A DNA stretch of 48,578 nucleotides, from positions 1 through 48,578 of the IMG/VR virus record IMGVR_UViG_3300046468_000496, one strand, 5' to 3'. The stretch's first letter is position 1. Each line of letters opens with the position of its first letter. Below the pieces are notes generated by a model. It searched no databases, had not been told where the DNA came from, and saw nothing but the letters and a program-made list of their open reading frames with translations. Below are positions 1-48,578 of the stretch, piece by piece. Source of the stretch: a virus. Made by a program: the position numbers and the translations under genes.

Positions 1-1284
1 ATTCCATTCATGCAACTACCAACAGCACAAAGAAGAGGTGTTATTGAAGATCTGTTAGATATTGGTATATTCACAAAGATGAATGTTCTGACAAAGGATA
101 GATATTCTAAACTCAAGAATGATCTAATCAATACAGTTAATGAGGTTAGTATACTTACTGAATCAATACGATTGAAGAAGAAGCACATTGATGAATTGAA
201 AGCAATCGATCTGAAGAATTCTGTTAAGAATACAAAGAAGATTAAATCTCTGAAAGATGAGAAAGAACTTCTTGAAAAGAGAAACACAGAATTGCAAGAA
301 GAGTTTGATGAAAAGTGGCCAGAACTTAGTTCTCTTATAGGAGAAGCGACAGAGGGAAGAAAGAACATAGGCTTTGAGAAGAACACATGCAACCACGATC
401 TAAAATCATTGATGAAGCAATCAAAGTTCTTTGAGGATAACGACTGCTGTCCAACTTGTGATCAGACTATCTCTGATGAATTAAAAGCATCTAAGAAATC
501 AGGCATAAAAGAATCGGCTAGTGTTATTCAAGGCACCCTAGAATCATTAGAAAAGGACGATTTTTCACTTCGGAAAACCCTCGATTCTTTAGATATTAAG
601 AAGAAGAATTTGGACAAGCTTCGTACAGATATTCGTATGAATCAAGGCACTATTCAACATTGCCAGGAACAAGTAGATTCATTAGAATCCGCAGACGCAA
701 TTGATTCGGTAGATACAAGTGGTTCTGAAAAGGAATTGCAGAATGATGAAGAGTCTATTATAGATTTGAATAAGAAACAGCAATCACAGAATCATGTTAA
801 GACATACATCGAGGCGATCTTTGAGTTATTAAAGGACACAGGAATAAAGACAAAGATCATTCGTGAATATCTGCCTGTGATGAATAAACTTATCAATCAA
901 TATTTACAGGTGCTAGATTTCTTTGTTTCATTCAACCTCGATGATTCTTTTAATGAGACAATCAAGTCAAGGCATAGAGATGACTTCTCTTATGATTCAT
1001 TTTCCGAAGGTGAGAAACAAAGAATTGATTTGGCTCTTCTCTTTGCTTGGCGACAGATAGCCAAGATGAAGAACTCAGCCAATACCAATCTTTTGATATT
1101 GGATGAAACATTTGATTCAAGTATGGATGCAGATGGAGTTGATAACCTCCTTAAAATCCTTTTCACACTAAGGGATGATTCAAATGTATTTGTGATATCA
1201 CACAAGCAAGATTTACTAGAAGGTAAATTTCCTGCTAAGATAGAATTTGAGAAGATTAGAAACTTCTCTGGTATAAAAAAGTAA
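1..1284 (+). CDS. 46: gp46-like recombination endonuclease subunit (5' partial)
   Basis: SbcC/Rad50-type ATPase of the phage gp46-gp47 complex, which resects DNA ends for recombination-dependent replication. The reading frame is open at base 1, so the N-terminal Walker A half lies outside the window. Visible are the PFMQLPTAQRR segment, a long charged coiled coil, a zinc-hook CPTC motif near base 450, a second coiled coil, the signature FSEGEKQRIDLALL near base 1000, Walker B LLILDETFDSSMD near base 1090, and the switch histidine in VISHKQ. This order matches T4 gp46. In T4 the partner gp47 lies immediately upstream, so it is probably just outside the window. Confident. Confidence 0.95.
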   Translation: MPFMQLPTAQRRGVIEDLLDIGIFTKMNVLTKDRYSKLKNDLINTVNEVSILTESIRLKKKHIDELKAIDLKNSVKNTKKIKSLKDEKELLEKRNTELQEEFDEKWPELSSLIGEATEGRKNIGFEKNTCNHDLKSLMKQSKFFEDNDCCPTCDQTISDELKASKKSGIKESASVIQGTLESLEKDDFSLRKTLDSLDIKKKNLDKLRTDIRMNQGTIQHCQEQVDSLESADAIDSVDTSGSEKELQNDEESIIDLNKKQQSQNHVKTYIEAIFELLKDTGIKTKIIREYLPVMNKLINQYLQVLDFFVSFNLDDSFNETIKSRHRDDFSYDSFSEGEKQRIDLALLFAWRQIAKMKNSANTNLLILDETFDSSMDADGVDNLLKILFTLRDDSNVFVISHKQDLLEGKFPAKIEFEKIRNFSGIKK

Positions 1285-1296
1285 TAGGTTTAGTAT

Positions 1297-1521
1297 ATGA
1301 GATATATGGACACATATAATAATACTGAATACATGATTCAATCAATGTTGGGTAAAGAAGATAACTTGCCCTCAAAGGAGTTATTCGAAACATACTTTAA
1401 TAAAGTCCTCAAAAGAGATTTTCTTAAAGACTATCAAATAGAACTCCAATATAGTGAGAATTACTCTCATTTGCTTGAAGAATTGAAACGTATTCGTAAG
1501 TCATTGATAGTGAACAACTAG
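1297..1521 (+). CDS. small hypothetical protein, 74 aa
   Basis: Not recognised. A 74-residue, charged, probably soluble protein with a Lys/Arg-rich C-terminal helix (LEELKRIRKSL). It starts 12 bases after the gp46 stop, suggesting co-transcription, and no clear ribosome-binding site is visible. A second in-frame ATG at 1306 could be the true start. Nothing in the sequence indicates a function. Confidence 0.6.
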   Translation: MRYMDTYNNTEYMIQSMLGKEDNLPSKELFETYFNKVLKRDFLKDYQIELQYSENYSHLLEELKRIRKSLIVNN

Positions 1522-1584
1522 TAAACTTTTGGTTTCTCTCTAATTTTCTTTCATAACCTGTTGATACTCAGTGGGTTAAAGTCC

Positions 1585-1622
1585 TGTACAAAATGGCATT
1601 TATAGTATATAATATACCTATA
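1585..1622 (+). promoter_or_regulatory. cassette-type promoter 1, upstream of the GIY-YIG-like gene
   Basis: TGTACA (1585-1590), a 17-bp spacer and TATAAT (1608-1613), with the ATG of the next gene at 1623. Upstream, at about 1557-1579, is a dyad containing GTTGATACTCA and GGGTT that recurs before four other genes in the window. This is the shortest copy of the cassette: it lacks the distal TTATCAATTTTT block and has only 9 bases between -10 and ATG, against 18 in the others. Confidence 0.65.
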
Positions 1623-1925
1623 ATGAGAAAGAAAAGAAAAGATAGAAACTACGTTCTTTACCGTGTGAGCGGTGGTGACGATACATATATCGGACTTACG
1701 GTTTCTCAAGGTCGAGCATTTTGGAAATCTGTTAAGATTCGTGTTCAGAAACATATCTCCCGTGCCATGAAGGAAAACAAGGACTGGACGATGTGCAATT
1801 TCATCCGTGAGACAAATGAGACCATCTACTATGAGGTTCTTGAAGTTGTCCGTGGTCGCAAAGCTGCTTACCAGCGCGAAAGAGAACTCATCTCAGAGTT
1901 AAATCCATCACTCAATGATTTTTAA
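1623..1925 (+). CDS. GIY-YIG-like nuclease-domain protein
   Basis: About 100 residues. It opens with a basic patch (MRKKRKDRN), then YVLYRV and TYIGLT, which fit the two strands of a GIY-YIG nuclease core. Downstream are a conserved-type Arg/His region (RVQKHISRAM) and a Glu in the YQRERELISELNPSLN helix, which fits the metal-binding position. The start was placed at 1623 because an in-frame ATG at 1593 lies inside the promoter spacer. It could be a homing-type or Seg-like endonuclease, or a small DNA-processing protein. Family assignment is by motif only. Confidence 0.6.
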   Translation: MRKKRKDRNYVLYRVSGGDDTYIGLTVSQGRAFWKSVKIRVQKHISRAMKENKDWTMCNFIRETNETIYYEVLEVVRGRKAAYQRERELISELNPSLNDF

Positions 1926-1930
1926 TATGT

Positions 1931-2056
1931 TGACTATCAACCACTTATCAATTTTTGCAGAGATGAATTATACAGACCATAACCCGTTGATGGTGAAAGA
2001 CATAAAGTCCTGTACAATTTGCGAAAACCTGATATAATATACATATAAGATTAATT
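1931..2056 (+). promoter_or_regulatory. cassette-type promoter 2, upstream of the HEXXH-VWA gene
   Basis: Full copy of the repeated cassette. It contains TTGA-TATCAA-type half sites followed by TTATCAATTTTT (about 1931-1958), a second element CCCGTTGAT (about 1983-1991), then AAAGTCCTGTACAA. The core promoter is TGTACA (2011-2016), a 16-bp spacer and TATAAT (2033-2038) with an extended TGA. Exactly 18 bases separate -10 and ATG, including the shared leader block ATAAGATTAATT. Confidence 0.75.
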
Positions 2057-4201
2057 ATGAATTACGAACTCCAATCCACCCTCGCCCGTCTTCTAGCCAA
2101 AGAGAACATTACTGTGACTCACGGCAACATGAAGACCGCAATGTTTGATGTTAAGAATCGTGTCCTTGGTTTGCCCATGTGGAAAAACAAGAGCAAGGAT
2201 GTCTACGATATGTTGGTCGGACACGAGGTCGGACACGCCCTTTACACTCCTGAAAAAGGAATTGAAGACTTCCATACCAAGTGTGGCAACATTCCATTTG
2301 ATGTCTGCAATATTGTCGAAGACATCAGAATCGAGCGAATGATTCAAGACACTTATCCTGGCTTGCCACGAGTATTCCGCAAGGCTTATTCCGAGTTGGT
2401 CGAAGATGACTTCTTTGGTACCAAGGAAAAGAACATACCCGAATGTGGTTTTCTTGACCGTCTCAATTTGCGAGGCAAAGTTGGTTCACATCTATACATC
2501 CCATTGGATGACGATGAGGAAGCAATCTACCAGAAGTGTCTCAAGGCTGAAACATTCGACGATGTTCTAGACATTTGCCTAGAGATCAAAGACATGCTTG
2601 ATAAAGAGCCACCACAAGATCAAAGTGAAGACGATGACTCTTCTGAAGAAGCCGAAGATTCAAACCCTTTGCCTTCAGAACAAGACGAGGATACCGAAAC
2701 TGATGGTTCTGACTCCGATGGTGGTGAAGAAACAGACGATGGCTCCGAAGCCGATGGTGGTGAAGAAACAGACGATGATGGTGATGAAGGTATGCCTGAT
2801 GTCGATGCATCGAGTTCTGACATCAGTTCTGAAAATGACAATGATGAAACAGAGACTTCCGCAGCTGCTTCTGATGACGGTGCAAGTGAATCTGTCCCTG
2901 AAGAACTCGTCGCTGATACTCTTAAAGATTTCGAAGACAAGCTTGAGCAAATCGTAGAAGACCAAGATGAGAGGCAATACACACCGGTGATGCTCCCACG
3001 TCCAAACTACATTTATGACTCGATCATCAAGTACGATATGTTGCGTAAAGACCGCGGCACTCAAATCTTCGGCGAAGACAGTGCGATTGAATTGGATGTG
3101 AACACTCGATACACCAATTTTCGTAAGGCAACTAATAAGAAGGTTGGAACTCTGGTTCGTGAATTCGAACAACGCAAAGCTGCTTATCAATATTCTCGTG
3201 CCACAGAAAGTCGTACAGGTAAATTGGATGTGAACAAGCTGCACAACTACAAGTTGACCGATGAACTTTTCCTCTCGCAAACCAAGCTTGCTGATTCTAA
3301 ATCGCACGGCATGATTTTTCTATTAGATTATTCTGGCTCAATGGCTGGAGTTCTTAAAGATGTGATCGATCAGACTCTCAACTTGGTTACCTTTTGTAAG
3401 AAGGTAGGAATTCCTTTTCGGGTTTATTCTTTCACCAATACATGGGCGATCAAATCACCATCTAAAATAGAGGCGACATTCAATGAGGTTGACCTTTCCA
3501 ATGTGATTCTTGTGGAACACATCACCAGTGAGATGAACAAGACAACATATGAAGAGGCTTTCAAAGCCCTTTGGATGACTCAGAATACTCACTGGCGTGG
3601 TGGTCAATACGATCAACTCGGTGGCACTCCATTGGATAGCGTATTGACTATGATGCCAACCATTGTGACTGACTTTGCTAAGAAGAACGGAATACAGAAA
3701 ACCACTTTTGTTACTCTGACAGATGGAGAAAGCTCTAACATCAATACGACCCATGAGTGGAATGAGATGCGCTCTAGAATTGAAATCAAATGTGGAGGTA
3801 AGAATCACACCATCTCTCGTTACAGGTCAACAAATGATCTGATGGAGATGATTGGTGATCTACCCGGTATATCCACTATTGGTTTTTTTCTTCCAAACCA
3901 CAAGAAACAACTCACTCGACTTCTCTCTCGTTTTATTCCTAGAGCGGATAAACTCAAGAAAGCCAAAAAATTACATGCCAAGAATGGTTTCTCAAGTGTG
4001 GAGAATCGTGGTTTCGGTGCCTACTACATCTTAGATTCGGATGTCCAAATTAATGACAATGACTTTGTAACAAGTATCGACGAAGATGCTGCTAACTCTC
4101 GCAAGGCTCAGAACAAGCTTGCTAAACAGTTCGGTGCCCATAACCAAAAGGCTCGCCAAACACGGGTTCTTCTAACCAGCCTTGCTCAACAAATTGCTTA
4201 A
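2057..4201 (+). CDS. HEXXH metallopeptidase-like / VWA domain protein (CobT-like)
   Basis: 714 residues in three parts. The N-terminus carries H56-E-V-G-H60, and 28 residues later the N85-I-V-E-D segment could supply a third zinc ligand as in gluzincins. Residues about 195-280 are an extremely acidic Asp/Glu/Ser linker. The C-terminal third is a von Willebrand A domain with the MIDAS motif D424-Y-S-G-S428, a GGTPL threonine and the LTDGES aspartate. VWA proteins of this kind pair with MoxR/CobS-type AAA+ ATPases, and such an ATPase follows at 4358. Marine T4-like phages carry related genes annotated as CobT-like or peptidase. An AAA+-driven protease or remodelling factor is as plausible as a cobaltochelatase role. 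Expression is from cassette promoter 2. Confidence 0.8.
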   Translation: MNYELQSTLARLLAKENITVTHGNMKTAMFDVKNRVLGLPMWKNKSKDVYDMLVGHEVGHALYTPEKGIEDFHTKCGNIPFDVCNIVEDIRIERMIQDTYPGLPRVFRKAYSELVEDDFFGTKEKNIPECGFLDRLNLRGKVGSHLYIPLDDDEEAIYQKCLKAETFDDVLDICLEIKDMLDKEPPQDQSEDDDSSEEAEDSNPLPSEQDEDTETDGSDSDGGEETDDGSEADGGEETDDDGDEGMPDVDASSSDISSENDNDETETSAAASDDGASESVPEELVADTLKDFEDKLEQIVEDQDERQYTPVMLPRPNYIYDSIIKYDMLRKDRGTQIFGEDSAIELDVNTRYTNFRKATNKKVGTLVREFEQRKAAYQYSRATESRTGKLDVNKLHNYKLTDELFLSQTKLADSKSHGMIFLLDYSGSMAGVLKDVIDQTLNLVTFCKKVGIPFRVYSFTNTWAIKSPSKIEATFNEVDLSNVILVEHITSEMNKTTYEEAFKALWMTQNTHWRGGQYDQLGGTPLDSVLTMMPTIVTDFAKKNGIQKTTFVTLTDGESSNINTTHEWNEMRSRIEIKCGGKNHTISRYRSTNDLMEMIGDLPGISTIGFFLPNHKKQLTRLLSRFIPRADKLKKAKKLHAKNGFSSVENRGFGAYYILDSDVQINDNDFVTSIDEDAANSRKAQNKLAKQFGAHNQKARQTRVLLTSLAQQIA
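2715..2777 (+). repeat. 27-bp direct repeat inside the acidic linker
   Basis: Two perfect 27-bp copies (2715-2741 and 2751-2777), period 36 bp, encode repeats of the DGGEETDD peptide in the linker of the HEXXH-VWA protein. The period is a multiple of three, so copy-number change would keep the frame and only alter linker length. Confidence 0.8.
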
Positions 4202-4231
4202 ACCACGAAGTGAACTGGATGTCTAATTCAT

Positions 4232-4357
4232 TGAATATCAACAACTTATCAATTTTTGGTAAAGATACAAACCAATTTCCCAACCCGTTGATACTCAAAG
4301 CCTTAAAATCCTGTACAAATCTCCAAAACCTGATATAATATACATATAAGATTGATT
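4232..4357 (+). promoter_or_regulatory. cassette-type promoter 3, upstream of the CobS-like gene
   Basis: Full copy of the cassette: the TTGAATATCAA half-site pair followed by TTATCAATTTTT, then CCCGTTGATACTCA, AAAATCCTGTACAAA, core promoter TGTACA (4312-4317), 16-bp spacer and extended TATAAT (4334-4339). There are exactly 18 bases to the ATG, and the leader block ATAAGATTGATT differs from the other copies by one base. It fills the gap between the VWA and AAA+ genes, so the two partners have separate but matching promoters. Confidence 0.75.
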
Positions 4358-5560
4358 ATGAAAAATATGCTAACAAACACAAATATCGCCTCCATCCACC
4401 AAGCGATGGATTCCACTAAAGCCCCAGTCAAGATTCGTGACATCGTCGATGTCGGTGAGAGTCTCGGACTGAAACGATCTCTTGTCCACAAGTCGGTTCG
4501 AACAATGTTCTCGAAAGGCTCGACTCGAGGTTATTACTCATTTCCTGTTTCGGAGGTCACTGGTGAATTCCTCACTGCCGACACTCCTGTTTCGACCCCC
4601 GCGGTTCCAACTGCTGCTCAGAATTTCAAACTGGCAACCACAGTTGCCTCGGTTGTTGACGATGAGATTCACATTCCATCCGTCGACCCTACATATGTCA
4701 AATGGGGTGAATTCAAGACTGTGTCTGATATTCTTGCCGCTGGTATTTTCTACCCCTTATATATTGAGGGTATGTCCGGTAATGGTAAAACATTCATGGT
4801 GGAACAAGCTTGTGCCAAAGCCAAGCGTGAATACATCCGTGTTCAGATTTCACCCGAGACCGATGAAGACGATCTTATCGGTGGTTTTCGACTCATCAAT
4901 GGTGAGACAATCTATCAAAAAGGCCCCGTAGTCAAGGCTATGGAACGTGGAGCCGTTCTACTGGTTGACGAGATCGACCGTTCGACTAACAAGATCATGT
5001 GCCTCCAAGGGGTTCTTGAGGGCAATCCTGTTCTTCTAAAGAAGACTGGTGAGGTCATTACCCCTGCCAGAGGTTTCACGGTGATCGCCACTGCGAATAC
5101 TAAAGGTCGTGGTTCTGATGACGGTCGCTACACCGCGGCATCAATCATTGACGATGCCTTCTTAGAACGCTTTGTCGCCACAATCGAACAGGAATATCCT
5201 GCCGCTCGCATTGAGAAAAAGATTTTGGTCAAGCATGCCGAAAAATATGAGGTGAACGACCTCGAGTTTATCGACAAGCTTGTCGCCTGGTCAAATGTGA
5301 TTCGTAAAACATTCGAAGACGAAGCGGTGGACGAAGTGATTTCTACTCGCCGTCTCTGCCACATTGTGAAGAGCCATTCCATTTTCGCCAATCGCATGAA
5401 GTCGATTGAGATGTGCATCAACCGTTTCGACGGTGAGACTAAGGATGCTTTCCTTGACCTCTACACGAAGATCGATGAATCTGCGAACCTAGAGGAATTC
5501 ACTCAAGAAGAACCGGTTGCTGACTACGAAGCCTATAATGCTGAGGTCGATGTGCCATAA
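4358..5560 (+). CDS. cobS: CobS-like MoxR-type AAA+ ATPase
   Basis: 400 residues. After an N-terminal region that may be a small helical domain (about 1-80) comes an AAA+ core: Walker A GMSGNGKTF (about residues 138-146), Walker B AVLLVDEIDR, and sensor I in FTVIATANTKGRG, followed by the arginine-rich LERFVATIEQEYP segment typical of CobS/MoxR proteins. Marine T4-like phages commonly carry this gene as cobS. With the adjacent VWA protein it forms an ATPase/VWA pair. The start was placed at 4358 because an upstream TTG at 4352 lies in the conserved leader. The DNA appears richer in C and G than most neighbours. Confidence 0.85.
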   Translation: MKNMLTNTNIASIHQAMDSTKAPVKIRDIVDVGESLGLKRSLVHKSVRTMFSKGSTRGYYSFPVSEVTGEFLTADTPVSTPAVPTAAQNFKLATTVASVVDDEIHIPSVDPTYVKWGEFKTVSDILAAGIFYPLYIEGMSGNGKTFMVEQACAKAKREYIRVQISPETDEDDLIGGFRLINGETIYQKGPVVKAMERGAVLLVDEIDRSTNKIMCLQGVLEGNPVLLKKTGEVITPARGFTVIATANTKGRGSDDGRYTAASIIDDAFLERFVATIEQEYPAARIEKKILVKHAEKYEVNDLEFIDKLVAWSNVIRKTFEDEAVDEVISTRRLCHIVKSHSIFANRMKSIEMCINRFDGETKDAFLDLYTKIDESANLEEFTQEEPVADYEAYNAEVDVP

Positions 5561-5603
5561 ACACTTTATTGTCGAGGGATACGATAGTAATTCATAATCA
5601 ATC

Positions 5604-5632
5604 GAGGTGGCGCCCATTACGGGTGCCACCTC
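5604..5632 (+). terminator. stem-loop after the CobS-like gene
   Basis: A 12-bp stem (one G-U pair) with loop ATTAC: GAGGTGGCGCCC pairs with GGGTGCCACCTC. It lies between the CobS-like stop (5560) and the start at 5650. There is only a weak, interrupted T-run (AAATTTT, 5641-5647), so it may be an inefficient terminator or an mRNA-stabilising hairpin. Confidence 0.65.
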
Positions 5633-5649
5633 ACTATATCAAATTTTAT

Positions 5650-6042
5650 ATGAAAAGAAAACCAACTAACCCAAAAGATTCTTGCGGAATTAAAAAGGTA
5701 CCCATGAGCGGAATGCCTATGAATGTTCTGATGGAAGCAGGACTTGTTAAACTACACGGCGACCTAAAATATGGTCGCTTTAATTGGAGAGAAGCGGGAG
5801 TTCGAGGCTCTGTATATTATGATGCTGCGATGCGACATTTAGCCGCATGGTATGAGGGCGAAGACATCGACCCCGATTCTGGTATTCATCACATATCTCA
5901 TGCTATAACTGGACTCGCGGTTCTTCGTGATTCAATGATAAGAGATAATTGGGTAGATGATCGTCCACCAGCAAGTGAAGATGGTTGGATGAAAGAATTT
6001 AATGAGATCGCTGCGAAGATGATCGAAAATAAGTCAAAATAG
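5650..6042 (+). CDS. dATP/dGTP diphosphohydrolase-like protein (DUF5664 type)
   Basis: 130 residues. It shows the pattern I associate with the phage dATP/dGTP diphosphohydrolase N-terminal family (DUF5664): LKYGRFNWREAGV, SVYYDAAMRHLAAW, GEDIDPDSGIHHISHA, then AVLRDS. The conserved acidic and histidine residues would bind metal in an all-alpha NTP pyrophosphatase fold. The likely role is trimming the dNTP pool or removing non-canonical dNTPs next to the replication genes. The start at 5650 was preferred because an upstream GTG-type extension would run through the stem-loop at 5604-5632. Good family fit; exact substrate unknown. Confidence 0.7.
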   Translation: MKRKPTNPKDSCGIKKVPMSGMPMNVLMEAGLVKLHGDLKYGRFNWREAGVRGSVYYDAAMRHLAAWYEGEDIDPDSGIHHISHAITGLAVLRDSMIRDNWVDDRPPASEDGWMKEFNEIAAKMIENKSK

Positions 6043-6044
6043 AT

Positions 6045-6080
6045 TTGACAAAGAACCATAACCTGATATAGTTATATACA
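6045..6080 (+). promoter_or_regulatory. near-leaderless promoter of the sliding clamp gene
   Basis: TTGACA (6045-6050), 16-bp spacer, extended TGA-TATAGT (6067-6072), then only 8 bases to the ATG at 6081. The predicted transcription start falls on or within about two bases of the initiation codon. Confidence 0.75.
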
Positions 6081-6755
6081 ATGAAACTAAGTAATGAAAC
6101 AATAGAGGTACTAAGAAATTTTGGTGCCATTCAACCCAACATCGTAGTCAACCCTGGTTCGACTATTTCAACACTGGCAGAGGCAAAACACATCTTAGCA
6201 GAAGCTCAGATTGAACAGTCCTTTGATTCTGAATTCGGTATCTATGACGTAAATGAATTCCTTTCTGCTCACAGTCTTATTGAAGACCCCGAGCTAGAAT
6301 TCCTTGATAGTCATGTTACTCTTAAATCTGGTTCAGCAAGTGTAAAGTACCACTTTGCAGACAAGGAAATTTTGACAAAGAAGACAAAGGATATTAATAT
6401 GCCCGCGGCTGATATGACATTTAATTTTACCGATGAATCTATTCAAGCCATTCGTCGTGCAGCATCAAGTCTGAGCCTCGATTCTCCTTCGCTATCTCTT
6501 TCGGTAGATGGCGGAAAGGTTGTTGCAAAAGTTCTTTGCTCACAGAATCCATCATCCAATAGTTATTCTCTAGAGGTCGGAGATTATAGTGGCGATGAGA
6601 ATGATTCTGATTATCGTTTCAACATTGATAATCTTAAACTTATTGGCGGTGACTACGAAGTGAACATCACCAACAAATTAATTTCCAACTGGAAACACAA
6701 AACAAAGAATGTCCAATATTGGATAGCTCTAGATAAATCCACAAACATTGCTTAG
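6081..6755 (+). CDS. 45: DNA polymerase sliding clamp (gp45)
   Basis: 224 residues, close to T4 gp45 (228). The opening MKLSNETIEVLRNF matches the T4 clamp start, and the FGIYDVNEFL and LEVGDYSGDENDSDYRFNI segments align with T4 clamp blocks. It trimerises around DNA, tethers gp43, and in T4 also activates late transcription. It heads the classical 45-44-62-regA cluster, here with two inserted genes. Expressed from its own near-leaderless promoter. Confidence 0.9.
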   Translation: MKLSNETIEVLRNFGAIQPNIVVNPGSTISTLAEAKHILAEAQIEQSFDSEFGIYDVNEFLSAHSLIEDPELEFLDSHVTLKSGSASVKYHFADKEILTKKTKDINMPAADMTFNFTDESIQAIRRAASSLSLDSPSLSLSVDGGKVVAKVLCSQNPSSNSYSLEVGDYSGDENDSDYRFNIDNLKLIGGDYEVNITNKLISNWKHKTKNVQYWIALDKSTNIA

Positions 6756-6759
6756 TTAT

Positions 6760-7008
6760 ATGGACGAAGAAAATAATGAACCATCGATCAATATAAATGA
6801 TCTAAATTTATCCTTGCAGATAATTGATATCTGTTCAGAACGCGGCGCCTTTAAAGGAACCGAACTGACAGATGTTGGTATCTTGAGAGATAAATTATAT
6901 GCATTCATCGAAGCGAATAAGCCAGATGAAGATGAACCAGAGCCTGAGTCCGAAGAAGTCGAAAAGATACCAGAACAGCTGGAATTCGATTTTAAGGAAG
7001 AGGTATAA
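6760..7008 (+). CDS. conserved small acidic protein between gp45 and gp44
   Basis: 82 residues. It contains SININDLNLSLQIIDICSE and RGAFKGTELTDVGILRDKL followed by an acidic Glu/Pro tail. From memory, a protein of this kind follows the clamp gene in many cyanophage-type T4-like genomes, with no known function. The start is the ATG at 6760, four bases after the clamp stop; a TTG at 6748 would overlap the clamp. The C-terminal EQLEFDF looks like a short linear, possibly clamp-interacting, tail, but that is speculation. Confidence 0.75.
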   Translation: MDEENNEPSININDLNLSLQIIDICSERGAFKGTELTDVGILRDKLYAFIEANKPDEDEPEPESEEVEKIPEQLEFDFKEEV

Positions 7009-7013
7009 GTATT

Positions 7014-7048
7014 ATGGTGGGTGTCATTTTGGCGCCCACCATTTTATT
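7014..7048 (+). terminator. rho-independent terminator after the clamp operon
   Basis: A 12-bp stem (7014-7025 with 7031-7042, two G-U pairs), loop ATTTT, followed by TTTATT. It directly precedes the clamp loader promoter, so gp45 and gp44 are separate transcription units. Confidence 0.85.
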
Positions 7049-7080
7049 GACATCTATTTGAATTAATATATTATTACATT
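7047..7080 (+). promoter_or_regulatory. leaderless promoter of the clamp loader gene
   Basis: TTGACA (7047-7052), 16-bp spacer, TATTAT (7069-7074), and 6 bases to the ATG at 7081. The expected start of transcription is the A of the ATG. Confidence 0.7.
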
Positions 7081-8022
7081 ATGAAAGAAAACCTATTGTG
7101 GGTAGAAAAATACCGACCACAAACTATTGAAGATTGTGTCCTTCCATCTAAGTTGAAAACAACTTTCTTGGAATTTGTGAAGAACAATGATGTACCAAAC
7201 ATCATTTTGGCTGGCCCTGCTGGTACAGGAAAGACAACTATCGCTCGTGCTTTGGCTAATGAACTGGGACTTGATTGTCTTTTGATCAATGCTTCTGAAG
7301 AGAGTGGAATTGATATTCTCAGAAACAAGATCAAACAGTTTGCTTCTTCTATGTCGCTTGATATGGAAAAGAAATACAAACTGGTAATACTTGATGAAGC
7401 CGATTATCTAAATGCTCAATCGACGCAGCCGGCTCTTCGTGGTTTCATTGAAGAATTCTCTGGCAACTGTCGCTTTGTTCTGACTTGTAATTTCAAGAAT
7501 CGTATTATCGAACCTCTTCATTCAAGATGTACCGTGATCGATTTCAACGAAGTGAAGATCAACGATCCAAAACTAGCTGCGACCTTTATGAAGAGGCTCC
7601 AGTTCATTCTTGAGAATCAGAAGGTAGAATACAGCAAGCAGGCTATTGCCAATCTGATTATGAAACATGCGCCAGACTGGCGACGTGTGATCAATGAGTG
7701 TCAGAGATATTCAACATCTGGTACACTTACACCAGAGATTGTTACTACTGGCGAATCAGAAATCAATGAACTGGTCAAACATCTAAAAGAAAAAGATTTC
7801 CGTTCTATGAGGTCTTGGGCAGCTGCTAATTCTGACATTGACTCGTCTATTGTTTTTCGGAGAATCTATGACACCAGTTATGATATCCTAGAATCTCAAT
7901 CAATCCCGCCAGTAATCTTACTGTTGGCTGATTATCAATACAAAGCAGCATTTGTTGCTGATCGTGAACTAAACTTGGTTGCTTGTCTCACAGAGATTAT
8001 GGGAACAGCGCAATTCAAATAA
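7081..8022 (+). CDS. 44: clamp loader large subunit (gp44)
   Basis: 313 residues, near T4 gp44 (319). AAA+ clamp loader ATPase: LWVEKYRPQTIEDCVLP at the start, Walker A GPAGTGKTT (residues 45-53), Walker B VILDEADYL, sensor I LTCNFKNRI and the arginine finger in HSRCTVIDF. It works with gp62 (8571-8978) to open and load the gp45 clamp. Confident by motif order, length and position. Confidence 0.93.
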   Translation: MKENLLWVEKYRPQTIEDCVLPSKLKTTFLEFVKNNDVPNIILAGPAGTGKTTIARALANELGLDCLLINASEESGIDILRNKIKQFASSMSLDMEKKYKLVILDEADYLNAQSTQPALRGFIEEFSGNCRFVLTCNFKNRIIEPLHSRCTVIDFNEVKINDPKLAATFMKRLQFILENQKVEYSKQAIANLIMKHAPDWRRVINECQRYSTSGTLTPEIVTTGESEINELVKHLKEKDFRSMRSWAAANSDIDSSIVFRRIYDTSYDILESQSIPPVILLLADYQYKAAFVADRELNLVACLTEIMGTAQFK

Positions 8023-8035
8023 ACTAAATTATATT

Positions 8036-8584
8036 ATGGAAGACAAAATTAAGAAAGTAATTGACTGGATGCCAGTAATGGAAATCCCAACATCCCAAAG
8101 TAAAGCTTGGTATGCGCTTGGTGGAGAAATGGTTGGAGTTTATCAATTTGCACTTGATGAAGACATTGAGGAAATTGGAGATGCTATTGTACATGAGAAG
8201 ATTGGATATAATGGACTCAGTAAAAAGAATCTACTAGGTCGTACTTATGGTATGAGAGCAGCGAAAGGTAAACACGGCGCAAGGCATTATTGTGATCAGA
8301 ATAATGTGGATAGAAATACAGTCTATGTTCGCTATCTGTTGACAGAAACAGCCGATGATGCACAAGCACTTGAAACATGGATTCATAGACAAACAGAAGC
8401 GACTGCATCACATGAATACAAATATGCTTGGATAGAAGCCTCGGGTGGTCTTGATGGTGCCACAACATATATAATGTCTCTTATCAGTGAATTAGATTCA
8501 GTTGATATACAAAATATTGTTGTCGAAGCTCGGCAAATGGGTATAGATAAATATACAGCAGAGATGAATTATGACCCCGTTTGA
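8036..8584 (+). CDS. GIY-YIG-like protein inserted in the clamp loader operon
   Basis: 182 residues, not present at this place in T4. The region VGVYQFAL, then EKIGYNGLSKKNLLGRTYGMRA, then an ALETWIHRQTEA helix is compatible with a divergent GIY-YIG nuclease core (two strands, Arg, catalytic Glu). It sits between the gp44 and gp62 genes and overlaps gp62 by 14 bases, so its translation is probably coupled. It could be a free-standing endonuclease or a domesticated accessory protein. The start at 8036 was chosen over an upstream ATG inside gp44. Family call is tentative. Confidence 0.5.
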   Translation: MEDKIKKVIDWMPVMEIPTSQSKAWYALGGEMVGVYQFALDEDIEEIGDAIVHEKIGYNGLSKKNLLGRTYGMRAAKGKHGARHYCDQNNVDRNTVYVRYLLTETADDAQALETWIHRQTEATASHEYKYAWIEASGGLDGATTYIMSLISELDSVDIQNIVVEARQMGIDKYTAEMNYDPV

Positions 8585-8978
8585 TTTTCTAAATTCAATT
8601 AATGAAAAGAAGAGTTACCTCTTCACAGATATCAAGGCGGATAATTCAGGTGAAGCATCTGATCTAGATTCGGTTGATCGCAAGTATCCACCCTTCATGG
8701 TGAATCGTGGTCTATCCTACTTTGTCGATACAGTAATGTTGGCAAATGAAATGAATGAACGTTTTGAAATCTCAAAGAAGATGCACTATGACTTTCTGTA
8801 TCATGCAGTAAGAAGAAAGCGCAGATTCTCGAAATGGGCCAAGAAGCCTAAGGATAGTAAAGATATTGAATTGATTAAAGAAGCATACTCTTGTAGCCGA
8901 GAAAAAGCAGAAGATGTCTATGATCTAATCGATATGAAAGCTCTTCGCAAGTATATGTCTAAAGGAGGTACCAAGTGA
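8571..8978 (+). CDS. 62: clamp loader small subunit (gp62)
   Basis: 135 residues. The opening MTPFDFLNSINEKK, the central FMVNRGLSYFVDTVMLANEM and the basic block VRRKRRFSKWAKK match the T4-type gp62 of marine phages, which is shorter than T4's own (187). It forms the gp44-gp62 clamp loader. It ends in a sequence that also supplies a strong Shine-Dalgarno (AAGGAGGT, 8961-8968) for the following GTG-start gene. Confidence 0.85.
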   Translation: MTPFDFLNSINEKKSYLFTDIKADNSGEASDLDSVDRKYPPFMVNRGLSYFVDTVMLANEMNERFEISKKMHYDFLYHAVRRKRRFSKWAKKPKDSKDIELIKEAYSCSREKAEDVYDLIDMKALRKYMSKGGTK

Positions 8979-9706
8979 AAGCATTTGTCATAACATTAAA
9001 AGGAATAAAAGAATCCGAACTCTTAGCAAAAAAAGCACTTGCCAGCGCTAGGAAACATGGATATAATGCTAGTATATTCAATGCCATAAAACCAAAAGAC
9101 AATCCTTTACAAATATTTAATAAACATGGAATCAAAATGGATGGGTGGGTCAAAGATAAAAATCCTGCAGCGCTTGCTTGTTGGGCTTCCCATTTTCTAT
9201 TATGGAAGAAGTGCATTGATATGGATGAACCTTTTCTTATATTAGAACATGATGCAATAGTTGAAAGTAAATTTCCCAATCATCTTATTAAGAGAGTTAA
9301 ACAGATAGTAAATCTAGGTGCACCCGGTTATGTAGATTCAGTAAATGATATAGAAAACATTGAATATATTAGAAAAGGTTTAGGTAGACTTAGATCGAAT
9401 CATAAATTCTGTGGTACACATGGTTACATTGTAACACCCAAGGTTGACGAAATAATTGAATATATGGAATCAGATGTAGTAAAAGTTGCTATTGATTATT
9501 ATCTGAATATTAATAGATTTAATAAACTACAAGAATATCTACCTTGGTGTATTTCGGCAGAAAGTGATTTTTCCACTATTCAATACGAGGCACCCAAACA
9601 CTTTACTGGAACACAATTCAAAAAACTTTGTTCTCTCATTGATCCAAATACAGGAAAGCATTATGAAATAGATGAAAAACATGATATCATAACCCGAAAA
9701 AACTAA
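8975..9706 (+). CDS. family 25-like glycosyltransferase
   Basis: 243 residues starting at GTG 8975, overlapping gp62 by 4 bases and preceded by the best Shine-Dalgarno in the region. The segment ALACWASHFLLWKKCIDMDEPFLILEHDA has the C-x2-SH...W...(E/D)-x-D layout of LPS-type family 25 glycosyltransferases, followed by GTHGYIVTPK. It probably transfers a sugar to an LPS, protein or DNA acceptor. Placement between gp62 and RegA is unlike T4 and looks like an insertion. Its codon use appears more A+T-rich than the flanking replication genes. Family fit good; substrate unknown. Confidence 0.7.
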   Translation: MKAFVITLKGIKESELLAKKALASARKHGYNASIFNAIKPKDNPLQIFNKHGIKMDGWVKDKNPAALACWASHFLLWKKCIDMDEPFLILEHDAIVESKFPNHLIKRVKQIVNLGAPGYVDSVNDIENIEYIRKGLGRLRSNHKFCGTHGYIVTPKVDEIIEYMESDVVKVAIDYYLNINRFNKLQEYLPWCISAESDFSTIQYEAPKHFTGTQFKKLCSLIDPNTGKHYEIDEKHDIITRKN

Positions 9707-9710
9707 TAGT

Positions 9711-9718
9711 TATAAATA
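9711..9718 (+). promoter_or_regulatory. late-promoter box before regA
   Basis: TATAAATA, the T4 late -10 consensus, ends 5 bases before the regA ATG at 9724. If used, the transcript would start at the ATG. In an A+T-rich genome a chance match is possible. Confidence 0.5.
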
Positions 9719-9723
9719 GACCT

Positions 9724-10146
9724 ATGAATGATGAAACAATTATAGAATGGTCGCCTAATGATATGGTCGAGGTCTTACTTTCTGAACCCGATGATTTCTT
9801 AAAGATAAAAGAAACACTCACTCGTATAGGTATCTCTTCTAAGAAGAACCACAATACTCTATTTCAGAGTTGCCATATTCTACACAAACAAGGGCGATAC
9901 TTCATTGTACATTTTAAGGAATTATTTATGCTTGATGGTAAACCTTCTAACTTCTCAATCAATGATCAAGGTAGAAGAAATACAATTGTAACTCTATTGA
10001 GCGATTGGGGCTTATTAAATATTGTGGATGAGAATCAAACAACAAATGTAGCACCAATAAGAAGCATCAAAATAATTTCACACAAAGATAAAGCCGAATG
10101 GACATTAGAAACAAAATACTCCATAGGCAATACAAAAAAGATATAA
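9724..10146 (+). CDS. regA: RegA translational repressor
   Basis: 140 residues, slightly longer than T4 RegA (122). Matching blocks are PDDFLKIKETLTRIGIS, FQSCHILHKQGRYFIVHFKE, LSDWGLLNIV and EWTLETKYSIGN. RegA binds the initiation regions of phage early mRNAs and blocks ribosome access. Its partner mRNAs in T4 include 44, 45 and regA itself. If the clamp mRNAs here are nearly leaderless as predicted, the usual 5'-leader RegA targets would be absent or shifted into the coding sequence. Confident identification. Confidence 0.92.
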   Translation: MNDETIIEWSPNDMVEVLLSEPDDFLKIKETLTRIGISSKKNHNTLFQSCHILHKQGRYFIVHFKELFMLDGKPSNFSINDQGRRNTIVTLLSDWGLLNIVDENQTTNVAPIRSIKIISHKDKAEWTLETKYSIGNTKKI

Positions 10147-10149
10147 ATA
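10142..10149 (+). promoter_or_regulatory. late promoter box of hsp20
   Basis: TATAAATA overlapping the end of regA. Unlike other late boxes here, it is 86 bases from the next ATG (10236), leaving a structured leader. Confidence 0.6.
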
Positions 10150-10156
10150 AACTTTT

Positions 10157-10227
10157 AAAGTAACACGCTGTTACTTTGAATGAGATGCCTTCGGGGTCTC
10201 ACAACACATAACCTGCCTAACGGAGGA
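10157..10227 (+). promoter_or_regulatory. structured 5' leader of hsp20 with two hairpins and a strong RBS
   Basis: A perfect 9-bp stem (10157-10165 with 10169-10177, loop CGC) is followed by a second hairpin with a C(TTCG)G tetraloop (10182-10200, one bulged G), then the ribosome-binding site CGGAGGA (10221-10227). CUUCGG hairpins are a known recurring element of T4 mRNAs. Possible roles are mRNA stability or temperature-dependent translation of the chaperone gene; neither can be shown from sequence. Confidence 0.6.
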
Positions 10228-10235
10228 AACAATAA

Positions 10236-10688
10236 ATGACAAACGCATATACATGGCCAGGGCAAACCTGGACAATCGGTTTCGATTCTATGTTTAATAG
10301 ACTCGAAAAATTAAATGATAAACCATCTGGTTATCCGCCCCACAATGTGGTGAAGCATGATGATAACCAATTCGAAATCGCGATCGCGGTTGCAGGATTC
10401 AACGAGAAAGATTTATTCGTTGAACAAAAAGAAAATGTTCTTACCATCGCATCCAAGGATGTTGATCTAAATGGTGATAAAGAATATATTCATAAAGGCA
10501 TTGCGACACGCAAGTTCGATAAAGCATTCACACTCGGTGAATTCATCGAAGTGAAAAATGTGGCTCTTGTAGATGGTATTCTCTCAGTTCATCTTGAGAA
10601 GAATATACCAGAAGAGAAGAAGCCAAAAACATTCAAGATAAACAATACTCCTGTCGGCTCTTCCGATCCTGAGTTTCTATCTGAATAA
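10236..10688 (+). CDS. hsp20: small heat-shock protein, Hsp20 family
   Basis: 150 residues. An alpha-crystallin domain spans about residues 34-135: FEIAIAVAGFNEKDLFVEQ, VLTIASK, YIHKGIATRKFDKAFTL and DGILSVHLEKNIPEEKKPK, with the C-terminal extension expected of the family. Marine T4-like phages widely carry hsp20, thought to act as a holdase for virion assembly or host protein. Preceded by a late box and a structured leader with a strong RBS, so high late expression is likely. Confidence 0.9.
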   Translation: MTNAYTWPGQTWTIGFDSMFNRLEKLNDKPSGYPPHNVVKHDDNQFEIAIAVAGFNEKDLFVEQKENVLTIASKDVDLNGDKEYIHKGIATRKFDKAFTLGEFIEVKNVALVDGILSVHLEKNIPEEKKPKTFKINNTPVGSSDPEFLSE

Positions 10689-10741
10689 ACAAAACAAACA
10701 AAGACGTAGTGAATATCTATGTCACAAAACAAAAGTATAAA

Positions 10742-11446
10742 ATGAACAAAACAACAATCATTAAGTGGGTCGCCGGAGCAGCAGTGCTCTATGCAGCCTA
10801 TGTATTCTTCTTCTGCGGTTCCAAATGTGAGGCGCAAGAAGTAGCAAAGACCTGGCAATTTGATGCCGAAGTAGGACAATACGAAAAACGTATTGACTCT
10901 GGTCTATACACAGGCGCAGATGCCAGTTATGTAAAATTGGGAACTGACTTGGGAGTCTTTGGTGGACTCTCTTTCGTTGGCGACCTTGAATATGTAGATA
11001 CAGAAGATCACCAATTGTATACAACAGTTGGTACAGTATTGAGCACACCAATCGGTGCTCTCGGTGTCTCGGGTCAATTTACGACTATCGAAAACGTTGA
11101 TAATCTCTTCGAATTGGGTGCGACTTATGGAGTAAATCTCCTAGGTTTAGACTCAGTTGTTGCGGTTACCGTTGATGATGAAAGTCGTTATCTTGCCGAG
11201 ATTTCAACCGAGTATGCTCTATACTCAAATAATGTATTTGCATTATCTGTTGGAGGTGCGTATGGTCAATCATTTGAAACAGTAGATGATTATGATTATA
11301 CAGTAGGTTACGCTCGTATTGATGCACCTCTAGGTGCCGCTAGCGTATTCGTACAATTCAATTATCTGAACAGTGATAATTCTTTCGCTGGTACAGGTGG
11401 AGAATGGGAAGCAACCACCGATTTTGGTGTAGCTCTCTCCTTCTAA
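10742..11446 (+). CDS. predicted outer-membrane beta-barrel protein
   Basis: 234 residues. The N-terminus has a Lys, a hydrophobic stretch WVAGAAVLYAAYVFFF and then CEAQE, a plausible signal peptide with cleavage around AQ. The mature part alternates polar and apolar residues in many short strands with Gly-rich turns (GLYTGADASYVKLG, GVFALSVGGAYGQ-like segments) and ends in ...FGVALSF. A C-terminal Phe preceded by alternating hydrophobics is the usual sorting signal of bacterial outer-membrane barrels. Start 10742 puts the signal peptide at the true N-terminus; a GTG at 10709 is an alternative. Possible roles: superinfection exclusion, altered permeability, or receptor masking. The barrel is inferred from pattern only. 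Confidence 0.65.
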   Translation: MNKTTIIKWVAGAAVLYAAYVFFFCGSKCEAQEVAKTWQFDAEVGQYEKRIDSGLYTGADASYVKLGTDLGVFGGLSFVGDLEYVDTEDHQLYTTVGTVLSTPIGALGVSGQFTTIENVDNLFELGATYGVNLLGLDSVVAVTVDDESRYLAEISTEYALYSNNVFALSVGGAYGQSFETVDDYDYTVGYARIDAPLGAASVFVQFNYLNSDNSFAGTGGEWEATTDFGVALSF

Positions 11447-11455
11447 ATAAACAAC

Positions 11456-11491
11456 GATGGGGTGGGTCTTATCTCACCCCATCATTTTATT
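11456..11491 (+). terminator. rho-independent terminator after the barrel gene
   Basis: An 11-bp stem (GATGGGGTG plus two pairs; 11456-11466 with 11473-11483) followed by ATTTTATT. It separates the hsp20/barrel unit from the kinase pair. Confidence 0.85.
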
Positions 11492-11545
11492 ACAAGACAC
11501 ACATCGCTCAGGCAGTCATTCGCCTGAATTAACTATTAACTAATT

Positions 11546-11959
11546 ATGAAAATATTATTATTTGGATTACCCGGTAGCGGAAAGTCAACCTTAGGGGAAG
11601 AACTTTCTAAACTGATTGATGGAGTATGGCTTAATGCTGATGCTATTCGCAAGGAATATAATGATTGGGATTTCTCAATGGAAGGAAGAATTCGACAAGC
11701 AAATCGAATGAGACACTTATCAGATGGAGTCGTAAAGGCTGGTAAGATCGCACTCGCAGATTTTGTTTGTCCCACAGAAAAAGCTCGAGAGGCTTTTGGT
11801 GCTGACTTCTCCATTTGGATGCATACAATAAAGGAAGGCCGTTTTGAGGATACAAATAGAATATTTGAGATTCCTACTAGCTATGATTACATAGTGAAAG
11901 AATGGGTACCCGAAACTGCAGAAAGGATTAAACTACAACTATTAGAGAAAAATGTTTAA
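11546..11959 (+). CDS. adenylylsulfate kinase-like P-loop kinase
   Basis: 137 residues. Walker A GLPGSGKST (residues 7-15), VWLNADAIRKEYNDWDFS as the DxxR-type substrate segment, and ADFVCPTEKAREAF followed by WMHTIKEGRFEDTN, which is how APS kinases arrange their phosphate-binding and lid regions. It is shorter than bacterial CysC (about 200). APS kinase makes PAPS, the sulfate donor. The next gene, overlapping by 8 bases, is a nucleotidyltransferase with an ATP sulfurylase-like motif, and a sulfotransferase is encoded at 45670. Another small-molecule or polynucleotide 5'-kinase remains possible. Confidence 0.65.
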   Translation: MKILLFGLPGSGKSTLGEELSKLIDGVWLNADAIRKEYNDWDFSMEGRIRQANRMRHLSDGVVKAGKIALADFVCPTEKAREAFGADFSIWMHTIKEGRFEDTNRIFEIPTSYDYIVKEWVPETAERIKLQLLEKNV

Positions 11960-12323
11960 TCCAAATCTACCCACTGTACAAATGCTTGGTCGTTGGCAAC
12001 CATGGCATGCGGGTCACACTGCTTTATTTAAGAAAGCATTAGCCACCACTGGTCAAGTTTCCATAATGGTTCGCGACACAGAGGACGGGGGAGATAACCC
12101 CTTTAATTATGAAGAGGTAATTAAAAACATTAGAGAAGGACTGAATCAAGAAGGATTCAAATACGAAGATAAATATAACATCATTGTGGTACCTAATATT
12201 ACGGATATAAGTTATGGTCGAGGAGTTGGATATACATTCACTGAACACGATCTTGGAGCCAGTATCCATAACATTAGTGGCACAGAGATAAGAAAAAAAC
12301 TTCGCGAAGAAGGCAAACTTTAA
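11952..12323 (+). CDS. small nucleotidyltransferase (ATP sulfurylase/cytidylyltransferase fold)
   Basis: 123 residues. GRWQPWHAGHTALF gives the HxGH motif (H19-A-G-H22), and ISGTEIRKKLREEG near the C-terminus is the second signature of the HIGH-type nucleotidyltransferase superfamily. ISGTEIR is the form seen in ATP sulfurylases and NMN adenylyltransferases. It is much shorter than bacterial Sat (about 400), lacking other domains. Overlap with the upstream kinase implies coupled translation and a joint pathway. Best guess is adenylyl transfer to sulfate, feeding the kinase; nucleotide-sugar or NAD chemistry is the main alternative. Confidence 0.65.
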   Translation: MFNPNLPTVQMLGRWQPWHAGHTALFKKALATTGQVSIMVRDTEDGGDNPFNYEEVIKNIREGLNQEGFKYEDKYNIIVVPNITDISYGRGVGYTFTEHDLGASIHNISGTEIRKKLREEGKL

Positions 12324-12330
12324 GCCTCTT

Positions 12331-12359
12331 CAAAACATAAACACAAACACAAACACACA
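12331..12359 (+). other. G-free, CA-rich translation leader
   Basis: The 29 bases before the ATG at 12360 contain no G and consist of repeated CA/ACAAACA units, so no Shine-Dalgarno exists. Such unstructured CA-rich leaders can act as translation enhancers; the effect here is inferred. Confidence 0.5.
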
Positions 12360-12599
12360 ATGAGTGATAAAAACCCATATGAAATCCGCCTTGAAATTCT
12401 TCAAATGGCAAAGGATTCATTACATGAAAAATGGAATGCAAAGAATTATGCATTACAAGAACACTACAACGCAAAGACACAGCGAGCCTTAGAAACTGAA
12501 TCTGAGATTCCAGTTCCTTATGAGCCTCAGCCGTTTCCTAGTGAAAGAGATATAATTGCCAAAGCCCGAGAACTCAATGAGTTCGTGAGTAACGGATAG
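12360..12599 (+). CDS. conserved small protein upstream of DNA polymerase
   Basis: 79 residues. NPYEIRLEILQMAKDSL at the start and FPSERDIIAKARELNEFVS at the end resemble a small conserved protein of cyanophage-type T4-like genomes, function unknown. Predicted mostly helical and soluble. It has a G-free leader rather than a ribosome-binding site and is followed by a strong terminator. Confidence 0.7.
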   Translation: MSDKNPYEIRLEILQMAKDSLHEKWNAKNYALQEHYNAKTQRALETESEIPVPYEPQPFPSERDIIAKARELNEFVSNG

Positions 12600-12614
12600 T
12601 ATAAAATACAGAAG

Positions 12615-12646
12615 CCCCTCATCATTATTTGATGAGGGGTTTCTTT
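12615..12646 (+). terminator. rho-independent terminator
   Basis: A perfect 10-bp stem, CCCCTCATCA (12615-12624) with TGATGAGGGG (12630-12639), loop TTATT, followed by TTTCTTT. It ends the transcript before the polymerase promoter. Confidence 0.9.
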
Positions 12647-12656
12647 CATTTTAGGG

Positions 12657-12691
12657 TTTACAAACTGCTATAATTTGATATAATCATATAC
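12657..12691 (+). promoter_or_regulatory. leaderless promoter of DNA polymerase
   Basis: TTTACA (12657-12662), 16-bp spacer, extended TGA-TATAAT (12679-12684), then 7 bases to ATG 12692. The predicted start of transcription is at the ATG. Confidence 0.75.
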
Positions 12692-15283
12692 ATGATTTCA
12701 GGCTTTTACACATCTATTTCGAAAAGAGGTAACTTTATTATGTATCGTGGCTACGATGATCTTGGAAAAAGAATCCAACAGAAGATCAAATTCAAGCCAA
12801 CATACTATGCCGAAGCCAAAGACGGCAAAGCAACACATAAGAGCCTTGATGGGACTCAGTTGGCTCCGATGACCTTCCCCGATATTAAACAGGCTAGTGA
12901 ATATGAGAAGATGTATTCTGGCGTGAGAGACTACCGACTGTTCGGTAATTCCAATCACATAACATCTTTCATTCAGACTCAGTTTCCTGGCGAGATTCGT
13001 TTCAAGAAAGAGTTTGTGAACATTGGTAGTTTCGATATTGAGACCGAATATGGTGATGGCTTTCCAGACTCGGACAATCCCACAAACCGCATCTTAACTG
13101 TTGCATACAAATCATCTAAGGAAGATTTCTATCGTGTTTGGGGTATGAAACCTTACGATGCCGAAGAATCGGAACTCGGACTCAAAACAGAATACAAACA
13201 ATTCGACAATGAAGAGGGTATGTTACTTGACTTCATTGATTACTGGTCTGACCCAGAGAATACACCCGATGTGATCACGGGTTGGAATACTGAATTCTTT
13301 GATGTACCCTATCTTCTATCTCGTGTCCAAAGGATACTCGGAGATAGTGTGATGAAAAGATTCTCGCCTTGGGGACAGATAAATGAAAACTCTGTCAAGG
13401 TATTCGATAGAGAACAAAAGACATTGAACATCGTTGGTATTCCAAACCTTGACTATATGGCTCTTTTCAAGAAGTTTGCGTATGCGTATGGTACACAAGA
13501 AACATACAAACTGGATCATATCGCACATGTGGTTCTGAATGACCGAAAACTTGATTACAGTGAGATTGGTTCTTTGAGAGATTTGTATGATGCAGATTTT
13601 CAGAAGTATGTCGATTACAATATCAAGGATGTCGAATTGATCGAAAGACTCGAAGAGAAACTCGGTCTGATTAATCTGGTGATGACTACTGCTTATCTTG
13701 GTGGTGTGAATTATGCACAGACTCTTGGAACGGTTGGTATATGGGATACAATCATTTATCGTAGATTGATGAGATCAAAGACGGTTCCAACCTTACTAAA
13801 ACTTCAACCGTCTGATTACCCTATCTATGGTGCCGATGTGGTGAACTTCGAATGGTCGAATGGTAAGATGGAAGGACATCGAGGAAAAGCAAGAGCCATT
13901 GCCGGCGGCTATGTGAAAGATGTGAGAAAAGGAATGAGTGAATGGGTGATGTCTTTTGACCTTAACTCTCTATACCCAAATATCATTATCCAAAACAATA
14001 TGTCGCCCGAGACACTGGTGCCACACTCTCATGTGAACAATGTTTTTCCTAACAGAATCTTAAAAGAAGAATCATTCCCAACTGACATTGATCTATGCCG
14101 AGCGGGCAACGGCTCTGTCTATCGTAAAGACAAGAAAGGAATCATACCAGAGATCGTTGAAGAACTCTACACAATGCGTGTCGAGATCAAGGGTAGAATG
14201 ATTGAAGGAAAGAAAGAATTAGAGAAAGACCCCAAGAACAAATCTCTTGTGAGCCAGGTGATGAGAAATGAAACACAGCAAACGGCTGTAAAGATTCTTC
14301 TCAACTCTCTTTATGGTGCCATGGCAAACAAGTATTTTCGATACTATGATCCGCAGGTTGCTGAAGGTGTTACTCTTACTGGACAGTGCGTTATTCAATG
14401 GGCAGAGAAAGCAGTTAATGAAGAGATACAGAAATTTCTAGGTGAAGACAAAGTCAAAGATCGTGTCATTGCTATTGATACTGACTCTGTATATATCACC
14501 GCAAAAGATGTCGTGGATAAATTCAAGCCAAAGAATCCTGTGAACTTCCTTGATGAATTTGGTGATCGTGTGATTGAGCCAGCATTGAACCGAGCCTTCG
14601 AAAGATTTGCAGATATGTCTAATGCATTTACAAACCGCATGGTAATGAAAAGAGAAGCCATTGCCGATCGTGGCATTTGGACAGCAAAGAAAAGATACAT
14701 CCTCAATGTCCACAACAATGAAGGTGTGCAATACGCAGAGCCAAAGATCAAGATGATGGGTATCGAAGCAATCAAATCTTCTACACCTCAATTGAATCGC
14801 ACGGCGATGAAAGAAATCTTCAAGGTCATTATGACCGGCAGTGAAGAAAAGACTCAAGAAGCCATCGCTCTTTTCAAAGAACACTTCTTGAATTCACGAC
14901 CAGAAGAAATTGCATCCCCGCGTAAGGTTTCCGATGTGATCAAGTGGCGAAATCGTGAGACAATATATGACAAAGGAACGCCGATGCATGTGAGGGCTTC
15001 TCTTCTTTTCAATCACCATGTAAAGAAGAATGGTATTGACAATAATTACGAACTCATATATAATGGAGACAACATGAAATACATCTATATGATGACTCCA
15101 AATTCAATCCGTGAGAATATCTTTGGCTTCAAAGATGCCTTTCCACATGAATTGAAATTGGAAAAATACATCGACTATGAATTACAATTCCAAAAGACAT
15201 TCATTGAGCCTATCAACATGATACTAAAAACACTAAACTGGTCTGATGAGAAAGTAGTTTCTCTACAAGATTTCTTTTGCTAA
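12692..15283 (+). CDS. 43: DNA polymerase, family B (gp43)
   Basis: 863 residues (T4: 898). The proofreading domain is intact: Exo I FDIETEYGDG (about residue 111), Exo II GWNTEFFDVPYL, Exo III YNIKDVELIERL. The polymerase domain has motif A DLNSLYPNII (about 425), motif B KILLNSLYGAMANK and motif C IDTDSVYI. The C-terminal SLQDFFC-type tail fits a clamp-binding peptide. No intein or homing insertion is seen. It copies the genome with the gp45 clamp and gp41 helicase. Confident. Confidence 0.97.
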   Translation: MISGFYTSISKRGNFIMYRGYDDLGKRIQQKIKFKPTYYAEAKDGKATHKSLDGTQLAPMTFPDIKQASEYEKMYSGVRDYRLFGNSNHITSFIQTQFPGEIRFKKEFVNIGSFDIETEYGDGFPDSDNPTNRILTVAYKSSKEDFYRVWGMKPYDAEESELGLKTEYKQFDNEEGMLLDFIDYWSDPENTPDVITGWNTEFFDVPYLLSRVQRILGDSVMKRFSPWGQINENSVKVFDREQKTLNIVGIPNLDYMALFKKFAYAYGTQETYKLDHIAHVVLNDRKLDYSEIGSLRDLYDADFQKYVDYNIKDVELIERLEEKLGLINLVMTTAYLGGVNYAQTLGTVGIWDTIIYRRLMRSKTVPTLLKLQPSDYPIYGADVVNFEWSNGKMEGHRGKARAIAGGYVKDVRKGMSEWVMSFDLNSLYPNIIIQNNMSPETLVPHSHVNNVFPNRILKEESFPTDIDLCRAGNGSVYRKDKKGIIPEIVEELYTMRVEIKGRMIEGKKELEKDPKNKSLVSQVMRNETQQTAVKILLNSLYGAMANKYFRYYDPQVAEGVTLTGQCVIQWAEKAVNEEIQKFLGEDKVKDRVIAIDTDSVYITAKDVVDKFKPKNPVNFLDEFGDRVIEPALNRAFERFADMSNAFTNRMVMKREAIADRGIWTAKKRYILNVHNNEGVQYAEPKIKMMGIEAIKSSTPQLNRTAMKEIFKVIMTGSEEKTQEAIALFKEHFLNSRPEEIASPRKVSDVIKWRNRETIYDKGTPMHVRASLLFNHHVKKNGIDNNYELIYNGDNMKYIYMMTPNSIRENIFGFKDAFPHELKLEKYIDYELQFQKTFIEPINMILKTLNWSDEKVVSLQDFFC

Positions 15284-15284
15284 T

Positions 15285-16133
15285 ATGATTGAAAAGATAT
15301 ATATTCCAACAGCATGCCGAGTAGATAATCAGGTAACATACAACAATCTACCTGATGAACTGAAGAAGAGAGTTGTGTTCGTAGTTCAAGAATGGGAAAG
15401 AGAACAATACAAGTATGATGCTGAATATTTGGTTCTCCCATCTGATATCAAGATTGGAACTAAGAATGCTCTTTCTCGCACTCGAAAGGTTATCTACAAA
15501 GCAGCACAAGATGAACGATATGCAATGTTGGATGATGACCTTCATTTCAAGCGCCGCAATTCAAAATACTGGAATGGTGTTTCGAATATGGAGAAGTCTT
15601 CAAAGGTGTGTTCTGATGAAGATGTTCTAGAGATGTTTGATGTATATGATAAGTGGTTGGATAATGGTGTGACCTTCTGTGGATGTGCGCAACAAAACAA
15701 TCCACCTTTCCATAATATTTCTGAAGACAATCGTGCGATGTCATCCTGCTACTGGATCAATGGTTATGATTGGAAAGACAAGATTGAAGAGATGCGACTA
15801 GATGAAGTGAGAGTTGCTCAAGATGTTCTTCTTATCATTGGATTATTATCTCGTGGCTTTAGGAATCGTGTCAGCAACGAATTCATTTTTACTAATCAAA
15901 GCATCGCATCTAAAAAAGAAACATCGGTACACTGGGATGAAACCATGTTCGATGAAGTCCACGAGAATCATAAATTGATTCAATCCATGTACCCTGACCA
16001 TTTCAAGATTCTATATGATTCAGAAGGAAAGCGTATTCCAGGTGGATTCCGTGATATGGGAAAGTTATCAATCTCTTGGACAAAAGCATATAAAGATTCT
16101 CAACTAAATACACTAAATGAATTCCTTACATAA
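15285..16133 (+). CDS. TAGT-like glycosyltransferase, divergent copy
   Basis: 282 residues starting 2 bases after the polymerase stop. IYIPTACR at the start, an IGTKNALSRTRKVIYKAA segment and the acidic YAMLDDDLHF motif are arranged like the GT-A core of the gene that follows: substrate strand, SIPARN-type segment, and the D-D-D/N motif after a helix. It is therefore probably a second, more divergent member of the TET-associated glycosyltransferase type. Predicted role is transfer of a sugar to a modified base or other acceptor. It overlaps the next gene by 17 bases. Confidence 0.6.
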   Translation: MIEKIYIPTACRVDNQVTYNNLPDELKKRVVFVVQEWEREQYKYDAEYLVLPSDIKIGTKNALSRTRKVIYKAAQDERYAMLDDDLHFKRRNSKYWNGVSNMEKSSKVCSDEDVLEMFDVYDKWLDNGVTFCGCAQQNNPPFHNISEDNRAMSSCYWINGYDWKDKIEEMRLDEVRVAQDVLLIIGLLSRGFRNRVSNEFIFTNQSIASKKETSVHWDETMFDEVHENHKLIQSMYPDHFKILYDSEGKRIPGGFRDMGKLSISWTKAYKDSQLNTLNEFLT

Positions 16134-17067
16134 AAACAAATACCCGATATATATTATCTCCAAGGGTCGTGCGGATACTAGGTTCACTGTTCGCTCCCTT
16201 GAAAGAATGAATGTTCCATACCGTGTTGTTATTGAAGAGTCTGAATATGATGACTACAATAAGAACATCGCTGCAGAAAAGATTCTGACATTGCCTACTG
16301 ATTTCCGTGAGAATCCAAAGTATGCTCGCAAGTGTGAGGCAACAGGACTTCTTGGAGGTTCTATTCCTGCCAGAAACTTTGTTTGGGAACACTCTATCAA
16401 AGAAGGTGCAGAACGCCATTGGATTCTTGATGATAATATTCGTGAGTTCTTTAGATTCAACAAGAACCGCCGGCGCAGAGTTGATACAGGTGCTACATTT
16501 AGAGCATGTGAAGATTTTGTTGATCGTTACAAGAATGTAAAGATGGCAGGAATGAACTACACTTACTTTGTTGTTCCATCCGAGAATGTCATCTATAAGA
16601 AACCATACTATCTTAACTCTCGCATTTACAGTTGTATCCTTCTATCAAATGATATTGACATTAGATGGAGAGGTCGTTATAATGAGGACACCGATTTATC
16701 ATTAAGAATTTTGAAAGAAAGAAACTGCACAATGTTATTCAATGCTTTCCTCTGCGGAAAGATTGGCACCCTTACAATGAAGGGTGGTAATACTGAAGAG
16801 GTTTATAATTTCAATGCCGATGATAAAGACTATGATGATCGATATGACTTCGCTAAATCTTTGTTTGATCAACACCCTGATGTTACAGCCATAACAAAGA
16901 AATTCAATCGTTGGCATCACCATGTAGATTACTCTGGTTTTATTCAGAAGCCAATTTACAAAGATGGAATCGTGCCACAACCTGAACTGGGGAACAATGA
17001 ATATGGTATGGTATATCGTAAACCTACGGATCAAGAACAAGTCACAATAGATGCACACTGGGAATGA
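16117..17067 (+). CDS. TET-associated glycosyltransferase (TAGT) family protein
   Basis: 316 residues. It carries the full set of blocks I associate with phage TAGT proteins: YPIYIISKGRADTRFTVRSL, VPYRVVIEESEYDDY, GSIPARNFVWEHSI, GAERHWILDDNIREF, YLNSRIYSCILLSNDI, WRGRYNEDTDLSLRIL and LTMKGGNTEEVY. The DDN and EDTD motifs should bind metal and sugar nucleotide. The family was predicted by comparative genomics to glycosylate hydroxymethylated pyrimidines in phage DNA. No base hydroxylase or hydroxymethylase is visible in this window. Family call strong; acceptor unproven. Confidence 0.85.
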   Translation: MNSLHKNKYPIYIISKGRADTRFTVRSLERMNVPYRVVIEESEYDDYNKNIAAEKILTLPTDFRENPKYARKCEATGLLGGSIPARNFVWEHSIKEGAERHWILDDNIREFFRFNKNRRRRVDTGATFRACEDFVDRYKNVKMAGMNYTYFVVPSENVIYKKPYYLNSRIYSCILLSNDIDIRWRGRYNEDTDLSLRILKERNCTMLFNAFLCGKIGTLTMKGGNTEEVYNFNADDKDYDDRYDFAKSLFDQHPDVTAITKKFNRWHHHVDYSGFIQKPIYKDGIVPQPELGNNEYGMVYRKPTDQEQVTIDAHWE

Positions 17068-17339
17068 AGAAGAATACTAGAAACACAAACGATACAGAAA
17101 ACAATATCTTTGATAGATCAGAAGATAGACAGAATGTCTTTCACGGATGGTGGGGTATGCCAGAATATTCTCACCAAGAATATCAGTATGCTGTCGCAGA
17201 ATTCTATTTTGAAACCGATGAAGACCTTGAAGATTTCATTGCAAAGACAGGAATGGCTATCACAGAAAAAACCAAATCTACATGGTACCCAGATATGCCA
17301 TACAATAAAGATGTAGATCACAGATGGATGGAGGCTTAA
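17064..17339 (+). CDS. conserved small phage protein with WWGMPEY motif
   Basis: 91 residues, overlapping the TAGT gene by 4 bases. Blocks HGWWGMPEYS, AVAEFYFETDEDLEDF and TGMAITEKTKSTWYP recur, from memory, in small phage proteins often encoded near ParB-like or DNA-modification genes, function unknown. The predicted fold is a small alpha/beta domain. The next gene encodes a shorter protein with a similar (V/I)xFxxEEDMxxFxxKxG core, so the two may be diverged duplicates. Its RBS partner is GGAGG at 17329-17333, serving the next gene. Confidence 0.7.
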   Translation: MKKNTRNTNDTENNIFDRSEDRQNVFHGWWGMPEYSHQEYQYAVAEFYFETDEDLEDFIAKTGMAITEKTKSTWYPDMPYNKDVDHRWMEA

Positions 17340-17340
17340 T

Positions 17341-17505
17341 ATGAGAAAAGTTGTTATCAGATTTCCACAGGAAGAAGACATGATAGAATTCGGCAAGAAG
17401 ATTGGAATCAATCATTTTGTCCGCAAGATCAGTTCTTCTCAAAGACCAAGAGTAAAAATCAAATACAAAAAGCCACAGCAGAGCCTAGATTCATTCTTTG
17501 AATAA
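17341..17505 (+). CDS. small protein, 54 aa, possible paralogue of the preceding gene
   Basis: Sequence begins MRKVVIRFPQEEDMIEF and continues GKKIGINHFVRKIS, with a basic middle and a C-terminal SLDSFFE. It has a good ribosome-binding site (GGAGG, 17329-17333), starts right after the upstream stop, and its stop overlaps the next ATG by one base, which supports it as a real gene. The core resembles the EFYFETDEDLEDFIAKTG segment of the preceding protein. The SFFE tail resembles a clamp-binding-like end, which is speculative. Confidence 0.7.
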   Translation: MRKVVIRFPQEEDMIEFGKKIGINHFVRKISSSQRPRVKIKYKKPQQSLDSFFE

Positions 17506-18437
17506 TGTTTTCTCTCACCATATTCAAAAACATATTTGACAACAAGACACATCGAACAATGAAGTTCGATACTCTTGAGTCTTTTGAAAAGTTGCTTTAT
17601 GAATTGAGTAGCCAACCCGGTTACAAACCAAAGAAGGGTGAAAGAAAGCAAGGCTCGCCCTTGATCACACCATCTACATTCCATAAAGATACTACAAGAT
17701 CAAATGCTAATGTCATACAATGGAATGGCTGGGCCGCTCTAGATGTTGATGATTACGAAGGTACCTTTGAAGAAACAATTGAGAAATTCAAGAAGAACTA
17801 TTTCATTTGTTATTCATCCGCATCTTCTACAAAAGAGAAGCCAAAGTTTCGTATGGTTCTCCCATTGACCGAATCTGTCCCAGCAGATAAGTTGCGCCAC
17901 TTTTGGTATGCTCTTAATCACGAGTTCGGTTCGGTCGGAGATGCTCAGACAAAAGATGTGAGTAGAATGTATTATGTTCCTGCACAATATCCTAATGCGC
18001 ATAATTTCATATTTACAAACAAAGCAGATAGAATCAATCCAAATGAATTGATGGATAGACACGAGTTTGTTAGTGGATTTAGAAATTCATTCGAAGATAA
18101 AATGCCAGATGCGATTCGTGAAAAGATAGCCGAATATAAGAAAACCAAACTGACGAACTCTAATTTCACTTGGGGTTCTTATCGTGATTGCCCATTTGTT
18201 AATAAACAACTTGTTCTTGAATACAGGAATATATCGGACTCTGGTTGGTATCATAAGATGTTTCAAATCATGGTTTCTATTTCATCTAGGGCAATGAGAG
18301 CACAATATCCAATTACACCCGAAGAGGTCTCTAAACTCTGTAAAGAGATCGACAATGATACTGGAGGATGGTATAAGAATCGCCCTCTGAATCTTGAAGC
18401 CGCTAGAGCTATTGATTTTTCATTGAAAAGTATCTAA
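17505..18437 (+). CDS. AEP-type primase/primase-polymerase-like protein
   Basis: 310 residues. WAALDVDDYEGT gives the D-x-D of archaeo-eukaryotic-type primases. YSSASSTKEKPKFRMVLPL fits the second, Lys/Arg-containing motif, and DAQTKDVSRMYYVP the third acidic motif, in the order usual for phage and plasmid AEP proteins. The C-terminal about 100 residues are helical, as in primase accessory domains. No DnaG-like gp61 was found in this window, so this is a candidate primase for the gp41 helicase, though gp61 could lie elsewhere. A one-base TAATG overlap with the upstream gene supports the 17505 start. Confidence 0.6.
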   Translation: MFSLTIFKNIFDNKTHRTMKFDTLESFEKLLYELSSQPGYKPKKGERKQGSPLITPSTFHKDTTRSNANVIQWNGWAALDVDDYEGTFEETIEKFKKNYFICYSSASSTKEKPKFRMVLPLTESVPADKLRHFWYALNHEFGSVGDAQTKDVSRMYYVPAQYPNAHNFIFTNKADRINPNELMDRHEFVSGFRNSFEDKMPDAIREKIAEYKKTKLTNSNFTWGSYRDCPFVNKQLVLEYRNISDSGWYHKMFQIMVSISSRAMRAQYPITPEEVSKLCKEIDNDTGGWYKNRPLNLEAARAIDFSLKSI

Positions 18438-18440
18438 GTC

Positions 18441-18569
18441 ATTGATAGTCAAAGAATTATCAATTTTTAGGCATATGGGTGGGAAAAGCCCTAAGCCACT
18501 GAGTATCAACGGGTTAAAGTCCTGTACAACATGGTGATTCTATGTTATAATATATACATAAGATTAATT
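18441..18569 (+). promoter_or_regulatory. cassette-type promoter 4
   Basis: Full copy: TTGATAGTCAA followed by TTATCAATTTTT (about 18441-18469), then GAGTATCAACGGGTT, TAAAGTCCTGTACAA, core promoter TGTACA (18523-18528), 17-bp spacer and TATAAT (18546-18551). There are exactly 18 bases to ATG 18570, including ATAAGATTAATT. Here the GTTGATACTC half site is in inverted orientation relative to copies 2 and 3. Confidence 0.75.
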
Positions 18570-18749
18570 ATGGATATTAAATTCAAAGACACCCTGCTCC
18601 TCAAATCTGGCGAAACCGTCAGATTCAATACCGCGATGGTTGACCTCGCGACCGGTGAAAACTGGTTCAACTCGGCACTCATCAGCCCTACAGGCAAGAT
18701 GATTTCTCTCATCAAATTTACGCTCGATGATGTGAAGGAGGTCATATAA
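18570..18749 (+). CDS. small hypothetical protein controlled by cassette 4
   Basis: 59 residues, beginning MDIKFKDTLLLKSGETV. It looks like a small beta-rich domain (alternating charged and hydrophobic residues, SGETVRFNTAMVDLATGENW). Not recognised. The start at 18570 was set by the conserved leader; an upstream GTG would lie in the promoter. Codons look richer in C and G than neighbours, as for the other cassette-controlled genes. The stop overlaps the ATG of the GNAT gene by one base. Confidence 0.65.
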   Translation: MDIKFKDTLLLKSGETVRFNTAMVDLATGENWFNSALISPTGKMISLIKFTLDDVKEVI

Positions 18750-19168
18750 TGACTTACGTCCGAGTTTATAATCTCGAGCGAACCTGGCCCCCATCGGATG
18801 TTCTTCGATGGTGTTCTAAAAATCATTTCGGTGTTTACCGAGAGGCTGATGGTCATATCTGTGGTGGATTAATTCATACCGAATTGAAGAGATGTTTGAA
18901 AGAAGACCGCGGCTATCTGATCATGGCACATGATGGTGAGAAATGGACTGGATGGGGTCTGGCATACAAAGACGAAGGAATGAAGATGTTTCAGTGCTAT
19001 GTTCCAGTTCGACAACGAAGAAAAGGAATCGGTTCTCGACTATTGAAAAAAGCATGCAGTATATTAGGACGAGTAGAAGTCTATGATATCAGTACATCTA
19101 ATAAATTTTTTAAAGCTAACGGTCTCACAAAAGGTGATGCCATCACAGGAAGAAAACTAAAAACTTGA
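18749..19168 (+). CDS. GNAT-family N-acetyltransferase
   Basis: 139 residues. The acetyl-CoA binding motif A is clear: MFQCYVPVRQRRKGIGSRLLKKA (R/Q-x-x-G-x-G/A type), preceded by the GWGLAYKDEG strand and followed by VEVYDISTSNKFFKANGL, the usual motif B with an Asn and Phe-Tyr-like pair. Acts on an unknown amine substrate. It is the second gene of the cassette 4 operon, so probably co-regulated with the 59-aa protein. Family confident. Confidence 0.8.
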   Translation: MTYVRVYNLERTWPPSDVLRWCSKNHFGVYREADGHICGGLIHTELKRCLKEDRGYLIMAHDGEKWTGWGLAYKDEGMKMFQCYVPVRQRRKGIGSRLLKKACSILGRVEVYDISTSNKFFKANGLTKGDAITGRKLKT

Positions 19169-19170
19169 TT

Positions 19171-19347
19171 ATGGATAATAAACTAAGAATGAAATTGTGG
19201 ACGGATTTAGATTCGCCAAAACCGAGCTGGGAAACATTCAAACGGATGATGCCAGCGTGCGACAATGATCCTCGTGCTGTAAAAGCAAGATGGCTTCGAA
19301 AAAAGATAATTGATTTCAAATCTAAGAACTTTGCGAACCCGTCATAA
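19171..19347 (+). CDS. small hypothetical protein, 58 aa
   Basis: Basic, tryptophan-containing 58-residue protein (MDNKLRMKLWTDLDSPK, then RAVKARWLRKKII). Not recognised. The ATG at 19171 lies 2 bases after the GNAT stop, and an upstream TTG overlaps it. It could be a small nucleic-acid-binding protein from its charge, which is a guess. Confidence 0.5.
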   Translation: MDNKLRMKLWTDLDSPKPSWETFKRMMPACDNDPRAVKARWLRKKIIDFKSKNFANPS

Positions 19348-19350
19348 TGA

Positions 19351-19385
19351 TTGACATAACACTATAACCTGATATTATATAACAT
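19351..19385 (+). promoter_or_regulatory. leaderless promoter
   Basis: TTGACA (19351-19356), 16-bp spacer, extended TGA-TATTAT (19373-19378), 7 bases to ATG 19386. The spacer shares the ATAACCTGA block with the clamp promoter. Confidence 0.75.
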
Positions 19386-19694
19386 ATGAACATTGAAGAT
19401 ATAGAAAAACAATATTTTAATTCCTTACCTATGAACCCATCTATAAAATTTCGTGATGGAGTTCTTTCGATACAAGCATCCCCCTTTCATTATTGTCATC
19501 CAAAGCATGATCACGGCCCTTATAATCGTGTAGAAGTTGCGTATATGATCGACGATAAATTTCAAAGGATACCTGAACTTATAGATGTCGGCGCCGATGA
19601 TGTTTATGGATATGTAGATATCAGAGAAGTGATCGCTCTTCTTATTGATGAAGGTTACACAGAAAAAGAAATAGTAGCTGCATTGCCTCGATAA
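19386..19694 (+). CDS. hypothetical protein, first gene of the sugar-kinase operon
   Basis: 102 residues. Contains a His/Cys-rich segment (SPFHYCHPKHDHGPYN) that could bind a metal, then a predicted beta-strand and a C-terminal helix (YTEKEIVAALP). Not recognised. Its stop overlaps the ATG of the nucleotidyltransferase-kinase fusion by one base, so translation is likely coupled. Confidence 0.6.
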   Translation: MNIEDIEKQYFNSLPMNPSIKFRDGVLSIQASPFHYCHPKHDHGPYNRVEVAYMIDDKFQRIPELIDVGADDVYGYVDIREVIALLIDEGYTEKEIVAALPR

Positions 19695-20782
19695 TGAGTA
19701 AAGTATTTGTATCTGGTTGTTATGACATTCTACACGCTGGTCATATTCAATTCTTAAAAGAAGCCAAGGGACTTGGCGAGGAATTGATTGTATGTGTACC
19801 TTCTGATGAAGTTTTATTTCTCTGTAAGAACAGACGACCTAGTATACCTCTCGACCACAAGATTGAGATTCTGAAAAATCTACCTTTTGTAGATGATGTT
19901 GTTGTAGGTTCTAATATAGAAGATATTGGCTTGAATTTCAAAGATATCATAAAAGATATATCACCAGATATTTTAGTTGCGACTGAAGACGATGATTTTT
20001 GGTTTCAGAAAGAAAATCTTTGCGAGAAAATTGGAGTAGAATATAGAATTCTACCAAAGACTTCACCAGAGTTTGAACCAGTATCGACATCTTCAATCAT
20101 TGATAATATTCTAGCACCCCAAGAGGTGCCAATGAGAGTAGATTTGGCAGGAGGCTGGCTCGATGTACCTGAGCACGCACGATGCGACGGCTTCGTTGTA
20201 AACTGTGCAATATCGCCAAATGTCTCTTTAACAAATTGGATGTATGAAAAACAATCCGGTCTAGGTGGTAGCGCAGCTTGGGCTCATCTGAACGGAAAAG
20301 ATGCAGTGGAGAGCGAATTGAATATGGGTGTTGGTTGGCAAGACGCAGCCATAATAAAAGAAACAGGACTTTGTGCGTGGAAGAGCGATGATCGACCACA
20401 TTTATCTATTAAAAGAAGTGGAGATATACTCAAAGGCAAGATGGCATTATGGCATACTGGAAATTCACACAACACACCTGCATATTCCAATCTAGTTCGT
20501 GATTATGATTTACTGGCAGCCGCGAGTCGCACTGCGATGCTCGGTGTACAAAATAATGACCTGGGTATGTTATGTGATGCAATCAATTTAAATTATAATG
20601 TTCAGATAAAAGAGGGCATGGCACCATTACCAGATATTGGCGCACCACTTGCAAGGAAATATTGTGGCGGAGGTCATGGTGGATATGCTTTATATGTATT
20701 TAGTGATTTATCCTTTCGCGACGACTTTATATCATCCACAGTAAATACTATTAAAATCGAACCTTATATAAATTATGAATGA
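19694..20782 (+). CDS. nucleotidyltransferase-GHMP kinase fusion (sugar activation)
   Basis: 362 residues, two domains. Residues 1-about 135 are a cytidylyltransferase-fold domain: VFVSGCYDILHAGHIQFL with HxGH at 14-17, then PSDEVLF and FEPVSTSSIIDNI, similar to the HldE/RfaE nucleotidyltransferase half. From about 143 a GHMP kinase begins with MRVDLAGGWLDVP, the motif 1 form of fucokinase and HddA heptose kinases, followed by SGLGGSAAWAHL (motif 2) and GGGHGGYALY (motif 3). The predicted reactions are phosphorylation at a sugar C1 and nucleotide transfer, making an activated fucose- or heptose-like sugar. The kinase is shorter than usual. It could feed the window's glycosyltransferases. Confidence 0.75.
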   Translation: MSKVFVSGCYDILHAGHIQFLKEAKGLGEELIVCVPSDEVLFLCKNRRPSIPLDHKIEILKNLPFVDDVVVGSNIEDIGLNFKDIIKDISPDILVATEDDDFWFQKENLCEKIGVEYRILPKTSPEFEPVSTSSIIDNILAPQEVPMRVDLAGGWLDVPEHARCDGFVVNCAISPNVSLTNWMYEKQSGLGGSAAWAHLNGKDAVESELNMGVGWQDAAIIKETGLCAWKSDDRPHLSIKRSGDILKGKMALWHTGNSHNTPAYSNLVRDYDLLAAASRTAMLGVQNNDLGMLCDAINLNYNVQIKEGMAPLPDIGAPLARKYCGGGHGGYALYVFSDLSFRDDFISSTVNTIKIEPYINYE

Positions 20783-20960
20783 TATAATTGATAATCTACA
20801 AGAGAAGTGTTTTGCAATGCTAGGCACCATCAATGTGCTTAAACAATCCGAGGCTCAAACTGATGAACTCACAAATAAATTTAATACAGATGTGACAGAA
20901 CTTATGCAGGCTATTTCGCCATTCTTCACTCAACAACCCCCACATGATGATGAATTATGA
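20775..20960 (+). CDS. small hypothetical protein, 61 aa
   Basis: Mostly helical (MNDIIDNLQEKCFAML, then DELTNKFNTDVTELMQAI) with a Pro/Asp tail. It overlaps the fusion gene by 8 bases and the next mini-gene by 4, so it belongs to one translationally coupled string. No family recognised. Confidence 0.55.
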   Translation: MNDIIDNLQEKCFAMLGTINVLKQSEAQTDELTNKFNTDVTELMQAISPFFTQQPPHDDEL

Positions 20961-21061
20961 AAAATGAAAAGCAAGCAGAAGATTCTTTAAAGATACTTAT
21001 TTCCCTTGGTGCCATGATGGCACTACTAATAACAATCACAATATTGAAATATATAATATAA
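20957..21061 (+). CDS. single-pass membrane miniprotein, 34 aa
   Basis: A charged N-terminus (MKNEKQAEDS) then one hydrophobic segment (LISLGAMMALLITITIL) and a short Lys-containing tail. ATGA overlap upstream and a TAATG overlap downstream support translation. Function unknown; the size fits a phage membrane modulator. Confidence 0.55.
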   Translation: MKNEKQAEDSLKILISLGAMMALLITITILKYII

Positions 21062-21357
21062 TGGCAAAAATAAAATTATTAAAAGATAGTAAAGAGATTT
21101 ACTTTAAAAGTGTAACTGAATACGAGTTAGAAGTCGGAGGCAAACCTTTGATGATTCATCTTGTAGAAGATTCAAATGAAGGCGAAGTATATTACAAACA
21201 CGAAGATAATACTTGGACTGTGAACCAACCCGATTGGATTTCGGAAATAGGTGAAAATGATTGGGGTGAATCAATTTTTGAACAAACATTATGGGAAAAC
21301 ATTAGTGGTATGATACCTGATGATGAGATTTACACACACGAAGATGATGAACTATGA
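21061..21357 (+). CDS. hypothetical acidic protein, 98 aa
   Basis: Acidic protein, probably beta-rich (FKSVTEYELEVGGKPLMIHL), with an aromatic middle (NTWTVNQPDWISEIG) and an Asp/Glu end. Not recognised. Overlaps both neighbours, so it is part of the same operon. Confidence 0.6.
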   Translation: MAKIKLLKDSKEIYFKSVTEYELEVGGKPLMIHLVEDSNEGEVYYKHEDNTWTVNQPDWISEIGENDWGESIFEQTLWENISGMIPDDEIYTHEDDEL

Positions 21358-21560
21358 AAATAACATTAGAACAATACGAAGAAAAAATCACTATTGAAAC
21401 AGAAGATAATGGTCTGATGGTTTCAGAATTTATGGATCATTTATACAGCCTTTCAGTTGCCGCAGGTTACAACCCTCTTTCTGTCGCTGATGCAATGTAT
21501 CAAAAGGGTTCAGATATGACTGAATCTTGTGATACTGGAGAAGGATTATATGATGAATAA
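21354..21560 (+). CDS. small hypothetical protein, 68 aa
   Basis: Two parts: a beta-like start (MKITLEQYEEKITIETED) and a helix (MVSEFMDHLYSLSVAAGY) ending in an acidic tail. Not recognised. The end of the gene supplies the GGAGAAGG ribosome-binding site for the next gene. Confidence 0.6.
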   Translation: MKITLEQYEEKITIETEDNGLMVSEFMDHLYSLSVAAGYNPLSVADAMYQKGSDMTESCDTGEGLYDE

Positions 21561-21798
21561 TAATTATAACAATGATGAAACCAAGGTGGTCTATGACGAT
21601 AAGTGTATTATCACACAAGAAGTAAAGATGATTGATGTCGAAGGCGAGATACTAGAATACAAGCATAAAGATTATATAAAAGCCGTCATTGGTAAATCTG
21701 TTGCTCTCAAACTTTTCTATGATCCATCCTGTGATAGATATATAGGAGAAAAAAGTAGAATGCCTTTCGTTACAAAGGGACCAGACAGATTAAAATAA
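21550..21798 (+). CDS. small hypothetical protein, 82 aa
   Basis: Asn-rich start (MMNNNYNNDE), then a probable small beta domain (KVVYDDKCIITQEVKMIDVE). Start 21550 chosen because GGAGAAGG (21537-21544) is correctly spaced; ATG 21553 is equally possible. Not recognised. Confidence 0.55.
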   Translation: MMNNNYNNDETKVVYDDKCIITQEVKMIDVEGEILEYKHKDYIKAVIGKSVALKLFYDPSCDRYIGEKSRMPFVTKGPDRLK

Positions 21799-21799
21799 T

Positions 21800-22099
21800 A
21801 TGAATTATACAGAACTAGAAAAACTTGTCCTTGAATGGGCAGATGAAAAAGGAATACTTGATAAATCAAATCCAATTAAACAGATTGGTAAGACTCAAGA
21901 AGAATTAACCGAGACCCTAATCGCACTCGTTGAATCAGATGATGAGGAGATTAAAGATGGAATCGGTGATATGTTAGTAACAATTATCATTCTCTCAAAG
22001 TTATGTGATTTAACGACTACGGAATGCCTAGAAGCCGCATATGATGTGATTAAGACTAGAAAGGGCAAAATGGTAAATGGATTATTCGTCAAAGAGTAA
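21800..22099 (+). CDS. MazG-like nucleotide pyrophosphohydrolase
   Basis: 99 residues. It has the helical MazG layout: EWADEKGILDKSNPIKQ, KTQEELTETLIAL (first E-x-x-E metal motif), EEIKDGIGDMLVTIIIL (E...D second motif), then ECLEAAYDVIKTRKGKM. These enzymes hydrolyse (d)NTPs to monophosphates. Roles suggested in phages are dNTP pool control or lowering ppGpp; the substrate cannot be read from sequence. Shorter than bacterial MazG, typical of phage single-domain versions. Confidence 0.8.
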   Translation: MNYTELEKLVLEWADEKGILDKSNPIKQIGKTQEELTETLIALVESDDEEIKDGIGDMLVTIIILSKLCDLTTTECLEAAYDVIKTRKGKMVNGLFVKE

Positions 22100-22505
22100 A
22101 TTGCAAGAAGAAATCCTTGATGCTTATAAGTCTCACGATAAGACTTCAGACAGTCTTGTAATGTGGGGAGTAAGTGCGATTCTACCACAAGAGATTGGAG
22201 ATATACAGGAAGACTATACACCTTTAGATTTTGTAATAAAGATTATTAAAAGTTCTGATGGAGATAAAATCGTAGCACAAATTGATGAGATAGAAATAAG
22301 ACAACTTGCTTATAATCTCAAAAATAGATTTGATTGTACCAAAGATGTTATATTTCAGATTGGCAAATTAACAATATCCAAACAGGATTATGCTTGGCTT
22401 GATGAGATAATCGAAAGCAAAAAGAAAAAAAGAAGAAGTACTCGTCTCGCAGATATTGCGTTGGGTAATTACATGAAAGAAGTTATTGACTTCTACGATG
22501 ATTAA
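22077..22505 (+). CDS. hypothetical protein upstream of uvsX
   Basis: 142 residues, charged and largely helical, with a basic patch ESKKKKRRSTRLADIA near the C-terminus. It overlaps the MazG-like gene by 23 bases and ends 15 bases before uvsX; the uvsX -35 lies within its last codons. Not recognised. I considered UvsY because of size and location, but no UvsY-like blocks are visible. Confidence 0.6.
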   Translation: MDYSSKSKLQEEILDAYKSHDKTSDSLVMWGVSAILPQEIGDIQEDYTPLDFVIKIIKSSDGDKIVAQIDEIEIRQLAYNLKNRFDCTKDVIFQIGKLTISKQDYAWLDEIIESKKKKRRSTRLADIALGNYMKEVIDFYDD

Positions 22506-22520
22506 TATATTATATACACT
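22486..22520 (+). promoter_or_regulatory. leaderless promoter of uvsX
   Basis: TTGACT (22486-22491), 16-bp spacer, TATTAT (22508-22513), 7 bases to ATG 22521. The -35 overlaps the end of the upstream gene. Confidence 0.65.
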
Positions 22521-23594
22521 ATGTCACTATTAGATAAATTAAAGAAATCTTCTCGCTCTGCGGGATGCGCAATACTGTCAGAATCAAAGCTCTTCGGAGA
22601 AAAAGAACTGACATCCACTCCAGTGCCGATGATCAATGCGGCGCTCTCTGGCTCGCTTGATGGCGGTCTAGCATCAGGTCTCACAGTTTTGGCTGGCCCA
22701 TCAAAGCACTTCAAGACATCATTCGCTCTGCTTATGGCAGGTGCATATCTGAAAGAACATAAAGATTCAGTACTTCTATTCTATGATTCAGAATTTGGTT
22801 CACCTCAAGCATACTTCGAATCTTTTGGAATCGATACCACTCGTGTTCTACATACACCTGTCACAAATATTGAAGAACTAAAGTTTGATTTGGTTCATCA
22901 ATTAAATGAAATCGAACGCAAAGATAAGGTGATTGTAGTCATTGATTCGATCGGTAACATTGCTTCGAAGAAAGAAGTTGAGGATGCCGAGAATATGAAG
23001 TCTGTCGCAGATATGACTCGTGCTAAGGCTCTCAAGGGTTTATTTAGAATGATTACACCTAAACTTACTCTGAATGATATTCCACTATTGGCTATCAATC
23101 ATACCTATCAGACTCAAGAGATGTTCTCAAAGGCTGTGGTATCGGGTGGAACAGGTGTTATGTATTCTGCTGATAATGTTTGGATCGTTGGTCGCCGCCA
23201 AGAAAAGACTGGAACAGAAGTAACAGGATACAACTTTATTATCAACATTGAGAAATCAAGGTTCGTAAAAGAGAAATCAAAAATTCCTATCTCTGTCACA
23301 TGGGAAGGTGGAATTGAGAAATATTCAGGTCTTACAGAAGTCGCCATTGATGGTGGATATGTTGTTAAGCCAAAGAATGGTTGGTATCAAGCAAAGAACC
23401 CGACGTCGGGCGAAGAACTCTCTGGCAATGTTCGAATGAAAGATACACTGAAGAAAGAATTTTGGGATAATGTTTTTGAAGAAACAGATTTCAAAGAATA
23501 CATCGAAAAGAAATTCAAGGTTGCAACAATGGAAATGATTGCACCAGATGAATTGTCTAAAATCGATACAGAGCAGGAGGAAGATGATGGATAA
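22521..23594 (+). CDS. uvsX: UvsX, RecA-like recombinase
   Basis: 357 residues (T4: 391). Walker A is the phage form AGPSKHFKTSFALLMA (about residues 57-72), Walker B VIVVIDSIGNI, followed by KAVVSGGTGVMYSADNVWIVGRR, the DNA-binding loop 2/monomer interface region, and an acidic C-terminus. It catalyses strand exchange for recombination-dependent replication and repair, together with gp46-gp47 ends. Confident by motifs and by the uvsX-ORF-41 order typical of T4-like phages. Confidence 0.95.
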   Translation: MSLLDKLKKSSRSAGCAILSESKLFGEKELTSTPVPMINAALSGSLDGGLASGLTVLAGPSKHFKTSFALLMAGAYLKEHKDSVLLFYDSEFGSPQAYFESFGIDTTRVLHTPVTNIEELKFDLVHQLNEIERKDKVIVVIDSIGNIASKKEVEDAENMKSVADMTRAKALKGLFRMITPKLTLNDIPLLAINHTYQTQEMFSKAVVSGGTGVMYSADNVWIVGRRQEKTGTEVTGYNFIINIEKSRFVKEKSKIPISVTWEGGIEKYSGLTEVAIDGGYVVKPKNGWYQAKNPTSGEELSGNVRMKDTLKKEFWDNVFEETDFKEYIEKKFKVATMEMIAPDELSKIDTEQEEDDG

Positions 23595-23901
23595 TTTACC
23601 CGCATACAAATTAGTTGAAAAGCAAAATGTTGATTTCTATGGCTTTCAAATTACCGAAGGAGAATATAAAGATGTTGTTTATTACTATGGTGAAGTAAAA
23701 ATCGAAGAAGACCCTGAAGAGGATGAAGCTATATTAAACTTCAATTATCAGATTGACAATGGGAATGAACAGTATAGTATAAAGGAATTGGAAGATTCCA
23801 TCGGTTTCAATAATTTGATGGGAGATATATTGGCATCAGTTTTAGATAAAGAAGACGAAGAAGAATATGGCGAAGAACCTACAGAAGATAATACTCAGTA
23901 A
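23587..23901 (+). CDS. conserved acidic protein between uvsX and gp41
   Basis: 104 residues. Blocks AYKLVEKQNVDFYGFQITEG and YYYGEVKIEEDPEEDEA suggest a small beta domain; the C-terminus is strongly acidic (DKEDEEEYGEEPTEDN). The strong RBS AGGAGG (23575-23580) fits ATG 23587 better than 23584. It overlaps gp41 by 35 bases. Marine T4-like phages keep a protein of this size here; function unknown. Confidence 0.7.
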   Translation: MDNLPAYKLVEKQNVDFYGFQITEGEYKDVVYYYGEVKIEEDPEEDEAILNFNYQIDNGNEQYSIKELEDSIGFNNLMGDILASVLDKEDEEEYGEEPTEDNTQ

Positions 23902-25225
23902 TTTATTACACAATGAACAATTCACACGAAAAGCATTACCACATATCAAGGTTTCTTACTTTGAAGATGAATATGTTCCTGTATATAAACTGATATTATC
24001 ATTCATTGGTTCTTACAATAAACTACCTAATCCTTCTGCACTTGAGATTGAATTTCAGCAGTCGGATGATGTGACAAGAAAAGATGCGAATGAGGTTGTT
24101 ACCCTCATTAAGAGTCTTGAAGAAAAAGAAGAGGTCGATGAAGAATGGTTGACCGATTCTACCGAGAAATGGTGCAAAGATCGTGCCGTGTATCTCGCCA
24201 TAATGGAATCAATCCACATCATTGATGGTAAATCGAAAGATAGAAGCGAAGGTGCCATACCCGAAATTCTTTCCGATGCTCTTGGTGTTTCATTCGATTC
24301 AAATGTTGGACACGATTATCTTGAGAATGCAGAAGAAAGATTTGACTTCTATCATCTGAAAGAAGACAAGTTTGCATTCGACCTTGAGAAATTCAATGAG
24401 ATCACAAAGGGTGGTGTTAGCAGAAAAACATTGAACATCATCTTAGCAGGAACTGGTGTGGGTAAATCTTTGGCTATGTGTCATTTCGCCTCTGCCGCTC
24501 TTGCTCAAGGTCAGAATGTTCTCTATATCACTCTTGAGATGGCAGAAGAAAAGATTGCCGAGAGAATTGATGCAAATCTTTTCGACATCGATATCAAAGA
24601 CATTGAGAATATGCCTAAGAAAACCTTTGATAATAAGGTGCAAAAGATTCAATCAAAGACCAATGGTAAATTGATCATCAAAGAATATCCTACTGCCGCG
24701 GCTCATACAGGTCATTTCCGTGCACTTCTAGATGAATTGAAACTAAAGAAAGACTTCAAGCCCGATGTAATCTTCATTGACTATCTGAACATCGCTGCTT
24801 CTTCTCGCATGAAAGGACTAGGTGGTTCGATCAATTCGTATACTTATATCAAAGCAATCGCTGAGGAACTTCGTGGTCTTGCCGTGGAGTTCAATTTACC
24901 AATCTGGTCAGCAACTCAAGTGACTCGTACAGGATTCGGAAATACAGATGTTGAGATTACAGACACATCTGAATCATTCGGACTTCCTGCCACTGCCGAT
25001 TTGATGTTGGCTCTGATTTCAACCGAGCAACTTGAGGGTATGAACCAATTGATGGTTAAACAACTCAAGAACAGATACAATGATCCAACTCAGAACAAGA
25101 GATTCATTGTCGGAATTGATCGGGCAAAGATGAGATTATATGATGTCGAGGATTCTGCACAGACACTCTCTAATGAGAATCAGTCTCAACAGACAGATTC
25201 AGATTATTCATCATTCAAGATATAG
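23867..25225 (+). CDS. 41: replicative DNA helicase (gp41, DnaB-like)
   Basis: 452 residues (T4: 475). RecA-fold helicase with Walker A AGTGVGKSLAM (about residue 193), the YITLEMAEEKIAERIDANL H1a motif, Walker B VIFIDYLNI, the SATQVTRTGFGNTDVEITD segment with the glutamine switch, and the arginine finger in FIVGIDRAKMRLY. It unwinds DNA ahead of the fork with a primase. The Ser/Gln-rich end (NENQSQQTDSDYSSF) is a probable flexible tail. Confident. Confidence 0.95.
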   Translation: MAKNLQKIILSNLLHNEQFTRKALPHIKVSYFEDEYVPVYKLILSFIGSYNKLPNPSALEIEFQQSDDVTRKDANEVVTLIKSLEEKEEVDEEWLTDSTEKWCKDRAVYLAIMESIHIIDGKSKDRSEGAIPEILSDALGVSFDSNVGHDYLENAEERFDFYHLKEDKFAFDLEKFNEITKGGVSRKTLNIILAGTGVGKSLAMCHFASAALAQGQNVLYITLEMAEEKIAERIDANLFDIDIKDIENMPKKTFDNKVQKIQSKTNGKLIIKEYPTAAAHTGHFRALLDELKLKKDFKPDVIFIDYLNIAASSRMKGLGGSINSYTYIKAIAEELRGLAVEFNLPIWSATQVTRTGFGNTDVEITDTSESFGLPATADLMLALISTEQLEGMNQLMVKQLKNRYNDPTQNKRFIVGIDRAKMRLYDVEDSAQTLSNENQSQQTDSDYSSFKI

Positions 25226-25227
25226 TC

Positions 25228-25267
25228 TTGACATATGATCAGATTCAGAATATAATACTATACATAT
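25228..25267 (+). promoter_or_regulatory. short-leader promoter of the SprT-like gene
   Basis: TTGACA (25228-25233), 17-bp spacer, TATAAT (25251-25256), 11 bases to ATG 25268, giving a predicted leader of about 4-5 bases. Confidence 0.75.
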
Positions 25268-25702
25268 ATGATTGATATTGAGGCTATTGGTGGGAGAAAG
25301 AAACTGAGAGAAGAGGTGGAAGATGCCACTTTCTTTTTCCTAAAGAAATTATTACCTCGGATAAAAAACATCGAGATCAACATTGTCTTAAAAAGAGGAC
25401 TGAAAGAAAAAGAAGGTCTATATGGTGATTGTATTTGGGAAGATACCAATCATAGACCACGGGTATTCACAATAAGAATGGATTCGGCGGTCGAACATGA
25501 TCTGATTATGGATACCCTTGCGCATGAAATGATTCATGTGAAACAATATGCAAGAGGCGAACTAGTGGATTGTGTCAGAAAAGCTGGTTATAGCAGATGG
25601 AAAGGCAAATTCTACCCTTGGAATGGTAAAGCAGAACCTTGGGAAAAAGAGCCTTGGAAGCGTTCTAAAAAATTATATGAAGAGTGGAAATCTTATAAAT
25701 AG
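25268..25702 (+). CDS. SprT-like zinc metallopeptidase domain protein
   Basis: 144 residues. LAHEMIHVKQYARGEL carries the HExxH zinc motif about residue 92-96 with the following helix typical of SprT-like and related phage proteins; the later PWEKEPW segment occupies the place where a third ligand is usually supplied. Could process a protein or bind DNA-protein crosslinks as SprT/Spartan proteins do. The late box for the next gene overlaps its stop codon. Confidence 0.7.
   Translation: MIDIEAIGGRKKLREEVEDATFFFLKKLLPRIKNIEINIVLKRGLKEKEGLYGDCIWEDTNHRPRVFTIRMDSAVEHDLIMDTLAHEMIHVKQYARGELVDCVRKAGYSRWKGKFYPWNGKAEPWEKEPWKRSKKLYEEWKSYK
25694..25701 (+). promoter_or_regulatory. late promoter box opening the virion-related block
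   Basis: TATAAATA overlapping the SprT-like stop codon, 24-33 bases before the candidate ATGs at 25726 and 25735. It marks the switch to a long run of virion-type genes. Confidence 0.7.
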
Positions 25703-25734
25703 ATGAAAGACCTTCATTTAATTTTATGGGAACT

Positions 25735-27543
25735 ATGCTATCATTTAAAGACTACAAAGAATTTTCGGATATAATCCTTGAAGCAACTGTGAGCGCTGGT
25801 AAATATGGGCCAGGTTCACTTTTTACTTTAAAGACAGATAAGATATCAGCCTTTGAAAATAAGGTAGGAGATAAATTAAAATTACCATCAAGCCCTGTCT
25901 TTAGTAAATTAGATGCCACTAAGATACCGAGTGATGCTCTAATTTTTGGTGATAGTTCTCAGCCACTCAGAGCTGCATTTGAGATTCTCGATGCGCCTGA
26001 TGGAAAATCAGTAGGTTCATTTGCTTGGCATGAAAAGGCAGTTGATAATTATTTCAATGGATTAAAATTAGGTTCAGATATCAATTGGGGTAAAGATACT
26101 CCTACACTCGAAACTGTTCAAGCACTTGGTGTATATTATAAAGATGTCGAAGCCGATGCAAACAACCGCCAAAAGGTCATTGATAATATAAAAAGTATCT
26201 TGAGTAATGGTCAAGATTGGGATTCAAAGGGTAAATCAAACCTCATATCTAAGTTCGATACAATGACATCAAAGAATTTTGCTGAGATGATTGGTCTTAT
26301 AGCCGGAATGGGAGACTTCATGCCTCTTGTAAAATTTAAGCCAAATATCATTCACGGTAGAATCAATGATTACTATGCGGCAGAAGAACAGAACGACAAT
26401 GTTGCGATAACAGGTGTTAAGGCTAATACAGCAGATATGATCATCTCATCAGCCGATGCGAATAAAACAATTGAGGCGATGAAAACCGACACATTCACCT
26501 TTGATAAAAAAGGTATTATCACTGGAGAAAAGAGTAAAATCAATCTGATTCAAGTTTCATTAAAGAAATCCGCAGACAAAGCTCAGTTAGGTAAGGTAAC
26601 AGCATATATCATTCAGAAATATGGATTACCATCATATGATGATTATTTCACAGACATTGTTAGTGAATCTTTCCAAATGAATGAAGGCGTGTTTGATATT
26701 TTCAAAGCAGCTGCCGAAAAGGTAAAAGGTTTATATTTAAGGGTATCAAAGGCATTACGAAACTTCGCAGGAAAGGTAACTGGCAGATTTAAGAAAGCCG
26801 CCAAATCAGAAAAGAAATCTGTATTCTCTAGATATCAGAAGATATTCGGTCTAGATAAAGCAGATATGTTAATGATGGAGCAATACATCGAAGGTGATAA
26901 ACTTCTGATTGAAAAGAAAGTAGTAGGAAATCTTAATAGTAAACTTGAGAAGATCAAAATTTCTGATGCAAATAAACTAGTCAAAGAAGTTCAAAATAAG
27001 AGAAATGGAGTTATAAAACTATATGATACAAAAGATTATCTTATCCATAAAACAGGAACAGAGATAACAAATTTCAAATCATCAAAAGAGATCAACATTG
27101 ATATCGTTTCTAAACTACTATCAAATTCTTATTCATTATCATCTGTCGAATCAATCATCGGCACAACAAATACAGATGAGATATTAAATTCTGTGATTGA
27201 TATGCATAAAGAAGTTTACTTCGGCAAAACATCTCTTCCATTATATAAAGTATATGGAAAATCAAGTGGTAAATCGTATGAATACCTTGGATCAGCCGAA
27301 GACTATGTTGAAAAGAAAAAGGCTAAATTGAAAGATGTTCAATTTCCTATCTCGGGTATCCGACTCAATACACAAGATAAAAAATATCTAAATATTGACT
27401 TATATGTTGTTAGTGATATCGAAGAGAATAAAATTTACTACACGGCATTTCGCACAGGTACAAACGCATCAGGTAGATTCTCTTTTAATTTTGAAGGAAC
27501 TAAAAAGATACCTTATGATAAATTTATCAAATTCTTAAAGTAA
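25735..27543 (+). CDS. large late protein with capsid-targeting-like N-terminus
   Basis: 602 residues from ATG 25735 (605 from 25726). It begins MLSFKDYKEFSDIILEA, resembling the T4 internal-protein targeting peptide MKTYQEFIAEA, and has an ILE|A site matching the T4 prohead-protease rule (L/I)-x-E. The rest is lysine-rich with no recognised domain; residues about 330-370 are strongly basic (KVTGRFKKAAKSEKKS). Predicted to be a core or internal virion protein that could enter the host with DNA. Identity unknown; late expression is well supported. Confidence 0.65.
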   Translation: MLSFKDYKEFSDIILEATVSAGKYGPGSLFTLKTDKISAFENKVGDKLKLPSSPVFSKLDATKIPSDALIFGDSSQPLRAAFEILDAPDGKSVGSFAWHEKAVDNYFNGLKLGSDINWGKDTPTLETVQALGVYYKDVEADANNRQKVIDNIKSILSNGQDWDSKGKSNLISKFDTMTSKNFAEMIGLIAGMGDFMPLVKFKPNIIHGRINDYYAAEEQNDNVAITGVKANTADMIISSADANKTIEAMKTDTFTFDKKGIITGEKSKINLIQVSLKKSADKAQLGKVTAYIIQKYGLPSYDDYFTDIVSESFQMNEGVFDIFKAAAEKVKGLYLRVSKALRNFAGKVTGRFKKAAKSEKKSVFSRYQKIFGLDKADMLMMEQYIEGDKLLIEKKVVGNLNSKLEKIKISDANKLVKEVQNKRNGVIKLYDTKDYLIHKTGTEITNFKSSKEINIDIVSKLLSNSYSLSSVESIIGTTNTDEILNSVIDMHKEVYFGKTSLPLYKVYGKSSGKSYEYLGSAEDYVEKKKAKLKDVQFPISGIRLNTQDKKYLNIDLYVVSDIEENKIYYTAFRTGTNASGRFSFNFEGTKKIPYDKFIKFLK

Positions 27544-27545
27544 TA

Positions 27546-28073
27546 ATGAATAATCATCTAGAAAAGGCATTTAGATTTCACAGAGAGAATAAGATTCCTC
27601 TGGCACATAATATTTTTCGACCACATTCGATACATTACTATCATTTGTTCGAACACGCTAGACAACTGCAAGAGACATACAAACCCTTGAGTGAGTTTGA
27701 TGAATATCTATTATCAACAGACATTGGTAAATTTGGTCTCTACGAAGGCGAACAGGTTCCACTTGATCATCCATTCATTAATGAAGCAGAATATCAAGGC
27801 ACTGAGGTTGAATTGAATAAACCCAAAAGAGGTGGTAAAAAGAAATTTTATGTCTATGTAAAGAATGATAAGGGCAATGTAATCAAGGTTCAGTTTGGTG
27901 ATACATCTGGTCTCAAGGCTAAGATCGATGATCCCGCAGCTCGAAAAGCGTTTTCATCAAGACATAACTGTCCTGCAAAGAAAGATAAAACAAAAGCAGG
28001 TTACTGGTCATGCAATCTTCCACGATATGCATCCGAACTTGGCTTAAAAGGAGGAGGAAATTTTTTCTGGTAA
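27546..28073 (+). CDS. conserved late protein with DUF5872-like C-terminal domain
   Basis: 175 residues. The C-terminal half is distinctive: KKKFYVYVKNDKGNVIKVQF, SRHNCPAKKDKTKAGYWSC, LPRYASELGL. I recall this block (DUF5872-like) from marine T4-like phages, where it recurs alone or attached to head-region proteins; its function is unknown. The Cys/Lys/Trp pattern might bind zinc or nucleic acid. Adjacent genes are one or two bases away, so one late operon. Confidence 0.7.
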   Translation: MNNHLEKAFRFHRENKIPLAHNIFRPHSIHYYHLFEHARQLQETYKPLSEFDEYLLSTDIGKFGLYEGEQVPLDHPFINEAEYQGTEVELNKPKRGGKKKFYVYVKNDKGNVIKVQFGDTSGLKAKIDDPAARKAFSSRHNCPAKKDKTKAGYWSCNLPRYASELGLKGGGNFFW

Positions 28074-28074
28074 C

Positions 28075-28848
28075 ATGAGTAAACCATATAAAGAACAAAT
28101 CAAAGATAATATCAAGTACCGTGAGTTTGATCCTATGATTGAAACTGATGAACTCGTTTGGCATCGTGATAGAGAAAATAGAACCATTACTGTCTTAGAA
28201 GGTGAAGGATGGTTCTTTCAAATGGATAATGAAATTCCAAAGGAGATGTGTGCTGGGGATATTCTCGAAGTGAAAAAGATGGATTACCACAGACTATATA
28301 AATCTGGCACAACACCACTTAAAATTTCAATCGAAGAAAAGTATATGAAATCATTTAAACAATTTAACGAATCCAAGATCGACGAAAAAGTTGATATAAA
28401 GAAAGCTTTGAAGAAAGTTAAGGGATTGTCTAATAAACAAACTGAATTACTTCTTACTTTACCCGCAGGAGTTATAACATCTGTTGTAAGTCAATTGGGA
28501 ATGCTTGTTGCTGATAATGATCCATTAGAAGAAACTGTTTTAAACACTATAATATCTAAAGCTAAAAATGATATGAAAGAAGATTCTCTAAAAGAAGCAT
28601 CATACCCAATCGATATTAAACAGTGGCAATTCTCTCATGGTGCAAAGCAACCAAAAGAAAAGGGAAATTGGATATTTGATTATGAAGCAGCTCTAGGCGC
28701 TCGAGATGGATCGATAGGATTACAGAAAGATACCTTTATGGCAAAGGCAGGATCGACATTCAGAAATGCCACCAAACAGTTATTCAAGTTCTTACAAAAA
28801 GAACTTAAGGTAAAACCCAAAGATGTTAAAATTACACTAGCACCATAA
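28075..28848 (+). CDS. cupin-like domain fused to a capsid-targeting-tagged domain
   Basis: 257 residues. Residues about 15-90 form a small cupin-like barrel (ELVWHRDRENRTITVLEGEGW, then GDILEVKKMDYHRL), a protein normally stand-alone in marine T4-like phages. At residue 91 a new start-like sequence begins, MKSFKQFNESKIDE, identical in DNA for 22 bases to the start of the gene at 30084. The rest is a Lys-rich helical domain plus a C-terminal alpha/beta part, with an SLKE|A prohead-protease-like site. Either a fused gene or two products, the second from the internal ATG at 28345. Possibly a capsid-delivered protein. Confidence 0.65.
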   Translation: MSKPYKEQIKDNIKYREFDPMIETDELVWHRDRENRTITVLEGEGWFFQMDNEIPKEMCAGDILEVKKMDYHRLYKSGTTPLKISIEEKYMKSFKQFNESKIDEKVDIKKALKKVKGLSNKQTELLLTLPAGVITSVVSQLGMLVADNDPLEETVLNTIISKAKNDMKEDSLKEASYPIDIKQWQFSHGAKQPKEKGNWIFDYEAALGARDGSIGLQKDTFMAKAGSTFRNATKQLFKFLQKELKVKPKDVKITLAP

Positions 28849-30084
28849 ATGGACTCATTTAAACAGTATATATCAGAAAATAAGGGAGGTAAGAATACTC
28901 ACATGACACACATCGAAGATCGTGTGATCTATGGTGGTGTTACCGGGGCCAGAGAGGCTATCTTTGCTTTAAGATCGATGAGAGATATGTTAGCTGGTAA
29001 CTCTAGTACCTCTCACGATGTAACTGTTAAATGGGATGGTGCGCCAGCTGTCTTCGCTGGAATCGACCCATCTGATGGGCAATTCTTTGTTGCTAAAAAA
29101 GGAATCTTTAATAAAGAACCCAAGGTATATAAATCTGAAGCAGATGTCAAGGCTGATACATCAGGTGATCTTGCAGATAAATTAATAATCGCATACAACG
29201 AATTAAAGAAATTAGGAATCAAGGGCGTTATTCAAGGTGACATAATGTTTACCTCTGGTGATCTCGCTAAAGAATCTATTGAAGGTCAATCTTATTACAC
29301 ATTTCAACCAAATACAATTGTTTATTCTATTCCTGTCGATTCTAGTCTCGGCAAGCAGATAGCAAAAGCAAAGATTGGTGTGGTCTTTCATACAACATAC
29401 GAAGGTGATTCATTCGAAAACATGAAAGCCAAATTCAAGGTTGATATGACCAAATTAAAGAAGGCTGACTCTGTTTGGTATCAAGATGCTGAATATAATG
29501 ATGTGAGTGGCAAGGCTACTTTCACCGCGGCGGATACAAATGAAGTTAATAATGCTCTAACAAATGCTGGAAAGATATTTCAGAAGATTGCAGGATCGAC
29601 TCTCCGCCAGATTGAAAAGAATCAATCTCTTGCACAACAATTCGAAACTTTTAATAATACACTAGTTCGTAAAGGAGAAAGAATAGCATCTCCTACAAAA
29701 CATGTCAATGATCTGATCGCTTGGTTCGAGGCTAAATTCGAAAAGGAAAGATCACAAAGAAAATCTACAAAGGGCAAAGAAGGAGTCAATAAGAAGGAGA
29801 AAGAACTCATGAGTTTCTTCTCATCTAAAAATAGAAAGAACCTTGAACTTGTATTTGAACTTCAAAATGCAATCGTGGATGCGAAACTAATTATTATAAA
29901 TAAACTAGATAAGGTGAAACAGATGAAAACATTTGTTCGCACCAAAAATGGATTCAAGGTTACAGGCTCGGAAGGGTTTGTTGCTATCGATAAGACAAGT
30001 AATGGAGCAGTGAAACTTGTTGATAGACTTGAATTCTCTACAAACAATTTTAGTAAAGATGTAATAAAAGGATGGGAACGTTAA
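28849..30084 (+). CDS. ligase-like nucleotidyltransferase (DUF6267 type)
   Basis: 411 residues starting MDSFKQYISEN, a capsid-targeting-like peptide. Three motifs suggest a covalent nucleotidyltransferase of the DNA/RNA ligase superfamily: VKWDGAPAVF (motif I, K61-x-D-G), GVIQGDIMF (motif III-like), and EGFV (375-378) followed 14 residues after its Glu by VKLVDR (motifs IV-V). The gap between motifs I and IV is larger than in typical ligases, implying an insertion. Marine T4-like phages carry relatives annotated as DUF6267 or hypothetical. A role in sealing RNA or DNA, possibly after delivery with the virion, is inferred. Confidence 0.7.
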   Translation: MDSFKQYISENKGGKNTHMTHIEDRVIYGGVTGAREAIFALRSMRDMLAGNSSTSHDVTVKWDGAPAVFAGIDPSDGQFFVAKKGIFNKEPKVYKSEADVKADTSGDLADKLIIAYNELKKLGIKGVIQGDIMFTSGDLAKESIEGQSYYTFQPNTIVYSIPVDSSLGKQIAKAKIGVVFHTTYEGDSFENMKAKFKVDMTKLKKADSVWYQDAEYNDVSGKATFTAADTNEVNNALTNAGKIFQKIAGSTLRQIEKNQSLAQQFETFNNTLVRKGERIASPTKHVNDLIAWFEAKFEKERSQRKSTKGKEGVNKKEKELMSFFSSKNRKNLELVFELQNAIVDAKLIIINKLDKVKQMKTFVRTKNGFKVTGSEGFVAIDKTSNGAVKLVDRLEFSTNNFSKDVIKGWER

Positions 30085-32309
30085 TGAAATCATTTAAACA
30101 ATTTAGAGAAGAGAAGGTAAAATCAGTTGTATTTACATTTGGTCGGTTCAATCCACCTACAACTGGCCATGAAAAACTATTGATCAAAGTTGCTTCTATT
30201 GCTATAGGCAATGATTATAGAATCTTTGCTTCTCAATCAGACGATAAGAAAAAGAATCCTCTTAAATATAAAGAGAAGGTTCAATTGATGCGTAAGTTAT
30301 TTCCTAAGTATGGTCGTAATATCATACTTGATAAGAAGATTAAAAATTCTTTAGATGCTCTTGTATATCTTTATGATGAAGGGTATACGCAAGCAACTAT
30401 GGTTGTTGGCGCTGATAGAATTTCAGATTTTAAGAAATTGCTAACAAAGTATAATGGTGTAAAGGCTCGCCACGGTTTCTATGATTTTCCAGATGGAATA
30501 CAAATTGTATCTGCAGGAGAACGAGACCCTGATGCAGATGATGTCTCTGGTATGTCTGCATCTAAGATGAGAGCAGCAGCAACCGAAGGTGATTTCAAAG
30601 CATTCGCAAACGGCTTACCTAAATCTTACGGTGATAAATTAGGCGTATTCAATCTTCTTCGCAAGAGAATGGGATTGAAAGAGATGACAAGTTTTCGTAA
30701 ACACATTGAATTGAAGACAACAAACATCCGAGAAAGATATATTGCAGATGAGGTTTTCCTAGTAGGTGATGAATTCTTAACTTTGGAAGGTAATATTCAT
30801 TCTGTTGTAGAAAGATGCACAAACTATATTCTTGGTTCAGATGATAAGAAATATTTCCTTGATAAGATTGTTGAAGTAAAACAAGATAAGGAAATTGAAG
30901 ATCGCAAAGGTTCTCAACCAGCCAAGTATTTTGCAAAAGATGCAGATGGTGATGAGATGGCTAAATCTACAAAACAGAAAAGAGCCGCACACTTTAAGAA
31001 GAAATCTACCAAGCCCGCTCCTGGCGATGCAACGGCAAAAACAAAACCTTCACAACATACTAAGAAATTCAAAGATATGTTTGGTGAAAAGGTTGAATAT
31101 TTTTCTATGCCAGAACTTAAGAAGCATCTGAAAAAAGAATATGGATCAAAGGCTTCTTCTCTTAGAATTTTAAAAGTTGGTGGAGGTGTATCAATCCAAA
31201 CACCAGGTGGACAGGAACTAGAAAGATATAATAGAGTTCCTAAATTAGGTTACACACTCGCCGAAGACAAAAATCCAGTCGTAGATACTGAAGATAGTGT
31301 AGAAGAGGGCGTAAATGATCCAGCGATTTTCAAAGCCGTATTCCTAGCAGGTGGACCTGGATCTGGTAAATCATTTACTGTTGGTCAAACAGGATTGAGT
31401 GCTCTTGGTCTTAAACTAGTTAATTCTGATCCTGCCTTTGAAAAAGCAATCAAGAAAGCAGGAGGAGTAATGGAACCAGAGTTTATCTTCTCACCAAAAG
31501 GTCAAGAGATAAGGAGAGGAGCGAAAGCACTCACGGGCAAACAGATGGACCTTTATGTCTCTGGTCGCCTCGGACTCACCATTGATGGAACAGGAAAAGA
31601 TTTCAATAAGATTAAAGGTCAAGCCGAACAACTAAAAGCAATAGGCTATGATGTAGCTATGATCTTTGTTAATACCGATCTTGAGACTGCTATCAAAAGA
31701 GACCAGGAAAGAAGTAGAACTGTTGGAGCAAGTGCGGTTACAAAGATGTGGCAAGACGTTCAAAAGAATATTGGTAAATTCCAAGCATTCTTTAGAAATC
31801 AATTTGTTGTTGTGGATAATTCAATTGGTTCTAATTGGAAAAAGGCAACAACTGATGCCTACAAAAAGATGAAGAAGTTTGCTGATCAAGAGCCAAGATC
31901 AAAGGTTGCTCAAGATTGGATTAAAAGTCAATACGCTAAATCTGAAGGTACAATGGACCCCGAAATGATTAAACTTCTGACTAAAGCAATGAAAGAGATT
32001 CCAGGTTCGAAGAATCAGAAAGGTGTTGTTAAGAAATTAAATGCTCTTAGAAAGAAAGCCAAACTTGAGCCAATACCGATTGATGAGGACACAAAGAAAG
32101 GTCTTCAGAAGAAAGCAGATAAAACAGGCATTCCTTATGGCATTCTCAAAAAGGTATTTGATCGTGGCGTAGCTGCTTGGAAAACAGGACACCGCCCTGG
32201 TACAACCGCAACTCAATGGGGCTATGCTAGAGTGAATTCCTTCGCAACTAAGAGTAAAGGTACTTGGGGTGGCGCAGATAAAGATTTAGCAGCAAAGGTA
32301 AGAGGATGA
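30084..32309 (+). CDS. NMNAT-like nucleotidyltransferase / zeta-like P-loop kinase fusion
   Basis: 741 residues, multidomain. N-terminal tag MKSFKQFREEK; residues about 13-190 are a HIGH-type nucleotidyltransferase (FTFGRFNPPTTGHEKL with T-x-G-H, MVVGADR, and SGMSASKMRAAA as the IS-x-T-x-x-R-like motif), like NMN adenylyltransferases. Then a basic linker with a KRAAHFKKK and KPSQHTKKFKDMFGE block, and at about 420 a P-loop kinase: FLAGGPGSGKSF, LVNSDPAF, typical of zeta-toxin or polynucleotide kinase-like proteins. The C-terminus (about 660-741, KTGHRPGTTATQWGYARV) resembles DUF5824. It could act on NAD or nucleic acid in the host. The start at 30084 overlaps the upstream stop by one base. 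Confidence 0.75.
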   Translation: MKSFKQFREEKVKSVVFTFGRFNPPTTGHEKLLIKVASIAIGNDYRIFASQSDDKKKNPLKYKEKVQLMRKLFPKYGRNIILDKKIKNSLDALVYLYDEGYTQATMVVGADRISDFKKLLTKYNGVKARHGFYDFPDGIQIVSAGERDPDADDVSGMSASKMRAAATEGDFKAFANGLPKSYGDKLGVFNLLRKRMGLKEMTSFRKHIELKTTNIRERYIADEVFLVGDEFLTLEGNIHSVVERCTNYILGSDDKKYFLDKIVEVKQDKEIEDRKGSQPAKYFAKDADGDEMAKSTKQKRAAHFKKKSTKPAPGDATAKTKPSQHTKKFKDMFGEKVEYFSMPELKKHLKKEYGSKASSLRILKVGGGVSIQTPGGQELERYNRVPKLGYTLAEDKNPVVDTEDSVEEGVNDPAIFKAVFLAGGPGSGKSFTVGQTGLSALGLKLVNSDPAFEKAIKKAGGVMEPEFIFSPKGQEIRRGAKALTGKQMDLYVSGRLGLTIDGTGKDFNKIKGQAEQLKAIGYDVAMIFVNTDLETAIKRDQERSRTVGASAVTKMWQDVQKNIGKFQAFFRNQFVVVDNSIGSNWKKATTDAYKKMKKFADQEPRSKVAQDWIKSQYAKSEGTMDPEMIKLLTKAMKEIPGSKNQKGVVKKLNALRKKAKLEPIPIDEDTKKGLQKKADKTGIPYGILKKVFDRGVAAWKTGHRPGTTATQWGYARVNSFATKSKGTWGGADKDLAAKVRG

Positions 32310-33586
32310 TACAATTTAACGAATATTTAGAGATAGGTACAAAACAGATATCTTATAAATACAAGAAAGATACTCCTGGCGAAAAAACAACTATGAAAAG
32401 AGAAAAATTTATACCCAAAAATGTAATGGATGAAGATGTGCCTGCCTTTATGGGTGCTCTTGCTCAAGCCGCGAAAGACGGCAAGAAAGATTTTAAATTC
32501 GGAGATAAGACCTACAAGGTCAAGTTAAAGAAAGATGTAGCTGATAAGATCACCAAGAATATGGATGAATCAAAGGATTTTGAACCCCATATGATGTATG
32601 ATCCCAAGACAGGTAAAGAATATAAGGCAGAAAAGCCTGAAGACCATGAAAGAATGGCTAAATTGGGTTATACACATGAGAAGCCCGAAATGAAATCTGA
32701 AGCCACAGAATCTGATTATATGAAATTATCAGATAAAGAATTAGATGAACTTCTTACAATTTTTGAAAATGTCCATAGATCAACTTCTAAGGATGTTATG
32801 AAAGCATTAAGCTTAGAAAAGAAAAGAAGATCACTCAAAGAAGATCAAAATTTAACACAAAGTAAAAAGGAAAAAACTAAAATGTATTTTAAAGATAAGA
32901 AGACTCAGAAAGTCGCAGAAGCGGTGAAAAGGGTAATGAAAAGTAAAGAAGAGAGTAACGCATTCACTGCTGCCGCGGCTGAAGCTAAACTTGCTGGCAA
33001 AACAGAATTCGAATTTGAGGGTAAGAAATATCCAGTCAAGATCAAGGATGGCGCTGCCAAAGCAATCGCTAAGGAATCTGTTGAACTTCAAGAAGCAAGT
33101 TTCGGTGATATCGAAAAGATAATTAAGTGGGCGGATAAGTATTTCAAAGACAAGCGTAAGTTCAGACACCCATCGACTGATATTTCTAAGAAATATGGCA
33201 CTGCATTTATCAATCTTACTATTATGAACGTCATCATTATTCGACTTGGTGGTAAAAAAGGAATAGTAGTTACTCACGATGATCGCACAAATGGTAGTGG
33301 TAAAGATTATGAAGAACACTTTTCTAATGCAAACGGTGTTATTAAGTTTGTTGAAAAGAAATATAACGAAATGCCAAAGGACGAATCCGTTGAAGAATCA
33401 ATTGAAGAATCAGTTGAACTTGAAGAAGGCAAATTTGATAAACTAGAAAAGAAACTTGGACGTATTAATCCAGAATCTTTAGAAGCCGTCATGGGTGGAA
33501 AGATTAAATTAGATAAAGCAGAAAAGAAAGAGTTCGATGAATTTATGAAGGGTGTCCGAAAGATGTTTGCATCCAAACAATATTAA
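32306..33586 (+). CDS. putative prohead core/internal protein with repeats
   Basis: 426 residues, very lysine- and glutamate-rich. Begins MIQFNEYLEIG. Two copies of a basic module occur, FMGALAQAAKDGKKDFKFGDKTYKVKLK (near residue 48) and FTAAAAEAKLAGKTEFEFEGKKYPVKIK (near residue 220), suggesting internal duplication. Sites LQE|A and LEE|G match the prohead-protease rule. The MYDPKTGKEYKAEKPEDHERM block recurs in head-associated proteins of marine T4-like phages, as I recall. A scaffold or core role is likely; no enzyme motif is seen. Confidence 0.6.
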   Translation: MIQFNEYLEIGTKQISYKYKKDTPGEKTTMKREKFIPKNVMDEDVPAFMGALAQAAKDGKKDFKFGDKTYKVKLKKDVADKITKNMDESKDFEPHMMYDPKTGKEYKAEKPEDHERMAKLGYTHEKPEMKSEATESDYMKLSDKELDELLTIFENVHRSTSKDVMKALSLEKKRRSLKEDQNLTQSKKEKTKMYFKDKKTQKVAEAVKRVMKSKEESNAFTAAAAEAKLAGKTEFEFEGKKYPVKIKDGAAKAIAKESVELQEASFGDIEKIIKWADKYFKDKRKFRHPSTDISKKYGTAFINLTIMNVIIIRLGGKKGIVVTHDDRTNGSGKDYEEHFSNANGVIKFVEKKYNEMPKDESVEESIEESVELEEGKFDKLEKKLGRINPESLEAVMGGKIKLDKAEKKEFDEFMKGVRKMFASKQY

Positions 33587-33590
33587 GAAC

Positions 33591-34601
33591 ATGAATATTT
33601 CAGAAATTAATCAAAGGAATCTATCACTGCTTGATGTAAATCAGCTCAAGGCATTCCTTGATATCTTTAAAGGTGTATCTAATCCAAAAGCCAAGGTTGT
33701 TATAAAAGACCTGACTCGCGAACTTGGAACCCGCAAGATGGAAGCAGTTGAAGAAGCATCTGTTAAAGATATCATCAAAGCAGTTAAAGCAGCTGCCAAA
33801 AAGATTGGCGGAATCATTGACAAGGTGTTCGATGATAAAGGATTTCAAGATGCTTATGCTAAATACGTCGATAATCCTAAAGATAAAAATAGACTGAAAA
33901 AAATTCAAGACTATACAAATGGTATGCTTGGTGATATGTCTGAAGAATCTGATCTTGAAGAAGCAGTTAAGTTTTGGACAGTTACTATTACTAAGAAAGC
34001 CGGAAAACTTTTCAAAGGTCAGACTGTGGATGTAAAAGCCCGCAACTCTGCGGAAGCCATTAAGAAAGGTATTAAGCAGATGAAAGGCAATCCAATGACA
34101 GTTCCAAGTGGTAGCGTAGATGCGGTGTTAGGCGAAGCGACTGATCTTGAAGAAGCCGCACTTCCATTCAAGGAATTAGAAAAGTCTTGGATCAGAACAA
34201 AGGGTAATGATAAGAAAAGAGCAAAACTTATTAAGAAGCATAAACTCAAGCCCCTCATCTCTAATGTAAGACAAGGCTCAATTAAACTCGGCCCCATGAA
34301 TGATCTTAAAATGAAAGATGGTAATCATACCATGGCAGGTCTCGACGCAGAAGGCGAACTGATTTTTATAAGTAATAATCCTGTAAGAATTCATTATCCA
34401 TCCAATACTAAAGATCGACCAAAAGGTACAGAGATGAAAGAAAATACCTTACAGCACCAAAGACTTGTCAGAGTCGTAGAAGTTGCTCTTGGAGAAAGAC
34501 CCGAAAATACTAATGACTTTATTAAAGAATCTAATATTGATTTAACAATGACACCATCATCTATCCAAAAGGCATACAAAGAATTTAATATAAAGAAATA
34601 A
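33591..34601 (+). CDS. putative prohead core-associated protein
   Basis: 336 residues starting MNISEINQRN, 5 bases after the preceding gene. Charged helical N-terminal half, with two LEE|A sites (DLEEAV, DLEEAA) that match a prohead-protease pattern, followed by a more globular part (KFWTVTITKKAGKLFKGQ). Its C-terminal part has a DGNHTMAGLDAEGELIFISNN segment, possibly beta-rich. Not recognised; interpreted as virion core from context. Confidence 0.6.
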   Translation: MNISEINQRNLSLLDVNQLKAFLDIFKGVSNPKAKVVIKDLTRELGTRKMEAVEEASVKDIIKAVKAAAKKIGGIIDKVFDDKGFQDAYAKYVDNPKDKNRLKKIQDYTNGMLGDMSEESDLEEAVKFWTVTITKKAGKLFKGQTVDVKARNSAEAIKKGIKQMKGNPMTVPSGSVDAVLGEATDLEEAALPFKELEKSWIRTKGNDKKRAKLIKKHKLKPLISNVRQGSIKLGPMNDLKMKDGNHTMAGLDAEGELIFISNNPVRIHYPSNTKDRPKGTEMKENTLQHQRLVRVVEVALGERPENTNDFIKESNIDLTMTPSSIQKAYKEFNIKK

Positions 34602-34625
34602 TTTAATACTCATACCAAAAAAAAT

Positions 34626-34886
34626 ATGGCCGAAAAAACCGACCTTCAGAGAATTGGAGATGCTGTGGTTTCCCTTGCGAGAGCAGAGGAAAAACTATCA
34701 TCTATCGATATAACAGTTAAATCCACTCTTTCAAAACTTGAAGCCATTGAAGAACGAGTAAGAGTGGTTGAACAAGAAACACATGACAATACAAATACTG
34801 TAATGCTTGTGAATAGAGTTTTTTGGACAATCTTAACAACAATAATCACCGCCGGCATCGGCACACTATTCTTCCTAATCCGCTAA
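34626..34886 (+). CDS. coiled-coil plus single TM protein (holin-like or membrane anchor)
   Basis: 86 residues. Conserved-type start MAEKTDLQRIGDAVVSLARAEEKL, a coiled coil, then one C-terminal TM segment (VFWTILTTIITAGIGTLFFLI). Marine T4-like phages carry similar short proteins of unknown function (DUF7201-like). N-in, C-tail-anchored topology would fit a holin/antiholin or spanin-like role, but no direct evidence exists. Confidence 0.65.
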   Translation: MAEKTDLQRIGDAVVSLARAEEKLSSIDITVKSTLSKLEAIEERVRVVEQETHDNTNTVMLVNRVFWTILTTIITAGIGTLFFLIR

Positions 34887-34901
34887 AATGTAAATCCCAC
34901 T

Positions 34902-35546
34902 ATGAAAAATACTATGAAATATTTGCCTTTTGTTATAGGTCTAGTTCTCGGATGTTATTATATCCTTACATTGAATCTGGGGAAGACTGTTACTCTTGCC
35001 GCATATGAATATAACCCAGATAATGAGGCAAAACATTTAAATCCCCCAACAGAAGGATTCGGTATCTTTAAGAAAAAAGGTGATGAGATTCCAGAACCAG
35101 GTCCTGTAAAGACCAGAGCAAACTTGATGGTTGATATACTGGCAAATAGCAATCTGGCTCCAGCAAATATCAGATTCAGAGATAGTAAATATAATGAAAT
35201 CTCAAAGAAAGAATATAAGACTATTATAAAAGCATGGGAATGGTACATATTTGATAATGATATAATGTTTATCTTCGAAATCTTTGATTGCGATAATTAT
35301 TCTAATGCTTTCAAAGCCTTTGTTGAATTATATAATCATAAATGGGGAACAAATATAGCCGTCGGCAAAGTAGTGGTTCATCAGAAAGAAGAATTTGGTT
35401 TTGTTGAAGGAGCACTCGGTGCATACCACATGCTCAATGTGATTTATGTAGAAGGACAATTCATCGTGGTCGAACCACAAAACTCAGTTTCAACAGAATT
35501 ATTTAAATATCCTAATAACCAAAATTTATTAGAAATAGAAATATGA
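34902..35546 (+). CDS. membrane- or lipid-anchored transglutaminase-like cysteine protease
   Basis: 214 residues. N-terminal MKNTMKYLPFVIGLVLGC is either a signal anchor or a lipoprotein signal (VLGC resembles a lipobox). The C-terminal part has FDCDNYSNAFKAFVELYN, then GALGAYHMLNVIYVEG and IVVEPQN: Cys, His and Asn/Asp in the order and spacing of bacterial transglutaminase-like cysteine proteinases. It would act in the periplasm or at a membrane. Adjacent to a TM protein, it may take part in lysis, envelope alteration or exclusion of other phages. The catalytic triad is inferred by eye. Confidence 0.55.
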   Translation: MKNTMKYLPFVIGLVLGCYYILTLNLGKTVTLAAYEYNPDNEAKHLNPPTEGFGIFKKKGDEIPEPGPVKTRANLMVDILANSNLAPANIRFRDSKYNEISKKEYKTIIKAWEWYIFDNDIMFIFEIFDCDNYSNAFKAFVELYNHKWGTNIAVGKVVVHQKEEFGFVEGALGAYHMLNVIYVEGQFIVVEPQNSVSTELFKYPNNQNLLEIEI

Positions 35547-35896
35547 GATCATTTTCAGACTTTTACAACGAAGCTCTTACTGTTCAACAGAGGCGTAAGA
35601 GAGCAGTCTTAATGAAGAGGCTGGCACCGAAGATTGCACTCAAGAGAAAGATTGCGATGAAGAGAAAGGCTAACCCAGAGAAATTAAAATCAAGATCAGA
35701 TAAAGCCGCAAAAAATTTACTTAGATCAAAATTAGCAAAGACCGCACCATATTCACAATTGTCCTTTGCACAAAAAGCAATGATTGATAAGAAGCTAGAT
35801 AAAAAGAAAGCATTAATTTCAAAGATATCCAAGAAGCTTCTTCCTTCAATTAAACAAAAAGAAAAAGAAAGAATTAAAAATAAAAACCCGCAATGA
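35543..35896 (+). CDS. very basic conserved late protein (internal-protein-like)
   Basis: 117 residues, roughly one third Lys/Arg. Begins MRSFSDFYNEALTVQQRRKR, again a capsid-targeting-like peptide with a YNE|A site, then basic helical repeats (LMKRLAPKIALKRKIAMKRK). I recall near-identical proteins in many marine T4-like genomes, without known function. The charge and tag fit a DNA-condensing internal head protein similar in character to T4 internal proteins. It overlaps its neighbours by 4 bases on both sides. Confidence 0.7.
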   Translation: MRSFSDFYNEALTVQQRRKRAVLMKRLAPKIALKRKIAMKRKANPEKLKSRSDKAAKNLLRSKLAKTAPYSQLSFAQKAMIDKKLDKKKALISKISKKLLPSIKQKEKERIKNKNPQ

Positions 35897-36249
35897 AAAA
35901 TATAAAAGATACAATAACAGAGATTCTCCTTGAAGAAGAAAAACAGGAATCAAAAGCTGCTTATGATTTCAAACAGATTCATAGTGTAGAAATATTTGAT
36001 GGCATCGAAGAAGCCGTCAAACCTGAAGTCTTTGTTAAAGGCGGAAATACAAAGGTATCAGCAAGTGATGTTGACGATATCCTTTCTAAGATTTTTACAA
36101 AGAAGGCACTCGCTAAGAAAGTAGAAGATTCTAAAGCATATAAGACTGGCTTCAAATCAAAAGGTCGAGGTAGAAATCCATATAAGGTAGATACCGCCGA
36201 CTATCATCTATTCATTCTAGGTGTACAAGCAGAGGAACTTGATAGATAA
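35893..36249 (+). CDS. hypothetical late protein, 118 aa
   Basis: Begins MKNIKDTITEILLEEEK with an LLE|E site, then an acidic middle and a basic C-terminal part (FKSKGRGRNPYKVDTADYH). Overlaps the basic protein gene by 4 bases and the next gene by 1. Not recognised; could be a small head or core component. Confidence 0.6.
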   Translation: MKNIKDTITEILLEEEKQESKAAYDFKQIHSVEIFDGIEEAVKPEVFVKGGNTKVSASDVDDILSKIFTKKALAKKVEDSKAYKTGFKSKGRGRNPYKVDTADYHLFILGVQAEELDR

Positions 36250-36563
36250 TGGATACACTTGGAGCAACATTATCTATTACACCTGATGGCACCGCGATTT
36301 CAACAGCGCTTGATGAAGTTGATGCAAACACTATCAATTCATCAACTCGCGTAATGGCAGTAAATGGTGATGATAAAAAGAAAGTAGTTTTTATTAATGA
36401 TGCTTCTGATAACATGATAGCTTCCTTTACTCTACCTCGATACAACTCTATAACTTTTATTAAAAAATCAACCGATAAAGTTTACGGTCAAAACTATGCG
36501 CCTGGTAAAGGCTCCGCAACCAATCTAACATTCCAACAAGTAATTTCCCGACATGCTGATTAA
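36249..36563 (+). CDS. small virion-type beta protein, paralogue A
   Basis: 104 residues. Core RVMAVNGDDKKKVVFIND, then IASFTLPRYNSITFIKKSTDKVY. The protein at 36553 shares the same blocks (VVNGSSAKRVIFLTD, GSFTLPRYAMVKVVKKSTEKLH), so these are tandem duplicates. Short beta-sandwich-like proteins of this pattern occur in marine T4-like phages as structural proteins, in my recollection. Possibly decoration or tail-fibre-associated. Confidence 0.65.
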   Translation: MDTLGATLSITPDGTAISTALDEVDANTINSSTRVMAVNGDDKKKVVFINDASDNMIASFTLPRYNSITFIKKSTDKVYGQNYAPGKGSATNLTFQQVISRHAD

Positions 36564-36843
36564 TCCACAATCCACTCTCATTACTGCAGACAAAGCAGCT
36601 AATTCAAATAATGTCTCCGACGCAAATTGCGTATTAGTCGTAAACGGCTCTTCCGCCAAACGTGTGATATTTTTAACCGATGCTAATGACGCAGCAATTG
36701 GAAGCTTTACTCTTCCTAGATATGCAATGGTTAAAGTAGTTAAAAAATCAACTGAAAAATTACATGCCGCAAATAATTTAGCGGGTGACGGCAATGTTGG
36801 AGATATTCTAGTTACATTTACAAAAATAGGATTTACTGATTAG
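36553..36843 (+). CDS. small virion-type beta protein, paralogue B
   Basis: 96 residues; starts inside the end of paralogue A (11-base overlap). Shares the V-V-N-G, FLTDANDAAIGSFTLPRY and KKSTEKL blocks with it at perhaps 35-40% identity by eye over about 50 residues. The N-terminus (LINPQSTLITADKAANSNN) is variable between copies. Same tentative structural role. Confidence 0.65.
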   Translation: MLINPQSTLITADKAANSNNVSDANCVLVVNGSSAKRVIFLTDANDAAIGSFTLPRYAMVKVVKKSTEKLHAANNLAGDGNVGDILVTFTKIGFTD

Positions 36844-36851
36844 TGGTTAGG

Positions 36852-36859
36852 TATAAATA
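36852..36859 (+). promoter_or_regulatory. late promoter box, 5 bases from an ATG
   Basis: TATAAATA ending 5 bases before ATG 36865. The predicted late transcript is leaderless or nearly so. Confidence 0.65.
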
Positions 36860-36864
36860 AGTTC

Positions 36865-37227
36865 ATGTTCAATGAATTAAATGATGCTAATTTCGAATTG
36901 TATGCCGCTAACCATTACTCTAACTCAGCTTGTCTGGGTATAGAAGATTTCAAGGAGGATTTACAAAGATTTAAATATATTAATAGACTACTAAGAAAAT
37001 ATGATAAATCCGGTATTATATCCGAAAGACTAATCCTAAATCATATTATAACAATCTACAATGTTTTTGAAAGACCAGCAGCGACAACAATGCTCTTCTA
37101 TCGAACAGAAACCAAACACTGGCCCGCTATCAAGACATTCCTAATATATCTAAATTTTCTCAAACCTGGTCAAAAAGACCTTGTAAAAATCGATCTATAC
37201 ATCGCTAAAAAATTACAATCATTATAA
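36865..37227 (+). CDS. conserved late protein of marine T4-like phages (DUF7207-like)
   Basis: 120 residues. Blocks DFKEDLQRFKYINRLLRKY, SERLILNHIITIYNVF and KHWPAIKTFLIYL match a small helical protein that I recall from nearly all cyanophage-type T4-like genomes. Function unknown. It is expressed from a late box and is followed 3 bases later by another conserved gene. Confidence 0.75.
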   Translation: MFNELNDANFELYAANHYSNSACLGIEDFKEDLQRFKYINRLLRKYDKSGIISERLILNHIITIYNVFERPAATTMLFYRTETKHWPAIKTFLIYLNFLKPGQKDLVKIDLYIAKKLQSL

Positions 37228-37230
37228 TAC

Positions 37231-37812
37231 ATGTTTTTAAGAGGAGCAGATTTCATTTACACACTTCGATTCCTAAGGCTACTTACAATGCCTTATGAGA
37301 AGACTGATGCTTTCAAACAAGGAATCATTGATAGAGATGGAGAGAAACTGAAATCACCTGAAACATCTGATGAGAAGAAAGCATATGGAACATTCCACAG
37401 ATTGGTATTTAATATCAGAAGATTAATGGCAAAGATTCCTGGCGGAAGAAGCACCATTGCCAGATACGGCGCGGCCCTTTGGTTAATCAAAGAGAAAACA
37501 AATATTTCAGATAAAAAATTAGTAAAGATTCTTAATGAACTTACAGAACTAGAAATCGATGAAAATAACCAATTATGCGAATCGGGCAATTGGTTTCTCG
37601 TAGAAGATTCTAATAGACTTAGTTCTGGCACATATACTTTAACCAAGGATTTGCCATTGAAGAATGGAGAATTACTTGCTAAACAAAATACAACTGTTGT
37701 AGTTGAGGAACACGAACCCGTAGGTCAAGTATTTGGCATTAAAATATTCAAGGGACATCATGTGAAAACCAAGCAAAGTATATATATTACACAGGACGAT
37801 ATAACATTCTAA
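37231..37812 (+). CDS. conserved late protein with helical N-terminus and beta C-terminus
   Basis: 193 residues. MFLRGADFIYTLRFLRLLTMPYEKTDAF, then GTFHRLVFNIRRLMAKIPGG, are typical of a conserved protein adjacent to the preceding one in marine T4-like phages. The C-terminal third (YTLTKDLPLKNGELLAKQN) looks beta-rich. No enzyme motif. Probably virion assembly related, based only on company and late expression. Confidence 0.75.
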   Translation: MFLRGADFIYTLRFLRLLTMPYEKTDAFKQGIIDRDGEKLKSPETSDEKKAYGTFHRLVFNIRRLMAKIPGGRSTIARYGAALWLIKEKTNISDKKLVKILNELTELEIDENNQLCESGNWFLVEDSNRLSSGTYTLTKDLPLKNGELLAKQNTTVVVEEHEPVGQVFGIKIFKGHHVKTKQSIYITQDDITF

Positions 37813-37814
37813 AT

Positions 37815-38111
37815 ATGAAACAAGAAAAAGAACAGGTAACAACATCAGCAGTGGCACTTGATCCAGTCATGCCAAAGAAGAAGAAGAAAATAAAATATAA
37901 AGACTTCGATGTTCCAACTGAGGTTTTTCAAAGGTTTCAAACTGGAAGAAATAAGTTTGAGAGATGGGCAAAATATCTTGATTTAACTGATGATGATCAG
38001 AAGAAGATATATGACTATGCCCGAAAGAACAGAGGTTCAGTCCTGGTTCTCAGAGATGCCACCAATGGTGCTTTGAGAGCGATTAGACAAAGATCGTCTA
38101 ATGGTTTATAG
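37815..38111 (+). CDS. small conserved basic protein, 98 aa
   Basis: Basic start (PKKKKKIKYKDFDVPTEVF) then FQTGRNKFERWAKYLDLTDDDQKKIYDYARK and VLVLRDATNGALRAIRQRS. Third member of a small conserved gene trio. Possibly RNA- or DNA-binding from its charge; function unknown. Confidence 0.7.
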   Translation: MKQEKEQVTTSAVALDPVMPKKKKKIKYKDFDVPTEVFQRFQTGRNKFERWAKYLDLTDDDQKKIYDYARKNRGSVLVLRDATNGALRAIRQRSSNGL

Positions 38112-38176
38112 AGATTACCTATAATCTCCCTAGTACAAAAAATAAATTAATGGTTCATTAATGAGAGCCATTTAAC
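38105..38176 (+). other. intergenic hairpins before nrdB
   Basis: Two inverted repeats: GAGATTA/TAATCTC (about 38111-38128) and AATGGTTC/GAGCCATT (about 38152-38175, one G-U pair). Neither has a good T-run, so they may be weak terminators or RNA-stabilising ends of the late transcript. Confidence 0.45.
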
Positions 38177-38188
38177 TGAATTATAATG

Positions 38189-38224
38189 TTTACAACCTCA
38201 CAAAATAGTATATAGTTAACTATA
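38189..38224 (+). promoter_or_regulatory. near-leaderless promoter of nrdB
   Basis: TTTACA (38189-38194), 16-bp spacer, TATAGT (38211-38216), 8 bases to ATG 38225. Confidence 0.75.
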
Positions 38225-39199
38225 ATGATATTCGAAGAACAAATTTCTCGCAAACCAGATCAATACCCATGGACAGAACAATTCATTGAAGCGATGCACA
38301 ATGGATTTTGGACAGACAAAGAATTTAATTTTCAATCCGATATACAGGATTTTAAAGTCAACTTAACCGACAAAGAAAGAGATATGGTAACCCGTTCTTT
38401 ATCTGCTATTGGTCAGATCGAAGTTGCCGTAAAAACCTTTTGGGCTAATGTAGGTCAGAACCTACCTCATCCATCTATCACCGATCTTGGCTATGTTATG
38501 GCTAATGTCGAAGTGATCCACAACAATGCTTATGAACGACTCCTTGATGTCTTAGATATGGAAGATGTCTTTGAGGAGAATCTCAAACTAGACATCATTC
38601 AGAATCGTGTAAAGTATTTACGCAAGTATCTAAAGAAACACTACAAAGACTCGAAGAAACAATACGTCTATTCACTCATTCTTTTTACTTTATATGTAGA
38701 GAATGTTTCTTTATTTTCACAGTTCTACACCATCAATTACTTCAATCGTTTCCGCAATCTTCTTAAAGATACAGCACAGCAAGTTGCATACACTTCAAAA
38801 GAAGAATTGATTCATGCTATGGTTGGAATGAAATTGGTGAATACAATCAGAGAAGAACACCCAGAGTTATTTGATGATGAACTGATTGAGAGAATTCGTT
38901 CTGAATGTGTAGAAGCATATAAGGCTGAATCAAAGATAATTGAATGGTCAGTCAATGGTTATAAATCAGAACACCTTTCAACACCTATTTTACAGAATTT
39001 TATCAAGAATAGACTCAATGATTCATTAACACAGATTGGCATTGAGCCAGTGTTTGGCGATGTCGATCAAGAACTATTGGAAAAGACAGAATGGTTCGAA
39101 GAGGATGTGCTAGGAAATACGGCAACAGATTTCTTCTTCAAGCGCCCCACAGAATACTCAAAGAAAGACAAATCATACGACGAAGACGACTTATTTTAG
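38225..39199 (+). CDS. nrdB: ribonucleotide reductase small subunit (NrdB)
   Basis: 324 residues. Class I R2 protein: first ligand Glu in IGQIEVAVK, second pair in VEVIHNNAY (E-x-x-H plus a Tyr four residues after the His, as in Tyr122-type radicals), third Glu in YVENVSLFSQF, and the E-x-x-H pair in SKEELIHAMVG. Acidic C-terminal tail (DKSYDEDDLF) suits docking on NrdA. It makes dNTPs with NrdA. All metal ligands and the radical Tyr appear to be present, so it is not the metal-free type. Confidence 0.95.
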   Translation: MIFEEQISRKPDQYPWTEQFIEAMHNGFWTDKEFNFQSDIQDFKVNLTDKERDMVTRSLSAIGQIEVAVKTFWANVGQNLPHPSITDLGYVMANVEVIHNNAYERLLDVLDMEDVFEENLKLDIIQNRVKYLRKYLKKHYKDSKKQYVYSLILFTLYVENVSLFSQFYTINYFNRFRNLLKDTAQQVAYTSKEELIHAMVGMKLVNTIREEHPELFDDELIERIRSECVEAYKAESKIIEWSVNGYKSEHLSTPILQNFIKNRLNDSLTQIGIEPVFGDVDQELLEKTEWFEEDVLGNTATDFFFKRPTEYSKKDKSYDEDDLF

Positions 39200-39211
39200 G
39201 ATATATACATT

Positions 39212-40858
39212 ATGGAAAAATACTATTGGTTAAACGAAGACTCGCGCAAGTTTCTTGAACGAGGATATTTGAAAGAGGGTGAGACAGCAGAAGATAGAAT
39301 CTCTGTTATCGCAAAGACTGCGCAAAAAGAATTGAAGATTAGAAACTTTGCTAAAAAGTTTGAAGAATATATGTCCTATGGGTGGTATTCATTATCTTCT
39401 CCTATCTGGGCAAACTATGGATTAAAGAGAGGTTTACCAATCTCTTGCTTTGGTTCTTATGTGGATGATACACTTGAGGCAATTCTCACTAAGCAGGCTG
39501 AGATCGGAATGATGACTAAAATGGGCGGAGGTACATCTGGCTACTTTGGTGATCTTCGAAGTCGTGGCTCGGAAATTTCTTCTGGTGGTAAATCAAACGG
39601 CCCGGTTCATTTCATGGAGTTATTTGAATCCGTGACAAATGTGGTGTCTCAATCAAATGTTCGTAGAGGTTCATTCGCAGCTTATATGCCAATAGAACAT
39701 AAAGACATTCTAGAGTTTCTGCAGATTCGTGATGATGGTAATCCAATTCAACAGTTGTCAATCGGTGTTACTGTTTCTGATAAATGGATGAAGAGTATGA
39801 TCGATGGTGATAAACCAAAACGCAAGATTTGGGCTAAGATAATTCAAAAGAGATTTGAATCTGGTTATCCATACCTATTCTTCTCTGACACAATGAATAA
39901 TGAGGCGCCCGATGTATACAAGGATAAGAAGATGAAGATACATGCTTCCAATCTTTGTTCAGAGATTGCACTATCATCAAGTAATGATGAATCATTTGTA
40001 TGTAATCTTTCATCAATGAACCTTCTCCACTATGATGAATGGAAAGGAACTGATGCCGTTGAGGTATTAACATTCTTCCTTGATGCTGTGATGTCGGAAT
40101 TCATTAGTAAAACAGAAGATATGCCATATATGGATGCGCCCCGCAATTTTGCTAAACGCCAGCGGGCATTAGGAATCGGTGTTCTCGGATGGCATTCTTA
40201 TCTGCAATCAAAGATGATCCCGTTTGAAAGTTTCGAAGCAAAGACATTGACTGGTCAAATCTCTTTATTAATGAAACAGGAATCCCATCAGGCTTCTAAA
40301 ATTCTAGCAGAAGAATATGGTGAGCCTGAACTATTGAAAGGATACGGTCGCAGGAATGTAACTACTCTGGCTGTTGCACCGACTACATCAAGTTCGTTTA
40401 TCCTTGGTCAAGTATCTCCAAGTGTTGAGCCATTGAATTCTAACTACTTTGTAAAAGACTTGGCAAAAGGGAAGTTTACATATAAGAACCCTTATCTTGA
40501 AAAGACACTTGAATCTCATAAGAAAAATAATAGAAACGTTTGGAAATCTATTCTCACAAATGGTGGCTCGGTTCAGCACCTTGAATTCTTAACTGATGAA
40601 GAGAAAGGTGTATTCAAGACCTTTGGCGAGATCGCACAGAAAGAGATTATAATACAAGCATCTATCCGCCAAAGAAATACCGACCAAGCACAATCAATCA
40701 ATCTAATGATCCACCCAAAAACTCCAGTCAAAGAAGTAAATCAATTGCTCATCTTTGCTTGGGAACAAGGTGTAAAGACACTTTACTATCACCGTGGGAC
40801 TAATCCTTCACAGGAATTGTCTCGTAATCTACTTAACTGCAGTTCTTGCGAAGGATAA
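39212..40858 (+). CDS. nrdA: ribonucleotide reductase large subunit (NrdA), ATP-cone-less
   Basis: 548 residues, well below the about 750 of E. coli NrdA; the N-terminal ATP-cone is missing. Catalytic residues are present: first Cys in ISCFGSYVDD, the NLCSEIAL (N-x-C-x-E) motif, the second Cys in FVCNLSSMNL, the TLYYHRGTN tyrosine pair and the C-terminal CSSCEG redox pair. Without the ATP-cone, the dATP overall-activity switch is probably lost, as in other phage reductases. Spaced 12 bases after nrdB. Confidence 0.93.
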   Translation: MEKYYWLNEDSRKFLERGYLKEGETAEDRISVIAKTAQKELKIRNFAKKFEEYMSYGWYSLSSPIWANYGLKRGLPISCFGSYVDDTLEAILTKQAEIGMMTKMGGGTSGYFGDLRSRGSEISSGGKSNGPVHFMELFESVTNVVSQSNVRRGSFAAYMPIEHKDILEFLQIRDDGNPIQQLSIGVTVSDKWMKSMIDGDKPKRKIWAKIIQKRFESGYPYLFFSDTMNNEAPDVYKDKKMKIHASNLCSEIALSSSNDESFVCNLSSMNLLHYDEWKGTDAVEVLTFFLDAVMSEFISKTEDMPYMDAPRNFAKRQRALGIGVLGWHSYLQSKMIPFESFEAKTLTGQISLLMKQESHQASKILAEEYGEPELLKGYGRRNVTTLAVAPTTSSSFILGQVSPSVEPLNSNYFVKDLAKGKFTYKNPYLEKTLESHKKNNRNVWKSILTNGGSVQHLEFLTDEEKGVFKTFGEIAQKEIIIQASIRQRNTDQAQSINLMIHPKTPVKEVNQLLIFAWEQGVKTLYYHRGTNPSQELSRNLLNCSSCEG

Positions 40859-41022
40859 TGATAATCAGAAAAACATATTTTTGTGATGAGTGTTACACAA
40901 AATTCACAATAGAATTAGATGAGGTTGATGTAGACCTAGAGCCAGAATACTGTCCATTCTGTGGTTCTGCAGACATCGGCCCTTACGAAGACCTTGAAGA
41001 AGAAGAATTAGGTGAAGAATAG
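40858..41022 (+). CDS. zinc-ribbon miniprotein, 54 aa, after nrdA
   Basis: Two Cys pairs (YFCDECYTKF and EYCPFCGS) form a rubredoxin-like zinc ribbon, followed by an acidic tail (EDLEEEELGEE). The ATG overlaps the NrdA stop by one base (TAATG). T4-like phages often carry a redox protein next to nrd genes; this one looks zinc-binding rather than a glutaredoxin, since CPFC is not in a thioredoxin fold context. Probable role unknown. Confidence 0.75.
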   Translation: MIIRKTYFCDECYTKFTIELDEVDVDLEPEYCPFCGSADIGPYEDLEEEELGEE

Positions 41023-41045
41023 ATTTATCTATAATAACCCTTTTA

Positions 41046-41053
41046 TATAAATA
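41046..41053 (+). promoter_or_regulatory. late promoter box of the Ntn hydrolase gene
   Basis: TATAAATA ending 6 bases before ATG 41060, predicting a leaderless late mRNA. Confidence 0.6.
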
Positions 41054-41059
41054 CACTAT

Positions 41060-41965
41060 ATGTGTACTATAGGTGTAAAATACTTAAATAATTTTGGTTG
41101 GGTTGGTGTTAAAAACCGTGACCGAAATTATAAGACTGATATCGAAGTCGTTCAATCTAATCGCGATGGTGCACAACGCCTATATATCGATGATAAACTG
41201 AGTAGATGGAGCGAAGGAATCAATGAATATGGTGTAGCAATCATTTCTGCTTCCTTCTCTGTCAAGAGTGATGAAAAGGAAGGCGATAAGATAATACTCA
41301 AGAGAAAGAATAAAAGAAACGAGATTGGCTATTATTCACCTGATGGAAAAACAATGCGGAAGGCATTATTGGAAAAGACACCAGAAGCCGCACTTAAAGT
41401 CCTCATTGATAATAATCTCGCTGGCGCGACTTACGTATTCAATCAAGATACCTGTTATATTCTAGAAGGTGGGTATACTGTAAAGAAAGAAGATTCGACC
41501 AAAGAGGTGCCAAGAGAATATATTCATAAGACCAAAAAACTTAAAAAAGGATATTCTTGCAGAACCAATCATGGTTTAATGTTAACTCAATTGGGTTATC
41601 ATACCAATCCAACAGATGAGAGACTTATCCGAGCTAGAAAAAGTAGCGAGAAGAGATTAGAATATGCCTCTAAATTTATAGGTGCTGATCTAAAAGAACC
41701 TGGCGAACTCATCGATGCTTTAGCACAATCACCAGATAAAGATGTGTTTATGAATCCTATTAGAACAGGGAACACTAAAAAGAATGATATGGTCACCACA
41801 GGACAATTATTGATTGTTCCAAAAGAAAAAACACTACATTACAGACCGATATATTCTTCTGTGAAGTTTGATTATAATCGTTTGAGCGGACCAGAAGCCA
41901 AAACATTTTTCGAGATTATATCGAGTAGGAAGCTATTATCCTTCAAAGAATATGTGAATAAATAA
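41060..41965 (+). CDS. Ntn hydrolase, choloylglycine hydrolase/penicillin acylase-like
   Basis: 301 residues. Cys2 directly follows Met1 (MCTIGVKY), the expected N-terminal nucleophile after Met removal; NRDRNY near residue 20 matches the Arg/Asp pair of the family; INEYGVAIISASFSV and the Asn of SCRTNHGLML fit later catalytic positions. These enzymes cleave linear amides, including bile salts, penicillin V and, in some members, acyl-homoserine lactones. The substrate is unknown. The C-terminus ends LLSFKEYVNK, similar to the capsid-tag motif but at the opposite end. The late promoter suggests virion association or late function. Confidence 0.7.
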   Translation: MCTIGVKYLNNFGWVGVKNRDRNYKTDIEVVQSNRDGAQRLYIDDKLSRWSEGINEYGVAIISASFSVKSDEKEGDKIILKRKNKRNEIGYYSPDGKTMRKALLEKTPEAALKVLIDNNLAGATYVFNQDTCYILEGGYTVKKEDSTKEVPREYIHKTKKLKKGYSCRTNHGLMLTQLGYHTNPTDERLIRARKSSEKRLEYASKFIGADLKEPGELIDALAQSPDKDVFMNPIRTGNTKKNDMVTTGQLLIVPKEKTLHYRPIYSSVKFDYNRLSGPEAKTFFEIISSRKLLSFKEYVNK

Positions 41966-41969
41966 CTCT

Positions 41970-42383
41970 ATGTGGAGTTATAAAGGTGAGGAATTCACGA
42001 CTGAAATGATCGGAGATAATATAGGCTTTGTCTATATTGTAACTGATAAAGTAACAGGAATGAAATATATTGGGAAGAAGAACTTCTTCTCTAAGGTCAC
42101 AAAGCCACCTCTTAAAGGCAAGAAGAGAAAGCGCAGATCATTAAAAGAGTCTGATTGGAAAACATATTGTGGCTCTAGTGAAACCGTAAAGTCTCTTGTA
42201 GAGGAGAATGGTTTAGATCATTTCAGCCGAGAGATACTGCATCTATGTAAAGCCAAAGGAGAATTGACCTATAAAGAATTGAAAGAACAAGTTGATAGAG
42301 AGGTTCTTTTCAAGCCAGACGAATATCATAATGCTTTCATTGGATGTAAAATTCATCGAAATCATGTTGTAAAAAAGATTTGA
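41970..42383 (+). CDS. GIY-YIG-like endonuclease
   Basis: 137 residues. GFVYIVTDKVTGMKYIGKKNFF fits the first two strands of GIY-YIG, and DWKTYCGSSETVK, HFSREILHLC and Glu in LKEQVDREVLF follow in order. It resembles a putative nuclease conserved in T4-like phages. The stop TGA is part of a TTGACA in the first copy of a 31-bp tandem repeat. Confidence 0.7.
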   Translation: MWSYKGEEFTTEMIGDNIGFVYIVTDKVTGMKYIGKKNFFSKVTKPPLKGKKRKRRSLKESDWKTYCGSSETVKSLVEENGLDHFSREILHLCKAKGELTYKELKEQVDREVLFKPDEYHNAFIGCKIHRNHVVKKI

Positions 42384-42422
42384 CATTATCCATCATGTTG
42401 TAAAAAGTATTTGACATTATCC
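42361..42422 (+). repeat. 31-bp tandem duplication carrying a -35 box
   Basis: Copies 42361-42391 and 42392-42422 differ at two adjacent positions. Each contains TTGACA; the first (42380-42385) lies across the end of the GIY-YIG-like gene and lacks a partner -10, the second (42411-42416) belongs to the RNase H promoter. Confidence 0.85.
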
Positions 42423-42459
42423 TGTGAGATGATATAATCAGTACTGATTCAACAATATT
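42411..42459 (+). promoter_or_regulatory. promoter of the RNase H gene
   Basis: TTGACA (42411-42416), 16-bp spacer, extended TGA-TATAAT (42433-42438), 21 bases to ATG 42460. One of the few here with a normal-length leader. Confidence 0.75.
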
Positions 42460-43320
42460 ATGACAATTATAGACTACTCAGCCATTGCCATCGCGGCAAT
42501 CTTTTCACAAGATCGTCCTCAAGAAATTGAAGAAGGTCTTATTCGACATATGATTCTCAACCGAATTCGTATGTATAATCTAAAATTCCGAGAGGAATAC
42601 GGTCAGACGGTTATTGCATGTGATGGAGGTTCATGGCGCAAAACTGTTTATGAGAACTACAAAGCAGGTCGAAAAAAGACCCGAGATGAATCACCACTCG
42701 ACTGGGGAGAATTCTTTCGCCTGATCAATCTTGTGAGAGATGAACTAAAAGAATATCTACCCTATCCAGTTGTATGTGTAGAAGGCGCAGAAGCAGATGA
42801 TGTCATTGCTGTGCTATCAGATGGAACACAAGAATTCGGTAAAGATGAACCTGTAATGATCGTATCTGCTGATAAAGATTTTCTTCAATTACATAGGTAC
42901 AGTAATGTAAAACAGTTCAGTCCTATGAAAAGAGATTTGATCACTGTTGATGATCCACTATACTATCGATTCGAACACACTTGTAAGGGTGATTCCAGTG
43001 ATGGTGTACCAAATATTCTAAGCCCTGATAATACATTCGTTGATGGACTTCGCCAAAAGCCAATGCGAGCCAAGAAGATTCAAGAATGGTACGAGAGTAA
43101 GGATGATCTTGCATCTGTTATGGATCAAGAAACCCTAAGAAACTTTCAACGCAATCAGAAAGTAATCGACCTATCATTCATTCCAAAGGATGTGACAGAT
43201 CAGATCGTTGAAGAATACGAAACACAATCAAGTAAAAGAAACAAGGATACTCTGACATATCTCGTCACAAAGAGATGTAATATGCTAATTGAAGCCGTGC
43301 AGGATTTCCAAAATAAATAA
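42460..43320 (+). CDS. rnh: RNase H / 5'-3' exonuclease
   Basis: 286 residues, near T4 RNase H (305). Metal-binding acidic motifs of the FEN/5'-nuclease family: MTIIDYSAI, VIACDGGSWRK, EGAEADDVIAVL, VMIVSADKDFLQL and CKGDSSDGVPNIL (the helix-hairpin-helix-like site). Removes RNA primers from lagging strands in T4 with gp45 and gp32. The basic block YKAGRKKTRDE is the expected DNA-contact loop. Confidence 0.92.
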   Translation: MTIIDYSAIAIAAIFSQDRPQEIEEGLIRHMILNRIRMYNLKFREEYGQTVIACDGGSWRKTVYENYKAGRKKTRDESPLDWGEFFRLINLVRDELKEYLPYPVVCVEGAEADDVIAVLSDGTQEFGKDEPVMIVSADKDFLQLHRYSNVKQFSPMKRDLITVDDPLYYRFEHTCKGDSSDGVPNILSPDNTFVDGLRQKPMRAKKIQEWYESKDDLASVMDQETLRNFQRNQKVIDLSFIPKDVTDQIVEEYETQSSKRNKDTLTYLVTKRCNMLIEAVQDFQNK

Positions 43321-43324
43321 AATT

Positions 43325-43738
43325 ATGAGTAAACAACAAACCCTAACTGAAATATTTACAAGTATACAAGAGGCAAAGACTAGAGTAGAGCGACAAGATA
43401 TCTTGAAGCAAAATGATTCTTTTTCACTTCGGACTGTATTACAAATGAACTATGATAGCAGTATTAAACTTGATCTTCCATCAGGCAAGCCACCATTCAC
43501 GGTGAATGAAGCCCCCGGTGCTAATCTTGATAAGACTATCAAGCTCATTGGATATTGCGTAGTCGGCAGTTCTATATCCAAAATGAAGAAAGAAGCTAGT
43601 TTCATTTCTATTCTAGAAAGTGTAGCAGAAGAAGATGCTAATATCATCTGTCTAGCAAAAGATAAGAAGGTAGAAAAGGAATACTCTCGTGTATCCGAAA
43701 GCCTTGTGAAATCTGTATTTCCTACACTAGTAAAATGA
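43325..43738 (+). CDS. conserved protein, DUF6433-like
   Basis: 137 residues. LTEIFTSIQEAKTRVERQDILKQ, then FSLRTVLQMNYDSSIKLDLPSGKPPF, match a protein recurring in marine T4-like phages (DUF6433-like), of unknown function. It is adjacent to RNase H and probably co-transcribed. Start 43325 chosen because the upstream ATG lies inside RNase H. Confidence 0.75.
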   Translation: MSKQQTLTEIFTSIQEAKTRVERQDILKQNDSFSLRTVLQMNYDSSIKLDLPSGKPPFTVNEAPGANLDKTIKLIGYCVVGSSISKMKKEASFISILESVAEEDANIICLAKDKKVEKEYSRVSESLVKSVFPTLVK

Positions 43739-43863
43739 AGGAACACGAATTGAGAAGAATCATTGATGATCTTAAAAGAGAAATCTTATTACTCGATAAA
43801 AAGATCGCAGCAATCGATGAAAGACACTATAAAGAAGATATTAAAAAATTTGACAAATCTTAA
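43735..43863 (+). CDS. coiled-coil miniprotein, 42 aa
   Basis: Sequence MKEHELRRIIDDLKREI with heptad-like Leu/Ile spacing suggests a short coiled coil. It overlaps the upstream stop by 4 bases (ATGA). The last codons contain the TTGACA of the next promoter. Function unknown. Confidence 0.55.
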   Translation: MKEHELRRIIDDLKREILLLDKKIAAIDERHYKEDIKKFDKS

Positions 43864-43884
43864 ATAAAGTATATAGTATATACT
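43850..43884 (+). promoter_or_regulatory. leaderless promoter
   Basis: TTGACA (43850-43855), 16-bp spacer, TATAGT (43872-43877), 7 bases to ATG 43885. Confidence 0.75.
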
Positions 43885-44442
43885 ATGAATATCTTCGCAT
43901 TATCTCCAGTACCAGAAGTTGCCGCTAAGTGGCATTGTGATAAGCATGTGGTCAAAATGATTCTTGAATCAGCACAAATGCTGTCAACAGCCCATCGCAT
44001 ACTTGATGGTGAAGAATCTAGAAGACCTTCAGTCTCTGGTAAGACAATGTCAAGATATTGGGAATTATCCGATGACCGAGAAAGTAAACTATACAAGGCT
44101 GTTCATATGAAACATCCATCTACACTATGGACAATGGAATCTCATATGAATTATAAATGGCACTATCAATTATTCAAGTGTCTGTGTAAAGAATACACCT
44201 ATCGATATGGAAAAGTTCATGTATCGGAATCTAAACTCCTCGATGTTCTAAAAAATACACCAAAGAATATTAAGAAGTCATATATGACACCCTTTGCTCT
44301 CGCAATGGGTTCGAACCCCGAGTGTATGGATTATGATGATCGTGTTGGCTCATACCAAAAATTCTATCAAACAAAACAAAAGAGATTCTCAATGACTTGG
44401 AAGAGTCGAGAAACACCACACTGGTTTAAAATCCATAAATAA
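43885..44442 (+). CDS. conserved phage protein, DKHVVKMILE family
   Basis: 185 residues. Start MNIFALSPVPEVAAKWHCDKHVVKM, then AQMLSTAHR, KAVHMKHPSTLWTMES, YKWHYQLFKCLCKEYTYRYGK and FSMTWKSRETPHW. I recall relatives in many marine T4-like phages with no assigned role; the conserved His/Asp/Lys could be catalytic. A possible link to pyrimidine-dimer glycosylase-type families is uncertain. Expressed from a leaderless promoter with the replication genes. Confidence 0.7.
   Translation: MNIFALSPVPEVAAKWHCDKHVVKMILESAQMLSTAHRILDGEESRRPSVSGKTMSRYWELSDDRESKLYKAVHMKHPSTLWTMESHMNYKWHYQLFKCLCKEYTYRYGKVHVSESKLLDVLKNTPKNIKKSYMTPFALAMGSNPECMDYDDRVGSYQKFYQTKQKRFSMTWKSRETPHWFKIHK
44434..44441 (+). promoter_or_regulatory. 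possible late box variant CATAAATA
   Basis: CATAAATA, one base from the late consensus, overlapping the upstream stop and ending 7 bases before ATG 44449. Confidence 0.35.
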
Positions 44443-44448
44443 GACCTT

Positions 44449-44703
44449 ATGACATACGATTACTATTGCGACAAATGCGACAAGGTGTGGGAAGAATCCC
44501 ATCCAATTGATAACAGAGATAAACCTGTGGGAAAGCCATGCCCCTGTGGAGATGGCGGCACAGTTAAACGAGGTGTATGTGCACCTGGATTATCATACGA
44601 GGGTTCGGTTTCAACTATTCGAAGAGCGGGAACCGAATGGAATGATGTCTTGAAGGGTATCAAGAAAGCCGCCGGTCCATCTTCTACAATTGAACACTAC
44701 TAA
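44449..44703 (+). CDS. FmdB-like zinc ribbon protein
   Basis: 84 residues. MTYDYYCDKCDKVWEE, then KPCPCGDGGTVKR: C-x2-C and C-x-C pairs form a zinc ribbon of the FmdB/CxxC-CxC type. The C-terminal part has a TEWNDVLKGIKKAAG helix. These small regulatory-type proteins are common in marine T4-like phages; the target is unknown. Confidence 0.75.
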   Translation: MTYDYYCDKCDKVWEESHPIDNRDKPVGKPCPCGDGGTVKRGVCAPGLSYEGSVSTIRRAGTEWNDVLKGIKKAAGPSSTIEHY

Positions 44704-44852
44704 TGAAAAATAAAAATAAATGTTGCGTATGTTCTCCCAAGTATGGTTCAATGACCTTTTGGAAGAATAAAGACTTTTGGCAATCAATGCTATTGTATAT
44801 TGGCGGAGGCATGTTTCTGGCATTAATACTAATGGGCTTAGTAAAAAAATAA
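44703..44852 (+). CDS. membrane miniprotein, 49 aa
   Basis: A Cys-containing, Lys-rich start (MKNKNKCCVCSPKYG) followed by one TM segment (MLLYIGGGMFLALILMGLV). Overlaps the upstream stop by one base. Function unknown; could be a membrane modulator. Confidence 0.6.
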   Translation: MKNKNKCCVCSPKYGSMTFWKNKDFWQSMLLYIGGGMFLALILMGLVKK

Positions 44853-44856
44853 AATT

Positions 44857-44979
44857 ATGAAAAAATCAATGAATAGCAGGAACGCTGATCGTAGACTTAC
44901 GACAGCTGATAAGGTAGTTATAGGGGTATTCAGCGTATTTTTCGCTATTGCCCTTTTTATGTGGCTAAGTTTACTATAA
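44857..44979 (+). CDS. membrane miniprotein, 40 aa
   Basis: A basic N-terminus (MKKSMNSRNADRRL) then a hydrophobic C-terminal segment (VVIGVFSVFFAIALFMWL). Together with the 49-aa neighbour this makes two single-TM miniproteins in a row, a pattern seen with phage holin or superinfection-exclusion genes. No family recognised. Confidence 0.55.
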   Translation: MKKSMNSRNADRRLTTADKVVIGVFSVFFAIALFMWLSLL

Positions 44980-44981
44980 TT

Positions 44982-45677
44982 ATGAAAGAATTCAAACACA
45001 ACCCTATTGAATTAGACTACAATCTATCTGCTAAATCGACTAAGGCAGGAAGATTATATGAAGTGCCAGGTGGCAATTATTATCCTTCAATGACCACAGT
45101 TCTTGGCTGGGCTACCAAAGATAAGATTCATGCTTGGAGAAAAGCAGTAGGTGCCGAAGAGGCGAATAGAATCTCTCGCCATGCCTGTGCTCGTGGTAAT
45201 GCCGTTCATTACACAGCAGAAAGATATCTGAACAACGAAGAGGGTGCACTGAAAGAAGGTGAGATGCCTCATGTTGTTCAGATGTGGAATTCAATGAAGA
45301 AGGTGCTTGATGAAAGAGTAGATAACATTGTTATGCAGGAATGTCCTCTTTATTCTGATGAATTAATGCTAGCGGGCCGAGTCGATCTTATCGCAGAGTT
45401 TGATGGCAAATTATCCATCATTGATTTCAAGACATCTAGTCGTCACAAAAGTGCAGAAGAGATCACAGGATATTTTCTACAAGAATGTGGCTACGCAGTA
45501 ATGTTTGAGGAAAGAACAGGAATCAAGATTGATCAGATCGTTACCATCATGGTTGTAGAAGGTACAGAAGATTCTAAGGTTTTCATTGAACCCAGAGATA
45601 AATGGGTAGAGGAATTAAAACGGCGCAGAGATGAATACTTTGATTATCTAAATAGAAAGATAAAGAGTAGTGAATAA
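44982..45677 (+). CDS. PD-(D/E)XK exonuclease-like protein
   Basis: 231 residues. LAGRVDLIAEFDGKLSIIDFKTSSR gives the D...(D)-x-K core of RecB/Cas4-type nucleases, preceded by a helix with ARGNAVHYTAERYL and followed by a Gln/Tyr helix (YFLQECGYAVMFEE) as in this family. No iron-sulfur cysteines typical of Cas4 were noted. Marine T4-like phages carry such genes as exonucleases. The start at 44982 was chosen because the upstream ATG lies in the preceding mini-gene. Confidence 0.8.
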   Translation: MKEFKHNPIELDYNLSAKSTKAGRLYEVPGGNYYPSMTTVLGWATKDKIHAWRKAVGAEEANRISRHACARGNAVHYTAERYLNNEEGALKEGEMPHVVQMWNSMKKVLDERVDNIVMQECPLYSDELMLAGRVDLIAEFDGKLSIIDFKTSSRHKSAEEITGYFLQECGYAVMFEERTGIKIDQIVTIMVVEGTEDSKVFIEPRDKWVEELKRRRDEYFDYLNRKIKSSE

Positions 45678-46635
45678 AATCTTTGTTCTATCAGACACAC
45701 GGTGTGGATCAACATGGTTCACTACACGGTTATCAAAAATGTTTGATGATAAAACTCCATTAGTAGATGCCGAACTTGGCCGATTTGATTTTTATCAGCA
45801 TTATAATTTAGAGCACACTTTAGTGGATAATATTCTTGATAATAAAAAATCCGCTATAAAGGAAAATAACATCCCTTGGACATATAAAGATACTGCATCT
45901 TCATTTCATCTGGTAGAAGATACTACCAACAAGTATTTTCCATGCACCAAACAACACATCAAAACTTGTTATGATGCAATGGATAATGATTCAACACGAA
46001 AACTGATGATTGGTCATATTGTAGGCGAACATCATTTTACAAAAGAAAATCATATTATGCCTGGTCTAGATGCTCGGACAGATGTCACTCCCATCTTTAA
46101 TAAAATGTATGATGATTCACCCCCAGTGCTGGGCATTCCAAACTTTGATAATAATAGTTATACAATTCAAACTGAAGATTTCGGTGATAAGATTGATGAG
46201 TATCCTATGATCTTTCTTTCTCGAAGAGATACATATGCACAGGCAAAAAGCATGATATTAGCAGTGCATACAGGTGTGTGGCATAATAAAAACTTTCACA
46301 CTAAGACTCCACACACAGACATTGATATGAATTTTAAAAAATATAATGCCATTGTTCAAGCCGCAAGAACTTTTGATTGGAAAAAAAGAGTTGCAATAAA
46401 AAAATTAAAAGCACATTCTAATTGCTTGATATTGTTTTATGAAGATTTGCTAGATGAAGAATATTGGAAAAAAATAGCGCCAAGTCTGCAGGATATAAAA
46501 GATGGAAAAATTATAGATATGAGTCCGATGCCTTCTTATTCAAAAATGGAGAAGCCGAAATTTACAAATGCCGTTGAAGAATATGAATCATATATGACTG
46601 ACAAATTCTATTTCCACATGGACCATAAGTTATGA
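45670..46635 (+). CDS. sulfotransferase-like protein
   Basis: 321 residues starting at GTG 45670, overlapping the nuclease gene by 8 bases. FVLSDTRCGSTWFTTRLSKM matches the 5'-phosphosulfate-binding loop ((R/P)-x-G-(S/T)-T/S-W), and MIFLSRRDTYAQAKSMILA fits the 3'-phosphate-binding R-D-x-x-x-x-x-x-S motif with a following GVW. It would use PAPS to sulfate a sugar or another acceptor. The window also encodes ATP sulfurylase-like and APS kinase-like proteins that could supply PAPS. Followed by a glycosyltransferase. Confidence 0.7.
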   Translation: MNKIFVLSDTRCGSTWFTTRLSKMFDDKTPLVDAELGRFDFYQHYNLEHTLVDNILDNKKSAIKENNIPWTYKDTASSFHLVEDTTNKYFPCTKQHIKTCYDAMDNDSTRKLMIGHIVGEHHFTKENHIMPGLDARTDVTPIFNKMYDDSPPVLGIPNFDNNSYTIQTEDFGDKIDEYPMIFLSRRDTYAQAKSMILAVHTGVWHNKNFHTKTPHTDIDMNFKKYNAIVQAARTFDWKKRVAIKKLKAHSNCLILFYEDLLDEEYWKKIAPSLQDIKDGKIIDMSPMPSYSKMEKPKFTNAVEEYESYMTDKFYFHMDHKL

Positions 46636-46641
46636 TAAATA
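46634..46641 (+). promoter_or_regulatory. possible late box variant GATAAATA
   Basis: GATAAATA, one base from consensus, ending 8 bases before ATG 46650. Confidence 0.35.
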
Positions 46642-46649
46642 GATTATAG

Positions 46650-47714
46650 ATGAAAGTAGCATATATATTCAATGATTCTTTTTATGATCAGTTCCTCACT
46701 GTCACAAATAGTGTTCTGAAAAACGAAAAAAAGGAACTAGCAAATACCATTGAGTTTTATATCGCTTTCTTCGGCAAAGAAGAAAGCGTCGAGCCTTTAT
46801 TAAAACTAAGCTCAACTTATTTTCCTAATAATAAATTCTACATAAAGCATGTGCCTACTGAATTTGCAGACCTTTGTGAAAAATATGAAAATTGTTATAA
46901 TAAGAAAAAAGCCACAGTCAAAGACCCTTCTGTACTAGGTAGATTTGATTTGGATATATTCTGGCCAGAAGTAACTGATAGAATTCTTTATTTAGATTTA
47001 GATTTGATAGTAAGAGGAAGTTTATCAGAGTTATTTGATTCGTCTGATAAAGATAGTCTCATGTCTGCTTGTTGGTCTAATGAAATATTAGCTAGTGAAT
47101 TAGAATCGTGGAGCACCTTAGGTAATATACCCAAAGCACAAAAAAAATATTATGATTATTTACGTGAGTTTCGTGATAATCTCGAAAGAATTTACAATAA
47201 TCAATTAGTGCACTCACCAGACAAGAGTCTTAATGCTGATTCGTACGAAGAACTGTCGACCAAGGAATATGATCTACTTTCTCCAGCACTTAATGCTGGT
47301 GTATTTATTTTAAATATGGAGAAATATAGGAAAGATTATTCTTTAAGACGCAATATCGAGTTCCTAAAGGCGCTGAATAGATTTGGAATGTTATTTAAGT
47401 ATAATGATCAAAGTATATTCAATATTTGCTTCTACGACCAAATTGATTGGATTGATCCAAGATGGAATAGATTGCATTATGGATGGTATAAGCCCGGTCA
47501 TTTCGAAAAAAGTAAAGCGAATTTTATAGATGCTAAGATAGTTCATTATAATGGGGAGTACAAACCTTGGTTATTTAAGGATGGCGGCGATTTCGTTCTG
47601 ATAGATGATGTCGACCCGACAGTCCTCAGACACTTTAGGTTCATGTCGGAATGGGACAGAAGCGATGAATACTTTAAACCAGGTATCGCATTATGGAAAG
47701 AATACGAATTATGA
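46650..47714 (+). CDS. family 8-like glycosyltransferase
   Basis: 354 residues. RILYLDLDLIVRGSLSELFD gives the D-x-D motif of GT8-type enzymes, followed by NAGVFILNMEKYRKDY, DQSIFNICF and AKIVHYNGEYKPW, the usual downstream landmarks. It should transfer a hexose or hexosamine from a nucleotide sugar. Directly after the sulfotransferase, so the two may act on one glycan. A+T content appears higher than in replication genes, suggesting later acquisition. Confidence 0.8.
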   Translation: MKVAYIFNDSFYDQFLTVTNSVLKNEKKELANTIEFYIAFFGKEESVEPLLKLSSTYFPNNKFYIKHVPTEFADLCEKYENCYNKKKATVKDPSVLGRFDLDIFWPEVTDRILYLDLDLIVRGSLSELFDSSDKDSLMSACWSNEILASELESWSTLGNIPKAQKKYYDYLREFRDNLERIYNNQLVHSPDKSLNADSYEELSTKEYDLLSPALNAGVFILNMEKYRKDYSLRRNIEFLKALNRFGMLFKYNDQSIFNICFYDQIDWIDPRWNRLHYGWYKPGHFEKSKANFIDAKIVHYNGEYKPWLFKDGGDFVLIDDVDPTVLRHFRFMSEWDRSDEYFKPGIALWKEYEL

Positions 47715-47950
47715 GAAAAACAACATACGCAATTATCATTGTCGCGGTTCTATCTTTACTGGCCTCTTTATATTATATGAATTCAGAGATAATGAAACTA
47801 GAGAAGAGAAGCAAAGATATGGAAAGCATCATTGATCTCAATTCTAGAACATTAATTGGTGTGTACCAATACCTCATAGAGAAGGAAAAAGAGGCAAAAG
47901 CCTATAAACAGCACCAACTAGTTGATAATCAACAGGTTGTAAAATTTTAG
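47711..47950 (+). CDS. TM plus coiled-coil protein, spanin-like topology
   Basis: 79 residues: MRKTTYAIIIVAVLSLLASLYY forms an N-terminal TM segment; the rest is a charged coiled coil (MKLEKRSKDMESIID) and a Gln/Lys tail. Start 47711 overlaps the upstream stop (ATGA). The topology is that of an inner-membrane spanin, but no outer-membrane partner was found nearby. Confidence 0.55.
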   Translation: MRKTTYAIIIVAVLSLLASLYYMNSEIMKLEKRSKDMESIIDLNSRTLIGVYQYLIEKEKEAKAYKQHQLVDNQQVVKF

Positions 47951-48049
47951 GCAGGTCTGAAAAGTCTTTTGTAACCCCTTGATAGGCAACGGGTTCTCTA
48001 TGTTGACAAATCGTGGATTTTATGGTATAATATACATATAAGATTAATT
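47924..48049 (+). promoter_or_regulatory. cassette-type promoter 5
   Basis: Contains TTGATAATCAAC followed by TTGTAAAATTTT (divergent from TTATCAATTTTT), a dyad AACCCCTTGATAGGCAACGGGTT-like element (about 47973-47995, one mismatch), TTGACA (48003-48008) in place of TGTACA, 17-bp spacer, TATAAT (48026-48031). Exactly 18 bases to ATG 48050 with ATAAGATTAATT. The first block overlaps the end of the previous gene. Confidence 0.7.
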
Positions 48050-48568
48050 ATGAATACCACTAAAAAAGAGAAAACCGTCCTTCAGCTCATCGCTCAGAAT
48101 GAGTACAACACAATGAATTATGGGGTGCCCGAGAGCGCCAACGATACCGTCACTTGGTGCAATTGCATCGATGCCGGGTACATCTATGATGACATGGAAT
48201 ATCCATCGTCCTCATCACTCCCAGGCATTGTTGCCTCCCTTGTGAAAAAGGGTCTGATCGACACCAATGGTGAAACGGTCGCTCACACAGATGCTGGTTT
48301 CGAATACTGGAAATCTGAGGTCTATCGTGATGAGAAAAGCAATGATGAGAATGTGGAAATCGGAAATCCAATTCCCGAGGTCACCATCAAGAACATAATT
48401 GATTACAAGGGTTTCGGACAATTATTTACTTTGGTCACCACTAGCAATGGACTTGAATTTCCTATCGAACGTGATCAGGCTGAGATTTTACACAAACAAT
48501 CTGACACCTTCACATCAGCCAAAGCAGATGTCCTTCTTCGCTCAGTAGAACAACACCTAGTAAAATAA
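48050..48568 (+). CDS. hypothetical protein controlled by cassette 5, possible winged helix
   Basis: 172 residues. The N-terminal half may be a winged-helix-like domain: KEKTVLQLIAQNEY, PGIVASLVKKGLIDTNG, ETVAHTDAGFEYW (helix-turn-helix then wing). The C-terminal half is unassigned. Not recognised by family. Codon use appears richer in C and G, like the other cassette-controlled genes. It could be a regulator or an anti-host protein. Confidence 0.6.
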   Translation: MNTTKKEKTVLQLIAQNEYNTMNYGVPESANDTVTWCNCIDAGYIYDDMEYPSSSSLPGIVASLVKKGLIDTNGETVAHTDAGFEYWKSEVYRDEKSNDENVEIGNPIPEVTIKNIIDYKGFGQLFTLVTTSNGLEFPIERDQAEILHKQSDTFTSAKADVLLRSVEQHLVK

Positions 48569-48570
48569 TT

Positions 48571-48578
48571 ATGAGTAA
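48571..48578 (+). CDS. start of next gene (3' truncated by window edge)
   Basis: ATG at 48571, 2 bases after the preceding stop, with only two full codons (Met-Ser) visible. Nothing more can be said. Confidence 0.3.

What the first reader, a model, noticed from the sequence alone, without database searches (positions are those of the whole stretch)
25735..35896. A set of late proteins shares a capsid-targeting-like N-terminal tag
MLSFKDYKEF (25735), MKSFKQFNES (28345), MDSFKQYISE (28849), MKSFKQFREE (30084), MIQFNEYLEI (32306) and MRSFSDFYNE (35543) resemble the T4 internal-protein capsid-targeting sequence MKTYQEFIAE, which is cleaved by the gp21 protease. Several proteins also have (L/I)-x-E sites (ILE|A, LKE|A, LQE|A, LEE|A). 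This suggests the proteins are packaged in the head and possibly injected. Two of them have enzyme motifs (ligase-like, NMNAT/kinase-like), so the phage may inject nucleic-acid or NAD-processing enzymes.
Basis: partly seen in the sequence, partly recalled or inferred. Interest (0 to 1): 0.85.

Follow-up and report, generated by a model that had tools for sequence, protein, structure and literature searches.

The report
Marine phage proteins tagged for capsid packaging
A marine relative of phage T4 labels a run of unrelated proteins, several of them enzymes, with the same short N-terminal address that T4 uses to load proteins into its head; because most proteins with this label were found in the virus particles of a sequenced cyanophage, such phages probably carry a ready-made enzyme kit in the particle.

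Summary
The tag is real. Five of the 11 genes from 25.7 to 36.2 kb start M-x-x-F-x-x-[FY]; none of 56 other window genes does. The sixth listed copy (28345) is internal, behind a cupin domain. Relatives place the same 10-mer before at least 20 unrelated proteins. A matrix built only from marine tags ranks T4's IPI, IPII and IPIII first among 75 T4 genes. The columns most conserved in DUF6267 relatives (4, 7, 8, 10) are those that T4 mutants assign to targeting (4, 7) and gp21 processing (8, 10). In cyanophage S-CREM2 the five best-scoring N-termini all belong to proteins its authors found in virions by MS (P = 0.0006). Over three proteomes, 7 of 10 tagged proteins were detected (1.9 expected). 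A T4-type late promoter precedes the cluster. I conclude this is the T4 capsid-targeting sequence, spread in marine Kyanoviridae onto enzyme cargo and also used inside fusions. Not shown: packaging, cleavage or injection in this phage. The general (L/I)xE-site argument is not supported (no excess over other genes), although E10 and some module junctions are conserved. The DUF6267 'ligase' label rests on motifs alone. NMNAT and kinase domains are supported.

The parts
23867..25225 (+). gp41-type primase-helicase gene; the tagged block lies downstream of it (one 144-aa gene lies between)
   Evidence: blastn to cyanophage DNA primase/helicase; same order in HTVC008M and in relative G002
25694..25701 (+). 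T4-type late promoter -10 box TATAAATA in front of the first tagged gene
   Evidence: a box of this kind 28-44 bases upstream in 11 of 14 homologous loci and before first tagged genes of other families (L043, L030, L045); TATAAATAG also before the portal gene of HTVC008M
25726..27543 (+). 605-aa protein of unknown fold; tag MLSFKDYKEF at 25735-25764, then IILE|A at residues 13-17 counted from 25735
   Evidence: tag F4 and Y7 and E16-A17 invariant in 14 sequences (64-94% identical); structure model poor (pLDDT 42)
27546..28073 (+). untagged here; C-terminal RHNC-type module (phrog_7595) entered through INE|AEYQG
   Evidence: in 22 of 22 distinct relatives the module is entered by [LI]xE|A, and where it stands alone it often carries the tag (C48C1 MKKFKQYIDE)
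28075..28848 (+). cupin-like domain, then internal tag MKSFKQFNES (28345-28374), then a variable body
   Evidence: cupin-tag junction conserved while the body after the tag differs between relatives or is absent
28849..30084 (+). DUF6267 protein with tag MDSFKQYISE|N (28849-28878); K61-W-D-G motif
   Evidence: Pfam E = 1e-104; E10 invariant in 27 sequences
30072..32309 (+). cytidylyltransferase/NMNAT-like domain + P-loop kinase + DUF5824, with tag MKSFKQFREE (30084-30113); kinase module entered through VEE|GVNDPAIF
   Evidence: homologues found by MS in virions of S-SM1, S-SCSM1, S-CREM2 and S-SZBM1
32306..33586 (+). 426-aa protein of unknown function with tag MIQFNEYLEI
   Evidence: tag kept in close relatives
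33552..34601 (+). untagged neighbour with LEE|A and LGE|A motifs; membership in the set uncertain
35543..35896 (+). very basic protein (32% K+R, 7% D+E) with tag MRSFSDFYNE|A
   Evidence: family tagged in 19 of 22 distinct N-termini, including C48C1 MLSFKQFVSE
35893..36249 (+). 118-aa protein with a weak tag-like start MKNIKDTITE (score 5.4); membership uncertain

Best explanation
The 10-residue start is a capsid-targeting sequence (CTS) of the T4 type. During late expression the tag binds the gp22-type scaffold core through its two aromatic residues (4 and 7), so whatever is attached is built into the prohead; the gp21-type protease then cuts after the E at position 10 and leaves the body in the head, to be ejected with the DNA. 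In this marine Kyanoviridae lineage the tag has spread over at least 20 unrelated bodies, including a cytidylyltransferase/NMNAT-kinase, an RNA ligase in one relative and a histone-like basic protein, and also sits inside fusion proteins in front of modules. Shown here: shared tag, its match to T4, conserved positions, late promoter, co-occurrence with gp21 in longer relatives, virion presence of tagged cyanophage proteins (published MS). Inferred: core binding, cleavage, ejection, and their occurrence in this phage.
For: Matrix from marine tags ranks T4 IPI, IPII and IPIII 1-3 of 75 T4 genes. In the DUF6267 family the four most conserved tag columns after M1 are E10, F4, Y/F7 and L/I8; T4 mutants place targeting at 4 and 7 and processing at 8 and 10 (PMC9026906). 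S-CREM2: the five top-scoring N-termini of 210 called genes are all in the MS list; three proteomes together 7 of 10, P = 6e-4. S-SM1 cytidylyltransferase, found in virions (PMC3037559), starts MKKFSAFLNE|A. 241 distinct tagged proteins fall into 25 groups without detectable body homology, two or three of them probably chance. In relative G002 the six best tags of 162 genes lie in one 8.7-kb block next to gp41. Late promoter conserved. gp21 family present in four of eight records searched, including the two longest. Tag kept inside cupin-DUF6267 fusions that lack its Met, and encoded by different synonymous codons, so selection acts on the peptide.
Against: No virion data for this phage or for HTVC008M. 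Window tags deviate at the cut site: only 28849 has both I/L8 and E10; 30084 and 35543 keep E10 only. Three small or medium tagged proteins were not detected in the S-SCSM1 and S-SZBM1 proteomes. The authors of the S-CREM2 work say co-purification is possible (PMC10665884). Some homologues lack the tag (DUF6267 in S-SZBM1 and S-SM1). The window fragment itself holds no gp21.
Confidence: 0.85

Rival explanations
1. The shared start is a nucleotide-level feature (translation leader, or a recombination patch that lets gene bodies be swapped), not a protein signal.
For: Body exchange does occur right after the tag, and several tagged genes share the leader ATGGGAACT before the tag ATG.
Against: F4, Y/F7, L/I8 and E10 are kept with mixed synonymous codons; fusion proteins keep the motif where the Met is lost; T4 internal proteins, far away in sequence, score highest in T4; tagged cyanophage proteins are in virions.
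Confidence: 0.05
2. The tag sends proteins to another assembly or replication site (for example gp41/gp32 complexes or the membrane) and the MS detections are co-purified abundant late proteins.
For: The cluster lies next to gp41; the S-CREM2 authors mention co-purification.
Against: Cytidylyltransferases were found in particles of four cyanophages in four separate studies; the motif ends in the T4 prohead-protease consensus L/I-x-E, as does the N-terminal region of gp23 in cyanophages (LLTE|A, ILTE|A, FLAE|A).
Confidence: 0.06
3. The resemblance is chance: several late proteins happen to begin with an aromatic-rich helix.
For: The pattern alone is loose; the test against internal Met in the window is modest (P = 0.019).
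Against: Recurrence over more than 20 unrelated bodies, an invariant E10, T4 cross-recognition and the proteome test.
Confidence: 0.02

Closest known systems
T4 internal proteins IPI, IPII, IPIII and their capsid-targeting sequence (Mullaney and Black 1996, via PMC9026906)
   Same: 10-residue N-terminal tag, aromatic 4 and 7, L/I8 and E10, unrelated bodies sharing one tag, one strongly basic body, gp21-type protease encoded by longer relatives
   Different: Cargo is much larger and often enzymatic; tags also occur inside fusions; cut-site residues are looser in the window; virion presence of the window's proteins untested
Virion-associated NMNAT/cytidylyltransferases of cyanomyoviruses S-SM1, S-SCSM1, S-CREM2, S-SZBM1
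   Same: Homologous domain with a CTS-like start; same gene neighbourhood near DUF6267 in S-SM1 and S-SZBM1; detected in particles
   Different: The cyanophage proteins are shorter (286-409 aa) and match only the NMNAT part, not the fused kinase-DUF5824 part seen here; the passages of these papers read here do not mention a targeting tag
Phage P1 DarB capsid-targeting signal (PMC9024508)
   Same: N-terminal residues that send a protein and a reporter into the head
   Different: No shared consensus among the Dar proteins in P1, and P1 appears to lack a separate scaffold

Membership tests
T4-type capsid-targeting sequence | Aromatic residues at positions 4 and 7 (targeting) | tested here: met
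   All five N-terminal tags and the internal copy; among the most conserved columns in relatives
T4-type capsid-targeting sequence | L/I at 8 and E at 10 (gp21 cut site) | tested here: inconclusive
   Family level met: E10 in all 24 distinct DUF6267 tags, L/I8 in 23. In the window complete only in 28849
T4-type capsid-targeting sequence | Same tag on otherwise unrelated proteins | tested here: met
   25 groups without body homology
T4-type capsid-targeting sequence | A scoring matrix recognises T4's own CTS proteins | tested here: met
   IPI, IPII, IPIII ranked 1-3 of 75
T4-type capsid-targeting sequence | gp21-type prohead protease in the same phage | tested here: inconclusive
   Absent from this 48.6-kb fragment; present in G001-G004 (146, 119, 59, 80 kb), not found in fragments of 51-68 kb; annotated in HTVC008M
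T4-type capsid-targeting sequence | Late expression | tested here: met
   TATAAATA at 25694, conserved; sequence evidence only
T4 internal protein | Present in the mature head | not testable with these tools
   Only homologues and tagged cyanophage proteins, by published MS
T4 internal protein | Tag removed during maturation and body ejected into the host | not testable with these tools
   Needs N-terminal peptide data and ejection assays
RNA/DNA ligase (for DUF6267) | Detectable profile or fold match to nucleotidyltransferase ligases | tested here: not met
   No PDB profile hit to a ligase, no fold hit with a model of pLDDT 75, weak hhalign to a tagged PF09414 ligase. KWDG...EGFV...VKxVDR motifs are the only support

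The most novel reading that the evidence does not exclude
The tag plus (L/I)xE junctions form an open cargo-loading system in marine T4-like phages: any module placed behind the tag, singly or in polyprotein-like fusions cut at module borders, is loaded into the head and delivered, giving these phages an injected kit of NAD-, kinase-, nuclease- and RNA-repair-type enzymes, and in S-CREM2 a Cas9-like protein with an internal tag (LRFASFMAE|A).
Probability: 0.35. Interest if true: 0.88.

Novelty: new variant of a known kind. Interest (0 to 1): 0.73.

Why it matters
It gives a sequence rule that predicts which proteins of abundant marine T4-like phages travel in the particle. It explains the repeated, puzzling detection of NMNAT-like enzymes, a kinase, a SAM hydrolase and a Cas9-like protein in cyanophage virions, which authors could not separate from contamination. 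It turns 'which enzymes do marine phages inject?' into a question testable by re-reading existing mass spectra.

Tried and rejected
General enrichment of [LI]xE[AGS] in the tagged block: not above other genes. DUF6267 as a ligase by fold or profile: no support. Structure of the 25735 protein: unusable model, not searched. A strict cut-site pattern for all tags finds only 28849 in the window, so the matrix was used. Count of TATAAATA: 7 on + and 0 on -, with 5.5 expected per strand, is not informative as a number; its conserved place is. Literature: no paper in the library joins 'capsid targeting' to cyanophages except a T4 review that holds the word cyanophage once; subscription journals are mostly not covered. 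Considered and set aside: signal peptide (not hydrophobic, my reading) and internal translation start as the sole reason for the 28345 copy (Met-less internal copies exist).

Full report
WHAT WAS CHECKED. The window is a 48.6-kb IMG/VR fragment of a T4-like marine myovirus. Its nearest named relatives for this block are phage C48C1 (DUF6267 57% identical) and Pelagibacter phage HTVC008M, both filed under Kyanoviridae. The six peptides exist in frame. Two are second in-frame ATGs (25735, 30084) and one, 28345, is internal behind a cupin-like domain.

IS IT MORE THAN CHANCE. Against internal Met the enrichment is modest (5 of 67 against 6 of 354, P = 0.019, one of the six being the internal tag). 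The decisive evidence comes from relatives. In 80 IMG/VR loci fetched through DUF6267 the start M-x-[ST]-F-K-x-[YF]-[LI]-x-E recurs before many different bodies. With later loci there are 241 distinct tagged proteins in 25 groups without detectable body similarity; two or three groups (short membrane-like proteins, one glycosyltransferase-like) are probably chance. Caveat: some search patterns included tag residues, so the frequency of tags in these loci is biased upwards; the breadth of bodies is not.

IS IT THE T4 TAG. A matrix built from marine tags only ranks T4 IPI (MKTFKEFTST), IPII and IPIII (both MKTYQEFIAE) as the top three of 75 T4 genes. In DUF6267 relatives, aligned without regard to the tag rule, the tag columns rank E10 (3.9 bits), F4 (3.7), Y/F7 (3.2), L/I8 (2.6), all others 2.0 or less apart from M1. 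T4 mutant work places targeting at residues 4 and 7 and processing at 8 and 10 (PMC9026906). The chance that the top four of nine columns coincide with these four is 1 in 126 if all columns were equal.

ARE TAGGED PROTEINS IN PARTICLES. Cyanophage papers report cytidylyltransferase/NMNAT-like proteins in virions of S-SM1 (PMC3037559), S-SCSM1 (PMC9602691), S-CREM2 (PMC10665884) and S-SZBM1 (PMC9146016). All four have CTS-like starts: MKKFSAFLNE|A, MKSFLQFLKE|A, MKNFSSFLTE|A, and MRFRQFIIE|A, one residue shorter. In S-CREM2 the five best N-termini of 210 called genes (SAM hydrolase MKDFDSFLEE, APH-like kinase VKRFDAFLTE, cytidylyltransferase, gp136 MQTFSMFFSE, gp13 MKDLHSFLTE) are all in the MS list of 52 (P = 6e-4 with 219 annotated genes). 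The matrix was trained on other phages. The virion Cas9-like protein has LRFASFMAE|A at residues 17-26, with no usual start codon there. Counting all three proteomes, with 2 tagged genes in S-SCSM1 and 3 in S-SZBM1, 7 of 10 tagged proteins were detected against 1.9 expected (P = 6e-4). S-CREM2 carries nearly all of this signal; the other two alone are not significant, and I counted S-SZBM1 gp140 with its offset tag after seeing it. The S-CREM2 authors themselves note possible co-purification.

EXPRESSION AND NEIGHBOURHOOD. TATAAATA lies at 25694, before the first tagged gene, and such a box sits 28-44 bases upstream in 11 of 14 homologous loci, in several distinct upstream contexts. TATAAATAG also precedes the HTVC008M portal gene. 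In the 119-kb relative G002 the six top tags of 162 genes lie in one block of 8.7 kb beside gp41; in G001 there are only two, in different places. HTVC008M has a weaker set (four tag-like starts between 103.8 and 116.4 kb). The gp21 family is found in four of eight records searched, including the two longest.

PEPTIDE, NOT DNA. Conserved residues use mixed synonymous codons (TTT/TTC, TAT/TAC, GAA/GAG). In relatives such as L024, L032 and L157 the cupin domain runs straight into tag plus DUF6267 with the Met lost (..EEYPFKSFKDYISEASKAGKNTHM). In others the cupin-tag unit is constant while the body behind it changes or is absent. The kinase module begins E|G in 33 of 33 distinct contexts, whether the E is the tag's E10 (stand-alone) or follows VEE/IEE/LEE (fused); the RHNC module is entered by [LI]xE|A in 22 of 22 (counted by eye). 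These contexts are related sequences, so the numbers are not independent. They suggest, not prove, protease-cut module borders.

CARGO. NMNAT/cytidylyltransferase, P-loop kinase and DUF5824 domains are supported. One relative carries a tagged RNA ligase (PF09414, E = 7e-9). The 35543 protein is 32% K+R. DUF6267 has KWDG, EGFV and VKxVDR motifs in ligase order but no profile or fold support. Possible nuclease and HAD-like motifs in other tagged families are my reading of the sequences only.

VERDICT. The tag is best explained as a T4-type capsid-targeting sequence used on a wider, enzyme-rich cargo. Packaging in this phage, cutting and injection remain inferred.

Noticed in passing
window 1573-1591 and 18511-18529: Identical 19-base element GGGTTAAAGTCCTGTACAA directly upstream of two genes (1593 and 18531); none expected by chance.
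   Followed up: no
window 2031-2051, 4332-4352, 18544-18564, 48024-48044: Repeated promoter-like element GATATAATATACATATAAGAT near gene starts outside the tagged block, perhaps an early or middle promoter.
   Followed up: no
L089 (S-CREM2 gp160, gp23), L096 (S-SCSM1 gp97), L095 (S-SM1 gp197): A G-x-GGF[TS]..A..GPxAGYDP-like motif near the N-terminus of several small proteins, two of them virion proteins, resembles the gp23 region after its predicted cut.
   Followed up: no
L096:31626-31835: S-SCSM1 virion protein gp93 ends in a tag-like KKRTFKEFLEYIE at its C-terminus.
   Followed up: no
L086:7704-10313: Cas9-like virion protein of S-CREM2 with an internal tag-like LRFASFMAE|A at residues 17-26.
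   Followed up: partly
L102:23952-24410: T4 gene 57B starts MMEFKDFSTG, the fourth-best tag score in that T4 stretch, next to ipI.
   Followed up: no
window 36249-36843: Two adjacent genes encode related small proteins (both hit phrog_19805), a likely tandem duplication of unknown function.
   Followed up: no
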